Below the pieces are notes generated by a model. The model ran no database searches. It had not been told where the DNA came from and saw only the letters and a list, made by a program, of their open reading frames with translations. A program made the translations under genes and the position numbers. 64,000 nucleotides of DNA from an uncultured Pelagibacteraceae bacterium (lineage in GTDB: Bacteria > Pseudomonadota > Alphaproteobacteria > Pelagibacterales > Pelagibacteraceae), in contig CACIQQ010000004.1 of the NCBI GenBank assembly GCA_902588835.1, positions 36,558-100,557 on the forward strand, in the 5' to 3' direction. Below, in pieces: positions 1-64,000 of this stretch; position 1 is the first letter of the stretch, and every line of letters begins with the position of its first letter.

Positions 1-278
1 AAAAGATTAAAGAAAAATCAAATATATTTGTTGCTTATGAGCCTGTTTGGTCAATTGGTACTGGAAAAATTCCTAAAATCGATGAACTTGAACAAACGGT
101 TGAATTTATTAAAAAAAAATTTAAAGGTAAATTACCAAAGATTTTATACGGTGGATCTGTAAATCCTGAAAATATAAGAAATTTAAAAAAGATAACTAAC
201 CTTGATGGTTTTTTAATTGGTGGAGCTTCCCAAAACTCTAAAAAATTTATTGATATAGTAAAAAAAACGTATAATTAG
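1..278 (+). CDS. tpiA: Triosephosphate isomerase, C-terminal part (5' truncated by window)
   Basis: Frame +3 is open from the window edge to a TAG at 276-278 and is missing from the ORF track because it has no start here. The translation contains AYEPVWSIGTG, the TIM-barrel signature carrying the catalytic glutamate, followed by the phosphate-binding segments YGGSVNP and GGAS. The enzyme interconverts dihydroxyacetone phosphate and glyceraldehyde-3-phosphate in the cytoplasm. Only about 91 residues of a usual ~250 are present. It lies five bases before secG, an arrangement common in alphaproteobacteria. The identification is secure; the upstream part is outside the window. Confidence 0.95.
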   Translation, partial: KIKEKSNIFVAYEPVWSIGTGKIPKIDELEQTVEFIKKKFKGKLPKILYGGSVNPENIRNLKKITNLDGFLIGGASQNSKKFIDIVKKTYN

Positions 279-283
279 TTCAC

Positions 284-589
284 ATGGAAAATATTTTGCT
301 AACGATAAACATTGTGCTTGCTATTATTTTAGTAATTCTCGTTTTATTTCAGAAATCAGAGGGTGGGGCATTAGGAATTGGTGTATCACAAGAAAGTTAT
401 ATGTTTTCCAAAACTGCAGGCAATTTTTTGACTAAAAGTACTGCTATTGTAGCAACATTATTTATAATTTGTAGTTTAGGTCTTACTATTCTATCGAATC
501 AAAAATTAAGTCCTGAAAAATCATTAATTGATACAGTGGACGAAAATCTCGATAAAGACGCACCAAAAATACCTGATAACAATAATTAA
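284..589 (+). CDS. secG: Preprotein translocase subunit SecG
   Basis: The 101-residue protein has two membrane segments (about 3-21 and 53-71) joined by a cytoplasmic loop with LVLFQKSEGGALGIG, the typical SecG loop, followed by a polar tail. SecG is the small non-essential subunit of the SecYEG channel and stimulates SecA-driven export. It starts five bases after tpiA and is followed by pyrG after a 40-nt gap. The other Sec auxiliary genes yajC-secD-secF lie at 54.3-57.1 kb in the same window. Size, topology and position agree with the family. Confidence 0.92.
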   Translation: MENILLTINIVLAIILVILVLFQKSEGGALGIGVSQESYMFSKTAGNFLTKSTAIVATLFIICSLGLTILSNQKLSPEKSLIDTVDENLDKDAPKIPDNNN

Positions 590-629
590 TTCTTTTATTT
601 TTACAAAAAAAAGCTTATAACATACTTCC

Positions 630-2246
630 ATGGCGCGATATATTTTTGTCACTGGCGGCGTGGTATCATCACTTGGAAAAGGTTTATCATCAGCATCACT
701 AGCTTATCTACTTAAATCACAAGGCTTTAAAGTAAGGGTAAGAAAAATGGATCCTTATTTAAATGTTGATCCAGGAACAATGAGTCCATTTCAACATGGT
801 GAGGTTTTTGTAACAGATGATGGAGCAGAAACTGATTTAGATTTAGGTCATTATGAAAGATTTACCGATATATCATCTACAAAAAATGATAATATTACAA
901 CTGGAAAAATTTATAGTGATATTATAACTAAAGAAAGGAAGGGTTATTACCTTGGTAAAACTGTTCAAGTAATTCCACATGTTACTAATAGAATTAAAGA
1001 GTTTATTAAGAATGGAATTAAAAATGAAGATTTTGTTATCTGTGAAATTGGAGGAACAGTTGGCGATATTGAGAGTCTACCTTTTCTAGAGGCTATAAGA
1101 CAATTTGCTAACGATATAGGTAAAGAAAAAACTTTATTTATTCACTTAACATTAGTTCCATTTTTAAAATCTTCTGATGAAATTAAAACAAAACCTACAC
1201 AACATTCTGTTAAAGAATTAAGAAGTATTGGAATTCAACCAGATATGGTTATTTGTAGATCACAACAATCTATACCTCTTGATCAAAGAAAAAAAATTTC
1301 ATTATTCTGCAACATACCAATTAAAAGGGTTATAGAGACAGTAGATGTTAAGACAATTTATGAAGCACCAATAAGTTTCTTTAACGAGGGCTTAGATAAA
1401 CAAGTCTTTGAATATTTCAATATTAAGCCGAGAAAAAAGATTAATTTAAAACCGTGGAAAGATGTAACTAAAATTGTAACAAACAAAAATATTAGGACTG
1501 TAAATATTGCAATTGTTGGAAAATATGTAGATTTAAAAGATGCATATAAATCATTAGATGAAGCACTGGTTCATGGAGGTATTCACAACAATGTAAAAAT
1601 TAATTTAATAAGAATAGAATCAGATTTATTGAAAGTTTCAGATATTCAAAAAAAATTAAGTAATGTTTCTGGAATAATAATTCCTGGAGGTTTCGGAAAA
1701 AGAGGCACTGAAGGTAAGATAGCATGCGTAAATTATGCAAGGACTAAAAAAATTCCTTTTTTAGGGATTTGTTTTGGCATGCAAATGGCAGTAATTGAAT
1801 TTGCTAGAAATGTACTAAAAATTAAAAATGCTGGTTCTAGTGAGTTTGATAAAAATTGCTACCCTGTAATTGGCCTTATTGAGGAATGGAACAAAAACGG
1901 TAGAAAAATTAAAGGAACTGTGAAAAATTTAGGTGGAACTATGCGATTAGGTCTTTATCCAGCTAAATTACAACACAATTCCTTAATAAAAGAAATTTAT
2001 AAGTCTGGTCAAATTAAAGAAAGACATAGACATAGGTATGAGGTTAATGTCAATTTGAGAAAAAAATTTGAAACACACGGTTTAAATTTTTCAGGAATGT
2101 CTCCTGACAATAACTTACCTGAAATCGTTGAAATTAAAAATCATCCTTGGTTTATTGGAGTTCAATTTCATCCAGAATTTAAATCTAGACCTTTACAACC
2201 TCATCCATTATTCTCATCATTTATTGAGGCTGCGAAAAATAAATAA
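630..2246 (+). CDS. pyrG: CTP synthase (glutamine-hydrolysing)
   Basis: This 538-residue protein converts UTP to CTP using ATP and glutamine-derived ammonia, the last step of pyrimidine nucleotide synthesis. The N-terminal amidoligase domain begins with YIFVTGGVVSSLGKG (P-loop). The C-terminal glutamine amidotransferase domain has the nucleophile in GICFGMQ (Cys381) and the His/Glu pair in FHPEF (His514, Glu516), so the triad is intact. Length is normal for the family. Its stop overlaps the kdsA start by one base (TAATG), implying translational coupling. The pyrG-kdsA-eno order is common in proteobacteria. Confidence 0.98.
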   Translation: MARYIFVTGGVVSSLGKGLSSASLAYLLKSQGFKVRVRKMDPYLNVDPGTMSPFQHGEVFVTDDGAETDLDLGHYERFTDISSTKNDNITTGKIYSDIITKERKGYYLGKTVQVIPHVTNRIKEFIKNGIKNEDFVICEIGGTVGDIESLPFLEAIRQFANDIGKEKTLFIHLTLVPFLKSSDEIKTKPTQHSVKELRSIGIQPDMVICRSQQSIPLDQRKKISLFCNIPIKRVIETVDVKTIYEAPISFFNEGLDKQVFEYFNIKPRKKINLKPWKDVTKIVTNKNIRTVNIAIVGKYVDLKDAYKSLDEALVHGGIHNNVKINLIRIESDLLKVSDIQKKLSNVSGIIIPGGFGKRGTEGKIACVNYARTKKIPFLGICFGMQMAVIEFARNVLKIKNAGSSEFDKNCYPVIGLIEEWNKNGRKIKGTVKNLGGTMRLGLYPAKLQHNSLIKEIYKSGQIKERHRHRYEVNVNLRKKFETHGLNFSGMSPDNNLPEIVEIKNHPWFIGVQFHPEFKSRPLQPHPLFSSFIEAAKNK

Positions 2247-3070
2247 TGAAAAATATTACAGTTAATTGCGATGGAATAAAAATTTCAAATAAAGAAAAGA
2301 TATGTTTAATTGCGGGACCATGTCAACTCGAGACCGAACAACATGCCCTTGATATGGCGGGAAAAATATCAGAAATTTCTAAAAAATATAATATAGGTTT
2401 TATTTACAAAACGTCTTTTGATAAAGCTAACAGAACTAGTCTTAAAAGCAAAAGAGGCGCTGGTTTAGAAAAATCTCTGCCAATATTTGATAAAATTAAA
2501 AAACAAATAAATGTTCCAATTCTTACTGACATTCACAATACAGAACAATGTTCTGTTGTTGCAGATCATGTTGATGTCCTTCAAATTCCAGCCTTTTTAT
2601 GTAGGCAAACTGATTTGCTAGTTGCTGCTGCCAAAACAAATAAGGTTATTAATGTTAAAAAAGGTCAATTTCTTGCCCCGTGGGATATGTCAAATGTAGT
2701 AAAGAAAATATCAGATACAGGAAATAGCAATATCTTAATTACAGAAAGAGGAGCAAGTTTTGGGTATAACACACTAGTATCTGATATGAGATCAATTCCA
2801 ATAATGGCACAAACAGGATATCCTATAGTTTTCGATGCAACCCACTCAGTTCAACAACCAGGAGGAATGGGTGATAAAAGTGGGGGTGAAAGAAAATTTG
2901 TTTCACACTTATCTAGGGCGGCAGTCGCTGTTGGAATTGCTGCTGTTTTTATTGAGACGCATCAAGATCCAGATAATGCTCCTTCTGATGGTCCAAACAT
3001 GGTTCCATTGAATGAAATGGACAGTTTGGTAAATAAATTGCTTGAGATTGATAAACTAATTAAAAACTAA
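2246..3070 (+). CDS. kdsA: 3-deoxy-8-phosphooctulonate (KDO-8-P) synthase
   Basis: The protein condenses phosphoenolpyruvate with arabinose-5-phosphate to KDO-8-phosphate, the committed step to the inner-core sugar of lipopolysaccharide. It is 274 residues, as expected, with IAGPCQLE near the N terminus, YKTSFDKANRTS, the GASFGYNTLVSDMRS stretch and the FDATHSVQQPGG motif of the KDSA/DAHP-synthase TIM barrel. It overlaps pyrG by one base and is 11 bases from eno, so it is probably co-transcribed. Its presence supports a conventional KDO-containing outer membrane. Confidence 0.97.
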   Translation: MKNITVNCDGIKISNKEKICLIAGPCQLETEQHALDMAGKISEISKKYNIGFIYKTSFDKANRTSLKSKRGAGLEKSLPIFDKIKKQINVPILTDIHNTEQCSVVADHVDVLQIPAFLCRQTDLLVAAAKTNKVINVKKGQFLAPWDMSNVVKKISDTGNSNILITERGASFGYNTLVSDMRSIPIMAQTGYPIVFDATHSVQQPGGMGDKSGGERKFVSHLSRAAVAVGIAAVFIETHQDPDNAPSDGPNMVPLNEMDSLVNKLLEIDKLIKN

Positions 3071-3081
3071 AATATTATTTA

Positions 3082-4338
3082 ATGTCAAAAATTACAAAAG
3101 TAGTTTCAAGACAAATATTTGATAGTAGAGGAATGCCAACTATCGAAACAGAAATATTCTGTGGAAAAATTTCCTCAAAAGCTATTTGTCCTTCAGGTGC
3201 ATCAACTGGTTCGTATGAAGCATTTGAAAAAAGAGATTTCACAAATAAAAAGTATTTAGGAAAAAGTGTTTTTTCTGCTGTATCAAATGTAAATAATATA
3301 ATTTCAAAAAAAATTCTAAATAAAAGTGTTCACAATCAAGAATTGATTGACTCAATTCTTATTAAATTAGATGGAACAAAACAAAAAAATAAGTTAGGTG
3401 CAAATGCAATTTTATCTGTATCTATTGCTGTTAAAAAATTATCAGCAAAGTTAAAAAAAATACCGTTGTATAAAAACTTTATGATTAAAAAAAATTTTAA
3501 ATTACCTTTTCCCCTTATGAATATCATCAATGGGGGTGTGCATGCGAATAATGGTTTAAAAATTCAAGAATTTATGATTAGACCGGATAAAGCAAAAACT
3601 TTTAGCGAGGCAATGAATATTTGTTTTTTAGTAATACAAAGCTTAAAAAAATTACTTATTAATAAAAATTTATCTACATCTGTTGGAGATGAAGGTGGTT
3701 TCGCTCCAATGATTTCAAAAAATGAGGAGGCATTAAAATTAATCTCGAACGCTATAAAAAAAGCAGGTTTTGTTAATGGAAAAGATGTATCAATATGTCT
3801 AGACGTTGCTGCAAATGAACTTTTTAAAAATAATAAATATGCAATAGACTCAAAAAGATATATTTCATATAAAGATACAATATCCTTCTACTCAAAAATA
3901 ATTAAAAGATTTAAAATAAAATCTATTGAAGATCCTTTCGCAGAAAACGATTGGAAATCATGGTCTGACTTACATAAAAAAGAAAAAAAAATACAGATCG
4001 TAGGTGACGATCTTTATGTAACTAATCTTCAAAGATTGAAAAAAGGTTTTTTATATCAATCATCTAATTCTATTTTAATTAAGTTGAATCAAATAGGCAC
4101 AGTTTCTGAAACCTTAGATGTTATAAGATTTGCCCAAAATATAGGTTATACAACTATCATTTCTCATAGATCAGGCGACTCAGAAGATACATTTATATCT
4201 GATTTAGCAGTTGGAACTAATTCAAATCAAATAAAAACTGGCTCATTATGTAGATCAGAAAGGGTTGCAAAATTTAATCAGTTATTGAGAATAGAATCCG
4301 ATCTTATAAAAAGCAAAAATATGGCTAAATTAAAATGA
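3082..4338 (+). CDS. eno: Enolase (phosphopyruvate hydratase)
   Basis: The glycolytic and gluconeogenic enzyme interconverting 2-phosphoglycerate and phosphoenolpyruvate; 418 residues. Visible active-site elements are SGASTGSYEAFEKRD, VGDEGGFAP, the Mg2+ ligands in CLDVAANE, SIEDPFAENDW and GDDLYVTN, the general-base lysine in ILIKLNQIGT and the SHRSGDSED segment. Ends four bases inside the next gene. The KDO synthase upstream uses the product PEP. The protein is lysine-rich, as expected in an AT-rich genome. No anomalies seen. Confidence 0.98.
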   Translation: MSKITKVVSRQIFDSRGMPTIETEIFCGKISSKAICPSGASTGSYEAFEKRDFTNKKYLGKSVFSAVSNVNNIISKKILNKSVHNQELIDSILIKLDGTKQKNKLGANAILSVSIAVKKLSAKLKKIPLYKNFMIKKNFKLPFPLMNIINGGVHANNGLKIQEFMIRPDKAKTFSEAMNICFLVIQSLKKLLINKNLSTSVGDEGGFAPMISKNEEALKLISNAIKKAGFVNGKDVSICLDVAANELFKNNKYAIDSKRYISYKDTISFYSKIIKRFKIKSIEDPFAENDWKSWSDLHKKEKKIQIVGDDLYVTNLQRLKKGFLYQSSNSILIKLNQIGTVSETLDVIRFAQNIGYTTIISHRSGDSEDTFISDLAVGTNSNQIKTGSLCRSERVAKFNQLLRIESDLIKSKNMAKLK

Positions 4339-4631
4339 TAAATGTTATTAAAAAAAATATTATACTCTTACTTCCAATCGTACTAATTATTTATTTTTCT
4401 TTAAATTTACTTGGGGGTAATAGGGGTCTATTTTCGTATTTAGATAAAAAAGATCAATTTGAAAATCTTCTAGAGAAAAAACTTTTTTTAACTAATGAAA
4501 TAACAAAAGTGAAAAAAATTAATAGTTTAATTCATGAGAATTTAGATAAAGATTACCTTGAAATTTTAATAAGGGACAAATTTGTCGTTGGAAAAAAGGG
4601 TGAGAATAACTATATTATTGTAAATGAATAA
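4335..4631 (+). CDS. ftsB: FtsB/DivIC-like septum formation initiator
   Basis: A 98-residue protein with one N-terminal membrane segment (about 8-28) preceded by lysines, then a short coiled-coil stretch (about 38-65) and a small C-terminal domain containing [23 protein letters not shown], which resembles the FtsB/DivIC family tail. This family joins FtsL and FtsQ in the division septum. The gene overlaps eno by four bases and lipA by eight. The position after eno matches the usual alphaproteobacterial place of this gene. Sequence identity in the family is low, so the call rests on topology plus context. Confidence 0.8.
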
Positions 4632-5574
4632 AGTAAGACATCCAGAAAAACAAAAAAATCAAATTAATCCAATCAAAAAAAAACCTGCTTGGATAAAGTC
4701 AAAACTTTTAAACAGTAAAGAATTTTTTCTTACAAAAAGTATAGTCAACCAACAGAAATTAGTTACAGTTTGTGAGGAAGCAAATTGTCCAAACATTACT
4801 GAATGTTGGAGCAAAAGACATGCAACTTTTATGATCATGGGAGACACTTGCACAAGAGCCTGTGCATTTTGCGATGTTAAAACTGGAAGACCAGAAAAAT
4901 TGGATCCTTTTGAACCAAAAAAAATAGCCCTGGCAGTTAAAAGATTAAACTTGCGTCATGTAGTAATTACCTCAGTTGATAGAGATGATCTCAAAGATGG
5001 TGGTTCAAATCATTTTTATGAAACTATCATGTCTACAAGAGAAGCTAATCCAGAAACCACAATTGAAGTTTTAACTCCTGATTTTTTAAGAAAGGGAGAA
5101 GCCTACAAAAGAGTTTTGGAAGCAACGCCAGATGTTTTTAATCATAATATCGAAACTGTTCCAAGTTTATACTTAAAGGTAAGACCTGGATCTAGATATT
5201 TTTCATCTCTTGAACTATTAAAAAACGCTAAACAAATAAATCAGGAAACTTTTACCAAGTCTGGAATAATGGTTGGTATGGGTGAAACAAAGGATGAAAT
5301 TTTACAAGTTATGGACGATTTAAGATCAGCTAATGTTGATTTCTTAACAATCGGACAGTATTTACAACCATCTGTTAAGCACTTTCCACTTCAACGATAC
5401 TATGATCCAAGTGAATTTAAAGATTTAGAAGTTATCGCTAAAGCAAAAGGCTTTCTATTAGTATCTTCGTCTCCACTAACAAGATCGTCTTATCATGCAG
5501 ACGAAGACTTTGCTAAATTGAAAAAAAATAGAATAACTTCTAATGCCAAAAGCTTCGATAAAGAGAAACATTAA
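4624..5574 (+). CDS. lipA: Lipoyl synthase (radical SAM)
   Basis: Inserts two sulfurs into protein-bound octanoyl groups to make lipoyl cofactors of pyruvate and 2-oxoglutarate dehydrogenases and the glycine cleavage system. The 316-residue protein has both LipA iron-sulfur motifs: the auxiliary cluster cysteines in [12 protein letters not shown] (C50, C55, C61) and the radical [11 protein letters not shown] (C76, C80, C83). The C-terminal [13 protein letters not shown] stretch carries the conserved serine region. It overlaps ftsB by eight bases and the coq10-like gene by 32. In many alphaproteobacteria the pdhABC-lpd genes lie between ftsB and lipA; they are absent here. Confidence 0.97.
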
Positions 5575-5992
5575 TTGTTCCAAAAAAGATTTAATCGATC
5601 TTGTTCTCAATATTGAAGAATACCCAAAATTTATTCCATATTGTTTAAATGCCCACATATATAAAGATGAGTCTGCGGGTAATTTCCAATATATCGAGGC
5701 TGACTTAACAATCGGCAAAGGTCCTTTTAAAGACACTTATAAGAGTGATGTTAAATTTGATAAAAAGGAGAGTATTATTTACGTAAAAAATATTGAAGGA
5801 CCTTTAAAATATTTGGAAAACAAGTGGAAATTTGATCAAAAAGAGAATTTTACAGAGGTAACTTTTGATCTGGATTTTGAATTAAAAAATAAATTCTTAA
5901 ATATTTTTATGAATAAATCATTTAAATACGGTCTCGATAAAATTGCTGACGCGTTCCAAAGTAGGGCAGAGAAATTATTTAATAAGGTTTAG
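5543..5992 (+). CDS. Coq10/RatA-like START-domain protein (probable ubiquinone-binding)
   Basis: The 149-residue protein begins [34 protein letters not shown], the N-terminal signature of the polyketide-cyclase/START family that includes yeast Coq10 and bacterial RatA. The fold is expected to make a hydrophobic pocket; Coq10 members help ubiquinone function in respiration. The start lies inside lipA (32-nt overlap) and the 3' end overlaps the convergent cinA-like gene by 18 nt. The lipA neighbour favours the Coq10-type role over the RatA toxin name, which was assigned to E. coli members. The precise ligand is inferred, not seen. Confidence 0.85.
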
Positions 5993-6445
5993 TAAATTAT
6001 TTACCACGGCTTTTGCACTTGCATTTTGAATAGATCTCCTTGTTTTATTTGCAAACAAATATTTATAAATATTGTTTTTACCTTTATATTTAATTCCAAT
6101 GAAAACAAGACCCACTGGTTTAAACTTAGAGCCACCCCTAGGTCCAGCTATTCCAGTAATAGACACATTTATTTGACTTTTACTTATTTTTGCTAAATTT
6201 TTTACCATACTTAGGCAACATTCCTCACTTACAGCTCCAAATTTATTAATTATTTTTTTTGGCACATTAAGAATTGCACTTTTCGATTTATTTGAATAAG
6301 TAACAACACTTAAATTAAATACCTTTGAAGCTCCACTTATCGAAGTTATAGATTGAGCGAGTAATCCACCAGTACAAGACTCAGCAAAACTAATCTTTAA
6401 TTTTTTCTTTTTTAATTTCTTAATTAATTTACTAAATTTGACCAT
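5975..6445 (-). CDS. pncC: CinA C-terminal-domain protein, nicotinamide-nucleotide amidohydrolase
   Basis: A stand-alone 156-residue CinA C-terminal domain. It shows the hallmark ISFAESCTGGLLAQ near the N terminus, VTYSNKSK, the GAVSEE segment and TGIAGPRGGS. PncC-type enzymes deamidate NMN to NaMN in pyridine nucleotide recycling. It lacks the N-terminal MoCF-like domain of full CinA, as in other stand-alone PncC proteins. It is the last gene of the ispDF-pgpA-pncC operon, overlapping pgpA by 14 nt, the same order as in other alphaproteobacteria. The biochemical role is by family. Confidence 0.9.
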   Translation of the reverse strand: MVKFSKLIKKLKKKKLKISFAESCTGGLLAQSITSISGASKVFNLSVVTYSNKSKSAILNVPKKIINKFGAVSEECCLSMVKNLAKISKSQINVSITGIAGPRGGSKFKPVGLVFIGIKYKGKNNIYKYLFANKTRRSIQNASAKAVVNNLLNLIK

Positions 6446-6932
6446 AAAAAATTATACAGATATATAACACTATTAACGTGAAGAAACCTGCTATAAGATC
6501 ATCCAAAATAACACCAAAACCATTTTTCATGTTCTTATCCACATAATTAATTGGATAAGGTTTTAAGATATCAAAAAAACGAAATCCAATGAAAGATAAA
6601 AAAACAATTATAAAAAAAAAGTTAGTTGATACAGATCCTTCATAAAAAATTATATAAAAGAAGATAATTGGTATGGATTGACCCAAAAATTCGTCAATTA
6701 CGATTTCTTTTGAGTCTATTTCCTCAAATTCACCTTCCAAATTATTAATCATCCAAACCGAATAAATAAATAAAAATAGGTTAATAAATATTAACAAAAA
6801 ATAATTTATTTTAATCGTATAGAAAATATAATACATCGAAGCTGTTATTAAAGAAGCAAAAGTACCTGGAAAATATTTTATATGACCAACACCAAACATC
6901 GTAACAATCATTTTTCCAATTTTTTTATTCAT
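6432..6932 (-). CDS. pgpA: Phosphatidylglycerophosphatase A
   Basis: A 166-residue inner-membrane protein with about four hydrophobic segments that dephosphorylates phosphatidylglycerol phosphate to phosphatidylglycerol. It has the PgpA signatures GVGHIKYFPGTFASL near the N terminus, the acidic IVIDEFLGQSIP and FRFFDILKPYPINYVDK, then the C-terminal GVILDDLIAG. It overlaps ispDF by eight nt and the cinA-like gene by 14, giving a tight minus-strand operon. This links to the lipid theme at 25-27 kb, where phosphatidylglycerol would be one substrate for replacement under Pi stress. Confidence 0.93.
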   Translation of the reverse strand: MNKKIGKMIVTMFGVGHIKYFPGTFASLITASMYYIFYTIKINYFLLIFINLFLFIYSVWMINNLEGEFEEIDSKEIVIDEFLGQSIPIIFFYIIFYEGSVSTNFFFIIVFLSFIGFRFFDILKPYPINYVDKNMKNGFGVILDDLIAGFFTLIVLYICIIFYGQI

Positions 6933-8040
6933 ATTTGAAAACTGAAGATATCACTTCACAAGCAATAGCTTTTTCTTTTCCTATTACGCCAAGTTTCTCT
7001 GCTGTTTTACCCTTGATATTGATTTGATCCTTTTTAATTTTACATAACTTAGATATCATCGAAATCATCCTTTTTTTATATTTACTAATTTTTGGAGTTT
7101 GAGTTATTATATTTATATCTAGATTATTAATAAAAAATCCACTTTTCTCTATTTCTTTAATAACTTTACTTAACAAAATTGTTGATCTTATATTTTTAAA
7201 TTTATCATCTTTGTCTGAAAATTTTTGTCCTATATCACCCTTTCTGCAAGCACCAAGAATTGAGTCAGTAATTGCATGGAGAACAGGATCACCATCAGAG
7301 TGTCCTAATGTTCCTAATTTTGAATTAATTTTGAGTCCACCTAGGTACATTCTTTTATTTTTTACCAACCTATGCACATCAAAACCAATACCAAAATAGT
7401 ATTTTAATTTTTCTTTGATATCATTTTTAGTTGTAATTTTAATATTTTCCTCTTCGCCTTTGATCATTTTTATTTTGTTTAGATTATTTATAAATAATGA
7501 AGCGTCATCAGTTATTTTTGAATTTCCTTTTTTTTGAAGGTCGAATATTTTTTTAAAATTAAAAGCTTGTGGTGTTTGTGATAAAAAAATTTTGTTGCGA
7601 TCTAAGTTTAAAATTTTTTTATTTTTGATTAATTTAATAGAACTTGTTGTCTTCAAAACTGGGACAACCCCATCAAATTTTTTAAGATTTTTAAAGAGTT
7701 TATTTACTAATTTTATTGAAAAGTTTGGTCTTGCAGCGTCATGTATCAACACATTTTTGGGCTTAAATTTGGACAAATATTTTAAAGATAATCTAGAAGA
7801 ATCAGCTCTAGATTTTCCTCCCTCTATAAAATGAACTTTGTTTTTACTCAATTTTTTTATGTATTTTTTGTGACTTTTATTGATTGCAACAACAATTTTA
7901 GAGAATTTTTTTGATAAAATTGCCTTATTTATAGAATGATTAATTAGTATATCACCCTTATATTTAATATATGGTTTTGGTATTTTGGAAATAAATCTAT
8001 TACTTTTTCCAGCTGCTAATATTATAAAACAATTACTCAT
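6925..8040 (-). CDS. ispDF: Bifunctional IspD/IspF isoprenoid synthesis enzyme
   Basis: A 371-residue fusion catalysing two non-consecutive MEP-pathway steps. The N-terminal part (about 1-215) is the 2-C-methylerythritol-4-phosphate cytidylyltransferase, with ILAAGKSNRF, IHDAARPNFS and SQTPQAF. The C-terminal part (about 217-371) is the 2-C-methylerythritol-2,4-cyclodiphosphate synthase, with IGFDVHRL, LGHSDGDPVLHAITDSILGA and GKTAEKLG. Both active sites look intact. The fusion is characteristic of alphaproteobacteria and some epsilonproteobacteria. It is first in its operon and diverges from ntrY with only 33 bp between start codons, so both promoters must be compressed or overlap the genes. 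Confidence 0.96.
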   Translation of the reverse strand: MSNCFIILAAGKSNRFISKIPKPYIKYKGDILINHSINKAILSKKFSKIVVAINKSHKKYIKKLSKNKVHFIEGGKSRADSSRLSLKYLSKFKPKNVLIHDAARPNFSIKLVNKLFKNLKKFDGVVPVLKTTSSIKLIKNKKILNLDRNKIFLSQTPQAFNFKKIFDLQKKGNSKITDDASLFINNLNKIKMIKGEEENIKITTKNDIKEKLKYYFGIGFDVHRLVKNKRMYLGGLKINSKLGTLGHSDGDPVLHAITDSILGACRKGDIGQKFSDKDDKFKNIRSTILLSKVIKEIEKSGFFINNLDINIITQTPKISKYKKRMISMISKLCKIKKDQINIKGKTAEKLGVIGKEKAIACEVISSVFKYE

Positions 8041-8073
8041 ATATTATGATGAATTTTAAAGTACTACATTATT

Positions 8074-9855
8074 ATGCTTAAATTTATAAGAAAAAATATT
8101 TTTATTACAATTATATTTATAATAACACTATTTCTTGGTTTTTTAACGTTTCTTACTTTTATAGATAAGAGTTTTATCAAACTGACAGATGAAAACTTAC
8201 AATATTTGCTAATATCAAATATTTTTTTATTAATAGTTTTTTTCACTATGATTTTTTTTGAGATAAAAAATTCTATCAGAAATGAAATTGTTATAGAGGG
8301 ATCAAGGGCAAACAGGAAATACATAACCTTCTTTTCATTATTCACATTAATACCTTCTATTTTAATATCAGTTTTTTCACTATTTTTATTTTCTTTTGCT
8401 CTCGAAAAATATTTTGATAAAAAGATTACCACTGCAGTAAGTAATTCTTATCAATTAGCTGTTAATTATGTTAGCACAGTCAGAAATAAAGTTGAGTCTG
8501 ATATAGTTTTGGTCGCTTTCGATTTGAATAAAAACATTTCTATTTACAATGAAAATAAACAAAGGTTTGGAAATTATTTAAATTCACAAAAATTAGTAAG
8601 AAAATTGGATGCAATTTTTCTAATTGATAATTCAGGTAAGTTATTAATGTCGACTGATAGAAATCAGTTTCAATACATGCCACCATCCGCAGAACAACTA
8701 AAGATGGTTCTTAATGATGAAAGACCACTGAAAATATTAAATGCATATAAAAATACTTCTGCTGCATTAATGAAGTTAGCTAACTTTGATAATACTTTTA
8801 TTTATATAATAAAATATTTAGACCCAAAAATTTCCCAATACTTGACTGAGTCAAGCGAGGCCCTAGATTTTTATTATACTGTGCAGGATAAAAGAACTGG
8901 AATTAAATTTTCATTTGCTATAATATACATAATAATAGTAACTCTCCTTTTATTTTTGTCGATCTCTATAGCAATAAGATTTTCATCAAGATTCTTTTTA
9001 TCCATAAATAACTTGATTTCTGCTTCGACTAATATTGGAAAAGGTAATTTAAATTCAAAAGTTCCAGAGATTAAAACTGATAAAGAATTAGAAGTTCTTA
9101 ATAAAAATTTTAATCAGATGATCGATAGATTAAAGTACCAACAAAATAAACTCATAGCTAATGAAAGACATGAAGCTTGGGAAAGTGTTGCTAGAAAAAT
9201 TGCACATGAAATAAAGAACCCTTTAACACCTATTCAACTTATAATCGACAGTCTTAGAAAAAAATATTCTGAATTATTTGATGAAAAAAACAAAGAGTCA
9301 TTTTTGGAAAAGATTAAAACAATCAACAAACAAATTAAGCTTATTGAAAAACTTGTAAATGAATTTTCTGACTTTGCAAGAATGCCAAAACCAATTTTTA
9401 AGAAAAATGAGCTTAACAAAATTATTAAAGATACTATAAATCTAATGAAAACTAATGATAAAGATATAGCTATAAATTTTAACTCGAACGATGTACATTA
9501 TGTGAATAGTGATATTGAACAACTAAATAGAGTTTTTATAAATTTGTTCAAAAATTCCATTGAAAGTCTTAAAGAAAAATTTGAAAAAAAGGGCAATTTT
9601 CAAAAGAAAATCGATGTAGAAATTCAACTAATAAATGACTATATAAATATCGTTGTAGAAGATAATGGAACTGGTTTTACAAATAATGACCCAAGAGTAT
9701 TTTTTAAACCCTATTTCACTACTAAAAAAGAGGGTAGTGGTTTAGGTCTGTCAATAGTAGAAAAAATTTTAAACGATCATAATGGATTTATTGAATTTAT
9801 TTCACAAAAAGAAGGAGCCAAAATAAAAATTTTGTTACCAAAATATGTCAACTGA
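8074..9855 (+). CDS. ntrY: Nitrogen-regulation sensor histidine kinase NtrY
   Basis: A membrane histidine kinase of 593 residues. Three hydrophobic segments lie in the first ~110 residues, then a presumed periplasmic sensing region, another membrane segment (about 282-303), a HAMP domain, and directly after it the HisKA domain with ARKIAHEIKNPLTP (phosphoacceptor His378) and the HATPase domain with NLFKNSIESL, VEDNGTGF and GSGLGLSIVEKIL. The PAS domain that usually separates HAMP and HisKA in NtrY is not visible, and the protein is shorter than the usual ~700+ residues. It overlaps ntrX by 11 nt. The signal is unknown; NtrY responds to nitrogen or redox in relatives. Confidence 0.93.
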   Translation: MLKFIRKNIFITIIFIITLFLGFLTFLTFIDKSFIKLTDENLQYLLISNIFLLIVFFTMIFFEIKNSIRNEIVIEGSRANRKYITFFSLFTLIPSILISVFSLFLFSFALEKYFDKKITTAVSNSYQLAVNYVSTVRNKVESDIVLVAFDLNKNISIYNENKQRFGNYLNSQKLVRKLDAIFLIDNSGKLLMSTDRNQFQYMPPSAEQLKMVLNDERPLKILNAYKNTSAALMKLANFDNTFIYIIKYLDPKISQYLTESSEALDFYYTVQDKRTGIKFSFAIIYIIIVTLLLFLSISIAIRFSSRFFLSINNLISASTNIGKGNLNSKVPEIKTDKELEVLNKNFNQMIDRLKYQQNKLIANERHEAWESVARKIAHEIKNPLTPIQLIIDSLRKKYSELFDEKNKESFLEKIKTINKQIKLIEKLVNEFSDFARMPKPIFKKNELNKIIKDTINLMKTNDKDIAINFNSNDVHYVNSDIEQLNRVFINLFKNSIESLKEKFEKKGNFQKKIDVEIQLINDYINIVVEDNGTGFTNNDPRVFFKPYFTTKKEGSGLGLSIVEKILNDHNGFIEFISQKEGAKIKILLPKYVN

Positions 9856-11197
9856 AATTCTAATAATTGATGATAATCCAGACATAAGAAATATTCTTAA
9901 AGATTTAATTTCTGATGCAGGTTATGAAACTAGAATTGCTGCAAATTATAATCAAGCTTTAAATGAAATAGATAAGAAATTACCTGATGTAGCAATTATA
10001 GATGTTAAACTTGATAAAGGTGATAATGATGGTATTGAACTATTAACTCATATCAAAAATAAGAATAAAGATATTCCAGTAATAATCATTTCAGGACACG
10101 CTAATATCGAAATGGCTATCAAATCTCTTAAATCTGGGGCTTTTGAATTTTTAGAAAAACCATTTGATGAAGAAAGATTAATGAATTTTGTTAAAAGAGC
10201 TGTAGAGAATTTTAAATTGAAAAATGAAAATAAAGTTCTTGAAACTAAACTGTTTCACTCTTTTGATTTAATTGGAAATAGTCAAAATATTGAAAAAATA
10301 AGAGAACAGATAGAAAAGTTATCTAATTCAGAAAGTAGAATATTCATATATGGGCCGACAGGCTCCGGCAAAGAATTAATAGCTAGAAAAATTCATAAAC
10401 TTTCAAAAAGAAATAAAGGTCCATTTGTCATTTTAAACGGCGCCCTATTGGATGTTAAAAAATATGAGCTAGAACTTTTTGGTGAAGAAAAAGAAAATGG
10501 TTCAATTACATACGGTTCACTCGAAAAAGCTTCAGGGGGAACTCTTTTAATTGATGAGATTTCTGAAATACCTCTTGAAACCCAATCAAAGATATTACGA
10601 GTTCTCATTGATCAAAAATTTAAAAGAATTAATAGCAATCATGATATTAAAGTGAATGTTAGAATAATTTGTACTTCTAGTAAAAACATTATTAATGAAA
10701 CTCAACTTGGAAATTTCAGGGAAGATTTATTCCATAGATTAAATGTTTTTCAAATTACTATTGAACCGCTTAGCAATAGGGTAAGCGATATACCTCTTTT
10801 AATTGAGTATTTTTCTAAAACAATATCAAATACTTATAATCTCAAGGATCTGAATATTGATAAAGAAGATTCATACCTAATAAATCATTTTTGGCCGGGA
10901 AATGTTAGGGAGTTGAGAAATTTAATAGAAAGAATTGCAATATTATCAAATAATGATCCAAACAAAATAAAGACAATTATAAAAGAATCTATCAAACAAG
11001 GTGGAATAGAAACAATTAAAAGTAATAACTTATCTGTTCCATTAAAGGAAGCGAGAGAAAACTTTGAAAAAGAATATTTAACAACTCAATTAAAAAAATT
11101 TGGGGGAAATATTTCAAAAACGGCAAAGTTTGTAGGAATGGAAAGATCCGCCCTTCATAGAAAATTAAAAGGTTTAGGCGTTAAGGACTTAAATTAA
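9845..11197 (+). CDS. ntrX: Response regulator NtrX (NtrC family, no GAFTGA motif)
   Basis: A 450-residue regulator with a receiver domain (acidic pocket Asp9/10, phosphoacceptor Asp53, Lys105), a AAA+ domain with Walker A GPTGSGKE (170-177) and LLIDEIS Walker B, and a C-terminal Fis-type helix-turn-helix ending GGNISKTAKFVGMERSALHRKLKGLG. The loop that in sigma-54 activators reads GAFTGA is replaced by EKENGSITYGSLEKAS (about 215-230), so sigma-54 contact is not expected. This matches reports that NtrX of other alphaproteobacteria lacks the motif. Cognate kinase ntrY overlaps upstream. The likely role is control of nitrogen acquisition and respiration genes. Confidence 0.93.
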   Translation: MSTEILIIDDNPDIRNILKDLISDAGYETRIAANYNQALNEIDKKLPDVAIIDVKLDKGDNDGIELLTHIKNKNKDIPVIIISGHANIEMAIKSLKSGAFEFLEKPFDEERLMNFVKRAVENFKLKNENKVLETKLFHSFDLIGNSQNIEKIREQIEKLSNSESRIFIYGPTGSGKELIARKIHKLSKRNKGPFVILNGALLDVKKYELELFGEEKENGSITYGSLEKASGGTLLIDEISEIPLETQSKILRVLIDQKFKRINSNHDIKVNVRIICTSSKNIINETQLGNFREDLFHRLNVFQITIEPLSNRVSDIPLLIEYFSKTISNTYNLKDLNIDKEDSYLINHFWPGNVRELRNLIERIAILSNNDPNKIKTIIKESIKQGGIETIKSNNLSVPLKEARENFEKEYLTTQLKKFGGNISKTAKFVGMERSALHRKLKGLGVKDLN

Positions 11198-12570
11198 TGA
11201 ATATAATAATTTGTGGGGCAGGTAGAGTAGGCTATACGATTGCTAAACTTCTAAGTGAACAAGACCATTCTATTACCGTTATAGATCAATCTAGTGATGA
11301 TATCCAAAAAATTAATGATGATTTAGATGTTAAATCTATCGTGGGTAAAGCTACATATCCATCTGTACTTGAAAAAGCAAATGCCGAGGATGCTGACATG
11401 ATAATTGCTGTTACAAGAAATGATGAAATTAATATGCTAATTTGCCAAATTGCCTTTTCTATTTTTAAAATTGGAAAAAAAATTGCAAGAATTCGATCCC
11501 AAGATTATTTAAATCCTAAATTTTCCTTAGTTTATAATAAAGAAAATCTACCTATTGATGTGATAATTTCCCCAGAGGTAGAAATTGCTAAATCTATCCA
11601 AAGAAAGTTGGAGGCGCCAGGAGCGATCGATAACGTACCTTTTGCTGACAACAAGATACGTTTGCTTGAAATTGATGTTAATGAAAAATGCCCATTGATT
11701 AATATTGAGTTGAACAAAATAACAAAAAAATTTCCAAAACTTGAGGCTAATATTCTTGGTGTAGTCCGTGAAGAGAAATTTATTATTTTAAAAAAAAACG
11801 ATATTTTAAAACTAAATGACAAGGCTTATGTAATAATTAACTCATCTCAAATGCAATTAACACTAGATGCATTTGGACATAATGAAAAAATTTCTAATAA
11901 GTTTTTAATTATTGGTGGTGGAAATATAGGTTTTAATTTAGCAAAAAATCTTGAAAGCTCTCGTGAGTCTGCAAGGATAAAGATAATTGAAAAAAATAAA
12001 GAAAGAGCAGAATATATAGCCAATGAACTTAATAATTCACTAGTTATTAATGGTAATGGACTTGAAGAAGATGTTCTAAAAGAAGCAAACATAGATGAGT
12101 CCGAAACTGTATTAGCTCTAACAAATGATGATGAAGATAATTTGATGGTTAGTGTTTTAGTAGAAAAATTTTCAAAAGATAAAAGGACAATGGCATTGAT
12201 AAATAAACCAAATTATTCAATTTTACAGTCTTCATTAAAAATAGATGACTTAATCGATCCAAGAATGAATACAGTTTCGAGTATTCTTAAACATGTTCAT
12301 AAAGGCACAATTGAAACAGCCTACAGTATTTCGAATGGTGATTATGAAGTAATTGAAGCAGAAATAATTGACACTTCAGAATTAATTGACAAAGAATTAA
12401 AAAACTCAAATTTACCAGAGAATATTAGAATAGGTGCTATATTAAGAAAAAACGATATAATAATCCCATCATCAAAATTTATTTTTAAAAAAAAAGATAT
12501 AGTCGTTTTTTTAGCAAAAAGAGATCAGTTACCTATTGTAGAGAATTTATTTAGAATAAGCTCGATTTAA
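11197..12570 (+). CDS. trkA: Trk potassium uptake regulatory protein TrkA
   Basis: A 457-residue cytoplasmic gating subunit built as two repeats of RCK_N (NAD-binding) plus RCK_C. The first Rossmann motif is IIICGAGRVGYTIAKLL at the N terminus and the second is FLIIGGGNIGFNLAKNLE near residue 230. Acidic residues after each beta-2 strand (VIDQS, IIEKN) fit NAD(H) binding. TrkA assembles with TrkH at the inner membrane for K+ uptake. One base overlap with ntrX and immediate adjacency to trkH indicate a four-gene ntrYX-trkAH operon, an arrangement also seen in rhizobia and Brucella. Confidence 0.95.
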   Translation: MNIIICGAGRVGYTIAKLLSEQDHSITVIDQSSDDIQKINDDLDVKSIVGKATYPSVLEKANAEDADMIIAVTRNDEINMLICQIAFSIFKIGKKIARIRSQDYLNPKFSLVYNKENLPIDVIISPEVEIAKSIQRKLEAPGAIDNVPFADNKIRLLEIDVNEKCPLINIELNKITKKFPKLEANILGVVREEKFIILKKNDILKLNDKAYVIINSSQMQLTLDAFGHNEKISNKFLIIGGGNIGFNLAKNLESSRESARIKIIEKNKERAEYIANELNNSLVINGNGLEEDVLKEANIDESETVLALTNDDEDNLMVSVLVEKFSKDKRTMALINKPNYSILQSSLKIDDLIDPRMNTVSSILKHVHKGTIETAYSISNGDYEVIEAEIIDTSELIDKELKNSNLPENIRIGAILRKNDIIIPSSKFIFKKKDIVVFLAKRDQLPIVENLFRISSI

Positions 12571-13974
12571 ATGTTAAATTTTTCACAGCTTTATCTTGGA
12601 ATATTTTCTTTATTCATTTCATTTTTATCCTTTTTAAATATCATTTATTGTTATTACTTTGATCTATTTTTAGACATAGGAAGTTTTTTTTTCATTTTTT
12701 TAATTACACTTTTTTTTGGTTCTTTGATCTTTTTCAAAAAAAAAAATTTAAAAAAAACATCTATATTTGAGAAAATTTTAACAGTTATTACTGGTTATTT
12801 GATAATACCAATATTATTAGCAATACCTTATTATTTAATACTAAATAATTTAAGTTTATTTGATGCATACTTCGAGTCTGTCTCAGGTTTTACTTCAACT
12901 GGCTTCACAGTGTTTGAAAACATAAAGCATTTAAATCAAAGCTTAATTTTATGGAGATCTTCGACTCAGTGGATTGGTGGATTATATTTTTTGATTTCAC
13001 TTATCTTGTTAATTGATATTTTTGATACAAATTTAAAAAAATCACTTACAAATTTTATTTCATTTAGTAGCAGCGAAACATTAAAACAATCTTTTAAAAT
13101 AAGTTTTATCTACTTCGTACTAACCATTGCAATATTCGTATTACTATCGATTTCTGGAGTAAGGATATTTGATTCTTTTAACTTATCCTTGACGCTAATT
13201 TCATCGGGAGGTTTTTTGCCTGATAATAATCTTAGTTTAATTGTTGATGGTAAATTTCAACAAATAGTTCTTTCAATATCGATGCTTTTATCTTTTTTTA
13301 GTCTTTTTTTATTATACAATTTGGTATTTTTTAAAAAGAAGAATTTAAATTTTTTATTTGAAGACCTTTATCTTTTATTTTATTTATTGTTTTTACTAAC
13401 AATATTTTTTATTTTTTTTAATTATAATAATAATTTTTCAATACTTTTTTTATCAATTTGCAGTTCTATATCGAATATCGGTTTTTCTTTAGATGTGCCA
13501 CAAAATCTAATATTTATTTACCTAATTTTAATAATAATAGGTGGATCTTTTTTTTCGACTAGTTCAGGGCTTAGATTTTCCAAACTTTTTTTATTGTTCA
13601 AATTTTCAATAAATGAGCTCGTATCACATGCCAAGCCTAAAAACGTTTACTCAAATAAACTGCCCTTTTTTAATATATATTTTGAGAATGAAGATTTTCA
13701 TAAGTATTTTTTATCAGTGGTAATATTTGTAATTTCTTTAAGTATTTTGTCTTTATTCCTAACAATGTCCGGGATAAGTAGCGAAATATCTTTTAAATTG
13801 TCTATTTTGACTCTTATGAATACAGTTAATTCCTCATTAACTAATTTAGAAAATTTTGATTTTTTTGAGTTAGGTGTTTTTTCAAAGTTTTCTTTAATTC
13901 TTTTTATGATGATCGGTAGAGTTGAATTATTATCAATTCTAATTATTATGAAAAAATTCTTTTTTAAAAGTTAA
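12571..13974 (+). CDS. trkH: Trk potassium uptake channel TrkH
   Basis: A 467-residue, very hydrophobic and phenylalanine-rich inner-membrane protein with about ten membrane segments. It shows the pore-loop signatures of the TrkH/KtrB superfamily: ESVSGFTSTGFTVF with WRSSTQWIGGL, then LISSGGFLP, SISNIGFSLDVP and the GGSFFSTSSGLR region. It imports K+, gated by TrkA. It starts directly after the trkA stop. The only following element before tRNA-Arg is a 25-bp spacer, with no clear terminator. Low-complexity Phe/Leu/Ile content reflects both membrane nature and AT bias. Confidence 0.93.
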   Translation: MLNFSQLYLGIFSLFISFLSFLNIIYCYYFDLFLDIGSFFFIFLITLFFGSLIFFKKKNLKKTSIFEKILTVITGYLIIPILLAIPYYLILNNLSLFDAYFESVSGFTSTGFTVFENIKHLNQSLILWRSSTQWIGGLYFLISLILLIDIFDTNLKKSLTNFISFSSSETLKQSFKISFIYFVLTIAIFVLLSISGVRIFDSFNLSLTLISSGGFLPDNNLSLIVDGKFQQIVLSISMLLSFFSLFLLYNLVFFKKKNLNFLFEDLYLLFYLLFLLTIFFIFFNYNNNFSILFLSICSSISNIGFSLDVPQNLIFIYLILIIIGGSFFSTSSGLRFSKLFLLFKFSINELVSHAKPKNVYSNKLPFFNIYFENEDFHKYFLSVVIFVISLSILSLFLTMSGISSEISFKLSILTLMNTVNSSLTNLENFDFFELGVFSKFSLILFMMIGRVELLSILIIMKKFFFKS

Positions 13975-13999
13975 TTTAGTATTATATATTAATTACTTT

Positions 14000-14076
14000 G
14001 CGCCCTTAGCTCAGCTGGATAGAGCAACGGTTTTCTAAACCGTGGGTCGGAGGTTCGAATCCTTCAGGGCGCGCCA
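14000..14076 (+). tRNA. tRNA-Arg (anticodon TCT)
   Basis: The 77-nt segment folds as a cloverleaf: acceptor GCGCCCT pairs with AGGGCGC, D-arm AGCTCAGCTGGATAGAGC, anticodon stem ACGGT/ACCGT enclosing TTTCTAA (anticodon TCT, reading AGA), T-arm with GGTTCGAATCC, discriminator G and encoded CCA. AGA is the dominant arginine codon in this AT-rich genome, so this is probably the main arginine tRNA. Confidence 0.97.
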
Positions 14077-14147
14077 GTATTCTACCTATGGTTGATAATA
14101 GATTTCATTAAGCTTATTAATTAAGTCAATTTGTACACGAAAGACAG

Positions 14148-14218
14148 TTGATCAATTTTTATTTAAGTGCTTAAATTAACTAATTCAAAAATAATTTTGA
14201 ATTAATTTGTTAACAAAT
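14148..14218 (+). promoter_or_regulatory. Run of palindromes in the aapJ upstream region
   Basis: Four inverted repeats follow one another before aapJ: TTGATCAA (14148-14155); ATTTAAG/CTTAAAT (14161-14176); TAATTCAAAA with TTTTGAATTA across a 4-bp spacer (14181-14204, perfect 10-bp arms); and ATTTGTTAACAAAT (14205-14218). They end 23 bp before the aapJ start, which has a good AGAGGA ribosome-binding site. They look like operator half-sites for a dimeric regulator, or leader RNA hairpins. Binding by NtrX is only a guess based on proximity. AT-rich DNA makes short palindromes common, so the 10-bp-arm one is the most meaningful. Confidence 0.45.
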
Positions 14219-14241
14219 AAATAACTAATAAGAGGAAATAT

Positions 14242-15279
14242 ATGTTTAAACATTTAAAACAATTGACTTCTTTATTTGCTATGATTGCCGTTCTGTTTGC
14301 TTTTACAACAGAAGCAATGGCTAAAAAGTCAAAAACTCTAAAAAACACTCAAAAGAAGGGTTTTGTTAGATGTGGTGTTTCTCAAGGTCTTCCTGGATTT
14401 TCAAATGCTGATGCATCTGGAAATTGGACAGGTATCGACGTTGATGTATGTAGAGCAGTAGCAGCTGCTGTACTAGGTGATGCTAATAAGGTTAAGTTCA
14501 CTCCACTAAGTGCGAAAGAAAGATTTACTGCGCTTACTTCAGGTGAAATTGATGTATTAGCAAGAAATACTACTTGGACACTTTCTAGAGACGCTGACAT
14601 CGGTCTTACTTTCGTAGGTGTAAACTTTTACGATGGTCAAGGTTTTATGGTCAGAAAAAGCTCTGGAATTACGTCAGTAGATCAGTTTAAAAATGGTATC
14701 TCAGCTTGTACAAACATTGGTACAACAACTGAGCTTAATATGAGAGACTTCTTTAATTCAAGAGGAATTTCTTATGAGCCAGTAGCATTCGAAAAAGCAG
14801 ACGAAGTCGTTGCTGCTTACGATGCAGGTAGATGTGATACTTACACAACTGATAAATCAGGATTAGCTGCTCAAAGAACTAAAATGAAGAATCCAGACGA
14901 GCACATTGTTCTTCCAGAAACTATTTCTAAAGAGCCTTTAGGACCAGTTGTAAGACAGGGTGATGCTGTTTGGGAAGATATCGTAAGATGGTCATTAAAT
15001 ACTATGATCGAAGCAGAAGAATACGGTATTACTTCAGCTAACGCAGATTCAATGAAAACTTCTGATAACCCACAAATCAAAAGACTTGTTGGTGCAGAAG
15101 GTGAAATGGGTGCTGCTTTTGGTTTAGATAACGAGTGGAACCTAAGAATTATTAAGCAAGTTGGTAACTATGGTGAAAGCTACAAAAGAAATATAGCTGA
15201 CACAGGTATTTTACCAGATAGAGGTCCAAACCAATTATGGACAAAAGGCGGAATTTTATACGTTCCACCAGCAAGATAA
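14242..15279 (+). CDS. aapJ: General L-amino-acid ABC transporter, periplasmic binding protein
   Basis: A 345-residue secreted protein with a signal peptide ending near AMA (about residue 27), followed by the amino-acid-binding fold: GFVRCGVSQGLPGFS, GIDVDVCRAVAAAVLGD and the FTALTSGEIDVLARNTTWT segment typical of AapJ/YhdW. It captures a broad range of L-amino acids in the periplasm for AapQMP. Codon use appears less AT-biased than in neighbours (more GGT, GCT, CTT, TTC), fitting a highly expressed SAR11 solute-binding protein. A strong terminator-like hairpin follows it, separating it from the permease genes. The ntrYX position upstream suggests nitrogen control. Confidence 0.95.
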   Translation: MFKHLKQLTSLFAMIAVLFAFTTEAMAKKSKTLKNTQKKGFVRCGVSQGLPGFSNADASGNWTGIDVDVCRAVAAAVLGDANKVKFTPLSAKERFTALTSGEIDVLARNTTWTLSRDADIGLTFVGVNFYDGQGFMVRKSSGITSVDQFKNGISACTNIGTTTELNMRDFFNSRGISYEPVAFEKADEVVAAYDAGRCDTYTTDKSGLAAQRTKMKNPDEHIVLPETISKEPLGPVVRQGDAVWEDIVRWSLNTMIEAEEYGITSANADSMKTSDNPQIKRLVGAEGEMGAAFGLDNEWNLRIIKQVGNYGESYKRNIADTGILPDRGPNQLWTKGGILYVPPAR

Positions 15280-15296
15280 TTCATCTTAAAATACTT

Positions 15297-15329
15297 AAAA
15301 AGGGCTAGATTTATCTAGCCCTTTTTTTT
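15297..15329 (+). terminator. Intrinsic terminator/attenuator after aapJ
   Basis: GGGCTAGAT and ATCTAGCCC form a G/C-containing stem, extended by flanking A-tract/T-tract pairing, followed by a run of eight T. It sits 17 bases after the aapJ stop and 13 bases before the aapQ start, so it would lower permease expression relative to the binding protein by partial read-through. Confidence 0.9.
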
Positions 15330-15342
15330 ATTATACGTTCAA

Positions 15343-16494
15343 ATGAATAATAAAATTAAAAGAATTCTTCCCCAACTTTTAACCATCCTATTCGTAGTTT
15401 TTGTTTTTGGTTTTTTTACAATAAATGCACAAGTCAATATGGATAATAGAGGTATTGATTTTGGCTTTGGTTTTTTATCACAAGAAGCTTCATTTGATAT
15501 GCAGTTCACTTTGCTTGATTACGATGGTCAGGACTCTTACCTTTGGGCTTATGTAGTAGCTTTACTAAATACACTTTTAGTATCCTTTTTGGGTATAATA
15601 TTTTGTACTATTTTAGGAGTTATAATTGGTGTTGCGAGACTATCGCAAAATTTTTTAATTAAGAATTCAGCAGCTTGGTATGTAGAGTTCTTTAGAAACA
15701 TACCTCTATTATTACAAATATTCTTTTGGTATTACGCTGCATTAAGAGCATTACCTTTACCTGAAAATGCTCAGCCTTGGTTCGGTGTAACTTATATGAC
15801 TATTAAAGGTTATTACATTCCTTCTATGATTTGGGAAAATTTAAATGTATTTATGTCATGTTTGATAGCTGCAATTGTAGCTATTATCTTTATAAGAGTT
15901 TATGCGAAAAAAATTCAAGAAAGAGAGGGTAAACAATTACCAGTTTTATATATATCTTTAGCTTTAATTACTATTTTACCATTGCTTTCATTTTTAATTG
16001 GGGGAGTAACCCTTAATTTTGAAATGCCAGTTTTAAAACAATTAGCACAAACATCATTTATTTTTGAGGGTGGAATTGCATTACCACCTGAGCTGATAGC
16101 TTTAGTTTTAGCACTTTCACTTTATACTTCAACTTTTGTGGCTGAATGTGTAAGAGCTGGAATTCAAGGTATAAGCAAGGGTCAAAAAGAAGCTGCTGCA
16201 TCGGTTGGTCTGACACCTAATCAAATTTTGAAATTAGTAATTATGCCACAAGCTTTAAGAATTATTATTCCACCAACAACAAATCAATATTTAAATTTAA
16301 CAAAAAATTCATCTTTAGCTGCTGCAATAGCATATCCAGATTTAGTTTTAGTTTTTGCAGGAACTGCTTTGATGCAAACAGGTAAAGCGATCGAGATAGT
16401 TGGTATTACGATGTTAACTTATTTATCAATTAGTTTAGCTATTGCTGCACTAATGAATTGGTACAATAAACGAATAGAAATTAAGGAAAAATAA
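15343..16494 (+). CDS. aapQ: General L-amino-acid ABC transporter permease AapQ
   Basis: A 383-residue inner-membrane permease of the polar amino-acid family. It has an N-terminal membrane anchor (about 8-28), a long periplasmic stretch, and the HisM-type core with AWYVEFFRNIPLLLQIFFWYY and the cytoplasmic EAA loop ECVRAGIQGISKGQKEAAASVGLTPNQ that docks on the ATPase. Length matches AapQ rather than the ~220-residue HisQ type. It pairs with AapM (start two bases after its stop), AapP and AapJ. Import of L-amino acids provides carbon and nitrogen. Confidence 0.94.
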   Translation: MNNKIKRILPQLLTILFVVFVFGFFTINAQVNMDNRGIDFGFGFLSQEASFDMQFTLLDYDGQDSYLWAYVVALLNTLLVSFLGIIFCTILGVIIGVARLSQNFLIKNSAAWYVEFFRNIPLLLQIFFWYYAALRALPLPENAQPWFGVTYMTIKGYYIPSMIWENLNVFMSCLIAAIVAIIFIRVYAKKIQEREGKQLPVLYISLALITILPLLSFLIGGVTLNFEMPVLKQLAQTSFIFEGGIALPPELIALVLALSLYTSTFVAECVRAGIQGISKGQKEAAASVGLTPNQILKLVIMPQALRIIIPPTTNQYLNLTKNSSLAAAIAYPDLVLVFAGTALMQTGKAIEIVGITMLTYLSISLAIAALMNWYNKRIEIKEK

Positions 16495-16496
16495 AA

Positions 16497-17765
16497 ATGA
16501 ATTTAAGTCTAAATAGAATTAAAAGCCAGAACCAAATGACCAATATTTACATTGGGAGTGCTTTATTAATTTTAAGTATTCTTGATGTTTTTTTAAATTC
16601 TTTTTTTGGAGTCAATGTTAGTGGTTCTTTACCAGGAAATTTGAGTATTTTTTTCCCTTTAATTCTTGGTTTTTTAGGTTTGTCTTATTTAAGGACAGAG
16701 TACAGTGGATATAAATTTTTAGACTCTCTTAATAAGAATATTAATACATCTAACTTTAATGCATTTCTTACACTGTTTATAACTTTTGCTATTTTAAAAG
16801 CTTTTCCCCCAGCACTAAGTTGGATGGTATTAGATGCTAATATTTCCGGTGACACAAAAGAGGCATGTACAGGTACAGGGGCTTGTTGGACCTACATAAA
16901 AGTTTGGTTTAAGAGATTTATGTATGGAATGTACCCTAATGAACTTCATTGGAGAATAAATTCCGCATTTTTATTAGTTATAGGACTTGGTTTTGTTGGT
17001 TACTTTTTTAAAGAAAATTTAAAAAAATACTTAGCTTTATATTATGTAGTGATCTATCCAATAATTGCTTTCTTAATAATCTATTATTTGATTTCAGGGG
17101 GAGCATTTGGTTTAGTTTGGGTAGAAACTGGAGCTTGGGGTGGTTTATCTTTAACGTTTATTGTCTCATTTTTTTGTTTAATTTTCTGTTTTCCGCTTGG
17201 AATGATCTTGGCATTAGGAAGAAGATCTAATTTACCGGCTATAAGATATATTTCAGTTGGTTACATTGAATTTTGGAGAGGAGTTCCATTAATAACAGTA
17301 TTATTTATGTCATCAGTAATGTTTCCAATGTTTTTACCTCAAGATTTCTTCATGGATAAATTAGTTAGAGTAATTATAGCTATAACTTTGTTTGAAGCGG
17401 CATATTGTGCTGAAGTTATTAGAGGTGGTTTACAAGCTCTACCTAGAGGTCAATACGATGCAGCAAAATCTTTAGGAATGGGATATTGGAAAATGCATAT
17501 TTTTGTAATATTACCACAAGCTTTGAAATTAGTAATTCCTGGAATTGCAAATACATTTTTAGCATTGGTAAAAGATACGCCGTTAATATTTGTAGTTGGC
17601 TTAGCTGAAATTGCAGGAATGCTTGCCTTAGCTAAAACAAATCCAAAATGGCTTGGTTTTGCTATGGAAGGATATATTTTTGCAGCAATAATTTTCTGGA
17701 TAATTTGCTATGCAATGAGCAAATATAGTTATAACCTTGAGGAAAAATATAAAACTGAAAGATAA
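16497..17765 (+). CDS. aapM: General L-amino-acid ABC transporter permease AapM
   Basis: The second permease, 422 residues. It has several N-terminal membrane segments, the [17 protein letters not shown] stretch typical of AapM, then the transporter core with [30 protein letters not shown] and the EAA loop [29 protein letters not shown]. It forms the heterodimeric membrane channel with AapQ. The stop codon overlaps the aapP start by one base. Nothing unusual is seen. Confidence 0.94.
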
Positions 17766-18499
17766 TGTCTAATTCTATAATAAATATCGAAAACGTTAAT
17801 AAATGGTTTGGTGATTTCCAAGTTTTAAAAGATATTAACTTAGAAGTACAAGCAAAACAAAAGATTGTAGTCTGCGGTCCGTCAGGCTCTGGAAAATCAA
17901 CGTTAATAAGATGTATTAATAGATTAGAAGAGCACCAAGAAGGTAAAATCATTGTTGATGGAACAGAACTTAGTGAAAATACAAAAAATATTGAGCAAAT
18001 TAGAGCTGAGGTTGGTATGGTTTTCCAACAATTTAATTTATTTCCGCACTTATCTATTTTAGATAACTGCACTTTAGCACCTATTTGGGTAAAAAAGATG
18101 CCAAAAAAGCAAGCAGAAGAACTTGCAATGCAACAATTAGAACAAGTCCAAATAGCTGACCAAGCACATAAGTTTCCAGGTCAATTATCAGGGGGCCAAC
18201 AACAAAGATCAGCTATTGCTAGAGCTTTATGTATGCAGCCTAAGATAATGTTATTTGATGAACCTACTTCTGCGCTTGATCCTGAGATGATTAAAGAGGT
18301 TTTAGATGCAATGGTGAACCTTGCTAAAGGTGGTATGACAATGATCGTTGTAACTCATGAAATGGGATTTGCAAAAGAAGTAGCTGACGAGGTTATTTTT
18401 ATGGACGAAGGTATGATAGTTGAAAAAAATACTACGAAAGAATTTTTTGCTAACCCAAAAAGTGACAGAACAAAACTTTTCTTAAGTCAAATATTATAA
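17765..18499 (+). CDS. aapP: General L-amino-acid ABC transporter ATPase AapP
   Basis: A 244-residue ABC ATPase. It shows Walker [11 protein letters not shown]-loop [12 protein letters not shown], signature [15 protein letters not shown], Walker [13 protein letters not shown] and the switch histidine in VVTHEMGFA. It powers AapQM. It closes the aapJQMP operon; the next element downstream is the hairpin at 18501-18523. The sequence is close to the polar amino-acid uptake subfamily, so substrate type is supported by both sequence and operon. Confidence 0.96.
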
Positions 18500-18500
18500 A

Positions 18501-18523
18501 TTTTGCATGCCTGACATGCAAAA
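18501..18523 (+). repeat. Perfect inverted repeat downstream of aapP
   Basis: TTTTGCATG and CATGCAAAA form 9-bp perfect arms around the loop CCTGA, starting two bases after the aapP stop. It could end the aapP transcript, though only a mixed AAATGTTGTATTTT follows rather than a pure T run. It could also be an operator for the HTH regulator gene 145 bp downstream. Function is not established. Confidence 0.5.
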
Positions 18524-18668
18524 AATGTTGTATTTTCGTATATTTCTTAAAAGCAATTTAGAGCTTTTCTAATATTGTCAAGCCTCAAAATTACCCAAAA
18601 AAAATTTTTTTTCTGCTTGCATAAACCCTTAGGATAGAGTTCAATCTTGGTTTTTAAGAGGGGTCTTA

Positions 18669-19040
18669 ATGGAAGATAATTTTAATAAACACTTAGGAAA
18701 CAAACTTAAGTTAAGAAGACTGGCACTTGGTCTTACACAAACAAAAGTAGCAAAAGCAATCAACGTAACATTTCAACAAATTCAAAAATACGAAAAGGGC
18801 ACAAATGGAGTAAGCTCTATAAGATTACTTCAATTGTCGAACTATTTGAAAGTTCCAATAAATTATTTTTTTGAAGATTTTTCAGAATACTTAATTAATG
18901 CTGATAAAATTAAAGAAGGTCACATGAACGTGAACTATAATTTTTTAGTTAAGGTATATTCTGAACTAACTAACGATCAAAAAATCAAATTTAGCAAAAA
19001 TTTACAATCACTTAACGTTGGAATACAAAAGACTGGTTAA
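18669..19040 (+). CDS. XRE-family helix-turn-helix transcriptional regulator
   Basis: A 123-residue protein with a Cro/C1-type helix-turn-helix at residues ~8-65: LGNKLKLRRLALGLTQTKVAKAINVTFQQIQKYEKGTNGVSSIRLLQLSNYLKV. The C-terminal ~55 residues have no recognised motif and may mediate dimerisation. The same compact type, with the phrase VTFQQIQKYEKG, is widespread in alphaproteobacteria as a chromosomal regulator, so it is not evidence for a phage. It has a GAGGGG ribosome-binding site. A 169-bp upstream region contains the inverted repeat at 18501-18523. Target genes are unknown. Confidence 0.85.
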   Translation: MEDNFNKHLGNKLKLRRLALGLTQTKVAKAINVTFQQIQKYEKGTNGVSSIRLLQLSNYLKVPINYFFEDFSEYLINADKIKEGHMNVNYNFLVKVYSELTNDQKIKFSKNLQSLNVGIQKTG

Positions 19041-19042
19041 TT

Positions 19043-19118
19043 TGGCTCCTCGGGCAGGACTCGAACCTGCGACCAATTGATTAACAGTCAACTGCTCTAC
19101 CAACTGAGCTACCGAGGA
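19043..19118 (-). tRNA. tRNA-Asn (anticodon GTT)
   Basis: The reverse complement gives acceptor TCCTCGG paired with CCGAGGA, D-arm TAGCTCAGTTGGTAGAGC, anticodon stem GTTGA/TCAAT with loop CTGTTAA (anticodon GTT), T-arm GCAGGTTCGAGTCCTGC, discriminator G and encoded CCA. The length is 76 nt. It ends three bases from the HTH gene stop, so the two are convergent. Confidence 0.97.
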
Positions 19119-19169
19119 ATATAAAAATCAAAACTTACTTTTTTTTTACTTGAAAACAACTCTTTTTTT

Positions 19170-19243
19170 TGGAGGTAACGCCCGGAATCGAACCGGGATA
19201 CAAGGATTTGCAATCCTCTGCGTAACCATTCCGCCACGTTACC
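19170..19243 (-). tRNA. tRNA-Cys (anticodon GCA)
   Basis: The reverse complement gives acceptor GGTAACG/CGTTACC, an anticodon arm AGGATTGCAAATCCT with anticodon GCA, T-arm CCCGGTTCGATTCCGGG, the discriminator U expected for cysteine tRNA and encoded CCA. The length is 74 nt. It lies 51 bp upstream of tRNA-Asn on the same strand and could be co-transcribed with it. Confidence 0.97.
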
Positions 19244-19360
19244 GATAAATCTGATTATAAAACAATTTATTAGATGTTTATATATGAAATATTCTATCAA
19301 ATTCAATCAGAATTTGTTTATTGTTAAATACGTTTATTGAATTATAAACTATAAACACCA

Positions 19361-21979
19361 ATGAGTTCAGAAAAATATACACATTCTAAAGTAGAAAATA
19401 AGATTTACTCTTATTGGGAAAAAAAAGGTCTCTTTAAACCCAAAAAAAATAAAAAAAAGTATTCTATTGTAATTCCACCTCCAAATGTCACTGGGAGTCT
19501 TCATATGGGTCATGCATTAAACAATACAATTCAGGATTTACTCATAAGATTTCATAGAATGAATAATTTTGAAACTTTATGGCAACCAGGGACAGATCAT
19601 GCTGGAATTGCAACGCAAGCTTTAGTCGAAAGAAAACTTGAAAGCGAGAATATTGATAAACAATCAATTGGTAGAGAGGCTTTTATTAAAAAAGTCTGGG
19701 ATTGGAAAAAGGAGTATGGCGATATTATTATTAATCAGCTTAAAAAACTAGGATGTTCATGTGATTGGTCCAGGAATGCATTCACAATGGATAAAAATTT
19801 GTCTGCATCAGTTATTAAAGTTTTCATAGATCTCTATAACAAAGGTCTTATTTATAAATCTAAAAAATTAGTTAACTGGGATACAGTATTAAAAACAGCT
19901 ATATCTGATCTTGAAGTTGATCAAAGAGAAGTAAATTCAAAACTTTATTATATAAATTATCAAATTGAAAATAGTTCAGAATTTATAACTATTGCAACAA
20001 CAAGACCAGAAACAATGCTGGGAGACACTGCAGTTGCCGTTAATCCTAAAGATGAAAGGTACACTAATTTAGTAGGTAAAAATGTAGTTTTACCTATAAC
20101 AGGGAGAAAAATAAAAATTATCCAAGATGATTATGCTGATCCAGAGCAAGGTTCTGGTGCAGTTAAAATTACTCCAGCACATGATTTTAATGACTATGAT
20201 GTGGGTAAAAGAAATAAATTAGAGATAATAAATATATTCACCGAGGATGGGAAGATAAATGAAAATGCACCTAGTGATTATGTTGGTTTAGATCGGTTTG
20301 AAGCAAGGAAAAAAATATTAAATGACCTTGGTGACAAGCTTATTAAAGAAGAAAATATTAAGAATAAAGTTCCTTATGGGGATAGATCTAATTCTGTAAT
20401 TGAACCTTATCTTACAGAACAATGGTTTGCAGATGCAAAAAAACTATCTGTAAAAGCAAAGAAGATTGTAAAGAATAAAAAAACAAAATTTTTTCCCCCT
20501 AATTGGTCGAAAACTTATTTTCAATGGATGAATAATATTGAACCTTGGTGTATATCAAGACAACTTTGGTGGGGCCATCAAATACCAGCTTGGTATGGAC
20601 CTGATAAGAAAATATTTGTTGCATCAAATTATAGTGAAGCAAAAAAACTAGCCAAAAAAAGATATAAGAAAGATGTAGAATTAGTAAGAGATGAAGATGT
20701 TTTAGATACATGGTTCTCATCAGGATTGTGGGCTTTTGCAACTCTTGGGTGGCCTAAAAAAAACGAATACCTAAAAAAGTTTTATCCTACATCTGTTTTA
20801 GTAACTGGTTTTGATATTATCTTTTTTTGGGTTGCTAGAATGATGATGTTTGGAATGGAGTTTTTAAATAAACAACCGTTTAAAGAAATTTATGTACATG
20901 CCTTGGTTAGAGATGAAAAAGGACAAAAAATGTCTAAGTCAAAAGGCAACGTAATTGATCCTTTAATATTAATAGATAAATATAGTGCAGATGCATTAAG
21001 GTTTACTTTGTTATCAATGGCATCACCAGGAAGAGATGTAAAACTATCTGAAGATAGAGTTAAAGGTTATAGAAATTTTCTCAATAAATTGTGGAATGCA
21101 AACAACTTTTTGGCAATGAATAAGTGCGATTTTTCAAAATCTAAAAATGAGCCAAAAGTAAAATTAAATATTAATAAATGGATTATTTCAGAGTTAAATA
21201 CGGTAAGTAAGCTTATTGAAAAAAATATTAATGACTATAGATTTGATGAAGCAGCAAGAAACATTTACCAATTTGTTTGGCACTCATACTGTGATTGGTA
21301 CGTAGAACTATCTAAAACTTTTTTAAATTCTAAAGAAAAGTCGTCAATTTCAGAGGTAAAACAGACCTTAAGTTATGTTTTTAAACAAATTTTAATTCTT
21401 TTACATCCATTCATTCCATTTATTACAGAGGAATTGTGGTTAAAAAATAAGCTAGATAAACCAAAAAATTATCTAATGTTTGCTAATTGGTCGAATAAAA
21501 AAGCAAATAAAGATAAACAAATTAAGGAAGTAGAGAATATAATTAATTTAATTAGCCAACTTAGGGCATTTAAAAATGAATTAAATGTAAGTCCGGGATC
21601 TTTTGTAGATATGTCTATTTCGACCCTATCTAAAAATGACCAGTTGTTTATCAAAAAAAATCAAACTGTTTTGAAAAAACTTGGTAGGATAAATAGCTTC
21701 CTAGATACTGATAAAGATAAGGCATCAGCAAACTTAGTCATCAAAGGGGATATTTTTAAGATATATTTTGATCAATCAATAGATCTCTCTTTGATCAAAG
21801 AAAACCTTCTAAAAAGGCAGCAAAAATACCAAAGTGAGTTAGATGGTATATCAAAAAGACTTTCTAACAAAAGTTTTGTAGAAAGAGCGCCAAAAAATAT
21901 TGTTGATCAGGAAAAAAATAACTATAGTAATTTAAAAAAAGATATTGATAAAATATCAGTCACTATAAAAGGTTTATAA
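19361..21979 (+). CDS. valS: Valyl-tRNA synthetase
   Basis: An 872-residue class I synthetase charging tRNA-Val. It has the HIGH-type motif in [17 protein letters not shown] near residues 40-56, the CP1 editing domain with [15 protein letters not shown], the KMSKS motif in [14 protein letters not shown], the anticodon-binding domain and a C-terminal coiled coil (about 810-872, [21 protein letters not shown]) that grips the tRNA. The start is 118 nt after tRNA-Cys on the opposite strand. The stop overlaps the ilvD start by one base, coupling valine use with branched-chain amino-acid synthesis. Confidence 0.98.
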
Positions 21980-23697
21980 TGAAGAAATTTAATAAGAAGA
22001 AATTACCTAGTAGGCATACATCTTTAGGACCCGATAAGGCTCCTCAAAGATCTTTTTATTATGCAATGGATTTGACCGAAAAAGATGTAGCAAAACCTTT
22101 TGTTGGTGTTGTTTCAACATGGAACGAGGCAGCTCCTTGTAATATTGCCTTAATGAGACAGGCTCAATCAGTTAAAAAAGGAGTTCATCAAGCAGGCGGC
22201 ACACCAAGAGAATTTTGTACGATTACGGTTACAGATGGAATAGCAATGGGTCATGAAGGAATGAAATCCTCGTTAATTTCGCGGGATGTAATAGCAGACT
22301 CAACTGAATTAACTGTTAGAGGACATTGTTATGACGCTTTAGTTGGCGTTGCAGGATGTGATAAATCTTTACCAGGCTTAATGATGGCAATGGTAAGATT
22401 AAATGTACCAAGTGTCTTTATTTATGGTGGTTCAATATTACCGGGTAGATTTAATGGAAAAGATGTAACAGTTGTTGACGTATTTGAAGGAGTTGGAAAA
22501 TTTTCTTCAGGAAAAATGTCAGCACATGCATTAAGAAAACTTGAACTTAAGGCTTGCCCAAGTGCTGGAGCTTGTGGTGGACAATTTACAGCAAATACTA
22601 TGGCATGTGTATCTGAGGCAATAGGATTAGCATTACCATATTCAGCTGGAACACCAGCACCATATACACAAAGAGATTCTTATGCTTTAAAAAGTGGTAA
22701 GGCAGTAATGAATTTATTAGCAAAAAATATAAGACCAAGAGACATTGTTACAAAAAAATCTTTAGAAAATGCTGCAACAATTGTTGCTGCAACAGGTGGT
22801 TCAACTAATGCTGCTTTACATTTACCTGCACTTGCAAATGAAGCAGGAATTAAATTTGATTTAATGGATGTTGCAAGAATATTTAAGAAAACACCTTATC
22901 TTGCAGACTTAAAACCTGGTGGAAAATATGTTGCAAAAGATATGTGGAAAGCAGGTGGAGTTCCAATGCTTTTAAAAACTTTATTAGATGGTGGTTATAT
23001 ACACGGTGATTGTATGACAGTTACAGGTAAAACAATGAGACAAAATTTAAAAAATGTTAAGTTTAATAAAAATCAAAAAGTTATGAGAACTCATAACCAA
23101 CCATTGTCTCCTGATGGAGGTGTTGTTGGTTTAAAAGGAAATTTAGCACCTGATGGAGCAATTGTTAAAGTTGCTGGATTAAAGAAATTACAATTCACAG
23201 GTAAAGCAAGATGCTTTGATACAGAAGAAGCTGCTTATAAAGCAGTTAAAAATAAAAAATATAAAGACGGTGACATTATAATTATAAGATACGAAGGACC
23301 AAAAGGTGGTCCAGGCATGAGAGAAATGCTTCAAACAACTGGAGCGATTTACGGACAAGGTAAAGGTGAAAAAGTTGCACTTATAACTGATGGAAGATTT
23401 TCAGGTGCAACGAGAGGATTTTGTATAGGTCATGTAGGACCTGAAGCATCAGTTGGAGGACCAATAGCTTTACTTAAGAACGGAGACATCATAGATTTAG
23501 ATGCTAAGAAGGGTACAATTAATGTACGATTATCTAGAAAAGAATTAGCCAAAAGAAGAAAGAAATGGAAACCAAAGAAAATTAATTTTGGTAATGGAAC
23601 ACTTTGGAAGTATGCTCAAACAGTTGGTCCAGCTTATCTAGGTGCACCTACGCACCCTGGAGCAAAAGAAGAGGTTAGAACATACGCTGATATTTAA
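21979..23697 (+). CDS. ilvD: Dihydroxy-acid dehydratase
   Basis: A 572-residue iron-sulfur enzyme forming 2-keto acids from dihydroxy-acids in valine, isoleucine and leucine biosynthesis. It shows the IlvD/Edd signatures GCDKSLPG and [22 protein letters not shown], with cluster cysteines in the early conserved segments, and the C-terminal [21 protein letters not shown]. Overlaps valS by one base upstream and the manC-like gene by one base downstream. Length is close to typical. Nothing unusual is seen apart from its position between valS and a sugar nucleotide gene. Confidence 0.97.
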
Positions 23698-24899
23698 TGA
23701 AAATTAGACCAGTTATTCTATGCGGAGGAGCAGGTACTAGACTGTGGCCTAAAAAATCAAAACATCAAGCAAAACAGTTCATAGATTTTGGTGGTTGGAC
23801 TTTAATTAACAAAACTTTTGAAAGAGTTAAAAGTAAAGTTTTTGACTATCCAATTATTAGCACTAATTCAAAATATCTTAGGGATGTAAAAAAGGCTTTA
23901 AAGAAAAGTAAAATTAAAAAATATAAGATTATTTTAGAGCCAGCAAAAAAAAATACCGCTCCAGCAATTTTAGCATCAGCACTGATTAAAGATGTCCCAT
24001 ATAACCAACCTTTAATGTATTTTGCTGCAGATCATTTAATTGAAAAGCCAAATAAACTAATAACAGCTATTAATAAAAATAAGTCAAATTTAGATGAAAA
24101 AAACATATTTATTTTTGGAATAAAACCCACAAGCCCTTCTAGTGAGTACGGATATTTTATTACCAAGAAAAAAAAGAACATTAATAAAGTCACTAGATTT
24201 ATTGAAAAACCAAAAGTATCTAAGGCAAAACAAGTAATTAAACAAAAGGGATATTGGAATTCTGGGATGTTTTTTTTGAGAAAAGACTCAATTATTAATA
24301 ATTTTAAGAAATATCAGCCTAATATTTTTCGAAACTGTAACAAAGCTGTAATAAAAGCTAAATATAAAAGCAATGTGTATTATTTAAACAAACAAGCATT
24401 TTCTAAAGCTACAGCAAAATCTTTTGATTATGCGATACTAGAGAAAACTAAAAATATCAATGCGATCAAACTTGATATCCCATGGTCAGATCTTGGGAGC
24501 TGGAAAGAAATCTGCAAAATGTACGGAAAGATTAAAAATAGATATTTTAAAAAGAAAAACGTATTTCATAGACCATGGGGCAGCTACACAAACTTATTTA
24601 AAGGCAAAGAATTCTTAATTAAAGAATTGTATGTGAAATCTAAAGGTATTTTAAGTCTTCAAAAACATTTCCATAGAGCAGAACACTGGGTAGTTACTCA
24701 TGGAATTCCAAGAATCACTCTAAATAAAAGTAAATTCTTAAAGAAACCTGGTGAAACTATTTATATTCCATTAGGAGCTGTTCATAGAATTGAAAATCCA
24801 TTTAAAAAACCGGTAAAAATTATAGAAGCACAAATAGGCTCAATCCTTAAAGAAACAGATATTGTAAGATATCAGGATGTATATGGAAGAGTAAAATAA
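23697..24899 (+). CDS. manC: Mannose-1-phosphate guanylyltransferase / mannose-6-phosphate isomerase-type fusion
   Basis: A 400-residue protein with an N-terminal nucleotidyltransferase (VILCGGAGTRLWPKKSKHQAKQF, FAADHLIEKP, GIKPTSPSSEYGYF, RFIEKPK, WNSGMFFLRK) and a C-terminal cupin (HRPWGSYTNLF, SLQKHFHRAEHWVVTHG, YIPLGAVHRIENP, and the closing DIVRYQDVYGR). It would make GDP-mannose for surface polysaccharide. It is 60-80 residues shorter than usual AlgA/ManC fusions; the middle region is compressed. The start overlaps the ilvD stop by one base, and it is convergent with the DAG kinase gene with no gap. The isomerase half may be only an accessory fold. Confidence 0.88.
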   Translation: MKIRPVILCGGAGTRLWPKKSKHQAKQFIDFGGWTLINKTFERVKSKVFDYPIISTNSKYLRDVKKALKKSKIKKYKIILEPAKKNTAPAILASALIKDVPYNQPLMYFAADHLIEKPNKLITAINKNKSNLDEKNIFIFGIKPTSPSSEYGYFITKKKKNINKVTRFIEKPKVSKAKQVIKQKGYWNSGMFFLRKDSIINNFKKYQPNIFRNCNKAVIKAKYKSNVYYLNKQAFSKATAKSFDYAILEKTKNINAIKLDIPWSDLGSWKEICKMYGKIKNRYFKKKNVFHRPWGSYTNLFKGKEFLIKELYVKSKGILSLQKHFHRAEHWVVTHGIPRITLNKSKFLKKPGETIYIPLGAVHRIENPFKKPVKIIEAQIGSILKETDIVRYQDVYGRVK

Positions 24900-25784
24900 T
24901 TATTTTACAAGAAAATTTATTTTTTTATTTGATTTACTTAAATGAATTTTTTTATACGAACCAAAATTATCTCCATCAATTTGAACAGGTATTAAATCAT
25001 TTCCCTCAATGGTGATATTTTGAGAATAAGTAGTAATAACATTTTTGTTTTTACTTAAATCGCCATTAAAGATTATTAAAAATATGGAATATAATAAATT
25101 AGTCCTTGTCAAATCCCTAAATATATAGGTTACTAATTTATCTTCAAAAATATTTGTTTTATTTATTTTATAATGCCCAGCATAATATTTGGTATTTGAG
25201 GACAGTATCCATTCTGCTTTATAAAATTGTCCGTCAAAAGTAACACTTAATTTTTTATTATTCATAAACAAGAAATATTGAAAACCTTTAATAACAAATA
25301 TAATTTTACCAAGTAACTTTTTAATTTTTGAATTAATTGAATGGACAATTTTTGCATCCCATCCTATACCAGCCATTAAAAAGAAAAAACTTTCATTAAT
25401 TTTTAGAAGATTAGAGGTTTTATAATTGTTAGAAACTAATACATCAACTATATCATCAACTTTTTTATTCATTGATAATTCAGCCTGAAGTAAATTTGCA
25501 GTACCAGCAGGTATATAACCTATAGCAAAATCGTCTTTAAAATTAAAATTATTTTTAATTAGTTCATTAATTGCAAAAGATACAGATCCATCTCCACCTG
25601 CTACAATTAATCGATCGTAATTTTTTTGATTAAAATCTCTAAAAATTTCTCTAGCCTGATTTATTGTTTTTGTCTCAAAATAGTCTACAGAATTTTTTTT
25701 TTTCAACTTAAATAAAACCCTATTTATGAATTTTGATTTTTTCCCAGAAGAAGAGTTTAGATTATAAATTAAACAATATAACAT
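24900..25784 (-). CDS. Diacylglycerol/sphingolipid kinase-family protein
   Basis: A 294-residue DAGK catalytic-domain protein. It has the family core VAGGDGSVSFAINEL near residue 60, the nucleotide-binding GYIPAGTANLLQAEL and a C-terminal beta-rich lipid-kinase half with EDKLVTYIFRD. Members phosphorylate diacylglycerol or related lipids with ATP. The gene diverges from plcP-agt, and each side has its own Pho-box-like repeat. A likely role is to recycle the diacylglycerol made by PlcP to phosphatidate; this is inference from context. Alternative: another lipid alcohol kinase. Its stop abuts manC. Confidence 0.88.
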   Translation of the reverse strand: MLYCLIYNLNSSSGKKSKFINRVLFKLKKKNSVDYFETKTINQAREIFRDFNQKNYDRLIVAGGDGSVSFAINELIKNNFNFKDDFAIGYIPAGTANLLQAELSMNKKVDDIVDVLVSNNYKTSNLLKINESFFFLMAGIGWDAKIVHSINSKIKKLLGKIIFVIKGFQYFLFMNNKKLSVTFDGQFYKAEWILSSNTKYYAGHYKINKTNIFEDKLVTYIFRDLTRTNLLYSIFLIIFNGDLSKNKNVITTYSQNITIEGNDLIPVQIDGDNFGSYKKIHLSKSNKKINFLVK

Positions 25785-25803
25785 AATTATTCCTTAAAAA
25801 ATT

Positions 25804-25825
25804 TTTAACAAATCTGTAACATTTA
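25804..25825 (+). promoter_or_regulatory. Pho-box-like repeat upstream of plcP
   Basis: Two 11-bp units begin TTTAACA (25804) and TGTAACA (25815), the same pattern as in front of pstS. PhoB boxes are classically 11-bp direct repeats ending with an A/T-rich spacer. It lies 57 bp before the plcP start. It is the best sequence evidence that the lipid remodelling genes belong to the PhoB regulon here. Confidence 0.7.
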
Positions 25826-25846
25826 AATGAAATAAGAAATACATGA

Positions 25847-25868
25847 TTCGTGTTACAGTTGTATTAAA
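25847..25868 (-). promoter_or_regulatory. Pho-box-like repeat upstream of the DAG kinase
   Basis: Read on the minus strand, units TTTAATA and TGTAACA start exactly 11 bp apart, matching the plcP and pstS boxes in order and spacing. It lies 62 bp before the kinase start and faces the plus-strand box with 21 bp between them. The weaker first unit has one change (TTTAATA for TTTAACA). Confidence 0.65.
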
Positions 25869-25882
25869 TAAAAATTTTTTAT

Positions 25883-26695
25883 ATGCCTAAAATACTTAAA
25901 TACAAAAGTATATTTATTTCTGATTTACACTTAGGTACTAAAGGCTGTCAGGCAAATAAAATTTTAGAGTTTTTTAAAAACTCAAGATCCGAAAATCTTT
26001 ATCTAGTAGGAGACATTATCGATGTATGGGCAATGCAAAAAAGTTTTTTTTGGCCCCAAGAACATAATGATGTAATTCAAAAAATTTTAAGAAAAGCAAG
26101 ACATGGTACCAGAGTTTTCTATATAATGGGTAATCATGATGAAATGTTTAGAAAATTTATTCCACTGCATTTTGGCGACATTCATATGGTTAATAGAGTT
26201 ATTCATGAAACAAACACTGGGAAAAAATATTTAGTTGTTCATGGTGATGCTTGGGATGGAGTAATGAAACATGCTAAATGGTTGTCTAAACTTGGATCAA
26301 TAGCATATAATTTATTGTTACAATTTAATGTAATAATTAACTTTTTTAGAAGGTTAAGAGGAAAAGAATATTGGTCTCTTGCAAAATTTTTAAAGTATAA
26401 AGTCAAAAATGCAGTCAAATATATCGGTGAATATGAAAAGACTGTCTCAGATTATGCAAAAACAAAAAAATTTGATGGAATAATTTGCGGTCACATTCAT
26501 CACCCTGAGGATAGAGATTTTAATGGCATAAATTATTTGAATTGTGGAGATTGGGTTGAATCTTGCACTGCATTAGCTGAAAATTATGACGGTAGTTTTG
26601 AAATATTATATTGGGACAAAATAAGAGAAAAATTTATAGACGCTGAGAAAGCAATTAAACCAATTAAAACTGAAGAATTAAAAAAAGCCTCATAG
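25883..26695 (+). CDS. plcP: PlcP-type phospholipase C, calcineurin-like metallophosphoesterase
   Basis: A 270-residue metallophosphoesterase with all metal-binding blocks: SDLHLGTKG, LVGDIIDVW, MGNHDEM, VVHGDAWDG and CGHIHHPEDRDF. It is distantly related to the LpxH UDP-diacylglucosamine hydrolases, the usual automatic name. In marine bacteria this family member is PlcP, which releases diacylglycerol from phospholipids during Pi starvation so that glycolipids can replace them (work in SAR11 and Roseobacter-group bacteria). The partner glycosyltransferase starts three bases downstream, and a Pho-box-like repeat lies upstream. It has no signal peptide, so it would act on the cytoplasmic face. 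The call is supported mainly by context. Confidence 0.87.
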   Translation: MPKILKYKSIFISDLHLGTKGCQANKILEFFKNSRSENLYLVGDIIDVWAMQKSFFWPQEHNDVIQKILRKARHGTRVFYIMGNHDEMFRKFIPLHFGDIHMVNRVIHETNTGKKYLVVHGDAWDGVMKHAKWLSKLGSIAYNLLLQFNVIINFFRRLRGKEYWSLAKFLKYKVKNAVKYIGEYEKTVSDYAKTKKFDGIICGHIHHPEDRDFNGINYLNCGDWVESCTALAENYDGSFEILYWDKIREKFIDAEKAIKPIKTEELKKAS

Positions 26696-26698
26696 TTA

Positions 26699-27706
26699 AT
26701 GAAAATTTTAATTGCTACAGATGCATACTTTCCACAAGTAAATGGCGTTGTTAGAACCCTTCATGAAACAGGTGAGATCTTAAAAAAACAAGGTCACAGT
26801 ATAGAATATCTTACACCAGACTTATTTTTAACTTTCCCGATGCCAAAATATAATGAAATTAGACTATCAATTAATGTTTGGCCTAGAGTCGGTAGTTTAA
26901 TAAAAAAAATAAAACCTGATGCAATTCATATCGCTACCGAAGGTCCTATTGGGACTATGACGAGAAGATATTGTTTAAAAAATAATCTAAAGTTTACTAC
27001 CAGTTTTCATACGAGATTTGATAAATATATCAAACTATACTTTCCTATTATACCTGCAAAATGGGCTGAAAAATTTCTAGCAAACTTTCATAACAAAGCT
27101 GAGAGAATTTTAGTAACAACAGAGTCTATGAGAAAAGAATTAATAGATATAGGTATAGACAATAATAAAATGATTACTTGGACTAGAGGAGGAAATCATG
27201 GAGCTTTTAAGAACCCTAAAAAAATTGATTTACCTCACAAAAGACCAATTTGGATTTATGTTGGAAGAGTTGCAGTTGAGAAAAATATAAGAGCTTTTTT
27301 AGAATGTAATTTAGAAGGTACAAAAATAATAATAGGAAAAGGACCTGATTTAAAAAAATTAAAAAAAGAATTTCCTAAAGATATTTTTTTAGGAGAAAAA
27401 ACAAATGGCGAATTAGCATCACATTTTGCATCTTCCGATGTTTTTGTATTCCCTAGTAAAACAGATACATTTGGAATTGTAGTTACAGAGGCTTTAAATT
27501 GCGGAACACCTGTTGCCGCGTATCCTGTCCCAGGTCCCAAAGATATATTTGAAGGATCTAAAATAAATTGTTTAGATAATGATCTTAAAGTTTCAGCCCA
27601 TAAAGCTTTAAAAGTTGATAGAAATGATTGTCTTGAATTTGCAAAAAAATTCACTTGGGAAGAAACAGCAAAAATATTTTTTAATAATATTTCACCAAAT
27701 CATTAG
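26699..27706 (+). CDS. agt: Glycolipid glycosyltransferase (Agt-like, GT4 fold)
   Basis: A 335-residue GT-B glycosyltransferase. The N-terminal acceptor domain starts ATDAYFPQVNGVVRTLHETGEIL, and the C-terminal donor domain has IYVGRVAVEKN, the SDVFVFPSKTDTFGIVVTEALNCGTPVAAYPV block containing the E-x7-E-type motif, and a trailing helix. It resembles SqdX and MgtA-type enzymes. With PlcP it would add a sugar to diacylglycerol, making mono-glycosyl or glucuronosyl diacylglycerols that replace phospholipids. It is three bases behind plcP. The exact sugar (glucose or glucuronic acid) cannot be read from sequence. Confidence 0.85.
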   Translation: MKILIATDAYFPQVNGVVRTLHETGEILKKQGHSIEYLTPDLFLTFPMPKYNEIRLSINVWPRVGSLIKKIKPDAIHIATEGPIGTMTRRYCLKNNLKFTTSFHTRFDKYIKLYFPIIPAKWAEKFLANFHNKAERILVTTESMRKELIDIGIDNNKMITWTRGGNHGAFKNPKKIDLPHKRPIWIYVGRVAVEKNIRAFLECNLEGTKIIIGKGPDLKKLKKEFPKDIFLGEKTNGELASHFASSDVFVFPSKTDTFGIVVTEALNCGTPVAAYPVPGPKDIFEGSKINCLDNDLKVSAHKALKVDRNDCLEFAKKFTWEETAKIFFNNISPNH

Positions 27707-27770
27707 CTAATTATTTTTAATTTGTTTGCATTAAAAAGCGTAATGATGCAAAATTAACCAATCTAAATTT

Positions 27771-28916
27771 ATGGAATATTTTGTCATTCTACTTATAGTT
27801 GTTATAATTTATCTTCTCTATTTACTTAATCAAAAAAAAAATAAGTCAATAAATATAGCTACAATAATCAATAAAAGAGAGGAAAAAACAAAAAGAGTAA
27901 TTATTGATGAGCTTGAAGATCAGTTTTTTGCATTAAATAAATTTAACATAATTAAGTATGCTAATCCAAGTGCATTAAAAAGATTTGGAAGTAATTTAGT
28001 TGATAAAAATATATCTTCTGTAATTCGAAAGCCAGAATTAATAGAAAATATTGAAAAAGCTATAGTTGAAAATAAAACCAAAAACATTGATGTAGAAATA
28101 GACTTGCCATCATATCAATTTTATAAAATTTATATTATTCCTGGCCCAACTCATTTATTTACTGAACCAGATTCTGTTGTGTTATTTTTAAAAGATTTTA
28201 CTGAAATTACAAAAGCACAAAAATTTAAAACTGATTTTGTAGCAAATGTAAGTCACGAATTAAGAACACCCTTGATGGCTATCAAAGGATCTTTAGAAAC
28301 TATTGAAGGTCCGGCCGCAGCGGACGATAAAGCTAAAAAAAAATTTATGAAAATAATAACTGAACAATCAAATAGAATGGAAAATTTAATTAATGATCTT
28401 TTAATACTCACAAGAATTGAATTAGAAGAACATATAAGGCCAAACTCTTTAGTTAACATAAATGACCTTTTCAAAACAATTATTAGTAATTTTGAAATTA
28501 TTTTAAAAAAAAAGAAATTAAACATTAATTTATCACTCGCAAATCCAACAATTGTTATTGGAGATGAAAAAAAATTACAAACTGTTTTTTCAAATCTTTT
28601 AGACAATGCAATAAAGTATTCAAACGAAAACAGGTCTATTTTTATATCAAGCAAAATTAGCGATGGCAAATTGTTAGAAAAAAATTTTATGATTAGTATT
28701 AAAGACGAAGGGGTTGGTATTCCTCAAAGATATATTTCTAGAATTACAGAAAGATTTTTTAGAGTAGACCTTGAACAAAGTAACAAGGTTGGTGGAACTG
28801 GTTTAGGATTAGCTATTGTAAAACATATTATTACTCAACATCGAGGACACTACGAGATTCTGAGTGAGGAAAATAATGGAACTGAAGTTAAAATTTATTT
28901 AGCAGCAAAAACTTAG
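27771..28916 (+). CDS. phoR: Phosphate-regulon sensor histidine kinase PhoR
   Basis: A 381-residue kinase with one N-terminal membrane segment (about 3-20), a PAS-like domain (about 45-145), HisKA with DFVANVSHELRTPLMAIKG (His162) and HATPase with VFSNLLDNAIKYS, IKDEGVGIP and GTGLGLAIVKHII. The single membrane anchor without a periplasmic domain fits PhoR, which senses through PstSCAB and PhoU. The start has no strong Shine-Dalgarno. The inverted repeat TTTGCAT/ATGCAAA (27725-27752) lies just upstream. phoB is 6 kb downstream, after the pst genes, instead of adjacent. Confidence 0.92.
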   Translation: MEYFVILLIVVIIYLLYLLNQKKNKSINIATIINKREEKTKRVIIDELEDQFFALNKFNIIKYANPSALKRFGSNLVDKNISSVIRKPELIENIEKAIVENKTKNIDVEIDLPSYQFYKIYIIPGPTHLFTEPDSVVLFLKDFTEITKAQKFKTDFVANVSHELRTPLMAIKGSLETIEGPAAADDKAKKKFMKIITEQSNRMENLINDLLILTRIELEEHIRPNSLVNINDLFKTIISNFEIILKKKKLNINLSLANPTIVIGDEKKLQTVFSNLLDNAIKYSNENRSIFISSKISDGKLLEKNFMISIKDEGVGIPQRYISRITERFFRVDLEQSNKVGGTGLGLAIVKHIITQHRGHYEILSEENNGTEVKIYLAAKT

Positions 28917-29006
28917 ATTAAAAAAGTATTATTTTATAATAATTTAAGAAGGTTTTTTTAATATTTCTTTACTTGATTTATTTTAATCTTTTAATTAATC
29001 TCTGAT

Positions 29007-29615
29007 ATGATTAAAATATTTAAAAATATTTTGATTTTTGTTTTTTTGTTAAGCTCATTAATAACAAGTGCTTTTTCTAAAGATATCACCACATTATTAA
29101 GAAATCAGCAACTTACAGTTTTTGATATTGGAATCTTTAGATTAGAAGCAGATTTAAAAAACTCATTTCCTTCTATAAAGAATCATTTAGAAATTACTGA
29201 AACTGAATTTTATACAGATGTAGTTTCCTCTTATTCTAAAAATGCAATCGATTTAATTGTTTCTGTTCCTATGAATAAAAATCTAAAGAAGGAAAATTAT
29301 TTTTCAGATTCTTTAAGATGTAGAAATATTTTTAGTTCTGTTAGAGATTTTTTATTGAGAAATGAAAATTTGAGTAATTACAGATATTCTATGGCTACAA
29401 GTTATTTAACCTCAATATTTTCAACACCAAGTTCATGGCCTAGCTGGAGATATGATGAAGATATTAGAGAGGAATTAGTAAAATTGGTAAAACTTGAAAT
29501 AACTTTACGTCCAAGCAAAGAACTTGCTCTCAGTGAACAGGTAAACCCCGTGTCATGTATGGGTGGCCTAGAAACTGATGTTGAAAAGATAATTATATCC
29601 AAAAAATACAACTAA
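29007..29615 (+). CDS. Unknown secreted protein in the pho-pst cluster
   Basis: I do not recognise this 202-residue protein. It has a clear signal peptide (MIKIFKNILIFVFLLSSLITSAFS, cleavage near residue 24), then a ~178-residue soluble domain with mixed polar and aliphatic residues, only two cysteines (in LRCRN and VSCMGG, about residues 104 and 183) that could form a disulfide, and the aromatic patch TPSSWPSWRYDEDI. No repeats or membrane segments follow. It sits between phoR (91-nt gap) and pstS (about 130-nt gap with the Pho-box repeats). A periplasmic role in Pi acquisition or sensing is a context guess only. Confidence 0.75.
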   Translation: MIKIFKNILIFVFLLSSLITSAFSKDITTLLRNQQLTVFDIGIFRLEADLKNSFPSIKNHLEITETEFYTDVVSSYSKNAIDLIVSVPMNKNLKKENYFSDSLRCRNIFSSVRDFLLRNENLSNYRYSMATSYLTSIFSTPSSWPSWRYDEDIREELVKLVKLEITLRPSKELALSEQVNPVSCMGGLETDVEKIIISKKYN

Positions 29616-29649
29616 ATGTTTTATTAGATTACAACTATAAAGTTACCTT

Positions 29650-29682
29650 TTTAACAAAAGTGTAACAATTTTGTAATAATAA
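29650..29682 (+). promoter_or_regulatory. Pho-box repeat upstream of pstS
   Basis: Three consecutive 11-bp units begin TTTAACA (29650), TGTAACA (29661) and TGTAATA (29672). The period and the TGTAA core match PhoB direct repeats. The last unit ends 65 bp before the chosen pstS start, leaving room for a -10 element in the AT-rich CAATAAATTTATAC stretch. Confidence 0.8.
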
Positions 29683-29747
29683 AGATTCAATAAATTTATA
29701 CGAGTCAATCATCTTTTAATTAATAAATAATGAAAGGATTAAAGATA

Positions 29748-30779
29748 ATGAAAAAACTAACTATAATAATTGCTTCATTAGTTGCTTTATCAATAGCAAC
29801 TGTTGCTCAAGCAAGAGATCAAATTAAGATAGTTGGTTCTTCTACAGTATTCCCTTATGCGACTGTTGTTGCTGAAAGATTTGGTGGTTCAGGATTTAAA
29901 ACTCCTGTTATTGAGTCTACTGGTACTGGTGGTGGAGCTAAACTATTTTGTGCTGGTGTAGGTGAACAACATCCAGATATAACAAACGCATCAAGAGCTA
30001 TGAAAGATAAAGAAAAAGCTCTTTGTAAGAAAAATGGTGTAAATGAAATCGTTGAAATCGTAATTGGAAACGACGGAATCACATTAGCTTACAGTAAAGA
30101 TGCAAAACCAGTAAACTTTACAAAAGAACAATTATACTTAGCGCTAGCCGCTCATACAGTTGTTGATGGTAAATTAGTTCCAAATATTTATAAAACTTGG
30201 GATCAAATTGACCCTAGTTTACCAAAACAAAAAATTTCAGTGATGATTCCACCAGGAACATCAGGAACTAGAGATGCTTGGAATTCTTTAGTAATGAAAA
30301 AAGGTATGACTAAAGAAGCTAAAGCTCTTTATAAAGCTGGTTTTGAAGCTGGAAATAAAAAATACAAAAAACCTCAAAAACTTTACAGAGAAGATGGTGC
30401 TGCTATTGAAGTAGGAGAAAACGATAGTTTGATCATCCAAAAGTTAACTCAAGATAAAGAAATGTTTGGTTTCTTTGGTTTCAGTTATTTCCTAGCTGCA
30501 AAAGACAAATTACAAGCTGCAAGTATTGATGGTGGACAACCATCATTGTCGTCTATTCAAGACTACAGTTATGCAGTTGCAAGACCTTTATTCTTTTACG
30601 TGAAAAAAGCTCACGTTGGAGTAATTCCAGGCTTACATGAGTTTGTGAAAGAATTCACAACGAAGAAAGCTATAGGAAAAGGTGGTTACCTAGCGGACAT
30701 TGGTTTAGTACCATTAGACTCTAAGTTGTATAAAACAACAAGAACTAATGCTACAAAGCTAGTTGCTATGGGTAATTAA
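29748..30779 (+). CDS. pstS: Phosphate-binding protein PstS
   Basis: A 343-residue periplasmic Pi-binding protein. The signal peptide starts MKKLTIIIASLVALS and ends AQA, followed by IKIVGSSTVFPYATVVAERF and STGTGGGAKLFCAG; the Pi-contacting segments PGTSGTRDAW and GSSTVFP are clear. The start at 29748 is preferred to the ORF-track start at 29730 because AAAGGA stands nine bases before it, while nothing resembling a ribosome site precedes 29730. Codon use is enriched for G/C-third and GGT/GCT codons, suggesting high expression. A terminator follows, so PstS can outnumber the permease. Confidence 0.97.
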   Translation: MKKLTIIIASLVALSIATVAQARDQIKIVGSSTVFPYATVVAERFGGSGFKTPVIESTGTGGGAKLFCAGVGEQHPDITNASRAMKDKEKALCKKNGVNEIVEIVIGNDGITLAYSKDAKPVNFTKEQLYLALAAHTVVDGKLVPNIYKTWDQIDPSLPKQKISVMIPPGTSGTRDAWNSLVMKKGMTKEAKALYKAGFEAGNKKYKKPQKLYREDGAAIEVGENDSLIIQKLTQDKEMFGFFGFSYFLAAKDKLQAASIDGGQPSLSSIQDYSYAVARPLFFYVKKAHVGVIPGLHEFVKEFTTKKAIGKGGYLADIGLVPLDSKLYKTTRTNATKLVAMGN

Positions 30780-30803
30780 TTATTTCTTGATTAACAAATG
30801 TTT

Positions 30804-30834
30804 AAAAGGGGGTCTTTTTAGACCCCTTTTTTTT
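30804..30834 (+). terminator. Intrinsic terminator/attenuator after pstS
   Basis: AAAAGGGGGTC pairs with GACCCCTTTT, with a TTTTTA loop and a following run of T to 30834. It lies between pstS and pstC and would reduce read-through to pstCAB, as is usual for ABC systems with abundant binding proteins. Confidence 0.93.
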
Positions 30835-30869
30835 GAAATAAGAGTAAAGTCCTCAATAAGGGAGATTCT

Positions 30870-32255
30870 TTGAACTTAATATTATTTACATTTATTGTTC
30901 TTTTAGGTTTCACAAGTTACTATTTTGGACGGAGAAAAGCATATACAATTCAATCTTCAAAAAAAAGATTAACTGCATTACCACAATTTTATGGTTATTA
31001 TCTTGCAATCTGGTGTGCAATACCAGCCTTTATAATTTTTTCTTTATGGGCAATTTTTGAGCCTACAATAGTAAAACTATTAGTCTTAAGCGATTATTCA
31101 AATCAAGGTTATCTTGATGATGAATTAAATTTAATATACGAAAAAACAAAATCCTTGTCTCGGGGACAATTTACTGGAGAAATTACACCCTTTATTGAGG
31201 CTTCAGCAGAAAAATATTTAAGTCTTCGATCAATAGCTCAAAATTCAAAAGCTGTTATAGTATTATCTATAATTATTGCTTCAGTTGCTTACGCTTATAA
31301 AAGAATTTCATCTAATTCTAGAACAAGAGAACCAGTTGAAAAATTTTTGAACGCAGTTTTATTTACAGCTTCTTTAGCTGCAATATTAACTACTGTTGGG
31401 ATAGTTTTTTCACTTATATTTCAAACAATAGATTTTTTTAAAGTAATTCCATTATTTGATTTTGTATTTGGTACTCACTGGTATCCAGCAAAAGCTTTTG
31501 TTAGGGATTCTTCTGAGGCTTTGGATCCAACAATGTATTCCGATACTTTTGGGGCAGTCCCTATTTTTGCAGGTACTTTTTTTATAGCGTTAATAGCTAT
31601 GTGCGTAGCCATCCCAATTGGATTAATGAGTGGAATTTATTTAGCTGAATATGCATCAAGCAAAGTAAGACAATATGCAAAACCTTTAATTGAAATTTTA
31701 GCTGGTATACCAACTGTTGTTTATGGTTTTTTTGCTGCTCTAACTGTTGGCCCTTTTTTAAAAGAATTAGGAACTTCAATGGGTCTTGAAGTTTCAGCTG
31801 AAAGTGCTTTAGCGGCAGGAGGAGTAATGGGAATTATGATCATACCATTTATCTCAAGCTTGAGTGATGATGTTATTACAAGTGTCCCTCAAAGTTTAAG
31901 AGATGGAAGTTACGCTATGGGAGCAACTAAATCAGAAACAATCAAGAGAGTTATTTTCCCAGCGGCATTACCTGGCATCGTTGGATCTATTTTGTTAGGT
32001 GTTTCAAGAGCTATTGGAGAAACAATGATAGTTGTTATGGCTTCTGGTTTAGCAGCAAACTTGACTTTTAACCCATTAGAATCTACTTCAACAATCACAG
32101 CACAAATTGTGGTAATTTTAATTGGAGACCAAGCTTTTGGCGATCCAAAAACACAAGCCGCTTTTGCTTTAGGTATGTCATTATTTTTAGTAACGCTTTG
32201 TTTAAACATTGTAGCCTTAAGAGTAGTTAAAAAATATAGAGAGAAATATGAATAA
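30870..32255 (+). CDS. pstC: Phosphate ABC transporter permease PstC
   Basis: A 461-residue inner-membrane permease. Two membrane segments and a periplasmic stretch precede the core, which has FGAVPIFAGTFFIALIAMCVAIPIGLMSG, the ILAGIPTVVYGFFAA block and the cytoplasmic coupling loop DGSYAMGATKSETIKRVIFPAALPGIVGS. The N-terminal extension is typical for alphaproteobacterial PstC. The start is TTG at 30870, backed by AAGGGAG six to twelve bases upstream; no ATG upstream fits. It overlaps pstA by eight bases. Confidence 0.94.
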   Translation: MNLILFTFIVLLGFTSYYFGRRKAYTIQSSKKRLTALPQFYGYYLAIWCAIPAFIIFSLWAIFEPTIVKLLVLSDYSNQGYLDDELNLIYEKTKSLSRGQFTGEITPFIEASAEKYLSLRSIAQNSKAVIVLSIIIASVAYAYKRISSNSRTREPVEKFLNAVLFTASLAAILTTVGIVFSLIFQTIDFFKVIPLFDFVFGTHWYPAKAFVRDSSEALDPTMYSDTFGAVPIFAGTFFIALIAMCVAIPIGLMSGIYLAEYASSKVRQYAKPLIEILAGIPTVVYGFFAALTVGPFLKELGTSMGLEVSAESALAAGGVMGIMIIPFISSLSDDVITSVPQSLRDGSYAMGATKSETIKRVIFPAALPGIVGSILLGVSRAIGETMIVVMASGLAANLTFNPLESTSTITAQIVVILIGDQAFGDPKTQAAFALGMSLFLVTLCLNIVALRVVKKYREKYE

Positions 32256-33516
32256 GAATAAAGAACAATTATTAAATAAAAGATACAGGGCTGAGCGGAG
32301 ATTTCGCTTATATGGTCAAAGTGCAATTTTTATGGCACTTTTATTTTTAACAATTTTTATTTTCAAAATATTTTCAACTGGATATTCAGCTTTTCAAAAA
32401 ACATGGCTGATTGTTCCTGTAAACTTTGACGCTGAAATGATGATGATAGATCAAAATCCATCTAAAGAAGATCTTCAAGACGCTGATTATTACGATATAG
32501 CATTAAAATCTATGGCTGATTTAGATCAAAATGCAAATGATGATCAAAAAAATCAATTGAAGAGAATGGTGTCATATTTTTTTGAAAAAGAAATTAAAAA
32601 TGAGATTTTAAATGACCCTAGTTTAATAGGAAAAACAAAAGAAGTTTATTTAACTGCTTCAGATGATTTAGATCAAGTTTTTAAAGGAAATTATCCAAGA
32701 GATTTACCGGAAGATCAAAGAAGAGTAAGTGATTATCAATTAAAAATTTTTGATCAACTTGTTGCAAAGGGTAAAGTCGAAAGTAAATTTAATATCAGTT
32801 TTTTTACATATGCAGACTCAAGAGAAGCAGAACTTGCTGGTATAGCTAGTTCATTTATGGGCTCAATTTTTTCTATACTTGTTTGTTTAATGATAGCCTT
32901 TCCTGTAGCGGTACTAGCAGCAATTTATCTTGAAGAGTTCGCACCTAAAAATAGGTTTACTGATTTTATTGAGGTAAATATAAATAACTTGGCCGCAGTA
33001 CCATCTATTGTCTTTGGATTACTCGGATTAGGTGTTTTATTAGCTATATTTCATCTTCCCAGGTCTACTCCTTTAGTTGGAGGTATCACTTTATCGTTGA
33101 TGACTTTACCAACAATAATTATAGCTGCGAGAGCATCCTTAAAAGCAGTTCCACCAAGTATAAGAGAGGCAGCACTTGCTATGGGAGCAAGTCGTATGCA
33201 AACCACAATGCATCATACAGTACCTCTTTCAATGCCTGGGACGTTATCAGGTACAATAATTGGTTTAGCTCAAGCTTTAGGAGAAACTGCACCCCTAATT
33301 TTAATTGGAATGGTTGCTTTTGTTAACACGATACCTGGGTCACCAATGGATCCTGCTGCAAGTTTACCAGTTCAAATCTATATTTGGGCTGAAAGTGCTG
33401 AAAGAGGATTTGTAGAAAAAGTCTCGGCATGTATAATGGTCTTACTTGGTTTTTTAATAATAATGAATTTATTTGCCCAAATAATTAGACATAAGTTTGA
33501 AAAAAAATGGAATTAA
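32248..33516 (+). CDS. pstA: Phosphate ABC transporter permease PstA
   Basis: A 422-residue partner of PstC. It begins with a membrane segment (about 26-46), then a ~140-residue periplasmic insert (as in the DUF3333-type PstA of alphaproteobacteria), followed by the permease core with [19 protein letters not shown], the [30 protein letters not shown] coupling loop and [12 protein letters not shown]. The stop is one base before the pstB ATG. The large insert may contact PstS; that is inference. Confidence 0.94.
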
Positions 33517-33517
33517 A

Positions 33518-34273
33518 ATGATAAAGATTAAAGCAAAAAATGTAGATGTTTTTTATGGAAAAAAACAAGCTCTCTATAATATAGGTTTAGATATTGAAGA
33601 AAACCAAGTAACTGCATTAATTGGTCCATCTGGTTGTGGTAAATCAACTTTTCTTAGATGTCTTAATAGAATGAATGATGTAATTGACATCTGCAGGGTT
33701 AAAGGAGAAATTTTAATTAACGACTTTAACATAAATGATAAAAGTTGCGATGTAGTGAGACTCAGAGAAAAAATTGGTATGGTTTTTCAAAAACCTAATC
33801 CTTTCCCAAAAACTGTATACGAAAATATATCTTACGGTCCAACAATTCACGGTATGGCTCAATCAAAACAAGAAATGGATGAAATTGTTGAAACTAGTTT
33901 AAAAAAGGCTGCGCTATGGGAAGAAGTAAAAGACAGATTGCATGAACCCGGAACCGGATTATCTGGAGGACAACAGCAAAGACTGTGTATTGCTAGAGCT
34001 ATTTCTGTAAGACCAGAAGTTATATTAATGGATGAGCCTTGTTCAGCATTAGATCCAATAGCAACAGCACAAATTGAAGAATTGATTGATGAGTTAAAAA
34101 AGGAGCATACAATAATAATTGTAACTCATTCTATGGCTCAAGCTGCACGTGTCTCTCAAAATACGGGTTTTTTTCACTTAGGACAATTGATTGAACATGG
34201 ATCTACTGATAAAATATTTAAAAATCCTGATAACACAAAAACTCAGGATTACATAACCGGGAGGTTTGGATAA
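33518..34273 (+). CDS. pstB: Phosphate ABC transporter ATPase PstB
   Basis: A 251-residue ABC ATPase with Walker [29 protein letters not shown], the PstB-specific Q-loop [19 protein letters not shown], signature [15 protein letters not shown], Walker [16 protein letters not shown] and HTDKI-like ending. The ORF track opens at TTG 33497, inside pstA; the ATG at 33518, one base after the pstA stop, is the better start because it gives the usual MIKIKAKNV beginning. The stop overlaps phoU by one base. Confidence 0.97.
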
Positions 34274-34980
34274 TGGGTGAAGCGCCACATACAGTTAAAT
34301 CTTACGAAGAAGAACTTAAAAATCTTAATGCTAATATCATTAAAATGGGAAGTGCATGCGAGGAGTCTTTAGGTAAAGCAATTCAAGCCATTACAACAAG
34401 AAATAGCGATATTGCAGAAAAAGTAATTCAAGATGATGAAAAAATAGATAAATATGAAGCCTTGATTGAACAACAAGTTGTAAATTTAATTGCTTTAAGA
34501 CAACCTATGGCAATTGATTTAAGAGAGACAGTAACGGCTTTGAAAATGTCTTCAGATTTAGAAAGAATAGGTGATTTAGCAAAAAATATATCCAAGAGAA
34601 CACTTTTGCTTAATGAAAATCTTCCAAAGAATTTGGTAGACACATTAAATAGAGTATCTGTCGCTGTTCAAAAGCAATTAAAATCAACATTAGACGCTTA
34701 TCTAGAAAGATCTGCGCCAATGGCAGTTAATGTTTGGGAAGGTGATGAGCAAATAGATGATCTAACAAATCTTTGTATGCAAGAAGTTATAAAATATCTT
34801 AAGGAAAATGAAAAAAATTTAGAGGATGGAACTCACTTGTTGTTTGTGACCAAAAACGTTGAGCGTATTGGTGATCATACTACAAATGTTGCGGAACAAA
34901 TTTATTATTTAGTTAAAGGCGAATATTTAGAAGGTGACAGACCTAAGGGCACCGAGCCAATTGTAACCGGAGAAAAATGA
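34273..34980 (+). CDS. phoU: Phosphate signalling regulator PhoU
   Basis: A 235-residue all-alpha protein made of two PhoU repeats, each with the metal-site signature: LKMSSDLERIGDLAKNISK in the first and LLFVTKNVERIGDHTTNVAEQIYYLV in the second. It links PstSCAB state to PhoR, holding the Pho regulon off when Pi is plentiful. It overlaps pstB by one base and is followed three bases later by phoB, so signalling components are encoded as one unit. Confidence 0.96.
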   Translation: MGEAPHTVKSYEEELKNLNANIIKMGSACEESLGKAIQAITTRNSDIAEKVIQDDEKIDKYEALIEQQVVNLIALRQPMAIDLRETVTALKMSSDLERIGDLAKNISKRTLLLNENLPKNLVDTLNRVSVAVQKQLKSTLDAYLERSAPMAVNVWEGDEQIDDLTNLCMQEVIKYLKENEKNLEDGTHLLFVTKNVERIGDHTTNVAEQIYYLVKGEYLEGDRPKGTEPIVTGEK

Positions 34981-34983
34981 TTT

Positions 34984-35667
34984 ATGTCAGCTCATGTTTT
35001 CATAGCTGAAGATGAAGCATCAATTGTTAGTTTGTTAAAATATAATCTTGAAAAAGAAGGTTATAAAGTCAGTCATTCAGAAAATGGAGAAGATGCTCTT
35101 AAACAAATAAAATCTAAACAGCCAGATTTGATATTAATGGATTGGATGTTACCTGAATTATCTGGTGTTGAAATTTGTAAAAACTTAAAAAAAGATGATA
35201 AGTTTAATGATATTCCTGTCATTATGTTGACTGCAAAAGGGGAGGAAGAAGACAAATTAAAAGCATTTGATACAGGTGCAGATGATTATGTAACTAAACC
35301 TTTTAGTCAAAAAGAATTAAATGCTAGAATTAAATCTTTATTGAGAAGGTCTAAGCCTCAATCATCATCGGATATTGTAGAATTTACTGATTTAAAAATA
35401 GATCGGATTACAAAAAGAGTTTATAGAAAAGATAAGGAAATTACTTTAGGTCCAACAGAATTTAAACTCTTAGATTTTTTTATCAAAAATCCTAAAAGAG
35501 TTTACTCAAGAGAACAACTCTTAAATAATGTGTGGGGAGAAAATATATACGTTGAGTCACGAACGGTTGATGTACACATAAGAAGATTAAGACAAGCTAT
35601 AAACATCGAAAACACAAAACCTTTAATTAGAACGGTCAGATCTGCCGGTTATTCTTTAGAGTCTTGA
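34984..35667 (+). CDS. phoB: Phosphate-regulon response regulator PhoB
   Basis: A 227-residue OmpR/PhoB regulator. The receiver domain has acidic pocket EDEAS, phosphoacceptor Asp53 in LMDWMLPELSG and the lysine in VTKPFS. The C-terminal winged helix contains LGPTEFKLLDFFIKNPKRVYSREQLLNNVWG and SRTVDVHIRRLRQAI, the recognition helix. It is the expected binder of the 11-bp repeats before pstS, plcP and the DAG kinase. Its 3' end overlaps the convergent sixA gene by 19 nt. Confidence 0.97.
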   Translation: MSAHVFIAEDEASIVSLLKYNLEKEGYKVSHSENGEDALKQIKSKQPDLILMDWMLPELSGVEICKNLKKDDKFNDIPVIMLTAKGEEEDKLKAFDTGADDYVTKPFSQKELNARIKSLLRRSKPQSSSDIVEFTDLKIDRITKRVYRKDKEITLGPTEFKLLDFFIKNPKRVYSREQLLNNVWGENIYVESRTVDVHIRRLRQAINIENTKPLIRTVRSAGYSLES

Positions 35668-36173
35668 AGATCTTTGGGTCTTATAAATTCTTTTAACATT
35701 CCTTTTTTTTCTATTTCATCCCAACCTTTAATATCAAATTTAATTTTGGCGAATGCTGCTGTAGGAAATTTATAATTCATTAATTTGAAATTATTTGTTT
35801 CATGATTTTTTGTTAGATATCTTACTAAATTTTTAACTGTAGGTTCATGGTTTATTAACAAAATTGATTTGTAATTACTCGATATTTTTTTAATTTTATT
35901 TATAATTGCATATTCATCAGCCAAGTATAAACTCTTTGAATATTCTATTGTTTTTGGCTCAGGAATGTCTTCTGATAAAATTTCAAAAGTACTTCGGGTT
36001 CTTGTAGCTGATGATATTAAAGCAAAATCAAATTTGTACTTTTTTTTAACAAAAAATTCACAAATTTTTTTTGCACTTTTTTTACCTCTTTTATTGAGTG
36101 GTCTCTTAAAATCATCAATATTTAAATCTTCCCAACTGGATTTTGCATGTCTCATGACATATAATTCAAACAT
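35649..36173 (-). CDS. sixA: SixA-like phosphohistidine phosphatase
   Basis: A 174-residue histidine phosphatase superfamily protein with the RHG-type motif in MFELYVMRHAKSSWED, a mid arginine in ISSATRTRSTFEIL and the second histidine in LLINHEPTVKNLVRYL. SixA dephosphorylates His-phosphotransfer domains in E. coli; other substrates are possible. The ORF track opens 31 residues upstream at 36266, inside ppk; the ATG at 36173 gives the natural family start. It is convergent with phoB and divergent from ppk with only 13 bp between start codons. Confidence 0.86.
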   Translation of the reverse strand: MFELYVMRHAKSSWEDLNIDDFKRPLNKRGKKSAKKICEFFVKKKYKFDFALISSATRTRSTFEILSEDIPEPKTIEYSKSLYLADEYAIINKIKKISSNYKSILLINHEPTVKNLVRYLTKNHETNNFKLMNYKFPTAAFAKIKFDIKGWDEIEKKGMLKEFIRPKDLQDSKE

Positions 36174-36186
36174 AAATTCTAAATAT

Positions 36187-38343
36187 ATGACTGCTTTAAA
36201 AAAACAACAAAAAGAAGAACTCAAGAACAAATATATTAATAGGGAACTTTCCTGGTTAAAATTCAATGATAGAGTTCTTTTTGAAGCACAAAATCTTGAA
36301 AATCCCTTGTATGAAAGAGTAAAATTTTTATCAATTGCCGGTTCAAATCTTGATGAATTTTTTATGGTTCGGGTAGCAGGTCTATATAGTCAAATAAAAC
36401 AAGAAGTTGATTCATTAAGTTCTGATGGTCTGACACCTGATGAACAAATGGAAGAGGTAATTTCCGAAACTAAAAAACTATTAATCAAACAAAATAAGAT
36501 TTATATTCAACTTATCGCAGAATTAAAAAAAAACAATATCAGTTTAGTTAAGCCAGTTAATTTAAATACTAAGGATAAAAAAAAACTTCTAGAAATATTC
36601 AAAGAAGAGATTTATCCTTTATTAACACCATCTGCTATTGATCCTGCGCATCCATTTCCATTTATAATCAACCAAGGAAGAGCGCTTGTAATGAGGTTAA
36701 GAAAAAAAAATAAAAAAAGAATTTTAAACTCAATAATAGTAATACCAAAAGCATTATCTAGATTTATTGAAATAGAGTCTTCAAAAAATCATAAAAAATT
36801 TGTTGTTCTAGACGATGTAATAAGTTTTTTTGCTAAAGAAATTTTTCCAGATCATGATTTAGAAAAAAAAATGATTTTCAGGGTAATAAGAGATAGTGAT
36901 GTTGAAATTCAAGAGGAAGCAGAAGATCTAGTTAGATCTTTTGAATTAGCCTTAAAAAGACGTAGAACGGGCGATATTGTTCGTTTAGAGGTCCTTGAAA
37001 ATAGTGATCATGAATTGATAAAATTTATAACAAACAAATTAGATGTAAATCCTGATTATATTTATAATGTATTTGGCCTTGTTGGAATTCAAGATATAGA
37101 TCAAATATGTAAGTTAAAAAATCCAAAATTAAGATTTAAAAATTTTGTACCTAGAGATGTTGAAAGATTAAAAGAATATAATGATAATTTTTTTGAAACC
37201 ATCAAAAGGAAAGATTTAGTTGTTCATCATCCTTTTGAAACATTTGACTCAGTAATTGAATTTTTGAACCAAGCAGCAAATGATAAAAAAGTAATAGCTA
37301 TAAAACAAACTTTGTATAGAACAACTTTAGATTCACCAATTGTTAAAGCTTTAATAACAGCTGCAGAAAATGGAAAAACAGTTACTGCTTTAATAGAAAT
37401 TAAAGCAAGATTTGACGAGGAAGCAAATATTCAATTATCAAGAAGTTTAGAAAAGGTAGGTGTTCAAATTGTTTATGGTTTTGCAAAATACAAAACTCAT
37501 GCAAAATCATCATTAGTTTTAAGAAGAGAACAAGGTAAAATACAAACTTATTTTCACTTAGGAACTGGTAATTATCATCCTGTAAATGCTAAAATCTATA
37601 CTGATTTGTCTTTATTCAGCTGTGATAGAAAAATGGCATCAGATGTTGAAAAATTTTTTAATTATGTAACAGGATACGCAAAACCAAAAAATTTAAATAA
37701 AATTTCTGTTTCGCCAATTAATATGAGACAAACCTTAAATAAAAACATTGATGCTGAAATTGAAAATTCTAAAAATGGAAAATTTGCAGCCATTTGGGCA
37801 AAAATGAATTCATTAGTAGATCCGGAAATTATTGATAAATTTTATGAAGCTTCGAATGCTGGTGTTAATATTCATTTATTTGTAAGGGGTGTTTGTTGCT
37901 TGAGACCAGGTATTAAAAATAGATCTGAAAATATAGTTGTAAAAAGTATTATAGGAAGATTTTTAGAGCATTCTAGAATTTATTGTTTTAGTAACGGTAC
38001 TAAAAAAATGCCTAATAGAAATGCAAAAGTATATATTTCCTCAGCTGATCTTATGCCAAGAAATTTAAATAGAAGAGTAGAGCTTTTGGTGCCAATTGAA
38101 AATGAGACTGTTCATGAGCAGATTCTAGATCAAATAATGTTAGCAAATTATCTTGATACTAATCAGAGCTGGGAGCTCAATGCAGATGGTAATTATAAAA
38201 AAATTAAGTATAGTAAGAACGATTCCTTTTCAGCTCATGAATACTTTATGAATAATCCGAGCTTATCTGGAAGAGGTAAAGCTAAATTAACTATGCAACC
38301 TAAGAAATTGCATTTAAGACTGATTAAAAGTGGAAGTAATTAA
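36187..38343 (+). CDS. ppk: Polyphosphate kinase 1
   Basis: A 718-residue kinase polymerising the ATP gamma-phosphate into polyphosphate. It starts with YINRELSWLKFNDRVLFEAQNLENPLYERVKFLSIAGSNLDEFFMVRVAG, typical of PPK1, and contains the active-site blocks HHPFETFDSVIEFLNQAA, IKQTLYRTT, VTALIEIKARFDEEANI, KTHAKSSLVLRRE (autophosphorylated His) and SSADLMPRNLNRRVELL. The ORF-track start at 35965 is an artefact reading through sixA; 36187 matches the family N terminus. It overlaps ppx by 14 bases. Placement beside pst-phoB links Pi uptake with Pi storage. Confidence 0.96.
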   Translation: MTALKKQQKEELKNKYINRELSWLKFNDRVLFEAQNLENPLYERVKFLSIAGSNLDEFFMVRVAGLYSQIKQEVDSLSSDGLTPDEQMEEVISETKKLLIKQNKIYIQLIAELKKNNISLVKPVNLNTKDKKKLLEIFKEEIYPLLTPSAIDPAHPFPFIINQGRALVMRLRKKNKKRILNSIIVIPKALSRFIEIESSKNHKKFVVLDDVISFFAKEIFPDHDLEKKMIFRVIRDSDVEIQEEAEDLVRSFELALKRRRTGDIVRLEVLENSDHELIKFITNKLDVNPDYIYNVFGLVGIQDIDQICKLKNPKLRFKNFVPRDVERLKEYNDNFFETIKRKDLVVHHPFETFDSVIEFLNQAANDKKVIAIKQTLYRTTLDSPIVKALITAAENGKTVTALIEIKARFDEEANIQLSRSLEKVGVQIVYGFAKYKTHAKSSLVLRREQGKIQTYFHLGTGNYHPVNAKIYTDLSLFSCDRKMASDVEKFFNYVTGYAKPKNLNKISVSPINMRQTLNKNIDAEIENSKNGKFAAIWAKMNSLVDPEIIDKFYEASNAGVNIHLFVRGVCCLRPGIKNRSENIVVKSIIGRFLEHSRIYCFSNGTKKMPNRNAKVYISSADLMPRNLNRRVELLVPIENETVHEQILDQIMLANYLDTNQSWELNADGNYKKIKYSKNDSFSAHEYFMNNPSLSGRGKAKLTMQPKKLHLRLIKSGSN

Positions 38344-39841
38344 TACAAAACAACAATCTTCATCAAAACATTTAAAATTAGCCATTATTGATATTGGCTC
38401 AAATTCTATAAGAATGCTAATTTATGATGATTTTAGTTCAACAAGAGTTCCGACATTTAATGAAAAAGCAGTATGTGAACTAGGAAAAAATTTAGATAAA
38501 TCAAGAAAGCTTCATAAATCTGGATCAGAATATGCATTAAAAGTTTTAAAAAGATTTTCAGAAATTTTAAATGTATCAAAGATCACAAATTTGAAAATAA
38601 TTGCAACTGCTGTTTTGCGAGAGGCTACAGATGCAAAACAATTTATCAGCGAAGTAGAAACCCTTTTTAAAACAAAAATTGATATTCTGAGTGGTGAAGA
38701 AGAAGCAAATTGTTCTGCTGAAGGTGTAAAAATTGGATTCGATAATGTCGATGGTTTGGTAGCAGATCTTGGTGGAGGAAGTTTAGAATTAGCTAGAGTT
38801 GAAAATAATGTTGTTACGAACAAAACCTCTTTGCCAATTGGTGTTCTTAGATTAATAAATAATCCAATTGTTAAAAAAAGAAATTTACCAAAGTATGTAA
38901 AAAAATTATTAAGAGAGGAAAAATGGTTATCTAAAAAAAAATTTAATAATTTATATTTAGTGGGAGGAACTTGGAGATCTTTATTTAAATTACATCTTTT
39001 CCAAAATAATCACCCTGTTCATATTATTCATCAATATTCTATAGATAAATCAACGTTGTCTAAATTTCTTGAAAAAGTTTCATCATTTAATAAATCAAAA
39101 CTTAAAACTGTGGAATATATTTCAAAATCAAGAACACAATTTTTACCGTATAGTTCTATTATTTTAGATGAGATAATGAGTATAACAAATCCAAAAAAAA
39201 TAATTTGTTCAATTAGCGGTTTGAGGGAAGGTTCTTTATCAATTGATCATTTTAAAAATACAAAAGAGTCAGAAATTTTTACTAAATCAATTGAGTATAT
39301 TGCATTAAAAAGAGGGGATTTAGGATCTACCTACCAAAAATATTTTAAATTTATACTCCCTGTTTTTGATGGAAATGAACACTATAACAAAAAATTATTA
39401 CATCTAGCTTGTGTTTTAAGTCATATGGATTGGGGTCTTGGTGCATTTCAAAAAGCAGAACTGGTGTTTCAAGAAACTCTTAACACACCTCTATTAAGAC
39501 TTACACATAAAGAAAGGATACAATTAGCTCTCTCTTGTTATTGGAGATACTGTAGTATTAAATATAATCCAAAATTTGAATATCTTACTTTTTTAAATAA
39601 TAACGAAATATTTTCAAGTAAACAGGTTGGTGCTGCATTAAGATTCTCTCAGTCTTTAACATCCATATCAACAATTTTTCTTGAAGAATTTAAATTGTAT
39701 AAAAGAGGGAATTCAATATTTTTAAAAATTCCATCTCAACATCAAGAAATAATTTCCAAACAGGTAACAAAAAGGTTTAAGGCTCTTGCTAGAGAATTAT
39801 TTTTAGAACCTAGAGTTATTTATTCAAATAATTCAAAATGA
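38330..39841 (+). CDS. ppx: Exopolyphosphatase (Ppx/GppA family)
   Basis: A 503-residue protein of the ASKHA fold. The N-terminal phosphate loop is AIIDIGSNSIRMLIYDD, followed by TAVLREATDA, ILSGEEEANCSAEGV and the second loop LVADLGGGSLELARVE; the C-terminal half contains a helical HD-like domain with LACVLSHMDWG. It degrades polyphosphate, or ppGpp-type pppGpp if GppA-like. The start is GTG at 38330 within ppk (14-nt overlap), since the ATG alternatives lie too far inside the conserved part. With ppk it forms a polyphosphate cycle. Confidence 0.92.
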   Translation: MEVINTKQQSSSKHLKLAIIDIGSNSIRMLIYDDFSSTRVPTFNEKAVCELGKNLDKSRKLHKSGSEYALKVLKRFSEILNVSKITNLKIIATAVLREATDAKQFISEVETLFKTKIDILSGEEEANCSAEGVKIGFDNVDGLVADLGGGSLELARVENNVVTNKTSLPIGVLRLINNPIVKKRNLPKYVKKLLREEKWLSKKKFNNLYLVGGTWRSLFKLHLFQNNHPVHIIHQYSIDKSTLSKFLEKVSSFNKSKLKTVEYISKSRTQFLPYSSIILDEIMSITNPKKIICSISGLREGSLSIDHFKNTKESEIFTKSIEYIALKRGDLGSTYQKYFKFILPVFDGNEHYNKKLLHLACVLSHMDWGLGAFQKAELVFQETLNTPLLRLTHKERIQLALSCYWRYCSIKYNPKFEYLTFLNNNEIFSSKQVGAALRFSQSLTSISTIFLEEFKLYKRGNSIFLKIPSQHQEIISKQVTKRFKALARELFLEPRVIYSNNSK

Positions 39842-39964
39842 ATTTATTAATTAAATTGTAATATTATATTAATATTTTTTTAACAAAAGTTTTCTAACTT
39901 AAATTAACAGAATTTTTATTTAACTTATTTTTCCTCTGTAAAATTTAAATTTTGTTAACTATCT

Positions 39965-40004
39965 TCTTTCTTCCTTGTCTAAGTTGATAGGGGAGAAAGA
40001 CCCC
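39965..40004 (+). other. Alternative RNA hairpins downstream of ppx
   Basis: On the plus strand, TCTTTCTTCC (39965-39974) can pair with GGGAGAAAGA (39991-40000) over ten base pairs with one G-U, leaving a 16-nt loop. GGGG (39990-39993) can instead pair with CCCC (40001-40004) around the loop AGAAAGA. The two foldings exclude each other. The G-U pair would be an A-C mismatch on the minus strand, so plus-strand RNA is favoured. No coding sequence covers this site; it is 120 nt past the ppx stop. The rest of 39842-40014 is plain AT-rich DNA. Confidence 0.4.
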
Positions 40005-40014
40005 ATATAAATTT

Positions 40015-40221
40015 TTAATTGTTTAAAGATAAGCTTTCACTAGCTTGTTTTTTTGCTAGTTTTCTTGCTTTTTTTTCTGCAACTTTTTTTTCTATATCAG
40101 CAATTTTCACGTTTATATTAGATAGCTTTTTTTCTTTAGCAGTTATTTTGTTTTTCAACCTATCTATTGTTTTTAAAATCTTCAGTCTTTTCTTTTCACT
40201 TTTTTTTAACTTTTTTTTCAT
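40015..40221 (-). CDS. Small lysine-rich coiled-coil protein, unknown function
   Basis: A 68-residue ORF with about one third lysine, hydrophobic residues at heptad spacing (ILKTIDRLKNKI, KKLSNINVKIADIEKKV) and no cysteine. It should form a single basic coiled coil. Evidence that it is real: a strong AGGGGG ribosome-binding sequence six bases before the ATG, and the opposite-strand ORF (40019-40330) is only a phenylalanine-rich mirror image. It lies downstream of the Nudix gene on the same strand. Function is unknown; nucleic-acid or polyanion (for example polyphosphate) binding is possible from charge alone. Confidence 0.55.
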   Translation of the reverse strand: MKKKLKKSEKKRLKILKTIDRLKNKITAKEKKLSNINVKIADIEKKVAEKKARKLAKKQASESLSLNN

Positions 40222-40303
40222 TTTAAACCCCCTAAAAATTAAATCAGGAATATTTAAACATAAAATTCAAAAATCTAAAAGCAAATTTAATACAACCCAA
40301 AGT

Positions 40304-40795
40304 TTAAAAATTTTCATGATTTCTAGTTAAATAAAAGAACATTGCTATATGAGAACCGTTATTGAATTTTTGTTTTAATATTAATTTAAATATATCTTTT
40401 TGACTAAGTAGATGAACTTTAATACCTTTTTCTGGTTTAGAAATTTTAACTAAATCTTTTGTATAAAAACCTGTTATTTTAGTGGTTAAACGTCCCGGCT
40501 CATTATAAAAAGTTATCAATTTAGTTAGTTTCGATTTTGATTTATATCCTGTTTCTTCTGTTAATTCCTTATGAGCTGATTGCAAAGTTGTTTCTTTTTT
40601 TTCGACTATGCCAGAGGGAAACTCATAATTAACTTTATTAATCGGAACTCTTTTTTGAGAAACTACTATATATTTGTTATGAATTTTAGGGATGATAATT
40701 GAAAGATTTGATGTTTTCAAATAATGATAAAACTCATTTTTCCTAAAACCTTTATTAATTAACTGGATATTGTTTGTAAGTTTGAAATTTTTCAA
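40304..40795 (-). CDS. Nudix hydrolase (ADP-ribose pyrophosphatase-like)
   Basis: A 163-residue Nudix protein. The Nudix box is GIVEKKETTLQSAHKELTEETGY, matching G-x5-E-x7-(R/K)E-x2-EE-x-G, with lysine in place of the usual arginine before the first catalytic glutamate. The N-terminal and C-terminal beta strands resemble ADP-ribose pyrophosphatases (SFPSGIVE context, FYNEPGRLTTKITGFY after the box). It presumably hydrolyses a nucleoside diphosphate-linked compound. It overlaps the aquaporin gene by four bases, so it is co-expressed with the arsC group. Confidence 0.85.
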   Translation of the reverse strand: MKNFKLTNNIQLINKGFRKNEFYHYLKTSNLSIIIPKIHNKYIVVSQKRVPINKVNYEFPSGIVEKKETTLQSAHKELTEETGYKSKSKLTKLITFYNEPGRLTTKITGFYTKDLVKISKPEKGIKVHLLSQKDIFKLILKQKFNNGSHIAMFFYLTRNHENF

Positions 40796-41451
40796 TTTTT
40801 CTTTGAAAATAAACTTTTAATGATAAATACCGCAATTAACATCCCTATAAGTTCTGCTAAAATATAATAAGGGGTATTCATGTAATTTATACCGGTAAAG
40901 GACTCAGTAAAAGTTCTTGCAATTGTCACTGCAGGATTTGCGAAAGAAGTTGATGACGTAAACCAATAACCAGCAGTAATATAAAGACCAACACAAGCAG
41001 CTACCGCAATTTTACCTGATTTCATGGAACCAAAAATTATAATTATTAATCCTAATGTTGCTATTACTTCAGATGTGAATATGTAAATACCATCTCTTGA
41101 CTTAGTAGATAATTCATAAATTTCATTTTCAAAAAAGAAATTAGCTAAACCAACACCAATCAAGCAACCAATCAATTGAGCAATGATATAGTAGGGTAAC
41201 AGTTTCTTTTTTAATTTACCTGTTATTGTCATAGCTATACTTACAAATGGATTAAAATGAGCTCCTGATACATCAGCAAATACTGTAATAAGCACAAATA
41301 AACCTGCTCCTGTAGCTATTGTGTTAGCAATCAACATCACAGCAACGTCATTAGTTAAGTTTTCAGCCATTAAACCTGAGCCAACAATAATCATTACTAA
41401 AAAACAACTGCCTAACAGTTCAGCAAGAAAATAACGATTTTTATTTTTCAT
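40792..41451 (-). CDS. Aquaporin/MIP-family channel, AqpS-like
   Basis: A 219-residue channel with six membrane segments and two half-helix loops: SGAHFNPFVSIAMTITG (NPF instead of NPA) and TSFANPAVTIARTFTESF (NPA, followed by V-T-I-A instead of the usual R). Both differences suggest a wider, solute-conducting pore. Next to arsC, an aquaglyceroporin of this kind is used as the arsenite exit in Sinorhizobium meliloti (AqpS). It overlaps arsC by 11 nt. Glycerol or another small solute remains possible, and no ArsB/Acr3 pump or ArsR is in the window. Confidence 0.85.
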   Translation of the reverse strand: MKNKNRYFLAELLGSCFLVMIIVGSGLMAENLTNDVAVMLIANTIATGAGLFVLITVFADVSGAHFNPFVSIAMTITGKLKKKLLPYYIIAQLIGCLIGVGLANFFFENEIYELSTKSRDGIYIFTSEVIATLGLIIIIFGSMKSGKIAVAACVGLYITAGYWFTSSTSFANPAVTIARTFTESFTGINYMNTPYYILAELIGMLIAVFIIKSLFSKKN

Positions 41452-41872
41452 TTATAAGTTCCTTTATTCTTTTATGAATATTATTGTAAACTTTTTCTAT
41501 TATTTCATCTTTTTTATTTAAGTCATTTGTTTCATTAAGTATTTTAACTGGATCCTCTATATCCCAATGAATTATCTTATCTTTATTTGGCCAAATGGGG
41601 CAGACTTCATTATTGGCATTATTGCAAACTGTAATAACATAATCCATTTTAATTTGACCATTAATAAACTCATTAAAATTTTTAGATCTATAATTTGAAA
41701 GATCATAATGTTTTGATAATAAATAATTCTTCACATCTTCGTTAATTTTTCCTTTTGGATTACTCCCGGCACTAAAACCTTTATACAAATCGTCATACTC
41801 ATTATTTATAATACTTTCCGCAATAATACTTCTTGCTGAATTACCTGTGCATACGAACAATATATTCTTCAT
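41441..41872 (-). CDS. arsC: Arsenate reductase, thioredoxin-coupled (LMW-PTP fold)
   Basis: A 143-residue protein of the low-molecular-weight phosphatase fold. The P-loop is VCTGNSARS (CX5R, nucleophile Cys8), the aspartate loop reads DIEDPVK, and two further cysteines in VCNNANNEVCP (Cys83, Cys91) complete the three-cysteine relay of the S. aureus-type arsenate reductase. It reduces arsenate to arsenite with thioredoxin. A plain tyrosine phosphatase is less likely because of those cysteines. It overlaps the aquaporin gene by 11 nt. It lies near the Pi-uptake cluster, and arsenate enters through phosphate transporters. Confidence 0.9.
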   Translation of the reverse strand: MKNILFVCTGNSARSIIAESIINNEYDDLYKGFSAGSNPKGKINEDVKNYLLSKHYDLSNYRSKNFNEFINGQIKMDYVITVCNNANNEVCPIWPNKDKIIHWDIEDPVKILNETNDLNKKDEIIEKVYNNIHKRIKELINEK

Positions 41873-42094
41873 TTAAAAAATAACTTTATAAATACCAATC
41901 ACGAATAGCGGTATTTGCAGTCCAAAGTTAGTTAAAATTGCCTTATCCTTACTTATAAATCCAGCTATAGTCCATCCAACAACTCCCAAACCATGAAAAT
42001 ATATATTTAATGGATATATATTTAAATTTGTAAGAAGTATTCCTACTAAAACTAAAAAAGTGCTGATCCATTTTAGATATTTTTTTATAAACAT
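41873..42094 (-). CDS. Small membrane protein of the arsC operon
   Basis: A 73-residue protein with about three hydrophobic stretches (residues ~7-23, ~31-46, ~52-71) separated by short polar turns, including LGVVGWTIAGFISKDKAIL. I do not recognise the family. The ORF track opens at 42109, but AAAGGA is placed correctly for the ATG at 42094 and lies inside the longer reading, so the shorter start is chosen. It directly abuts arsC with no gap. A role alongside the aquaporin is possible but unproven. Confidence 0.7.
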   Translation of the reverse strand: MFIKKYLKWISTFLVLVGILLTNLNIYPLNIYFHGLGVVGWTIAGFISKDKAILTNFGLQIPLFVIGIYKVIF

Positions 42095-42152
42095 AAAATT
42101 TCCTTTCATTATTATTATGTCAGTTATGTTAAGAATTTATTAAAATAAAGGA

Positions 42153-42545
42153 TTATTTACACTTTTTGCAGAGACCAAAAAATTCAAGATTATATTTTTT
42201 ATATTTCATGCCAATTTTATCTGCAAAACTACTCAAGTATTTAGATATTTTTGAATTATCAATTTCTGTTACTTCCTCACAGCTTTCGCAGATTGAAAAT
42301 GCTGCAGCTTTTGAAACTTTACAATTTGAATTTTGACAGGCAACGAAAGCATTTTTGCTTTCAATTTTGTGTATTTTTCCCATATCCACTAATTTATCTA
42401 AAGCCCTGTAGACCTGAGGAGGAGCGTTAATCCCTTTCTTCTTAACATTCGATAATATTGAGTATGCTTTTAATGGTTCTGTAGATTTTTCAATAATATC
42501 TAAAACAATTTTTTGATTTTTGGTTAAGTTTTGCTGTCTTTGCAT
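42153..42545 (-). CDS. zur: Zinc uptake regulator, Fur family (Zur)
   Basis: A 130-residue Fur-family repressor: an N-terminal winged helix (QNLTKNQKIVLDII ... PPQVYRALDKLVDMGKIHKIES) and a C-terminal metal/dimer domain with cysteine pairs CQNSNC, CESC and CKKC. The CxxC pairs suit structural zinc, and the missing HHHDH-type motif of Fur supports Zur. It is 23 bases downstream of znuB on the same strand, so znuC-znuB-zur form an operon controlled through the palindromes at 44139-44171. Confidence 0.93.
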   Translation of the reverse strand: MQRQQNLTKNQKIVLDIIEKSTEPLKAYSILSNVKKKGINAPPQVYRALDKLVDMGKIHKIESKNAFVACQNSNCKVSKAAAFSICESCEEVTEIDNSKISKYLSSFADKIGMKYKKYNLEFFGLCKKCK

Positions 42546-42567
42546 AATTTATTTTATCATTTACCCA

Positions 42568-43371
42568 TTAGTTTTTCAATTTGATCGATTGTTTTATTTT
42601 AAGTAGAGAAAGTATAAATAGAAATAAAGAAGCAGCAATTATAGATGGACCTGAAGCTGTATTGAATTCTAAAGATGTAAACAGTCCTATAATAACAGAT
42701 AGCAAGCCACCAATTACTGAAAAAAGAACCATTTGTTGTGGACTATTTGAAATATTTCTTGCCATTGCTGCTGGTATGATAAGCATTCCAGTTATTAACA
42801 ATAATCCTACCATTTTGATTGAAATAGCAATTATTGCGGCCATTAAAATTGTAAATATTGCTTTGGCTTTATCTGGATCTAATCCTTCAGCTTCAGCTAG
42901 TTCATAATTTACAGTAGATGCAAATAAAGATTTCCAAATAAATTTAAGAACTAATAATATTATAGCTCCACCTATCCATATAATAATTATATCATTCACA
43001 TTAACCGCCAGGATATCCCCAAATAAAAGTCCCATCACATCAAATCGAATGAAAGATAAAAAACCAATTACAACAAGACCTACAGCTAATGACGAATGTG
43101 CTAGAAGACCTAGTAAAGCATCACCTGGTAGATTAGTTCTTTTTTGAAGATTAATTAAAATTAGAGCTATTAAAGCTGAGATTATAAAGACGGATAATGC
43201 AATGTTAAATTCTAAAGAGTAAGCAAGTGTTACACCAAGTAAAGCAGAATGAGCTAATGTATCACCAAAATAGGATAATCTCCTCCATACTACAAAACAT
43301 CCCAAAGGACCGGTTACCAAAGCAACTCCAATTCCAGCAAATAAAGCTCTTATAAAAAAATCATCTAGCAT
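42568..43371 (-). CDS. znuB: Zinc ABC transporter permease ZnuB
   Basis: A 267-residue inner-membrane protein with about eight hydrophobic segments. It begins with FFIRALFAGIGVALVTGPLGCFVVWRRLSYFGDTLAHSALLGV, the typical ABC-3 permease start containing the coupling helix, and has GDALLGLLAHSSLAVG and LLLITGMLIIPAAMARN. It forms the Zn2+ channel with ZnuC and the binding protein ZnuA. The start codon is one base from the znuC stop. Manganese transport is a family alternative; zur and the operators argue for zinc. Confidence 0.94.
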   Translation of the reverse strand: MLDDFFIRALFAGIGVALVTGPLGCFVVWRRLSYFGDTLAHSALLGVTLAYSLEFNIALSVFIISALIALILINLQKRTNLPGDALLGLLAHSSLAVGLVVIGFLSFIRFDVMGLLFGDILAVNVNDIIIIWIGGAIILLVLKFIWKSLFASTVNYELAEAEGLDPDKAKAIFTILMAAIIAISIKMVGLLLITGMLIIPAAMARNISNSPQQMVLFSVIGGLLSVIIGLFTSLEFNTASGPSIIAASLFLFILSLLKIKQSIKLKN

Positions 43372-44118
43372 TTAATTCTTTTTAATCTTTCCTTCACTGG
43401 TGTGAATGTGATCGTGTTTATGTTCATAAATAGATAGTGTCTGCGATGCCTGTTCACCGAACAAAGCTTTGTACTCTCTGTTTTTTGCAACATCAATTGG
43501 AGATCCAGAACAACAAACATGACCATTTAAACAAACAACATGATCGGTAGCACTCATTACTGTATGTAGATCATGCGAAATTAATAAGATACCGCAGTTT
43601 AAATCTTCTGAAATTTTTTTGATTAATTCGTATAAAGCAATCTCACCAGTGAAATCAACTCCTTGTACAGGTTCATCTAGGACTAACAACTCAGGTTTTT
43701 TTGATATTGCTCTTGAAAGCAAAACTCTTTGAAATTCACCTCCAGATAAATCTCCTAAATTTTTATCTTTAAGATGGATTACTCCTGTTAACGACAATGC
43801 TTCATTAATAGTTTTATCCTCAAGGTTTTCAGTAAGAGACATAAAGTCTTTAACTCTTAGAGGTAACGTCCAATCTATTGAAATCTTTTGTGGAACGTAT
43901 CCAATCTTATTTGTGTATTTTTCAACTTCACCATCAATTTTTTTATAAATTCCTAAAGCAATTTTTGCGGTAGTACTTTTACCAGATCCATTTGGTCCAA
44001 TTAGAGTTACAATTTTACCTTTTTCAACTTGCAAGGATACTCCCTGAACTAACCATTTATCGTTTAAGCGAAAACCTGCGCTTTTTAATTTTACTAAAAT
44101 TTTATTTTCTAAACTCAT
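43372..44118 (-). CDS. znuC: Zinc ABC transporter ATPase ZnuC
   Basis: A 248-residue ABC ATPase. It has Walker A GPNGSGKST, the Q-loop YVPQKISIDWTLPLRVKDFM, signature LSGGEFQRVLLSRAI and Walker B LVLDEPVQGVDF. The C-terminal tail is histidine-rich (HKHDHIHTSEGK), as often seen in ZnuC and consistent with zinc binding. The last part of the protein also has VCLNGHVCCSGSP. It is the first gene of the znuC-znuB-zur operon and diverges from znuA with 64 bp between the two start codons, where the Zur sites lie. Confidence 0.95.
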   Translation of the reverse strand: MSLENKILVKLKSAGFRLNDKWLVQGVSLQVEKGKIVTLIGPNGSGKSTTAKIALGIYKKIDGEVEKYTNKIGYVPQKISIDWTLPLRVKDFMSLTENLEDKTINEALSLTGVIHLKDKNLGDLSGGEFQRVLLSRAISKKPELLVLDEPVQGVDFTGEIALYELIKKISEDLNCGILLISHDLHTVMSATDHVVCLNGHVCCSGSPIDVAKNREYKALFGEQASQTLSIYEHKHDHIHTSEGKIKKN

Positions 44119-44138
44119 TTTATCTCTTGACTCTATAA

Positions 44139-44171
44139 TGTTATATTATTACATAGTGTTATATTATAACA
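44139..44171 (+). promoter_or_regulatory. Tandem Zur operators between znuC and znuA
   Basis: Site 2 at 44157-44171 is the perfect palindrome TGTTATA-T-TATAACA, identical in form to the proteobacterial Zur core TGTTATANTATAACA. Site 1 at 44139-44153 is TGTTATA-T-TATTACA, one mismatch. Centres are 18 bp apart. They cover the presumed promoter area of both divergent transcripts, so both should be repressed when zinc is plentiful. Confidence 0.9.
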
Positions 44172-44182
44172 ATATAAAAATT

Positions 44183-45196
44183 ATGCAAAAATTTAAAAAA
44201 CTACCTTTAATTATCACATTATCATTTTTAACTTTATTTTCTCAAGCATACGCTGAAATCAAAGTTGTAGCATCAATAAAACCTATTCATTCACTTGCGA
44301 GCTATTTAATGGATGGAGTAAAAAAACCTGATTTAATTGTTGATGGTTACGCATCACCCCACGGTTTTGCTATGAAGCCATCTCATGCAAAAATGCTTCA
44401 GGAAGCAGATCTTATATTTTGGGTAGGCGAGGATATTGAAAGTTTTTTAGTTAAACCTCTTGGTTCTATTGCAAAAAAAGCTGAAAAAATTGAATTAATG
44501 GAAATCAGAGGAATAAATAAATTAAAATTTAGAGAAAGAAATATTTTTGAAGGTCATGATGATCATGGACATAAAGAAGACGATCATGATGATCATGCTA
44601 AAAAAGAAGACGGTCATGACGATCACGATCATGACAAAGACGAACATAAAGAAGACGGACATGATGATCACGGTCATGAAGGTCATGCACATGGCGAGTT
44701 TGATCCACACATATGGTTAGATCCTTTAAACGCTAAAAAAATCTTAAAAGAAATGGCAAAACATTTAATAGAAAATGACCAAGCAAATGAGTCGATTTAT
44801 AAAGAGAATTTGAAAAAGGCGAACAAAGATTTAGATAAATTAGTAAAACAAGTTAAGTCTGAATTAAATAAAGATTTTAAATCAATAGTGTTTCATGACG
44901 CTTACCAGTATTTTGAAAAAAGATTTAAAGTAAATGTTTTAGGAGCATTTACAGTAAACACAGATGTTCTACCTGGAGCAGAACAATTATCTGAAATAAG
45001 AGAGATAATTGAGCACGAAAAAGTTACATGTGTATTTTCAGAACCACAATTCAACCCAGATATTATTAATGCAGTTGCAAAAGATACAAATATTAAAACA
45101 GGTGTACTAGATCCTTTGGGTGCTACTTTAAATCCAGGTAAAGGTTTATATTTTGATTTAATCAGTAATATGGCTAAATCTTTTAAAGGCTGCTAA
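44183..45196 (+). CDS. znuA: Zinc-binding periplasmic protein ZnuA
   Basis: A 337-residue binding protein. A signal peptide (to SQAYAE, about residue 25) precedes IKVVASIKPIHSLASYLMDGV and the Zn ligands; the acidic, histidine-rich loop with many HDDH/DHDHD clusters (about 118-170) is the low-affinity zinc chelator of ZnuA, followed by FDPHIWLDPLNAKKI. The ORF track starts at 44138 but that codon lies in the operators; the ATG at 44183 gives a normal signal peptide. Divergent from znuCB-zur. The high His content distinguishes it from manganese-type homologues. Confidence 0.95.
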   Translation: MQKFKKLPLIITLSFLTLFSQAYAEIKVVASIKPIHSLASYLMDGVKKPDLIVDGYASPHGFAMKPSHAKMLQEADLIFWVGEDIESFLVKPLGSIAKKAEKIELMEIRGINKLKFRERNIFEGHDDHGHKEDDHDDHAKKEDGHDDHDHDKDEHKEDGHDDHGHEGHAHGEFDPHIWLDPLNAKKILKEMAKHLIENDQANESIYKENLKKANKDLDKLVKQVKSELNKDFKSIVFHDAYQYFEKRFKVNVLGAFTVNTDVLPGAEQLSEIREIIEHEKVTCVFSEPQFNPDIINAVAKDTNIKTGVLDPLGATLNPGKGLYFDLISNMAKSFKGC

Positions 45197-45973
45197 CTAA
45201 TTTAATTCAATTTCAATTGGAGTATGATCGGAAGGTTTCTCTCTTCCCCGAGGGTCTTTATTAATATTTATTTTTTTAACATTATCTATAATTGAACTTG
45301 AAACTAAAAAATGATCTATTCTCATACCATTATTTTTTTGCCAAGCTCCTCTCATATAATCCCAAAATGTATATCCCTCTTTTGTTTCATTAAAATGTCT
45401 GTAAACATCACTGAAACCTAAGCTCAACATCTCTCTAAATTTTTTTCTTATTTCTAGTCTATACAAAGCATCATCCTCAAAACTTTTTGGATTATAAACG
45501 TCCTCTGCTGCAGGGATTACATTGAAATCTCCCGCTAAGATTATATTTTTGTTTGTCTTTGATAAAGATTTTAACTTTTTAATTAAATCATCTAACCAAT
45601 TTTTTTTATATTCATATTTAGGTGTATCAACTGGATTTCCATTAGGCGTGTATATATTGATTAATTGTATCTTTTTTTTCTTATGTTCAACCTCAGCAGA
45701 TATAATTCTAGATTGTTTTAATTTATCTTTAATTATATCAGTTTTGACATTATCTAATTTTTTCTTGGAAATTATAGCAACACCGTTGTAGCTTTTTTGA
45801 CCATGGACGTGGCTCTCATAATCAAGGGAAGAAAATACATCAAAAGGAAAATTTACTTCTTCAGTCTTAATTTCTTGCATTAGTAGTATATCTGGTTTGT
45901 ATTTTACCAAATAACTTTTTATATTATCAATTCTGGCTCTTACCGAATTAACATTCCATGAGGAAATTAACAT
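45197..45973 (-). CDS. xthA: Exodeoxyribonuclease III
   Basis: A 258-residue AP endonuclease/exonuclease of the EEP fold. It shows SWNVNSVRARI, the catalytic glutamate in LLMQEIKTEE, the Tyr-containing NIYTPNG, GDFNVIP and the final SDHTPIEIE (Asp-His). It repairs abasic sites. The ORF track start at 46003 precedes the real one; ATG 45973 gives the family N terminus and overlaps the erpA stop (TAATG). It is convergent with znuA and abuts it exactly. Confidence 0.96.
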   Translation of the reverse strand: MLISSWNVNSVRARIDNIKSYLVKYKPDILLMQEIKTEEVNFPFDVFSSLDYESHVHGQKSYNGVAIISKKKLDNVKTDIIKDKLKQSRIISAEVEHKKKKIQLINIYTPNGNPVDTPKYEYKKNWLDDLIKKLKSLSKTNKNIILAGDFNVIPAAEDVYNPKSFEDDALYRLEIRKKFREMLSLGFSDVYRHFNETKEGYTFWDYMRGAWQKNNGMRIDHFLVSSSIIDNVKKININKDPRGREKPSDHTPIEIELN

Positions 45974-46290
45974 TAAAGAGAAAAAGACACTCCACAACCA
46001 CAAGATGACTTACTTTGTGGGTTGTTAATCTTAAATTGTTGACCAATAAGTTCTTTAGAAAAATCAACTTCCGACCCTTGCAACATGTCAGCTGAAGTTT
46101 TGTCGATTAAAATATTGTTAAAAACTAAATCATCTTCATTCTTTACTTTATCGAATGAAAAATCGTATTGAAAACCCGAACAACCACCACCTTTAATTGC
46201 GATTCTAAAAAAAGAACCTTTTTCCTTTTTGTTAAGGAGATAATTGATTTGTTTTATAGCATTATCTGTAAATATAATTTCTTTATTCAT
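45973..46290 (-). CDS. erpA: Iron-sulfur cluster insertion protein ErpA/HesB
   Basis: A 105-residue A-type carrier with the three cluster cysteines in GGGCSGFQYDF and CGCGVSFSL. A-type proteins hand assembled Fe-S clusters to apo-enzymes such as the LipA and IlvD encoded in this window. The last residues SCGCGVSF fit the family ending. The stop codon overlaps the xthA start by one base. Divergent from dgt with a 50-bp spacer. ErpA or IscA assignment cannot be separated by eye. Confidence 0.93.
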   Translation of the reverse strand: MNKEIIFTDNAIKQINYLLNKKEKGSFFRIAIKGGGCSGFQYDFSFDKVKNEDDLVFNNILIDKTSADMLQGSEVDFSKELIGQQFKINNPQSKSSCGCGVSFSL

Positions 46291-46340
46291 AATAAATCTG
46301 AGCTATTACTAATATAATAATATATTTTCTTTTTTAAAGT

Positions 46341-47456
46341 ATGAATAATTTCAAAAAATTAGGTGTTTTTAAAAGTAAAGGAAGATTTTTCAAAGATAAA
46401 ACAAGTAAATATAGAAGCCCATTTCAAAGAGATAGAGACAGAATCATACATAGCGCTTCATTTAGAAGGTTAAAGCACAAAACCCAAGTTTTTGTAAATA
46501 CTGACGGTGACCATTATAGAACAAGAATGACTCACTCCTTAGAGGTAGCTCAAATAGCAAGATCAATATCTAAATACTTAAATCTTAATGATGATTTGGC
46601 TGAAACATTAAGTTTAGCACACGATCTAGGCCACACTCCATTTGGTCATGCAGGGGAGGAAGTTTTAAATGATTGTATGAGCAACCATGGAGGTTTTGAT
46701 CATAACTTACAAACCCTAAGAATAGTAATGTTTATAGAAAAAAAATATATTGATTTTGATGGTTTAAATTTATCTTTTGAAACTTTAGATGGTCTAATAA
46801 AACATAATGGACCAATCAAAGACTTATCTAAATTAGAAAATATTATTGGAATAAAATCGTTAAAAAATAAGTTTAAATTAAATAAATTTTCATGTTTAGA
46901 ATCACAGATTTCAAATATCGCAGATGACATTGCTTACAACAATCATGATATACAAGATGGTCTAAAAGCAGGCTTATTCACATTAGAAGAATTATTGGAA
47001 ATCAATTTCTTTAAAGATATATATAAAAAATACAAAGATAAAAAAAAGATAGAATTACAAGTTTTGATACATCAAATAATCAGAGACTCTATAGACCTTA
47101 TGGTAAAAGACATAATAAATAACACTATTCAGAATATAAAAAAAAATAAGATTAAAAAGCTCAATAATGTTTTTGATAATAAGCAAAAGATGGTCGAATT
47201 TTCAGATAAACTCAAAGATATTGATTTCGATATAAGAAGTTTCTTAAGAAAAAATATGTATGACCATAAAAATGTTCAAAAAAGAAACAATGAAGGAAAA
47301 AAAATTGTGAATTTTTTATTTAAAAAGCTTTACAGTAATACAAATAATAATTTTTCTATACAAAATTTTGATCAGAATAAATCTAGATCAGTTGCAGACT
47401 TTATATCCGGAATGACAGATCGTTATGCAATAAATTTATATGAAGAATTAAAATAG
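46341..47456 (+). CDS. dgt: Deoxyguanosinetriphosphate triphosphohydrolase-like protein
   Basis: A 371-residue HD-domain enzyme. It contains RDRIIHSASFRRLKHKTQVF, the metal-binding HRTRMTHSLEVAQIARSI-type block (here YRTRMTHSLEVAQ), LAHDLGHTPFGHAGEEVLND (HD motif) and NIADDIAYNNHDIQDG. This is the dgt family type 2 found in alphaproteobacteria upstream of argS; dNTP triphosphohydrolase activity is likely but substrate choice is unknown. It ends directly before argS, so the two are probably co-transcribed. Confidence 0.92.
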   Translation: MNNFKKLGVFKSKGRFFKDKTSKYRSPFQRDRDRIIHSASFRRLKHKTQVFVNTDGDHYRTRMTHSLEVAQIARSISKYLNLNDDLAETLSLAHDLGHTPFGHAGEEVLNDCMSNHGGFDHNLQTLRIVMFIEKKYIDFDGLNLSFETLDGLIKHNGPIKDLSKLENIIGIKSLKNKFKLNKFSCLESQISNIADDIAYNNHDIQDGLKAGLFTLEELLEINFFKDIYKKYKDKKKIELQVLIHQIIRDSIDLMVKDIINNTIQNIKKNKIKKLNNVFDNKQKMVEFSDKLKDIDFDIRSFLRKNMYDHKNVQKRNNEGKKIVNFLFKKLYSNTNNNFSIQNFDQNKSRSVADFISGMTDRYAINLYEELK

Positions 47457-49184
47457 ATGAATATATTTGATTATTATCACAGCTCTTTATTAAAAGGTCT
47501 TAAAGATTTTGAAAAAAAAGGAGCAATTAAAATCCCAGAAAAAACTAATAGTATTAGTGTGGAGGTTCCACCTGATAAGTTTGATGCTGATATTTCAACA
47601 AACGTTTGTATGGTTTTGTCAGGTATTAATAAAAGTAAACCAAAAGATATATATGAAAATTATGTATCAAAACTTTTAAGTAAAGACGATAATTTAGAAA
47701 ACTTTGAAATTGTAAATCCTGGTTTTGTAAATTTAAAATTTAAAAAGAAATTTTGGAACTCCTTTTTAGAAAAAATTGTTCAATTAAAAGAATATGGATC
47801 AAATAAGAATGAAAAAACTAGAAAATATTTAGTTGAGTTCGTTTCAGCTAATCCAACCGGACCATTACATGTAGGCCACTGTAGAGGAGCCGTATTCGGT
47901 GATGTCCTTTCAAATTTACTAAAATTTAACAATCATAATGTTACAAAAGAATATTACATAAATGATCACGGTAATCAGATAACAAACTTTACTCATTCGG
48001 TCTTTTACAGAATTTTAGAATTAAAACACAAAAAAAAATTTCCTGATGATGAAAATCTTTATCCTGGTGAATACATAAAAGAAATTGCACAAAATATTAT
48101 ATCAAATTCTAAAATTGATAAGTTTGATGAGTTGGAACCAATATTTGAAGAATTACAGAAACTTTGTATTGAAAATTCTCTTTTAATCATAAAGTCTAAT
48201 TTAAAGAAGATAGGTATTGTTCATGATAATTTTGTAAGTGAAAAAAGTATAATTGGAAATAAAGAAGTTGAAAAAGCTTTAAAAAAACTAAAAGAGCAAA
48301 ATTTAGTTTTTGAAGGAAAAATTGAGGCACCTCAAGGAGAGAAGAAAAAAATTTCTGAAACTAGAAATCAATTATTATTTAGATCAACAGAATTTGGTGA
48401 TGATAAAGATAGAGCTTTAAAAAAAGGTGATGATAGTTGGACATACTTCGCTGGAGATCTTGCATACCATAACAACAAGATCAGTAGAAATTTTGATATA
48501 CTCATAAACATTCTTGGAGCCGATCATGCTGGCTACATTAAAAGAATTAGTTCTGTTGTAGATGCCTTATCAAAAAATAAGCAAAAAATAGAATGTAAAG
48601 TAACTCAATTAGTAAAACTTATTAAAGATAATAAACCATTTAAAATGTCAAAGCGGAAAGGTGATTATATCACTCTAGAAGATTTAATAAATGAAGTGGG
48701 AAAAGATGCGGCTAGATTTATTATGTTAAGTAGAGTGAGTGATGTTGAATTAGAATTTGACTTTGAAAAGGTTAAACTTAAATCTAAAGACAATCCTTTG
48801 TATTATGTTCAATATTCTTATGCTAGAATTTGTTCAATTTTTTCAAATTCAAAAACACCAATTAATAACAATTATAAAAATTTAGATAAAAATTTTGAAT
48901 TTAACGATGAAGAAATTAAGATTATAAGAAAACTTTCGGAATGGCCAAAATGTATAGAAACTTCTATAAATAAATTAGAACCACACCGACTGACCACATA
49001 CTTGTATCAATTAGCATCCATTTTTCATTCATACTGGAATATGGGAAGAGATAGTGAAGATTTCAGATTTTTAGATAAGGATAAGAAAATTGATACGAAT
49101 AAAGCAGTTTTGTTAAATTGTATTCTATTAGTGATTAAAAATGGTATGGAAATTATCGGAGTTGATACACCGGAAAATATGTAA
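47457..49184 (+). CDS. argS: Arginyl-tRNA synthetase
   Basis: A 575-residue class I synthetase. It has the ArgS N-terminal additional domain (YHSSLLKGL start), the HIGH-type motif FVSANPTGPLHVGHCRGAVFGD near residues 120-140, the KMSKS-like FKMSKRKGDYITLEDL, and the helical anticodon domain with DNPLYYVQYSYARICSI. Length is normal. It overlaps the next gene by one base. The tRNA-Arg(TCT) at 14 kb is one of its substrates. Confidence 0.97.
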   Translation: MNIFDYYHSSLLKGLKDFEKKGAIKIPEKTNSISVEVPPDKFDADISTNVCMVLSGINKSKPKDIYENYVSKLLSKDDNLENFEIVNPGFVNLKFKKKFWNSFLEKIVQLKEYGSNKNEKTRKYLVEFVSANPTGPLHVGHCRGAVFGDVLSNLLKFNNHNVTKEYYINDHGNQITNFTHSVFYRILELKHKKKFPDDENLYPGEYIKEIAQNIISNSKIDKFDELEPIFEELQKLCIENSLLIIKSNLKKIGIVHDNFVSEKSIIGNKEVEKALKKLKEQNLVFEGKIEAPQGEKKKISETRNQLLFRSTEFGDDKDRALKKGDDSWTYFAGDLAYHNNKISRNFDILINILGADHAGYIKRISSVVDALSKNKQKIECKVTQLVKLIKDNKPFKMSKRKGDYITLEDLINEVGKDAARFIMLSRVSDVELEFDFEKVKLKSKDNPLYYVQYSYARICSIFSNSKTPINNNYKNLDKNFEFNDEEIKIIRKLSEWPKCIETSINKLEPHRLTTYLYQLASIFHSYWNMGRDSEDFRFLDKDKKIDTNKAVLLNCILLVIKNGMEIIGVDTPENM

Positions 49185-49438
49185 TGATTAAAGAATTAAG
49201 ATATGTGCTAATTATATTTTTTATCTTAATATTTTTTTTCTTAACAATTAAATACTATTTATCGGATGAACATAAGAAAAAATATTATAGAACTGTCAAC
49301 GAAATCAACAATAACTTAAGTATAAATGATCAAAATATACCTATATTAAAAAATGACACTCAAGATATTATTACTTACGTTGATGATAAAAATGAAAAGA
49401 CGAAACCTTTTTCATTCTGGAAACTTTTAAATGAATAA
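49184..49438 (+). CDS. Small membrane-anchored protein in the SPOR-protein position
   Basis: An 84-residue protein with a membrane segment at about residues 6-26 followed by a short charged tail ending PFSFWKLLNE. In alphaproteobacteria the gene between argS and nagZ usually encodes a longer SPOR-domain (DedD-like) protein; here no SPOR domain is visible. It overlaps argS by one base and nagZ by eight, so it is translated within the operon. A reduced SPOR protein or a different small protein are both possible; function is unknown. Confidence 0.7.
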   Translation: MIKELRYVLIIFFILIFFFLTIKYYLSDEHKKKYYRTVNEINNNLSINDQNIPILKNDTQDIITYVDDKNEKTKPFSFWKLLNE

Positions 49439-50393
49439 TCTTAAATCAAGAAGAGCTTTTATAGTTGGATTAAGCTCAACTAAAATAACAAATAAAGAAA
49501 GACTTTTTTTGAGAAAATATAAACCTTGGGGTGTGATTTTATTTGCAAGAAATATCAAATCGGTTGATCAGACTAAAAAACTTACCAATGATATAAAAAA
49601 AATTTTTAAAGATCCAAAATATCCAATTTTAATAGATGAAGAGGGTGGCATGGTAACTAGAATTAGATCTATAATTGACAATAGTCATTTTCCTGCAAAA
49701 TACTTTGGTGACAATTATAAAAAAGATAAAACAAAATCTTTGCTTTATCTAAGAACTTACATCAAACAAATTAGTCATTTGTTAAGATATATGGGGATTA
49801 GCATTAACACAGTACCTGTTCTGGATATACCCAGACCATTTACATCAAAGGTTATTGGCACTAGAGCAATTTCGAAAGACATAAATGTAATTAATAAAAT
49901 TGGTGAAAAAACAATAGAACACTTTAAAGAAGCGCGTATAGCTACTGTAATAAAACATATTCCTGGTCATGGATTAGCAAAATCAGACAGCCACTTAAAA
50001 TTACCTATTGTAGATAAAACTTATGAATATTTAATGAAGAATGATTTTAAAACTTTTAAAAATAAAAAATCATTATTTGCAATGACAGCCCATATTCTAT
50101 TTAGAAAAATTGATGCCAATAATCCTGTAACCCATTCATCAAAGATTATTGGTATTATTAAAAAAAAGATAAAGTTTAAGAATTTAATAATTAGTGATGA
50201 TATTTCGATGAAAGCATTAAAATTTAATATTACTTTAAATACTATTAAAGCATTTACCGCAGGTTGTGATTTAGTTCTTCATTGTAACGGAAAAATCAAA
50301 GAAATGACCAAAGTTGCTGAAAATTCAAAAAAATTAAATAAATTTATAATCGAAAAGACTTTAAAATATTATAGATTAGTAGGAAATGATTAA
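49431..50393 (+). CDS. nagZ: Beta-N-acetylhexosaminidase NagZ
   Basis: A 320-residue glycoside hydrolase family 3 enzyme. It has the cofactor region LIDEEGGMVTRI, the VPVLDIPRP segment, KHIPGHGLAKSDSHLKLP (the His-Asp general acid-base pair) and FKNLIISDDISMKAL with the nucleophile Asp. NagZ releases GlcNAc from anhydro-muropeptides in cytoplasmic murein recycling. It overlaps both neighbours by eight bases. The domain is slightly shorter than typical but the catalytic parts are all present. Confidence 0.92.
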   Translation: MNNLKSRRAFIVGLSSTKITNKERLFLRKYKPWGVILFARNIKSVDQTKKLTNDIKKIFKDPKYPILIDEEGGMVTRIRSIIDNSHFPAKYFGDNYKKDKTKSLLYLRTYIKQISHLLRYMGISINTVPVLDIPRPFTSKVIGTRAISKDINVINKIGEKTIEHFKEARIATVIKHIPGHGLAKSDSHLKLPIVDKTYEYLMKNDFKTFKNKKSLFAMTAHILFRKIDANNPVTHSSKIIGIIKKKIKFKNLIISDDISMKALKFNITLNTIKAFTAGCDLVLHCNGKIKEMTKVAENSKKLNKFIIEKTLKYYRLVGND

Positions 50394-51120
50394 TCAAAGT
50401 AATGCATTTAACGTAGACTTAAATCAGTTTAGTGGTCCACTTGATTTATTGTTGGATTTAGCTAAATCTCAAAAAGTTAAAATTGAAGATATATCAATAA
50501 CAAAACTAGCAGATCAATTTCTTGAATATATTTCAAAAGCAGAAAAATTAAATTTAGATATTGCCTCAGAATACCTAGTTATGGCTACATGGTTAGCTTA
50601 TTTAAAATCAAAACTTTTATTACCACAAACAGAAGAAGATGAATTTAAAGTTGATGAAGTAGCAGAAAAATTAAAACTACAATTAAAAAAATTAGAATTA
50701 ATCAGATTACTTTCAGATCAAATGCTTAAGAAAAAAAGATTAGGAAGAGACATATTTATGAGAGGTATTAAAGGTAAAATTAAATCTATATATAGCGAAA
50801 AATACTCAGTAAATTTATATGACTTACTTAAATCTTATTCGACTATTTATATGCAGAAAGATTTCCAAAAAATTAATATTCCAAAACTTCCAGTTTTTAC
50901 TACAGAAGATGGAATAAACAGAATTAAAAGATTTCTTAATAACTTAAATGAATGGAAAAATATAAATGCACTCTATCCAGAAAATTTTATGAAATCTAAA
51001 GATCAAAAAAAAACTGGTATAGCAGGTCTTTTTGCTGGTTCTTTAGAGCTAGTCAAAGAGGGAAATCTACAGATTAAACAAGAGAAAATATTTGATGACA
51101 TATTTATTAAAAAATCATGA
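50386..51120 (+). CDS. scpA: Segregation and condensation protein ScpA
   Basis: A 244-residue kleisin. The N terminus has NVDLNQFSGPLDLLLDLAKSQKVKIEDISI, a ScpA signature for binding the SMC head, followed by MATWLAYLKSKLLLPQ and helical segments. With SMC and ScpB it organises the chromosome. It overlaps nagZ by eight bases and scpB by four. The smc gene is outside the window. The scpAB pair before the tat genes is a usual alphaproteobacterial order. Confidence 0.94.
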   Translation: MINQSNAFNVDLNQFSGPLDLLLDLAKSQKVKIEDISITKLADQFLEYISKAEKLNLDIASEYLVMATWLAYLKSKLLLPQTEEDEFKVDEVAEKLKLQLKKLELIRLLSDQMLKKKRLGRDIFMRGIKGKIKSIYSEKYSVNLYDLLKSYSTIYMQKDFQKINIPKLPVFTTEDGINRIKRFLNNLNEWKNINALYPENFMKSKDQKKTGIAGLFAGSLELVKEGNLQIKQEKIFDDIFIKKS

Positions 51121-51815
51121 AAAACGAAAAAAAAAATAACAATATAATAAATTTTCCAAATAGTTTAACAAATGGTGAAAGAGAAGTTGAAGCAATTCTG
51201 TTTGCAGCTTCAGAACCACTTGAAATTGAAAGTATTGAAGCAAGATTAAATAAAAAAGTTGATGTAAAAAAAATTCTTAAAAAACTAGAGAAAATTTATG
51301 AAAACCGTGGTTTCAATCTAGTTTGTATTTCTAATAAATGGTCTTTTAGAACTTCATCAAACTTATCTTCATTAATGACTCAACAAAAAAAAGTTGAAAA
51401 AAAATTATCCAAAGCATCTATAGAAACTTTATCTATTATTGTTTATCACCAACCAGTTACTAGAGCAGAGATCGAAGAAATACGTGGGGTTGCTTTTGGT
51501 GTGAATACTTTAGATATTTTAATGGAATTAAACTGGGTAAAACCAATGGGAAGAAAAGATGTGCCAGGTAAACCAATTCAATATGGTACAACAGATGAAT
51601 TCTTAAGCCACTTCAATATAAAAAAATTATCTGATTTGCCTACAATAGAGGAGCTAAGTTCTGCAGGTCTAATCGACAGCTCAAATATTGATTCTGCGAT
51701 TTTTGGAACCGGTAAATTTTATCAAGAGAAACAGGATGAAAAGAAAGAAAACATTTATACTGAAATAGACGATATGCTAAGTAGTACGTTAGATAAAGAA
51801 AACGATGATAAGTAA
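51117..51815 (+). CDS. scpB: Segregation and condensation protein ScpB
   Basis: A 232-residue protein with two winged-helix domains: NGEREVEAILFAASEPLEIESIEARLNK and LSKASIETLSIIVYHQPVTRAEIEEIRGVAFGVNTLDILMELNWV, both standard ScpB stretches. The last ~50 residues are charged and probably flexible. It dimerises and binds ScpA. The start lies in the scpA stop region (four-base overlap), so the two subunits are translationally coupled. Confidence 0.94.
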   Translation: MKNEKKNNNIINFPNSLTNGEREVEAILFAASEPLEIESIEARLNKKVDVKKILKKLEKIYENRGFNLVCISNKWSFRTSSNLSSLMTQQKKVEKKLSKASIETLSIIVYHQPVTRAEIEEIRGVAFGVNTLDILMELNWVKPMGRKDVPGKPIQYGTTDEFLSHFNIKKLSDLPTIEELSSAGLIDSSNIDSAIFGTGKFYQEKQDEKKENIYTEIDDMLSSTLDKENDDK

Positions 51816-51858
51816 ATTATTACTTTTAAATGATTAATAAACGAGCTATAAATAACTT

Positions 51859-52071
51859 ATGAGTATAGGTTTTTGGCAAATTGCAATAGTTGTTATACTA
51901 GTAGTCTTACTATTCGGCAGAGGTAAAATCTCAAGTCTTATGGGTGATGTAGCTAAAGGTATTAAAAGTTTTAAAAAAGGTATGGCACAGGATCCAACTG
52001 AGGATCAGGCAAAAAACATCACTGAGAATAACGATCAGACTAATAATCAAGATCCAAATAATAAAGAATAA
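51859..52071 (+). CDS. tatA: Twin-arginine translocase subunit TatA
   Basis: A 70-residue protein with one membrane helix ([18 protein letters not shown]), the conserved phenylalanine-glycine hinge and an amphipathic helix ([13 protein letters not shown]), ending in an acidic/asparagine-rich tail. TatA oligomers form the passage for folded proteins. It is followed after three bases by tatB and then tatC. It is the shorter of the two TatA-like proteins and has the Gln in the membrane helix typical of TatA. Confidence 0.93.
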
Positions 52072-52074
52072 TCA

Positions 52075-52311
52075 ATGCCACAAATTGGCTGGTTTGAATT
52101 ACTGTTAATAATTGGTCTAGCAGTAGTTATAATTGGTCCAAAAGATTTTCCAATCGTTTTAAAAAAAATTGGAAGTTGGTTCGGTTCAATCAAAAGATAT
52201 ATTAGTGCTGTACAATCAGAAGTTTCCAATCTTGAGGAAAATACTCTTGATTACGAGAATAAAGAAAACAAAGATAAAAAGGATGATCTAAAGAAAGATG
52301 AGTCAAAATAA
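52075..52311 (+). CDS. tatB: Twin-arginine translocase subunit TatB
   Basis: A 78-residue protein with the TatB-type start IGWFELLLIIGLAVVIIGPKDFPIVLKKIGSWFG, including the membrane glutamate and Pro-Lys-Asp-hinge, then an amphipathic helix and acidic tail. TatB binds TatC and receives twin-arginine signal peptides. Shorter than the E. coli TatB (171 residues) through loss of the C-terminal tail, common in compact genomes. It overlaps tatC by 14 bases. Confidence 0.92.
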   Translation: MPQIGWFELLLIIGLAVVIIGPKDFPIVLKKIGSWFGSIKRYISAVQSEVSNLEENTLDYENKENKDKKDDLKKDESK

Positions 52312-53059
52312 AGACGAAGGTTTTATTAGTCATTTGACTGAATTAAGAAAAAGATTAATTCAATCTTTTGTTTGTTTATTAGTTTTATTTGTCATTTGTT
52401 ATATTTTTTCTGAAGAAATATATAATTTTCTTGTAGCTCCTTATGCTGAAGCTGTAAAGAATAGTGAAATTCAAAGAAGATTAATCTTTACTGCATTACA
52501 AGAAACTTTTCTAACCTACATAAAAGTATCTTTTTTTACTGCATTCTTTTTTACTAGTCCTTTTATATTAATTCAAATTTGGAAATTTATAGCTCCAGGT
52601 TTATATGAACATGAAAAGTCTGCAATCATGCCGTATTTGGTTGTAACTCCAATCTTATTTCTTTTAGGTGGTATGTTGGTTTATTATTTAATTATGCCCT
52701 TAGCGATTAAATTTTTTTTATCATTTGAAAGCACTGGTATAACCACATCATTACCAATACAACTTGAAGCTAAAGTGAATGAATATCTTTCACTAGTTAT
52801 GAAATTAATTTTTGCTTTTGGATTAAGTTTTCAATTACCTGTTGTGTTGTCATTATTAGCAAGAGTTGGTTTTGTAGACTCTGAGTTCCTTAAAACAAGA
52901 AGAAAGTATGTTGTAATTATTATTTTTACAGCTGCTGCAATACTTACTCCACCTGATCCAATCACACAAATTGGTTTGGCGATTCCATTATTAATTTTAT
53001 ATGAATTATCTATAATTTCGGTAAGAATGATTGAAAAAAAAGTAGAAGAAAATGCATGA
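52298..53059 (+). CDS. tatC: Twin-arginine translocase subunit TatC
   Basis: A 253-residue polytopic membrane protein with six hydrophobic segments. The N terminus EGFISHLTELRKRLIQSF is the TatC cytoplasmic signature that recognises the twin-arginine peptide, and FIAPGLYEHEKSAIMPYLVVTPILFLLGG is the second conserved block. It makes the complex with TatA and TatB. It overlaps tatB by 14 and serS by eight bases. Confidence 0.95.
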   Translation: MSQNKDEGFISHLTELRKRLIQSFVCLLVLFVICYIFSEEIYNFLVAPYAEAVKNSEIQRRLIFTALQETFLTYIKVSFFTAFFFTSPFILIQIWKFIAPGLYEHEKSAIMPYLVVTPILFLLGGMLVYYLIMPLAIKFFLSFESTGITTSLPIQLEAKVNEYLSLVMKLIFAFGLSFQLPVVLSLLARVGFVDSEFLKTRRKYVVIIIFTAAAILTPPDPITQIGLAIPLLILYELSIISVRMIEKKVEENA

Positions 53060-54308
53060 TATAAAAGAAATTAGAGAAAATTTAAAAGAATTTTCAAATC
53101 AAATAAAAAAAAGAAATGTCGATGTAAAGTTTGATGAAATTTTAGAATTAGACAAAGAAAATAGGTCTTTAATTCAAGAAAAAGAGAAATTAGAATCTGA
53201 AAAAAAATCTATTTCAAAAAGTAAGGATAAATCTTTATTTAAAAAATCTAAAGAACTTACTGACAAAATAAGCACTCTTCAAACAAAGCAACTGTCAATA
53301 AGCCAAAAATTAAATGAGTTGTTATCATCAATACCTAATAAACCGTTATCTAGTGTACCAGAGGGTAAGGACGAATCTTCAAATAAAGAAGTTGAAAAAA
53401 AAGGTTCTATAAAAGAAAGTGAATTTAAAATTAAGTCTCACTATGAAGTAGGTGAAAATCTTAATATGCTTGATTTTGATCTTGCCACAAAGACTTCAGG
53501 ATCAAGATTTGTATTTGTAAAAAACAAACTTGCAAAATTAGAAAGAGCTTTATCAAATTTTATGATTGATGTTCATACAAAAGAAAATGGTTACGAGGAG
53601 ATATCTCCACCATTACTCGCTAATTTTGATACTATGTTTGGCACAGGACAACTTCCTAAATTCGAGTCTGATCAATTTGAAATTAAAATTGATGATAACA
53701 ATAGAAAATTTTTAATACCAACTGCGGAAGTTATTTTAACTAATATGGCAAGAGAAAAAACAATTGATATTAAAGAATTACCTTTGAGATATGTTGCATC
53801 TACTCCTTGCTTTAGAAAAGAAGCTGGAAGCTATGGCAAAGATACTAAAGGAATGATTAGGCAGCACCAATTTTATAAAGTTGAACTTGTTAGCCTAGTA
53901 GAGCCTCAAAAATGTGAAGAGGAGTTAGAGAGAATGACCAAATGTGCTTCAGGAATTTTAGATAAACTGAAACTGCCTTATAGAATTGTTGAGCTATGTA
54001 CGGGTGATATGGGTTTTAGTGCGCAAAAAACTTATGACATTGAAGTTTGGGTGCCTTCAGAAAAAAAATATAGAGAAATTTCTAGTTGTTCAACATGTGG
54101 AACTTTTCAAGCTAGAAGAATGAAAGCCAAATATAAAAATTCAAAAAATGAAAAAAATTTTATAGGTACATTAAATGGAAGTGGACTTGCAATCGGAAGA
54201 ACCATGATTGCGATCCTGGAGAATTATCAAGACAAAGATGGATCAATTATAATACCTGACGTATTAAAACCATACATGGATAATATTGATAAAATTACAT
54301 CGAATTAG
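53052..54308 (+). CDS. serS: Seryl-tRNA synthetase
   Basis: A 418-residue class II synthetase. It has an N-terminal antiparallel coiled coil (about 30-100) that binds the tRNA extra arm, motif 2 STPCFRKEAGSYGKDTKGMIRQHQFYKVEL and motif 3 LNGSGLAIGRTMIAILENYQ. It charges both tRNA-Ser and selenocysteine tRNA where present. The overlap with tatC is eight bases. After it, 45 bp separate serS from yajC. In many alphaproteobacteria surE and pcm lie here; they are not present. Confidence 0.97.
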   Translation: MHDIKEIRENLKEFSNQIKKRNVDVKFDEILELDKENRSLIQEKEKLESEKKSISKSKDKSLFKKSKELTDKISTLQTKQLSISQKLNELLSSIPNKPLSSVPEGKDESSNKEVEKKGSIKESEFKIKSHYEVGENLNMLDFDLATKTSGSRFVFVKNKLAKLERALSNFMIDVHTKENGYEEISPPLLANFDTMFGTGQLPKFESDQFEIKIDDNNRKFLIPTAEVILTNMAREKTIDIKELPLRYVASTPCFRKEAGSYGKDTKGMIRQHQFYKVELVSLVEPQKCEEELERMTKCASGILDKLKLPYRIVELCTGDMGFSAQKTYDIEVWVPSEKKYREISSCSTCGTFQARRMKAKYKNSKNEKNFIGTLNGSGLAIGRTMIAILENYQDKDGSIIIPDVLKPYMDNIDKITSN

Positions 54309-54353
54309 GAGTTGTGTTAATTAATCTAATAGTATAAAAACCAATCTATTATT

Positions 54354-54641
54354 ATGTCTGAATCAGGATTTGCACAATTAATACCTTTAATACTAATTTT
54401 TGTTATTTTTTATTTTTTCTTAATAAGACCACAACAAAAAAAAGTTAAAGAACACAAGTTGATGGTTGAAAACTTAAAAAGAGGTGACAAAGTCATTACC
54501 TCTGGCGGAATAATAGGTACTGTCGAGAGAATTATAGACGGCGATAAAGCAGAAATTTCTATAACTGATAATGTCAAAGTTGAAGTTATCAAATCTACAG
54601 GTATTCAAGCCCTAATTAATAATACTGACCAAAAAAAATAA
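54354..54641 (+). CDS. yajC: Sec translocon accessory protein YajC
   Basis: A 95-residue protein with one membrane segment (about residues 7-22), followed by the IRPQQKKVKEHKLMVENLKRGDKVITSGGIIGTV stretch that defines the family. YajC associates with SecDF and YidC at the Sec channel. It is separated from secD by six bases, giving a yajC-secD-secF operon. Confidence 0.95.
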   Translation: MSESGFAQLIPLILIFVIFYFFLIRPQQKKVKEHKLMVENLKRGDKVITSGGIIGTVERIIDGDKAEISITDNVKVEVIKSTGIQALINNTDQKK

Positions 54642-54647
54642 TTTTAA

Positions 54648-56201
54648 GTGTTATATTTTTCAAAACTGAAGATCACTTTGATAGTATTATTCACTTTATT
54701 CATGGTGATGGTTTCATCATCAAATTTTTTAAATTTAGATTTAGATAAACAAAAAAAAATTAAATTAGGTTTAGATCTTCAAGGTGGTTCTTACCTGTTA
54801 TTAGAACTTGATAATGAACCGGTTATTAAACAAAAACTACAATCAAAATTATTAGAAATTAAAAGTTATTTTTTAAAAAATAAAATTAAAATTTTGAGTT
54901 TAAAACTTGATGACAAGTTGATTAAACTCAAAGTTTCTAAAAGCGATGTAGAAAAGATTAAAGAAATATTTAATGATAAAGAAAGCACGATTAATCCATA
55001 CTATTTTCAATTCAAATCTCATCAATTAGATGTAAATATTAATGATGATATTTTTACACTGGAATTAAGTAAATACGGAATTATTCAAATCAAAAATGCA
55101 TCATTAGACCAAGCAATAGAAATTGTTCGAAAAAGAGTCGATGAAGTTGGTACTAATGAGCCAAACATTTTAAAAAGAGGTAATGATAGAATTTTACTTG
55201 AGCTTCCAGGCCTTGATAATCCAGATAGAATAAAATCTTTATTAGGAAAAACTGCAAATCTTACATTTAGACTTGAAACTAAGTCCTCTAACGAATCTTT
55301 TGGAACCGAAAAACTTAAATTAATGGAAACAGGTGAGAATTTACTTTTAAGTAAGAGAGTTATTATAAGTGGAGAAAATTTAGTAGATGCAAGTCCTCGA
55401 ATGGACACATTAAATAATCAAACAGTCGTAAGTTTTACGCTTGATAGGGTTGGATCTAAAAGATTTGCCCAAGCAACAAAAAGAAATATAGGCACACGTC
55501 TTGCTATAGTCCTCGATGGTCAAATAATTAGTGCTCCAGTAATAAGGGATATAATTGCGGGGGGATCAGGGCAAATAAGTGGAGGTTTTACTTTTCAATC
55601 TGCAACAGATCTTGCTTTGCTTTTAAGGTCTGGAGCTTTACCAGCCCCATTAAATATCATTGAAGAAAGAACAGTAGGTCCTGATTTAGGGCAAGATTCT
55701 ATTAATGCAGGAATACTTTCACTCATAATAGGATTTTTTTTAGTCATCGGGTTTATGACATTAAAATATAGAATCTTTGGTATCATTGCAAATTTTACAC
55801 TAATTATTAATTTGATTTTACTAATTAGTATTTTAACATTATTAGAAGCAACTCTTACTCTTCCTGGTATAGCCGGGATAATATTAACTGTTGGAATGGC
55901 AGTTGATGCAAATGTCTTAATTTTTGAAAGAATAAAAGAAGAAACAAGTAAAGAAAAAAATAATCTAATAGCTTTTGATAATGGATATTCAAAATCAAAA
56001 ATTACAATTTTAGATGCAAACATAACAACAATAATAGCGGCAATAATTCTGTTTATTTTTGGATCAGGGCCTGTCAAAGGATTTTCAATTACGCTTTGTG
56101 TTGGAATATTAACAACTCTATTTTCAGTTTTTTTTATTGCACGATTACTTACATCTATTTATGTAAAAATTAACAAACATAAGGAAATTATTATAAAGTG
56201 A
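54648..56201 (+). CDS. secD: Protein translocase subunit SecD
   Basis: A 517-residue inner-membrane protein with an N-terminal membrane segment, a periplasmic domain starting KLGLDLQGGSYLLLELDNE, and five C-terminal membrane segments including GMAVDANVLIFERIKEE. It uses the proton gradient with SecF to complete export through SecYEG. The start is GTG at 54648; the protein is shorter than the E. coli 615 because the periplasmic domain is reduced. It ends overlapping the GTG start of secF (GTGA). Confidence 0.95.
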   Translation: MLYFSKLKITLIVLFTLFMVMVSSSNFLNLDLDKQKKIKLGLDLQGGSYLLLELDNEPVIKQKLQSKLLEIKSYFLKNKIKILSLKLDDKLIKLKVSKSDVEKIKEIFNDKESTINPYYFQFKSHQLDVNINDDIFTLELSKYGIIQIKNASLDQAIEIVRKRVDEVGTNEPNILKRGNDRILLELPGLDNPDRIKSLLGKTANLTFRLETKSSNESFGTEKLKLMETGENLLLSKRVIISGENLVDASPRMDTLNNQTVVSFTLDRVGSKRFAQATKRNIGTRLAIVLDGQIISAPVIRDIIAGGSGQISGGFTFQSATDLALLLRSGALPAPLNIIEERTVGPDLGQDSINAGILSLIIGFFLVIGFMTLKYRIFGIIANFTLIINLILLISILTLLEATLTLPGIAGIILTVGMAVDANVLIFERIKEETSKEKNNLIAFDNGYSKSKITILDANITTIIAAIILFIFGSGPVKGFSITLCVGILTTLFSVFFIARLLTSIYVKINKHKEIIIK

Positions 56202-57094
56202 AAAAGGATTACAAATTTAATCAATATTATGGATCATCAAATGTATTTTCTATTGCATTGATATTACTTTCATTGATGTTTTTAATATTCAAAGGTTTAA
56301 ACTATGGTGTTGATTTTAAAGGTGGAACTTTAATTGAAATACGTGTTGAGTCTGAAAAACCTAATATTGAAGTTTTAAGATCTAGTTTTAATAAATTAGA
56401 TTTAGGAAAAATTTCAATCAAAAATTTCGGAAGTGATAATGATTTTGTGGTAAAGTTCAAAAGAGATGAGCTAAATGATCCAGAGTTTATTAAGAATTTA
56501 CAAAAAAAACTTTCACAAGAACTTATTCAAGATTTTTCTTTTAGAAGAGTTGAAAATGTGGGACCTAAAGTAAGTTCAGAATTACTTAAAGCTGGAGTTA
56601 CAGCCATATGTTTGTCTTTAATGGCAATGTTAATCTATATTTGGATACGTTTTGAGTGGCAATTTAGTGTTGGTGCAATAGCAGCTTTGTTTCATGATGT
56701 TATAATTACTCTTGGAATTTTTTCAGCATTAAGTTTAGAAATAAATCTATCGATAGTAGCAGCTGTTTTAACTATTGTTGGTTATTCAATGAATGATACA
56801 GTTGTAATTTATGACCGTGTTAGGGAAAATCTTAAAAAATATTCTGATATTAAGATATTTGATCTTACCAACTTATCAATAAACGAGACTTTATCACGTA
56901 CTATAATTACTTCTTCAACGACATTATTAGCCTTAGTTTCTATATTTTTATTTGGTGGCGAAATATTGAAAGGTTTTTCGTTAGCTATGATTTTGGGTGT
57001 TATTTTAGGAACTTATTCTTCTATTTTTATTGCAAATCCACTATTAGTTTTCTTTAAAGTTTCACAAAAAACAGTACTTAAAGAAGATAATTAA
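56198..57094 (+). CDS. secF: Protein translocase subunit SecF
   Basis: A 298-residue partner of SecD. It has KGLNYGVDFKGGTLIEI after the first membrane segment, VENVGPKVSSELLKAGVTA before the second and GYSMNDTVVIYDRVREN in the proton-path helix, all SecF signatures. It starts at GTG 56198, overlapping the secD stop by four bases. It is convergent with the following minus-strand gene and overlaps it by four bases. Confidence 0.95.
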   Translation: MKKDYKFNQYYGSSNVFSIALILLSLMFLIFKGLNYGVDFKGGTLIEIRVESEKPNIEVLRSSFNKLDLGKISIKNFGSDNDFVVKFKRDELNDPEFIKNLQKKLSQELIQDFSFRRVENVGPKVSSELLKAGVTAICLSLMAMLIYIWIRFEWQFSVGAIAALFHDVIITLGIFSALSLEINLSIVAAVLTIVGYSMNDTVVIYDRVRENLKKYSDIKIFDLTNLSINETLSRTIITSSTTLLALVSIFLFGGEILKGFSLAMILGVILGTYSSIFIANPLLVFFKVSQKTVLKEDN

Positions 57095-57693
57095 TATAAG
57101 TTTTGGGCTGCTACCATTGAAAGCAACATCGGTAGAGATAATAATGTATTCGTTCTTGAAAAAACCATCGCCGTTTTTGCAGCTTTAGCTTTGCTTTCAG
57201 GATCTGTTTCGACTATCCCTAAAGCTTTTTTCTGGTTTGGCCATATAACAAACCAAACATTAAAAGCCATAATTAATCCTAGCCACATTCCTATTCCTAT
57301 TGCTGTACTTTTACCGCCGCCAGATCCTATGCCAAGTGTCATTGCATCATGCAAATATCCGTTGAGATATGACAATATTAAGCCAGATACAATTGTTGCA
57401 AAAGCTGCCCATCTAAACCAAAATAGGGCAGAGGGTGCAATTACTTTGCTAATGGCTGGTTTTTGTTCGTCAGGTATTTTAGCCATACTAGGAATTTGAA
57501 CAAAATTGAAGTACCATAATAATCCAATCCACATTATTCCAACAAGTACGTGGATGTATCTAAATAACCAGCTCCAAAATAATAAATCAAAATCAAAACC
57601 ACCATTAAGGAAAAATAAACCTACAAACAATAATATCGATATAGCAAGAGAGTAGTGGATAGTTCTCGATAGGGAGCTTAAAATACTTATCAT
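57091..57693 (-). CDS. Urate-oxidase-N-like (PuuD-type) membrane protein
   Basis: A 200-residue membrane protein with four to five hydrophobic segments. The part FRYIHVLVGIMWIGLLWYFNFVQIPSMAKIP and FWFRWAAFATIVSGLILSYLNGYLHDAM resembles the membrane domain of PuuD-type urate hydroxylases. The cytochrome c domain found at the C terminus of PuuD is absent, so urate oxidation is not assured. It might be a stand-alone redox membrane protein. It overlaps secF by four bases and lies 27 bp past the uvrA stop on the same strand, so it may be transcribed after uvrA. The family call is moderate. Confidence 0.65.
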   Translation of the reverse strand: MISILSSLSRTIHYSLAISILLFVGLFFLNGGFDFDLLFWSWLFRYIHVLVGIMWIGLLWYFNFVQIPSMAKIPDEQKPAISKVIAPSALFWFRWAAFATIVSGLILSYLNGYLHDAMTLGIGSGGGKSTAIGIGMWLGLIMAFNVWFVIWPNQKKALGIVETDPESKAKAAKTAMVFSRTNTLLSLPMLLSMVAAQNLY

Positions 57694-57720
57694 AGAATTA
57701 ATCTAACAAATTTTGTTTAA

Positions 57721-60597
57721 TTATGCAATTTTTTTAAATTTTCCATTTAGTAAAGGTTTAAGAAATTTACCTGTATAACTCTTTTCTGTATTGCATATAT
57801 CTTCAGGTTTTCCTTCTGCGATTACCTGTCCACCTTTTACACCACCATCCGGACCCATATCGACTATATAGTCAGCAGTTTTAATGACATCTAAATTGTG
57901 CTCAATCACGACAACAGTATTTCCTGTCGCAACAAATGTATGTAAAATTTCTAATAATTTTTTTATATCATGTTGATGCAAACCAGTTGTTGGTTCATCT
58001 AATATATAAATTGTTCTTCCTGTAGATCTTTTCGATAGTTCTTTTGCTAATTTGATTCTCTGAGCTTCACCACCAGACAGTGTTGTTGCTTGTTGACCAA
58101 TCTTTATATAACCTAATCCAACTTTTTTTAAAGTTAATAACTTTGATCTTATATTTGCTATATTTTCAAAAAAATCACATCCTTCTTCAACAGTCATATC
58201 CAAAACTTCCGCTATACTTTTACCTTTAAATTTTATTTCAAGTGTTTCTCTATTGTATCTGCTTCCCTTACATTCATCACATGTCACATAAACATCTGGA
58301 AGGAAATGCATTTCATAAGTTATTACGCCATCACCTTCACATGCCTCACATCTTCCACCTTTAACGTTGAAAGAAAATCTTCCAGGTTTATAACCTCTAC
58401 TTTTTGACTCTGGTAAATTAGTAAACCAGTCTCTAATTGGTCCAAAAGCACCTGTGTATGTAGCTGGATTAGATCTTGGAGTTCTCCCAATAGGAGACTG
58501 ATCAATGTCAATTACTTTATCAATCAATTCGATACCCTTAAAACCTTTAAATGGCATTGGTATCTTTCTTGATTTATTATTGTTTAAAGATAAATTGAGA
58601 GCATTATAAAGTGTCTGAAGCACTAAAGTAGATTTTCCACTTCCTGAAACCCCAGTTACACATGTGAAGGTTCCAAATGGAATTTTTAAATCAACATTCT
58701 TCAAATTATTACCAGATGCTCCATTAATTTGTAAAAATCTTCCATTTTTTGCTAACCTTCTTTTTTTTGGAATTGGTATAAAATATTTAGAAGATAAGTA
58801 TTTTCCTGTGATGCTGTTATCATTTCTAACAATATCTTTAAGATTACCCTCTGCAACAACTTCACCACCTTTACTTCCTGCTTGAGGTCCAAGATCTAAA
58901 ATATGATCTGCATTTTCAATTGTTTCTGTATCATGTTCAACAACAATTACTGTGTTTCCTAAATCTCTTAATCTTTTTAAGGCATTTATTAATTTAACGT
59001 TATCCTTTTGATGTAAACCAATTGATGGTTCATCTAGTACGTATAAAACTCCTGTTAGACCTGAACCGATTTGAGAAGCAAGTCTAATTCTCTGAGCTTC
59101 ACCACCGGATAAAGTTCCCGACTCTCTTGATAATGTTAGGTAATCAAGACCAACATTTAGAAGAAAATTTAACCTTTCATTAATTTCTTTTAGAATATGT
59201 TCTGATATTTTAAGTTTTCTTTGATCAAGCTTCTTTGATAAATTATTGAACCATTCTTTAGCATCACTTATAGATTTTTCAGTTACTTCACTTATGTGCT
59301 TTCCGTCTATTTTCACACAAAGTGCCTCATCTTTTAATCGATGACCTTTGCAAATATCGCATTTTGTGTCAGATTGATATTGAGAAATTTCTTCTCTTTT
59401 CCAATCACTATCAGTCTCTAAGTAACGTCTTTCCAGGTTATTAATTACTCCCTCAAAAGTTTTTTTATGTGAATACTTTTCATATCCATCATCATATGAA
59501 AATTTTATCTCTTCATCATCAGATCCGTATAAAATTATATCTTTTATTTTTTTTGGTAATTTTGACCATTTTTCGTCCATAGAAAATTTGTAATGTTTTG
59601 CTAAAGAAGTTAATGTTTGAGCATAATAAAGAGTAGTTGTTTTTGCCCACGGTTGAATAGCGCCCTGTGCAATACTTTTTTTATCATCAGGCACAACTAG
59701 ATTTGGATCAACGTTGAGTTTAATACCTATACCCTCACATTCCTCACAAGCTCCATAAGGACTATTGAAAGAAAATAATCTTGGTTCAATTTCTTCGATT
59801 GTAAAACCACTTTCAGGACATGCAAATTTCGAGGAAAATGTTAATTTTTCTGTCTTTCTAAATTTAACAGGCAATGTTTCATTTTGATACTCAACAAATA
59901 AAAGACCATTAGCTAAATTTAACGATGTTTCTATACCTTCAGCAAGTCTATTTCCTAAATCAGAATTTATTACAATTCTATCGACTAAAATATAAATATC
60001 ATGCTTCAATTTTTTATTTAAGTCTGGAGTTTTATCGATGTCATAAAGTGTCCCGTCAACTTTAACTTTTCTGAAACCTCTTTTTTTATATGACAAAATT
60101 TCTTTTTTATATTCTCCTTTTCTTCCTCTAACTATCGGGGCAAATAAGAATATAGTTGATTTTTTCGGTAACTCTAAAATTTTATCTACAATTTGTGAAA
60201 CAGTCTGGGATTTTATTTCTTTTCCTGTAAAAGGTGAGTATGGTATTCCAATCCTTGCATAAAGAACTCTCATGTAATCATAGATTTCTGTAACTGTCGC
60301 AACAGTAGATCTTGGATTTTTTGAAGTATTTTTTTGTTCAATTGAAATAGCTGGACTTAATCCTTCAATAAAGTCTACTTTTGGTTTTTTCATTTTATCT
60401 AAAAACTGTCTCGCATAAGCTGAGAGACTTTCGACGTATCTTCTTTGTCCTTCAGCATAGATGGTATCGAATGCTAATGAAGATTTTCCAGAGCCTGACA
60501 AGCCTGTTATGACCACAAATTTATCTTTAGGAATCTCAACAGAGATATTCCTCAAATTGTGTTCTTTTGCGCCCTTAATAACTATCTTTTTGTTCAT
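57721..60597 (-). CDS. uvrA: Excinuclease ABC subunit A (UvrA)
   Basis: A 958-residue DNA-repair ATPase with two ABC modules. It shows Walker [15 protein letters not shown] and [14 protein letters not shown], signatures [16 protein letters not shown] and [15 protein letters not shown], and zinc-finger cysteines in [15 protein letters not shown] and [33 protein letters not shown]. With UvrB and UvrC it recognises and excises bulky DNA lesions. It diverges from ssb with 71 bp between the starts. Length and motifs are complete. Confidence 0.98.
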
Positions 60598-60668
60598 TTT
60601 TTTATTTGCTTTAGCTCAATAAAGTTAATATTCAAATCTTTTTTGTGATATAACATATACAAAATAAT

Positions 60669-61115
60669 ATGGCTGGAAGTTTAAATAAAGTACTTTTAAT
60701 TGGCAGATTAGGTGCAGATCCTGAGATAAAACAGATGGTTAATGGTAAAAATGTCGCTAGACTTAGTCTTGCTACTAGCCAATCTTGGAAAGATAAAAAC
60801 ACTGGTGAAAAAAAGGAAAAAACTGAGTGGCACCGTGTGGTTGTATTTAATGAGGGACTCGTTAATGTTGTTCAACAGTATCTCAAAAAAGGTGCTCAGA
60901 TTTATGTCGAAGGCCAATTGACCACTAGAAAATGGAAAGATGAACAGTCTGGCCAAGATAAATATTCTACAGAAATATTAATACAAGGATACAATTCATC
61001 TCTAACAATGCTTGGTGGAAATAATTCCTCAACATCAATTGCAAATGCACCTCAAAATAAGAATGAGATGTCTCAAGCACCAGACAATGATTTAGATGAC
61101 GATATTCCTTTTTAA
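60669..61115 (+). CDS. ssb: Single-stranded DNA-binding protein
   Basis: A 148-residue SSB. The OB-fold starts [59 protein letters not shown], and the last residues DDDIPF are the SSB tail that binds repair and replication partners. The linker is short and Asn/Gln-rich. Divergent from uvrA, as in many alphaproteobacteria, and nine bases upstream of gyrA. Confidence 0.97.
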
Positions 61116-61124
61116 TTAATCTTT

Positions 61125-63680
61125 ATGGATAAATCACAAACAGAGATAAAGAATAATATAAAACCTATTGAAATGTATGATGAGATGAGCTCATCTTATC
61201 TTTCTTACGCTATGAGCGTAATTGTAAGTAGAGCCTTACCAGATATAAGAGATGGTTTGAAACCAGTTCATCGAAGAATAATTTATGCAATGCATAAAGG
61301 TGGTTTTGATTGGAGTAAACAATATAGAAAATCTGCAAGAATAGTTGGTGATGTAATTGGTAAATATCATCCCCACGGAGATCAAGCTGTGTACGATGCA
61401 TTAGTTAGAATGGTTCAAGATTTTTCTATGAGTTTGCCTTTAATTGATGGTCAAGGAAATTTTGGCTCAGTTGATGGTGATCCTCCTGCTGCTATGAGAT
61501 ATACTGAAACCAGATTAGCAAAAATTTCACAAAATTTAATAGATGATATAGATAAAGACACCGTCGAGTTTAAAAGTAATTATGACGAAACTGAAAAAGA
61601 ACCTGAAGTTTTGCCTGCTCAATATCCAAATTTATTAGTAAATGGTGCAGGAGGTATTGCAGTTGGAATGGCAACTAGTATTCCGCCACACAATCTTTCA
61701 GAAGTGATAAATGCCACTTTAGCCCTAATAGATAATAAAGATATTAAGATAAATGAATTAATGAAACATATACCAGGACCTGATTTTCCCACAGGTGGTA
61801 CAATAATTGGTAAAGATATTATTAAAACTGGATACAAAACTGGTAGGGGATCTTTTAAAGTAAGAGGAGATGTATCAATAGAACAACTTAAAAATGGCAA
61901 AGAGAGATTAGTCATCAACTCTATACCATATCAAATCAACAAGTCTGTTTTAAACGAAAAAATTGTGGAATTAATTAGAAATAAAAAAATAGAGGGAATA
62001 AGCGATATAAGAGATGAGTCAAATAGAGAAGGTATAAGAGTAGCTATAGACCTAAAAAGAAACATAGAACCCGAAACAGTTAAAAGACAACTTTATAAAT
62101 ATACCTCTTTAGAGTCTTCATTTAGTTTTAATACATTAGCTATAGTAGATAGAAAGCCAAAGAACTGTAATCTTAAAGATTTTTTAGAGTCCTTTCTAAA
62201 ATTTAGGGAAGATGTTGTTGTTAAAAAGACAAAATTTGATCTTAAAAAAGCAGAAGATAGAGCACACATATTGATTGGTTTATCTGTTTCAGTTGAAAAT
62301 ATAGATAAAGTAATTAAAATTATACGTTCCTCAAAAAATCCAGATCAAGCTAAAAATTCTTTATTAAACACTTCTTGGAAAATAAAATCATCTCAAAAAT
62401 TAATAAAGTTAGTGGATAATAAAAGAAATAAAAATACATATTCTCTTTCTTTAAAACAAGTAGAGGCAATTTTAGAGTTAAGACTTCAGAAACTTACTGC
62501 TTTAGGCATCAATGAAATAGAAGTTGAATTAAAAAAATTAGCTAATCTCATAGCTTCATTTAAAAAGATAATAAATTCTAGAAAAGAACTTTTAAAAGTT
62601 ATAAGCAATGAGTTAAGTGAAATAAAACAAAAATATTCTGTAGAACGAAGAACAAAAATAATCGACGCAGTTCTTAATTATGATATTGAAGAGACTATTC
62701 AAAAGCAATCTGTATTAATTACTGTAACTTTACAAGGATATATTAAAAGAGGTGCACTTGATATTGTTAAAAAACAAAAAAGAGGTGGCAAAGGTAAATC
62801 AGGAATTAAAACCAGAGATGAAGATTCTGTAGTCCAAACTTTATCTGTAAATACTCATACATCTGTTCTTTTTTTCTCAACGCAAGGAATGGTCTATAAA
62901 CTTAAAGCATGGAAAATACCTGAAGGATCAGCTAGCTCTAGAGGTAAATCTTTATATAATATTTTACCATTGAAAAACCATCAATCAATAAGTTCTATTA
63001 TGCCACTACCTGAAGATAAATCTGAATTTAAAAATTTAAATATTGTTTTTGCAACAGCAAAAGGGAAAATAAGGAAAAATAGTTTAGAAGATTTTTTAAA
63101 CATAAATACAGCTGGTAAAATTGCAATGAAACTAGATAGTGACGATAAAATTATAGGTGTTAAAATCTGTAAAGAAAATCAAGACATAATGCTTAGTTCA
63201 CTAAATGGAAAGTGTATCAGATTTGAATCAAAAAAATTAAGATTATTTAAAGGTAGATCTTCAAAAGGAATTAAAGGGATTAACTTAAGTGATAAAGATA
63301 AAATTGTATCTTTATCAATAATAGAAAAAATTGAGAAAAAATCTGACAAAAATGGCAAAGTTGAGGGTAAATACATACTTTCTATAACTGAAAATGGCTT
63401 TGGAAAAAGAACAAATGACAAAGAATTTAGAACAACAAATAGGGGCGGAAAAGGAATTATTGGCATAGTAAACTCATCTAGGAATGGAAATATTGCCTCT
63501 TCTTTCCCAGTTTTTGATGGAGATGAAATATTGATATCTACCAATAAAGGAAGAGTTATAAGGGTGGCTGTTAAGGAAATAAGAACTGCAGGAAGAAATA
63601 CTCAAGGGGTACGAATTATTAAGTTATCTGGCGATGAAAAAGTTGTTTCAGCAATAAAAATTGATGATAACTTAATATAA
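61125..63680 (+). CDS. gyrA: DNA gyrase subunit A
   Basis: An 851-residue topoisomerase subunit. The breakage-reunion domain has [16 protein letters not shown], the quinolone-determining region [10 protein letters not shown] and the catalytic tyrosine in [11 protein letters not shown] (Tyr126). The C-terminal pinwheel contains the GyrA box QKRGGKGK near residue 551, which separates GyrA from ParC. The residue equivalent to E. coli Ser83 is glutamine (Gln87); Asp91 equals Asp87. It introduces negative supercoils with GyrB. It overlaps coaD by one base. Confidence 0.97.
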
Positions 63681-64000
63681 TGAAAAAAGCTATTTACCCT
63701 GGAACATTTGATCCAATTACATTTGGACATATAGATCTAATTAAAAAGTCTTTAAATATTTTTGATAAAGTAATTGTTGCTGTGTCCGATGGAAATACAA
63801 AAAATTATCTTTTTAGCGCAGAGGAAAGAGAGAACTTAATTAAAAAAGCTCTTTTTAAAGATTTAAAATTTAGTAAAAAAAAAATAGATGTCACATCGTT
63901 TAAAACTTTAACCACTGATTTTTGCAGAAAAATGAAATCAAACGTCATTATTAGAGGTTTACGTGCCACTTCCGATTTTGAATATGAATTTCAATTGGCA
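63680..64000 (+). CDS. coaD: Phosphopantetheine adenylyltransferase, N-terminal part (3' truncated)
   Basis: The reading frame from ATG 63680 overlaps the gyrA stop by one base and stays open to the window end (107 residues of about 160). It begins [25 protein letters not shown], the CoaD nucleotidyltransferase start with the T/HxGH motif, and continues with FSAEERENLIKKAL and VIIRGLRATSDFEYEFQLA, which are family blocks. The enzyme adenylates phosphopantetheine in coenzyme A synthesis. It is absent from the ORF track because the stop is beyond the window. Confidence 0.97.
   Translation, partial: MKKAIYPGTFDPITFGHIDLIKKSLNIFDKVIVAVSDGNTKNYLFSAEERENLIKKALFKDLKFSKKKIDVTSFKTLTTDFCRKMKSNVIIRGLRATSDFEYEFQLA

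Follow-up and report, generated by a model that had tools for sequence, protein, structure and literature searches.

Two facing PhoB-type boxes between a lipid kinase gene and plcP-agt in a SAR11 lineage, probably set in competition for one shared start region

Divergent promoters that overlap face to face form a known class, in which opposed promoters begin their transcripts across each other's control sites. PhoB-dependent promoters, among them those of E. coli pstS and phoA and of SAR11 plcP, are built from a pair of 7-bp direct repeats at an 11-bp step, followed after about 9-10 bp by a -10, and they lack a -35; the repeat reads TKTAAYA in SAR11, as against CTGTCAT in the known Pho box. 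Putative Pho boxes have been published for the gene clusters that contain plcP, which with agt makes up a known SAR11 lipid-remodelling pair (PMC4796936), and in BATS metagenomes the SAR11 clusters for diacylglycerol kinase, metallophosphoesterase and glycosyltransferase are all over-represented, together with phosphonate genes (PMC3686209). In E. coli, divergent genes are placed under PhoB from one spacer, and two gene pairs share a putative PhoB site (PMC3465305). In Pseudomonas putida BIRD-1, a phospholipase (PlcP) and a diacylglycerol kinase (DagK) are both reported as PHO-dependent proteins of phosphate starvation, and the accessible part of that report describes no shared facing promoter region (PMC5082522).

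Here we report two PhoB-type boxes that face each other between a lipid kinase gene and plcP-agt in an uncultured Pelagibacteraceae bacterium, within a 64,000-nucleotide stretch of DNA (hereafter the window; Table 1). Each box has the repeat architecture of a PhoB-dependent promoter; the locus departs from the known ones in having a second, facing box at a fixed distance of 29 bp and in that the putative core promoters overlap. As in the E. coli pairs, divergent genes would be served by PhoB from a single spacer, although here there is one box per gene rather than a common site. As in the face-to-face class, the predicted transcripts would begin across the opposite control site, whereas here the promoters on both sides apparently depend on a single activator, and the genes are linked by one lipid intermediate. 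The shared activator, the fixed spacing and the pairing of enzymes of one lipid appear to be what is new relative to the known kind. Literature searches on facing Pho boxes and face-to-face divergent promoters returned nothing closer than the site-sharing pairs of E. coli, and no published description of the facing kinase box was found in literature text, the scope of the search; figures, supplements and Carini 2015 lay outside it.

Table 1. Features of the kinase-plcP locus and related features, in window coordinates
Feature	Position	Strand	Details
YegS/DgkB-type lipid kinase, 294 aa	24900..25784	-	PF00781, 1.1e-22; closest solved structure DgkB 2qv7, 5.6e-19
PhoB-type box toward plcP-agt	25804..25821	+	TTTAACA-AATC-TGTAACA; halves 25804-25810 and 25815-25821
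Gap between inner 7-mers, holding both candidate core promoters	25822..25850	.	29 bp
Candidate plcP -10, AATAAG, 9 nt past plcP box	25831..25836	+	core ATAA (25832-25835) invariant
Candidate kinase -10, TATTTC (TAWTTN in relatives), 9 nt past kinase box	25836..25841	-	weak consensus match
Invariant ATGATTCG with GANTC (CcrM-type) site at 25845-25849	25843..25850	.	8 of 8 columns; CcrM gene in relatives
PhoB-type box toward lipid kinase	25851..25868	-	TTTAATA (25868-25862)-CAAC-TGTAACA (25857-25851)
plcP, metallophosphoesterase (phospholipase C type), 270 aa	25883..26695	+	PF00149; gene order as in published SAR11 plcP-agt (PMC4796936)
agt, glycosyltransferase family 4 type, 335 aa, directly 3' of plcP	26699..27706	+	PF13439, PF00534
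pstS box, used as yardstick	29650..29678	+	three repeats, 11-bp step
phoB, presumed box binder	34984..35667	+	TIGR02154 PhoB equivalog, 331 bits against a 296 cut-off

The kinase-plcP spacer is 98 bp long and the facing-box element 65 bp. Both boxes consist of two 7-bp direct repeats with 4 bp between them, and inspection of the sequence bore out the coordinates and the 11-bp half-to-half step that a first-pass annotation had given for both strands. Its figure of 21 bp between the boxes holds only when the halves are counted as 11-bp units; between the 7-mers themselves the distance is that given in Table 1. It had further equated the boxes with those in front of pstS, where the sequence is TTTAACA AAAG TGTAACA followed by a third repeat, TGTAATA. 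The likeness extends to the first two halves, the third repeat having no counterpart at the kinase-plcP spacer and the first half of the kinase box differing by one base (TTTAATA vs TTTAACA).

In AT-rich DNA such a second box could be a chance match, and the outcome of a pattern scan depends on its stringency. A loose pattern with two mismatches allowed is no commoner than in shuffles (59 observed vs 53 expected); the signal separates from background only in strict or matrix scans. The strict pattern TKTAAYANNNNTKTAAYA has 6 matches in the 967-kb genome, 5 of them inside 5.3 kb of the window. With the second half set to TGTAAYA, the pattern TKTAAYANNNNTGTAAYA occurs 100 times in 30 family genomes, where the reversed control pattern occurs 20 times; chance alone would give about 0.6 matches in each Mb, equivalent to about 6e-5 in a 98-bp spacer. 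These genome-wide counts rest on pattern searches. A scoring matrix built exclusively from the pstS promoters of relatives, and applied to all 18-mers of the window, placed the plcP box first (25.4) and the kinase box fifth (18.6), above the best site below the ranked boxes (14.6) and the reversed-control maximum (14.4), so both boxes agree in motif with an accepted target of the same genome. The kinase box is absent from lineages outside one kinase clade, as a chance match might be, yet the strict and matrix scans, together with the column conservation and constant spacing described below, contradict that explanation, which we consider very improbable. With high confidence, both boxes are real sequence elements. 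The site ranked fourth, at 24336-24353, lies inside the gmp coding sequence and scores 21.4, above the control. Of the relatives screened with the strict pattern, G140 alone shares it; not being conserved, the site was set aside as probably a chance match.

The plcP box is recognisable across the SAR11 family, degenerate in places, out to other genera whose plcP is about 58% identical. The kinase box is present in two main groups of loci, class A (the window type) and class B (with kinases 70-73% identical), and, diverged, in locus L126. Conservation in relatives, which the first-pass annotation had set as a condition for its proposal, thus extends family-wide for the plcP box and within a single kinase clade for the kinase box. 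Across 50 distinct window-type spacers, 14 of 18 columns of the plcP box and 15 of 18 of the kinase box are invariant, compared with 11 of 23 in the rest of the gap and 43% of plcP third codon positions, so that each box exceeds both the intervening sequence and the third codon positions in conservation. In every one of the 136 loci of classes A and B, the gap measures exactly 29 bp. In the kinase tree, all loci with a kinase box form one clade (100/99). Because the same trait needs two changes on the plcP+agt tree, the kinase and the spacer seem to have been exchanged together. Common descent could explain part of the constancy of the gap, the kinase-box loci all being of a single origin.

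Lineages outside the kinase clade, whose spacers run to 85-112 bp, yielded no convincing second box, and in L149-L153 a degraded or forerunner sequence occupies the place where the kinase box would sit. By comparison across these lineages, the kinase box is evidently younger than the plcP box. In the spacers of L123, L127 and L142, where the kinase box is missing, TTGTTW-N16-TATAAG was noted by eye facing the kinase on the minus strand, which suggests that the kinase has an ordinary promoter in these loci and that PhoB control was acquired later. Loci L123-L125, compared with L001, combine a window-like plcP-agt with a different kinase clade and another spacer, seemingly through recombination exchange. 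In another genus (g5), plcP is divergent from a gene for a membrane protein that resembles CPBP-type proteases, and the two Pho boxes that lie between these genes stand back to back (L177:2880-2923).

The length of the gap fits two overlapping -10 regions: 9+6-1+6+9 = 29 bp, the plcP and kinase hexamers having base 25836 in common. The hexamers are weakly assigned, that of the kinase most of all, with 3 of its 6 bases matching the consensus. A standard sigma-70 promoter was sought in the region and no -35/-10 pair was found, where shuffles average 2.6, as expected of promoters that depend on an activator. A conserved ATG 5 nt past the plcP box was rejected as a start codon, being upstream of any plausible start site. 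From the positions of the hexamers we infer transcription starts near 25843 (plus strand, plcP) and 25829 (minus strand, kinase), and it is plausible that the start regions overlap. The expectation that both promoters initiate in the gap (25822-25850) and that each early transcript crosses the opposite box is accordingly supported as likely.

Based on these observations, we lean, with a little better than even confidence, towards two inward-facing PhoB-dependent promoters with overlapping -10s that are co-induced, open in mutual exclusion and yield a ratio governed by relative strength. Phosphorylated PhoB on the left box would recruit polymerase to start toward plcP-agt, and on the right box toward the kinase, so that phosphate starvation would turn on both transcripts together. 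Because the putative -10 regions overlap, meeting at 25836, polymerase could not open both promoters on one DNA copy, and one open complex at a time would form. The kinase:plcP ratio would then be set by the relative strength of box and core promoter, plcP being predicted the stronger. PlcP would release diacylglycerol for Agt to glycosylate, the kinase would re-phosphorylate the surplus, and the ratio may thereby control flux between the two routes. The plcP side, which makes a membrane-lipid fragment, and the kinase, which re-uses it, would probably be rivals for a common start region. The first-pass annotation had spoken of alternating or competing expression: competition follows from the geometry, provided that the putative -10s overlap, and alternation does not, the genes being a co-inherited module and their P. 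putida counterparts both reported as PHO-dependent (PMC5082522).

Co-induction of kinase and plcP has a precedent in PlcP and DagK of P. putida, both reported as PHO-dependent, and the precedent would also serve if the overlap had no consequence: both promoters might simply answer PhoB, firing too rarely for a measurable effect, with compactness a by-product of genome streamlining in a small genome of short spacers. In E. coli, moreover, PhoB at intragenic sites left polymerase passage unchanged in all three genes tested (PMC10294691). Plain co-induction sits less easily with a gap of identical length at every one of the 136 loci while other lineages have longer spacers without a second box, and we regard it as possible though distinctly less likely than competition. 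By the same E. coli results, a roadblock formed by bound PhoB is doubtful, although the kinase box, at about +9, lies nearer the point of initiation than those intragenic sites do.

The right-hand box might instead act mainly as a brake on plcP, filling at high levels of phosphorylated PhoB and hindering polymerase at the plcP start (the box spans about +9 to +26), with the kinase not driven from it. PhoB can activate or repress according to site position (PMC10294691), and the weaker matrix score of the right-hand box predicts later filling. The box nevertheless has the orientation and spacing of an activating site toward the kinase and tracks the kinase clade, and no other kinase promoter is evident; we judge the braking role improbable and retain competing promoters as the preferred reading.

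Rightward from the spacer the gene order is plcP, agt, then phoR, pstSCAB, phoU and phoB; for phoR, PhoR is the best family, yet it scores 279 bits vs a cut-off of 334. On the other side, the kinase has an AAGGA, resembling a ribosome-binding site, directly upstream of its ATG, and a DAGK catalytic domain (PF00781, 80 bits vs a 23.6 cut-off). It falls under every NCBIfam equivalog cut-off (best 107 bits vs 385), a score that serves as a proxy for substrate, and diacylglycerol is its presumed substrate from family and neighbours. Among 201 genomes of the genus, 62 carry either gene: the kinase is in 61, plcP in 61 and both in 60, and in the two genomes with only one of them the locus is cut by a contig end. 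Because the two distributions are near-identical, they point to one co-inherited module.

Further boxes in relatives (L257, L259, L260) precede phnX-like (phosphonatase) and arsenate-reductase-like genes, named by eye from translations. Such a position fits a phosphate-starvation regulator. These genes are in turn candidate additions to the SAR11 Pho regulon, to which the kinase likely belongs in the lineage of the window. SAR11 bacteria rank with the most numerous cells of the ocean, and they exchange their membrane lipids once phosphate is exhausted; we propose that in one SAR11 lineage a recycling kinase is part of this starvation programme. A DNA element so small and fixed also lends itself to direct testing of competition between two promoters of the same activator.

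The kinase-plcP spacer and the pstS promoter hold 3 of the 7 intergenic GANTC sites of the window, and coding GANTC sites fall below expectation (97 vs 168 expected). GANTC methylation in Pelagibacter is shown by published data (PMC9516812). No CcrM-type gene was found in the genome of the window, which is best read as incompleteness because all ten near-complete relatives carry one, in one case confirmed as CcrM. A more ambitious reading would make the 65-bp element a switch through which PhoB sets the ratio of two routes, phospholipid breakdown to glycolipid and the recycling of diacylglycerol, mutually exclusive per chromosome, with the invariant GANTC site in addition coupling the decision to CcrM methylation and thereby to replication; we think this unlikely. 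Pairing of the two GANTC copies of the pstS promoter as an RNA stem was considered and rejected, the middle bases being often unpaired. These copies follow the pstS box at 29684-29688 and 29702-29706, 18 bp apart, and their middle base is variable in most relatives (L184-L206).
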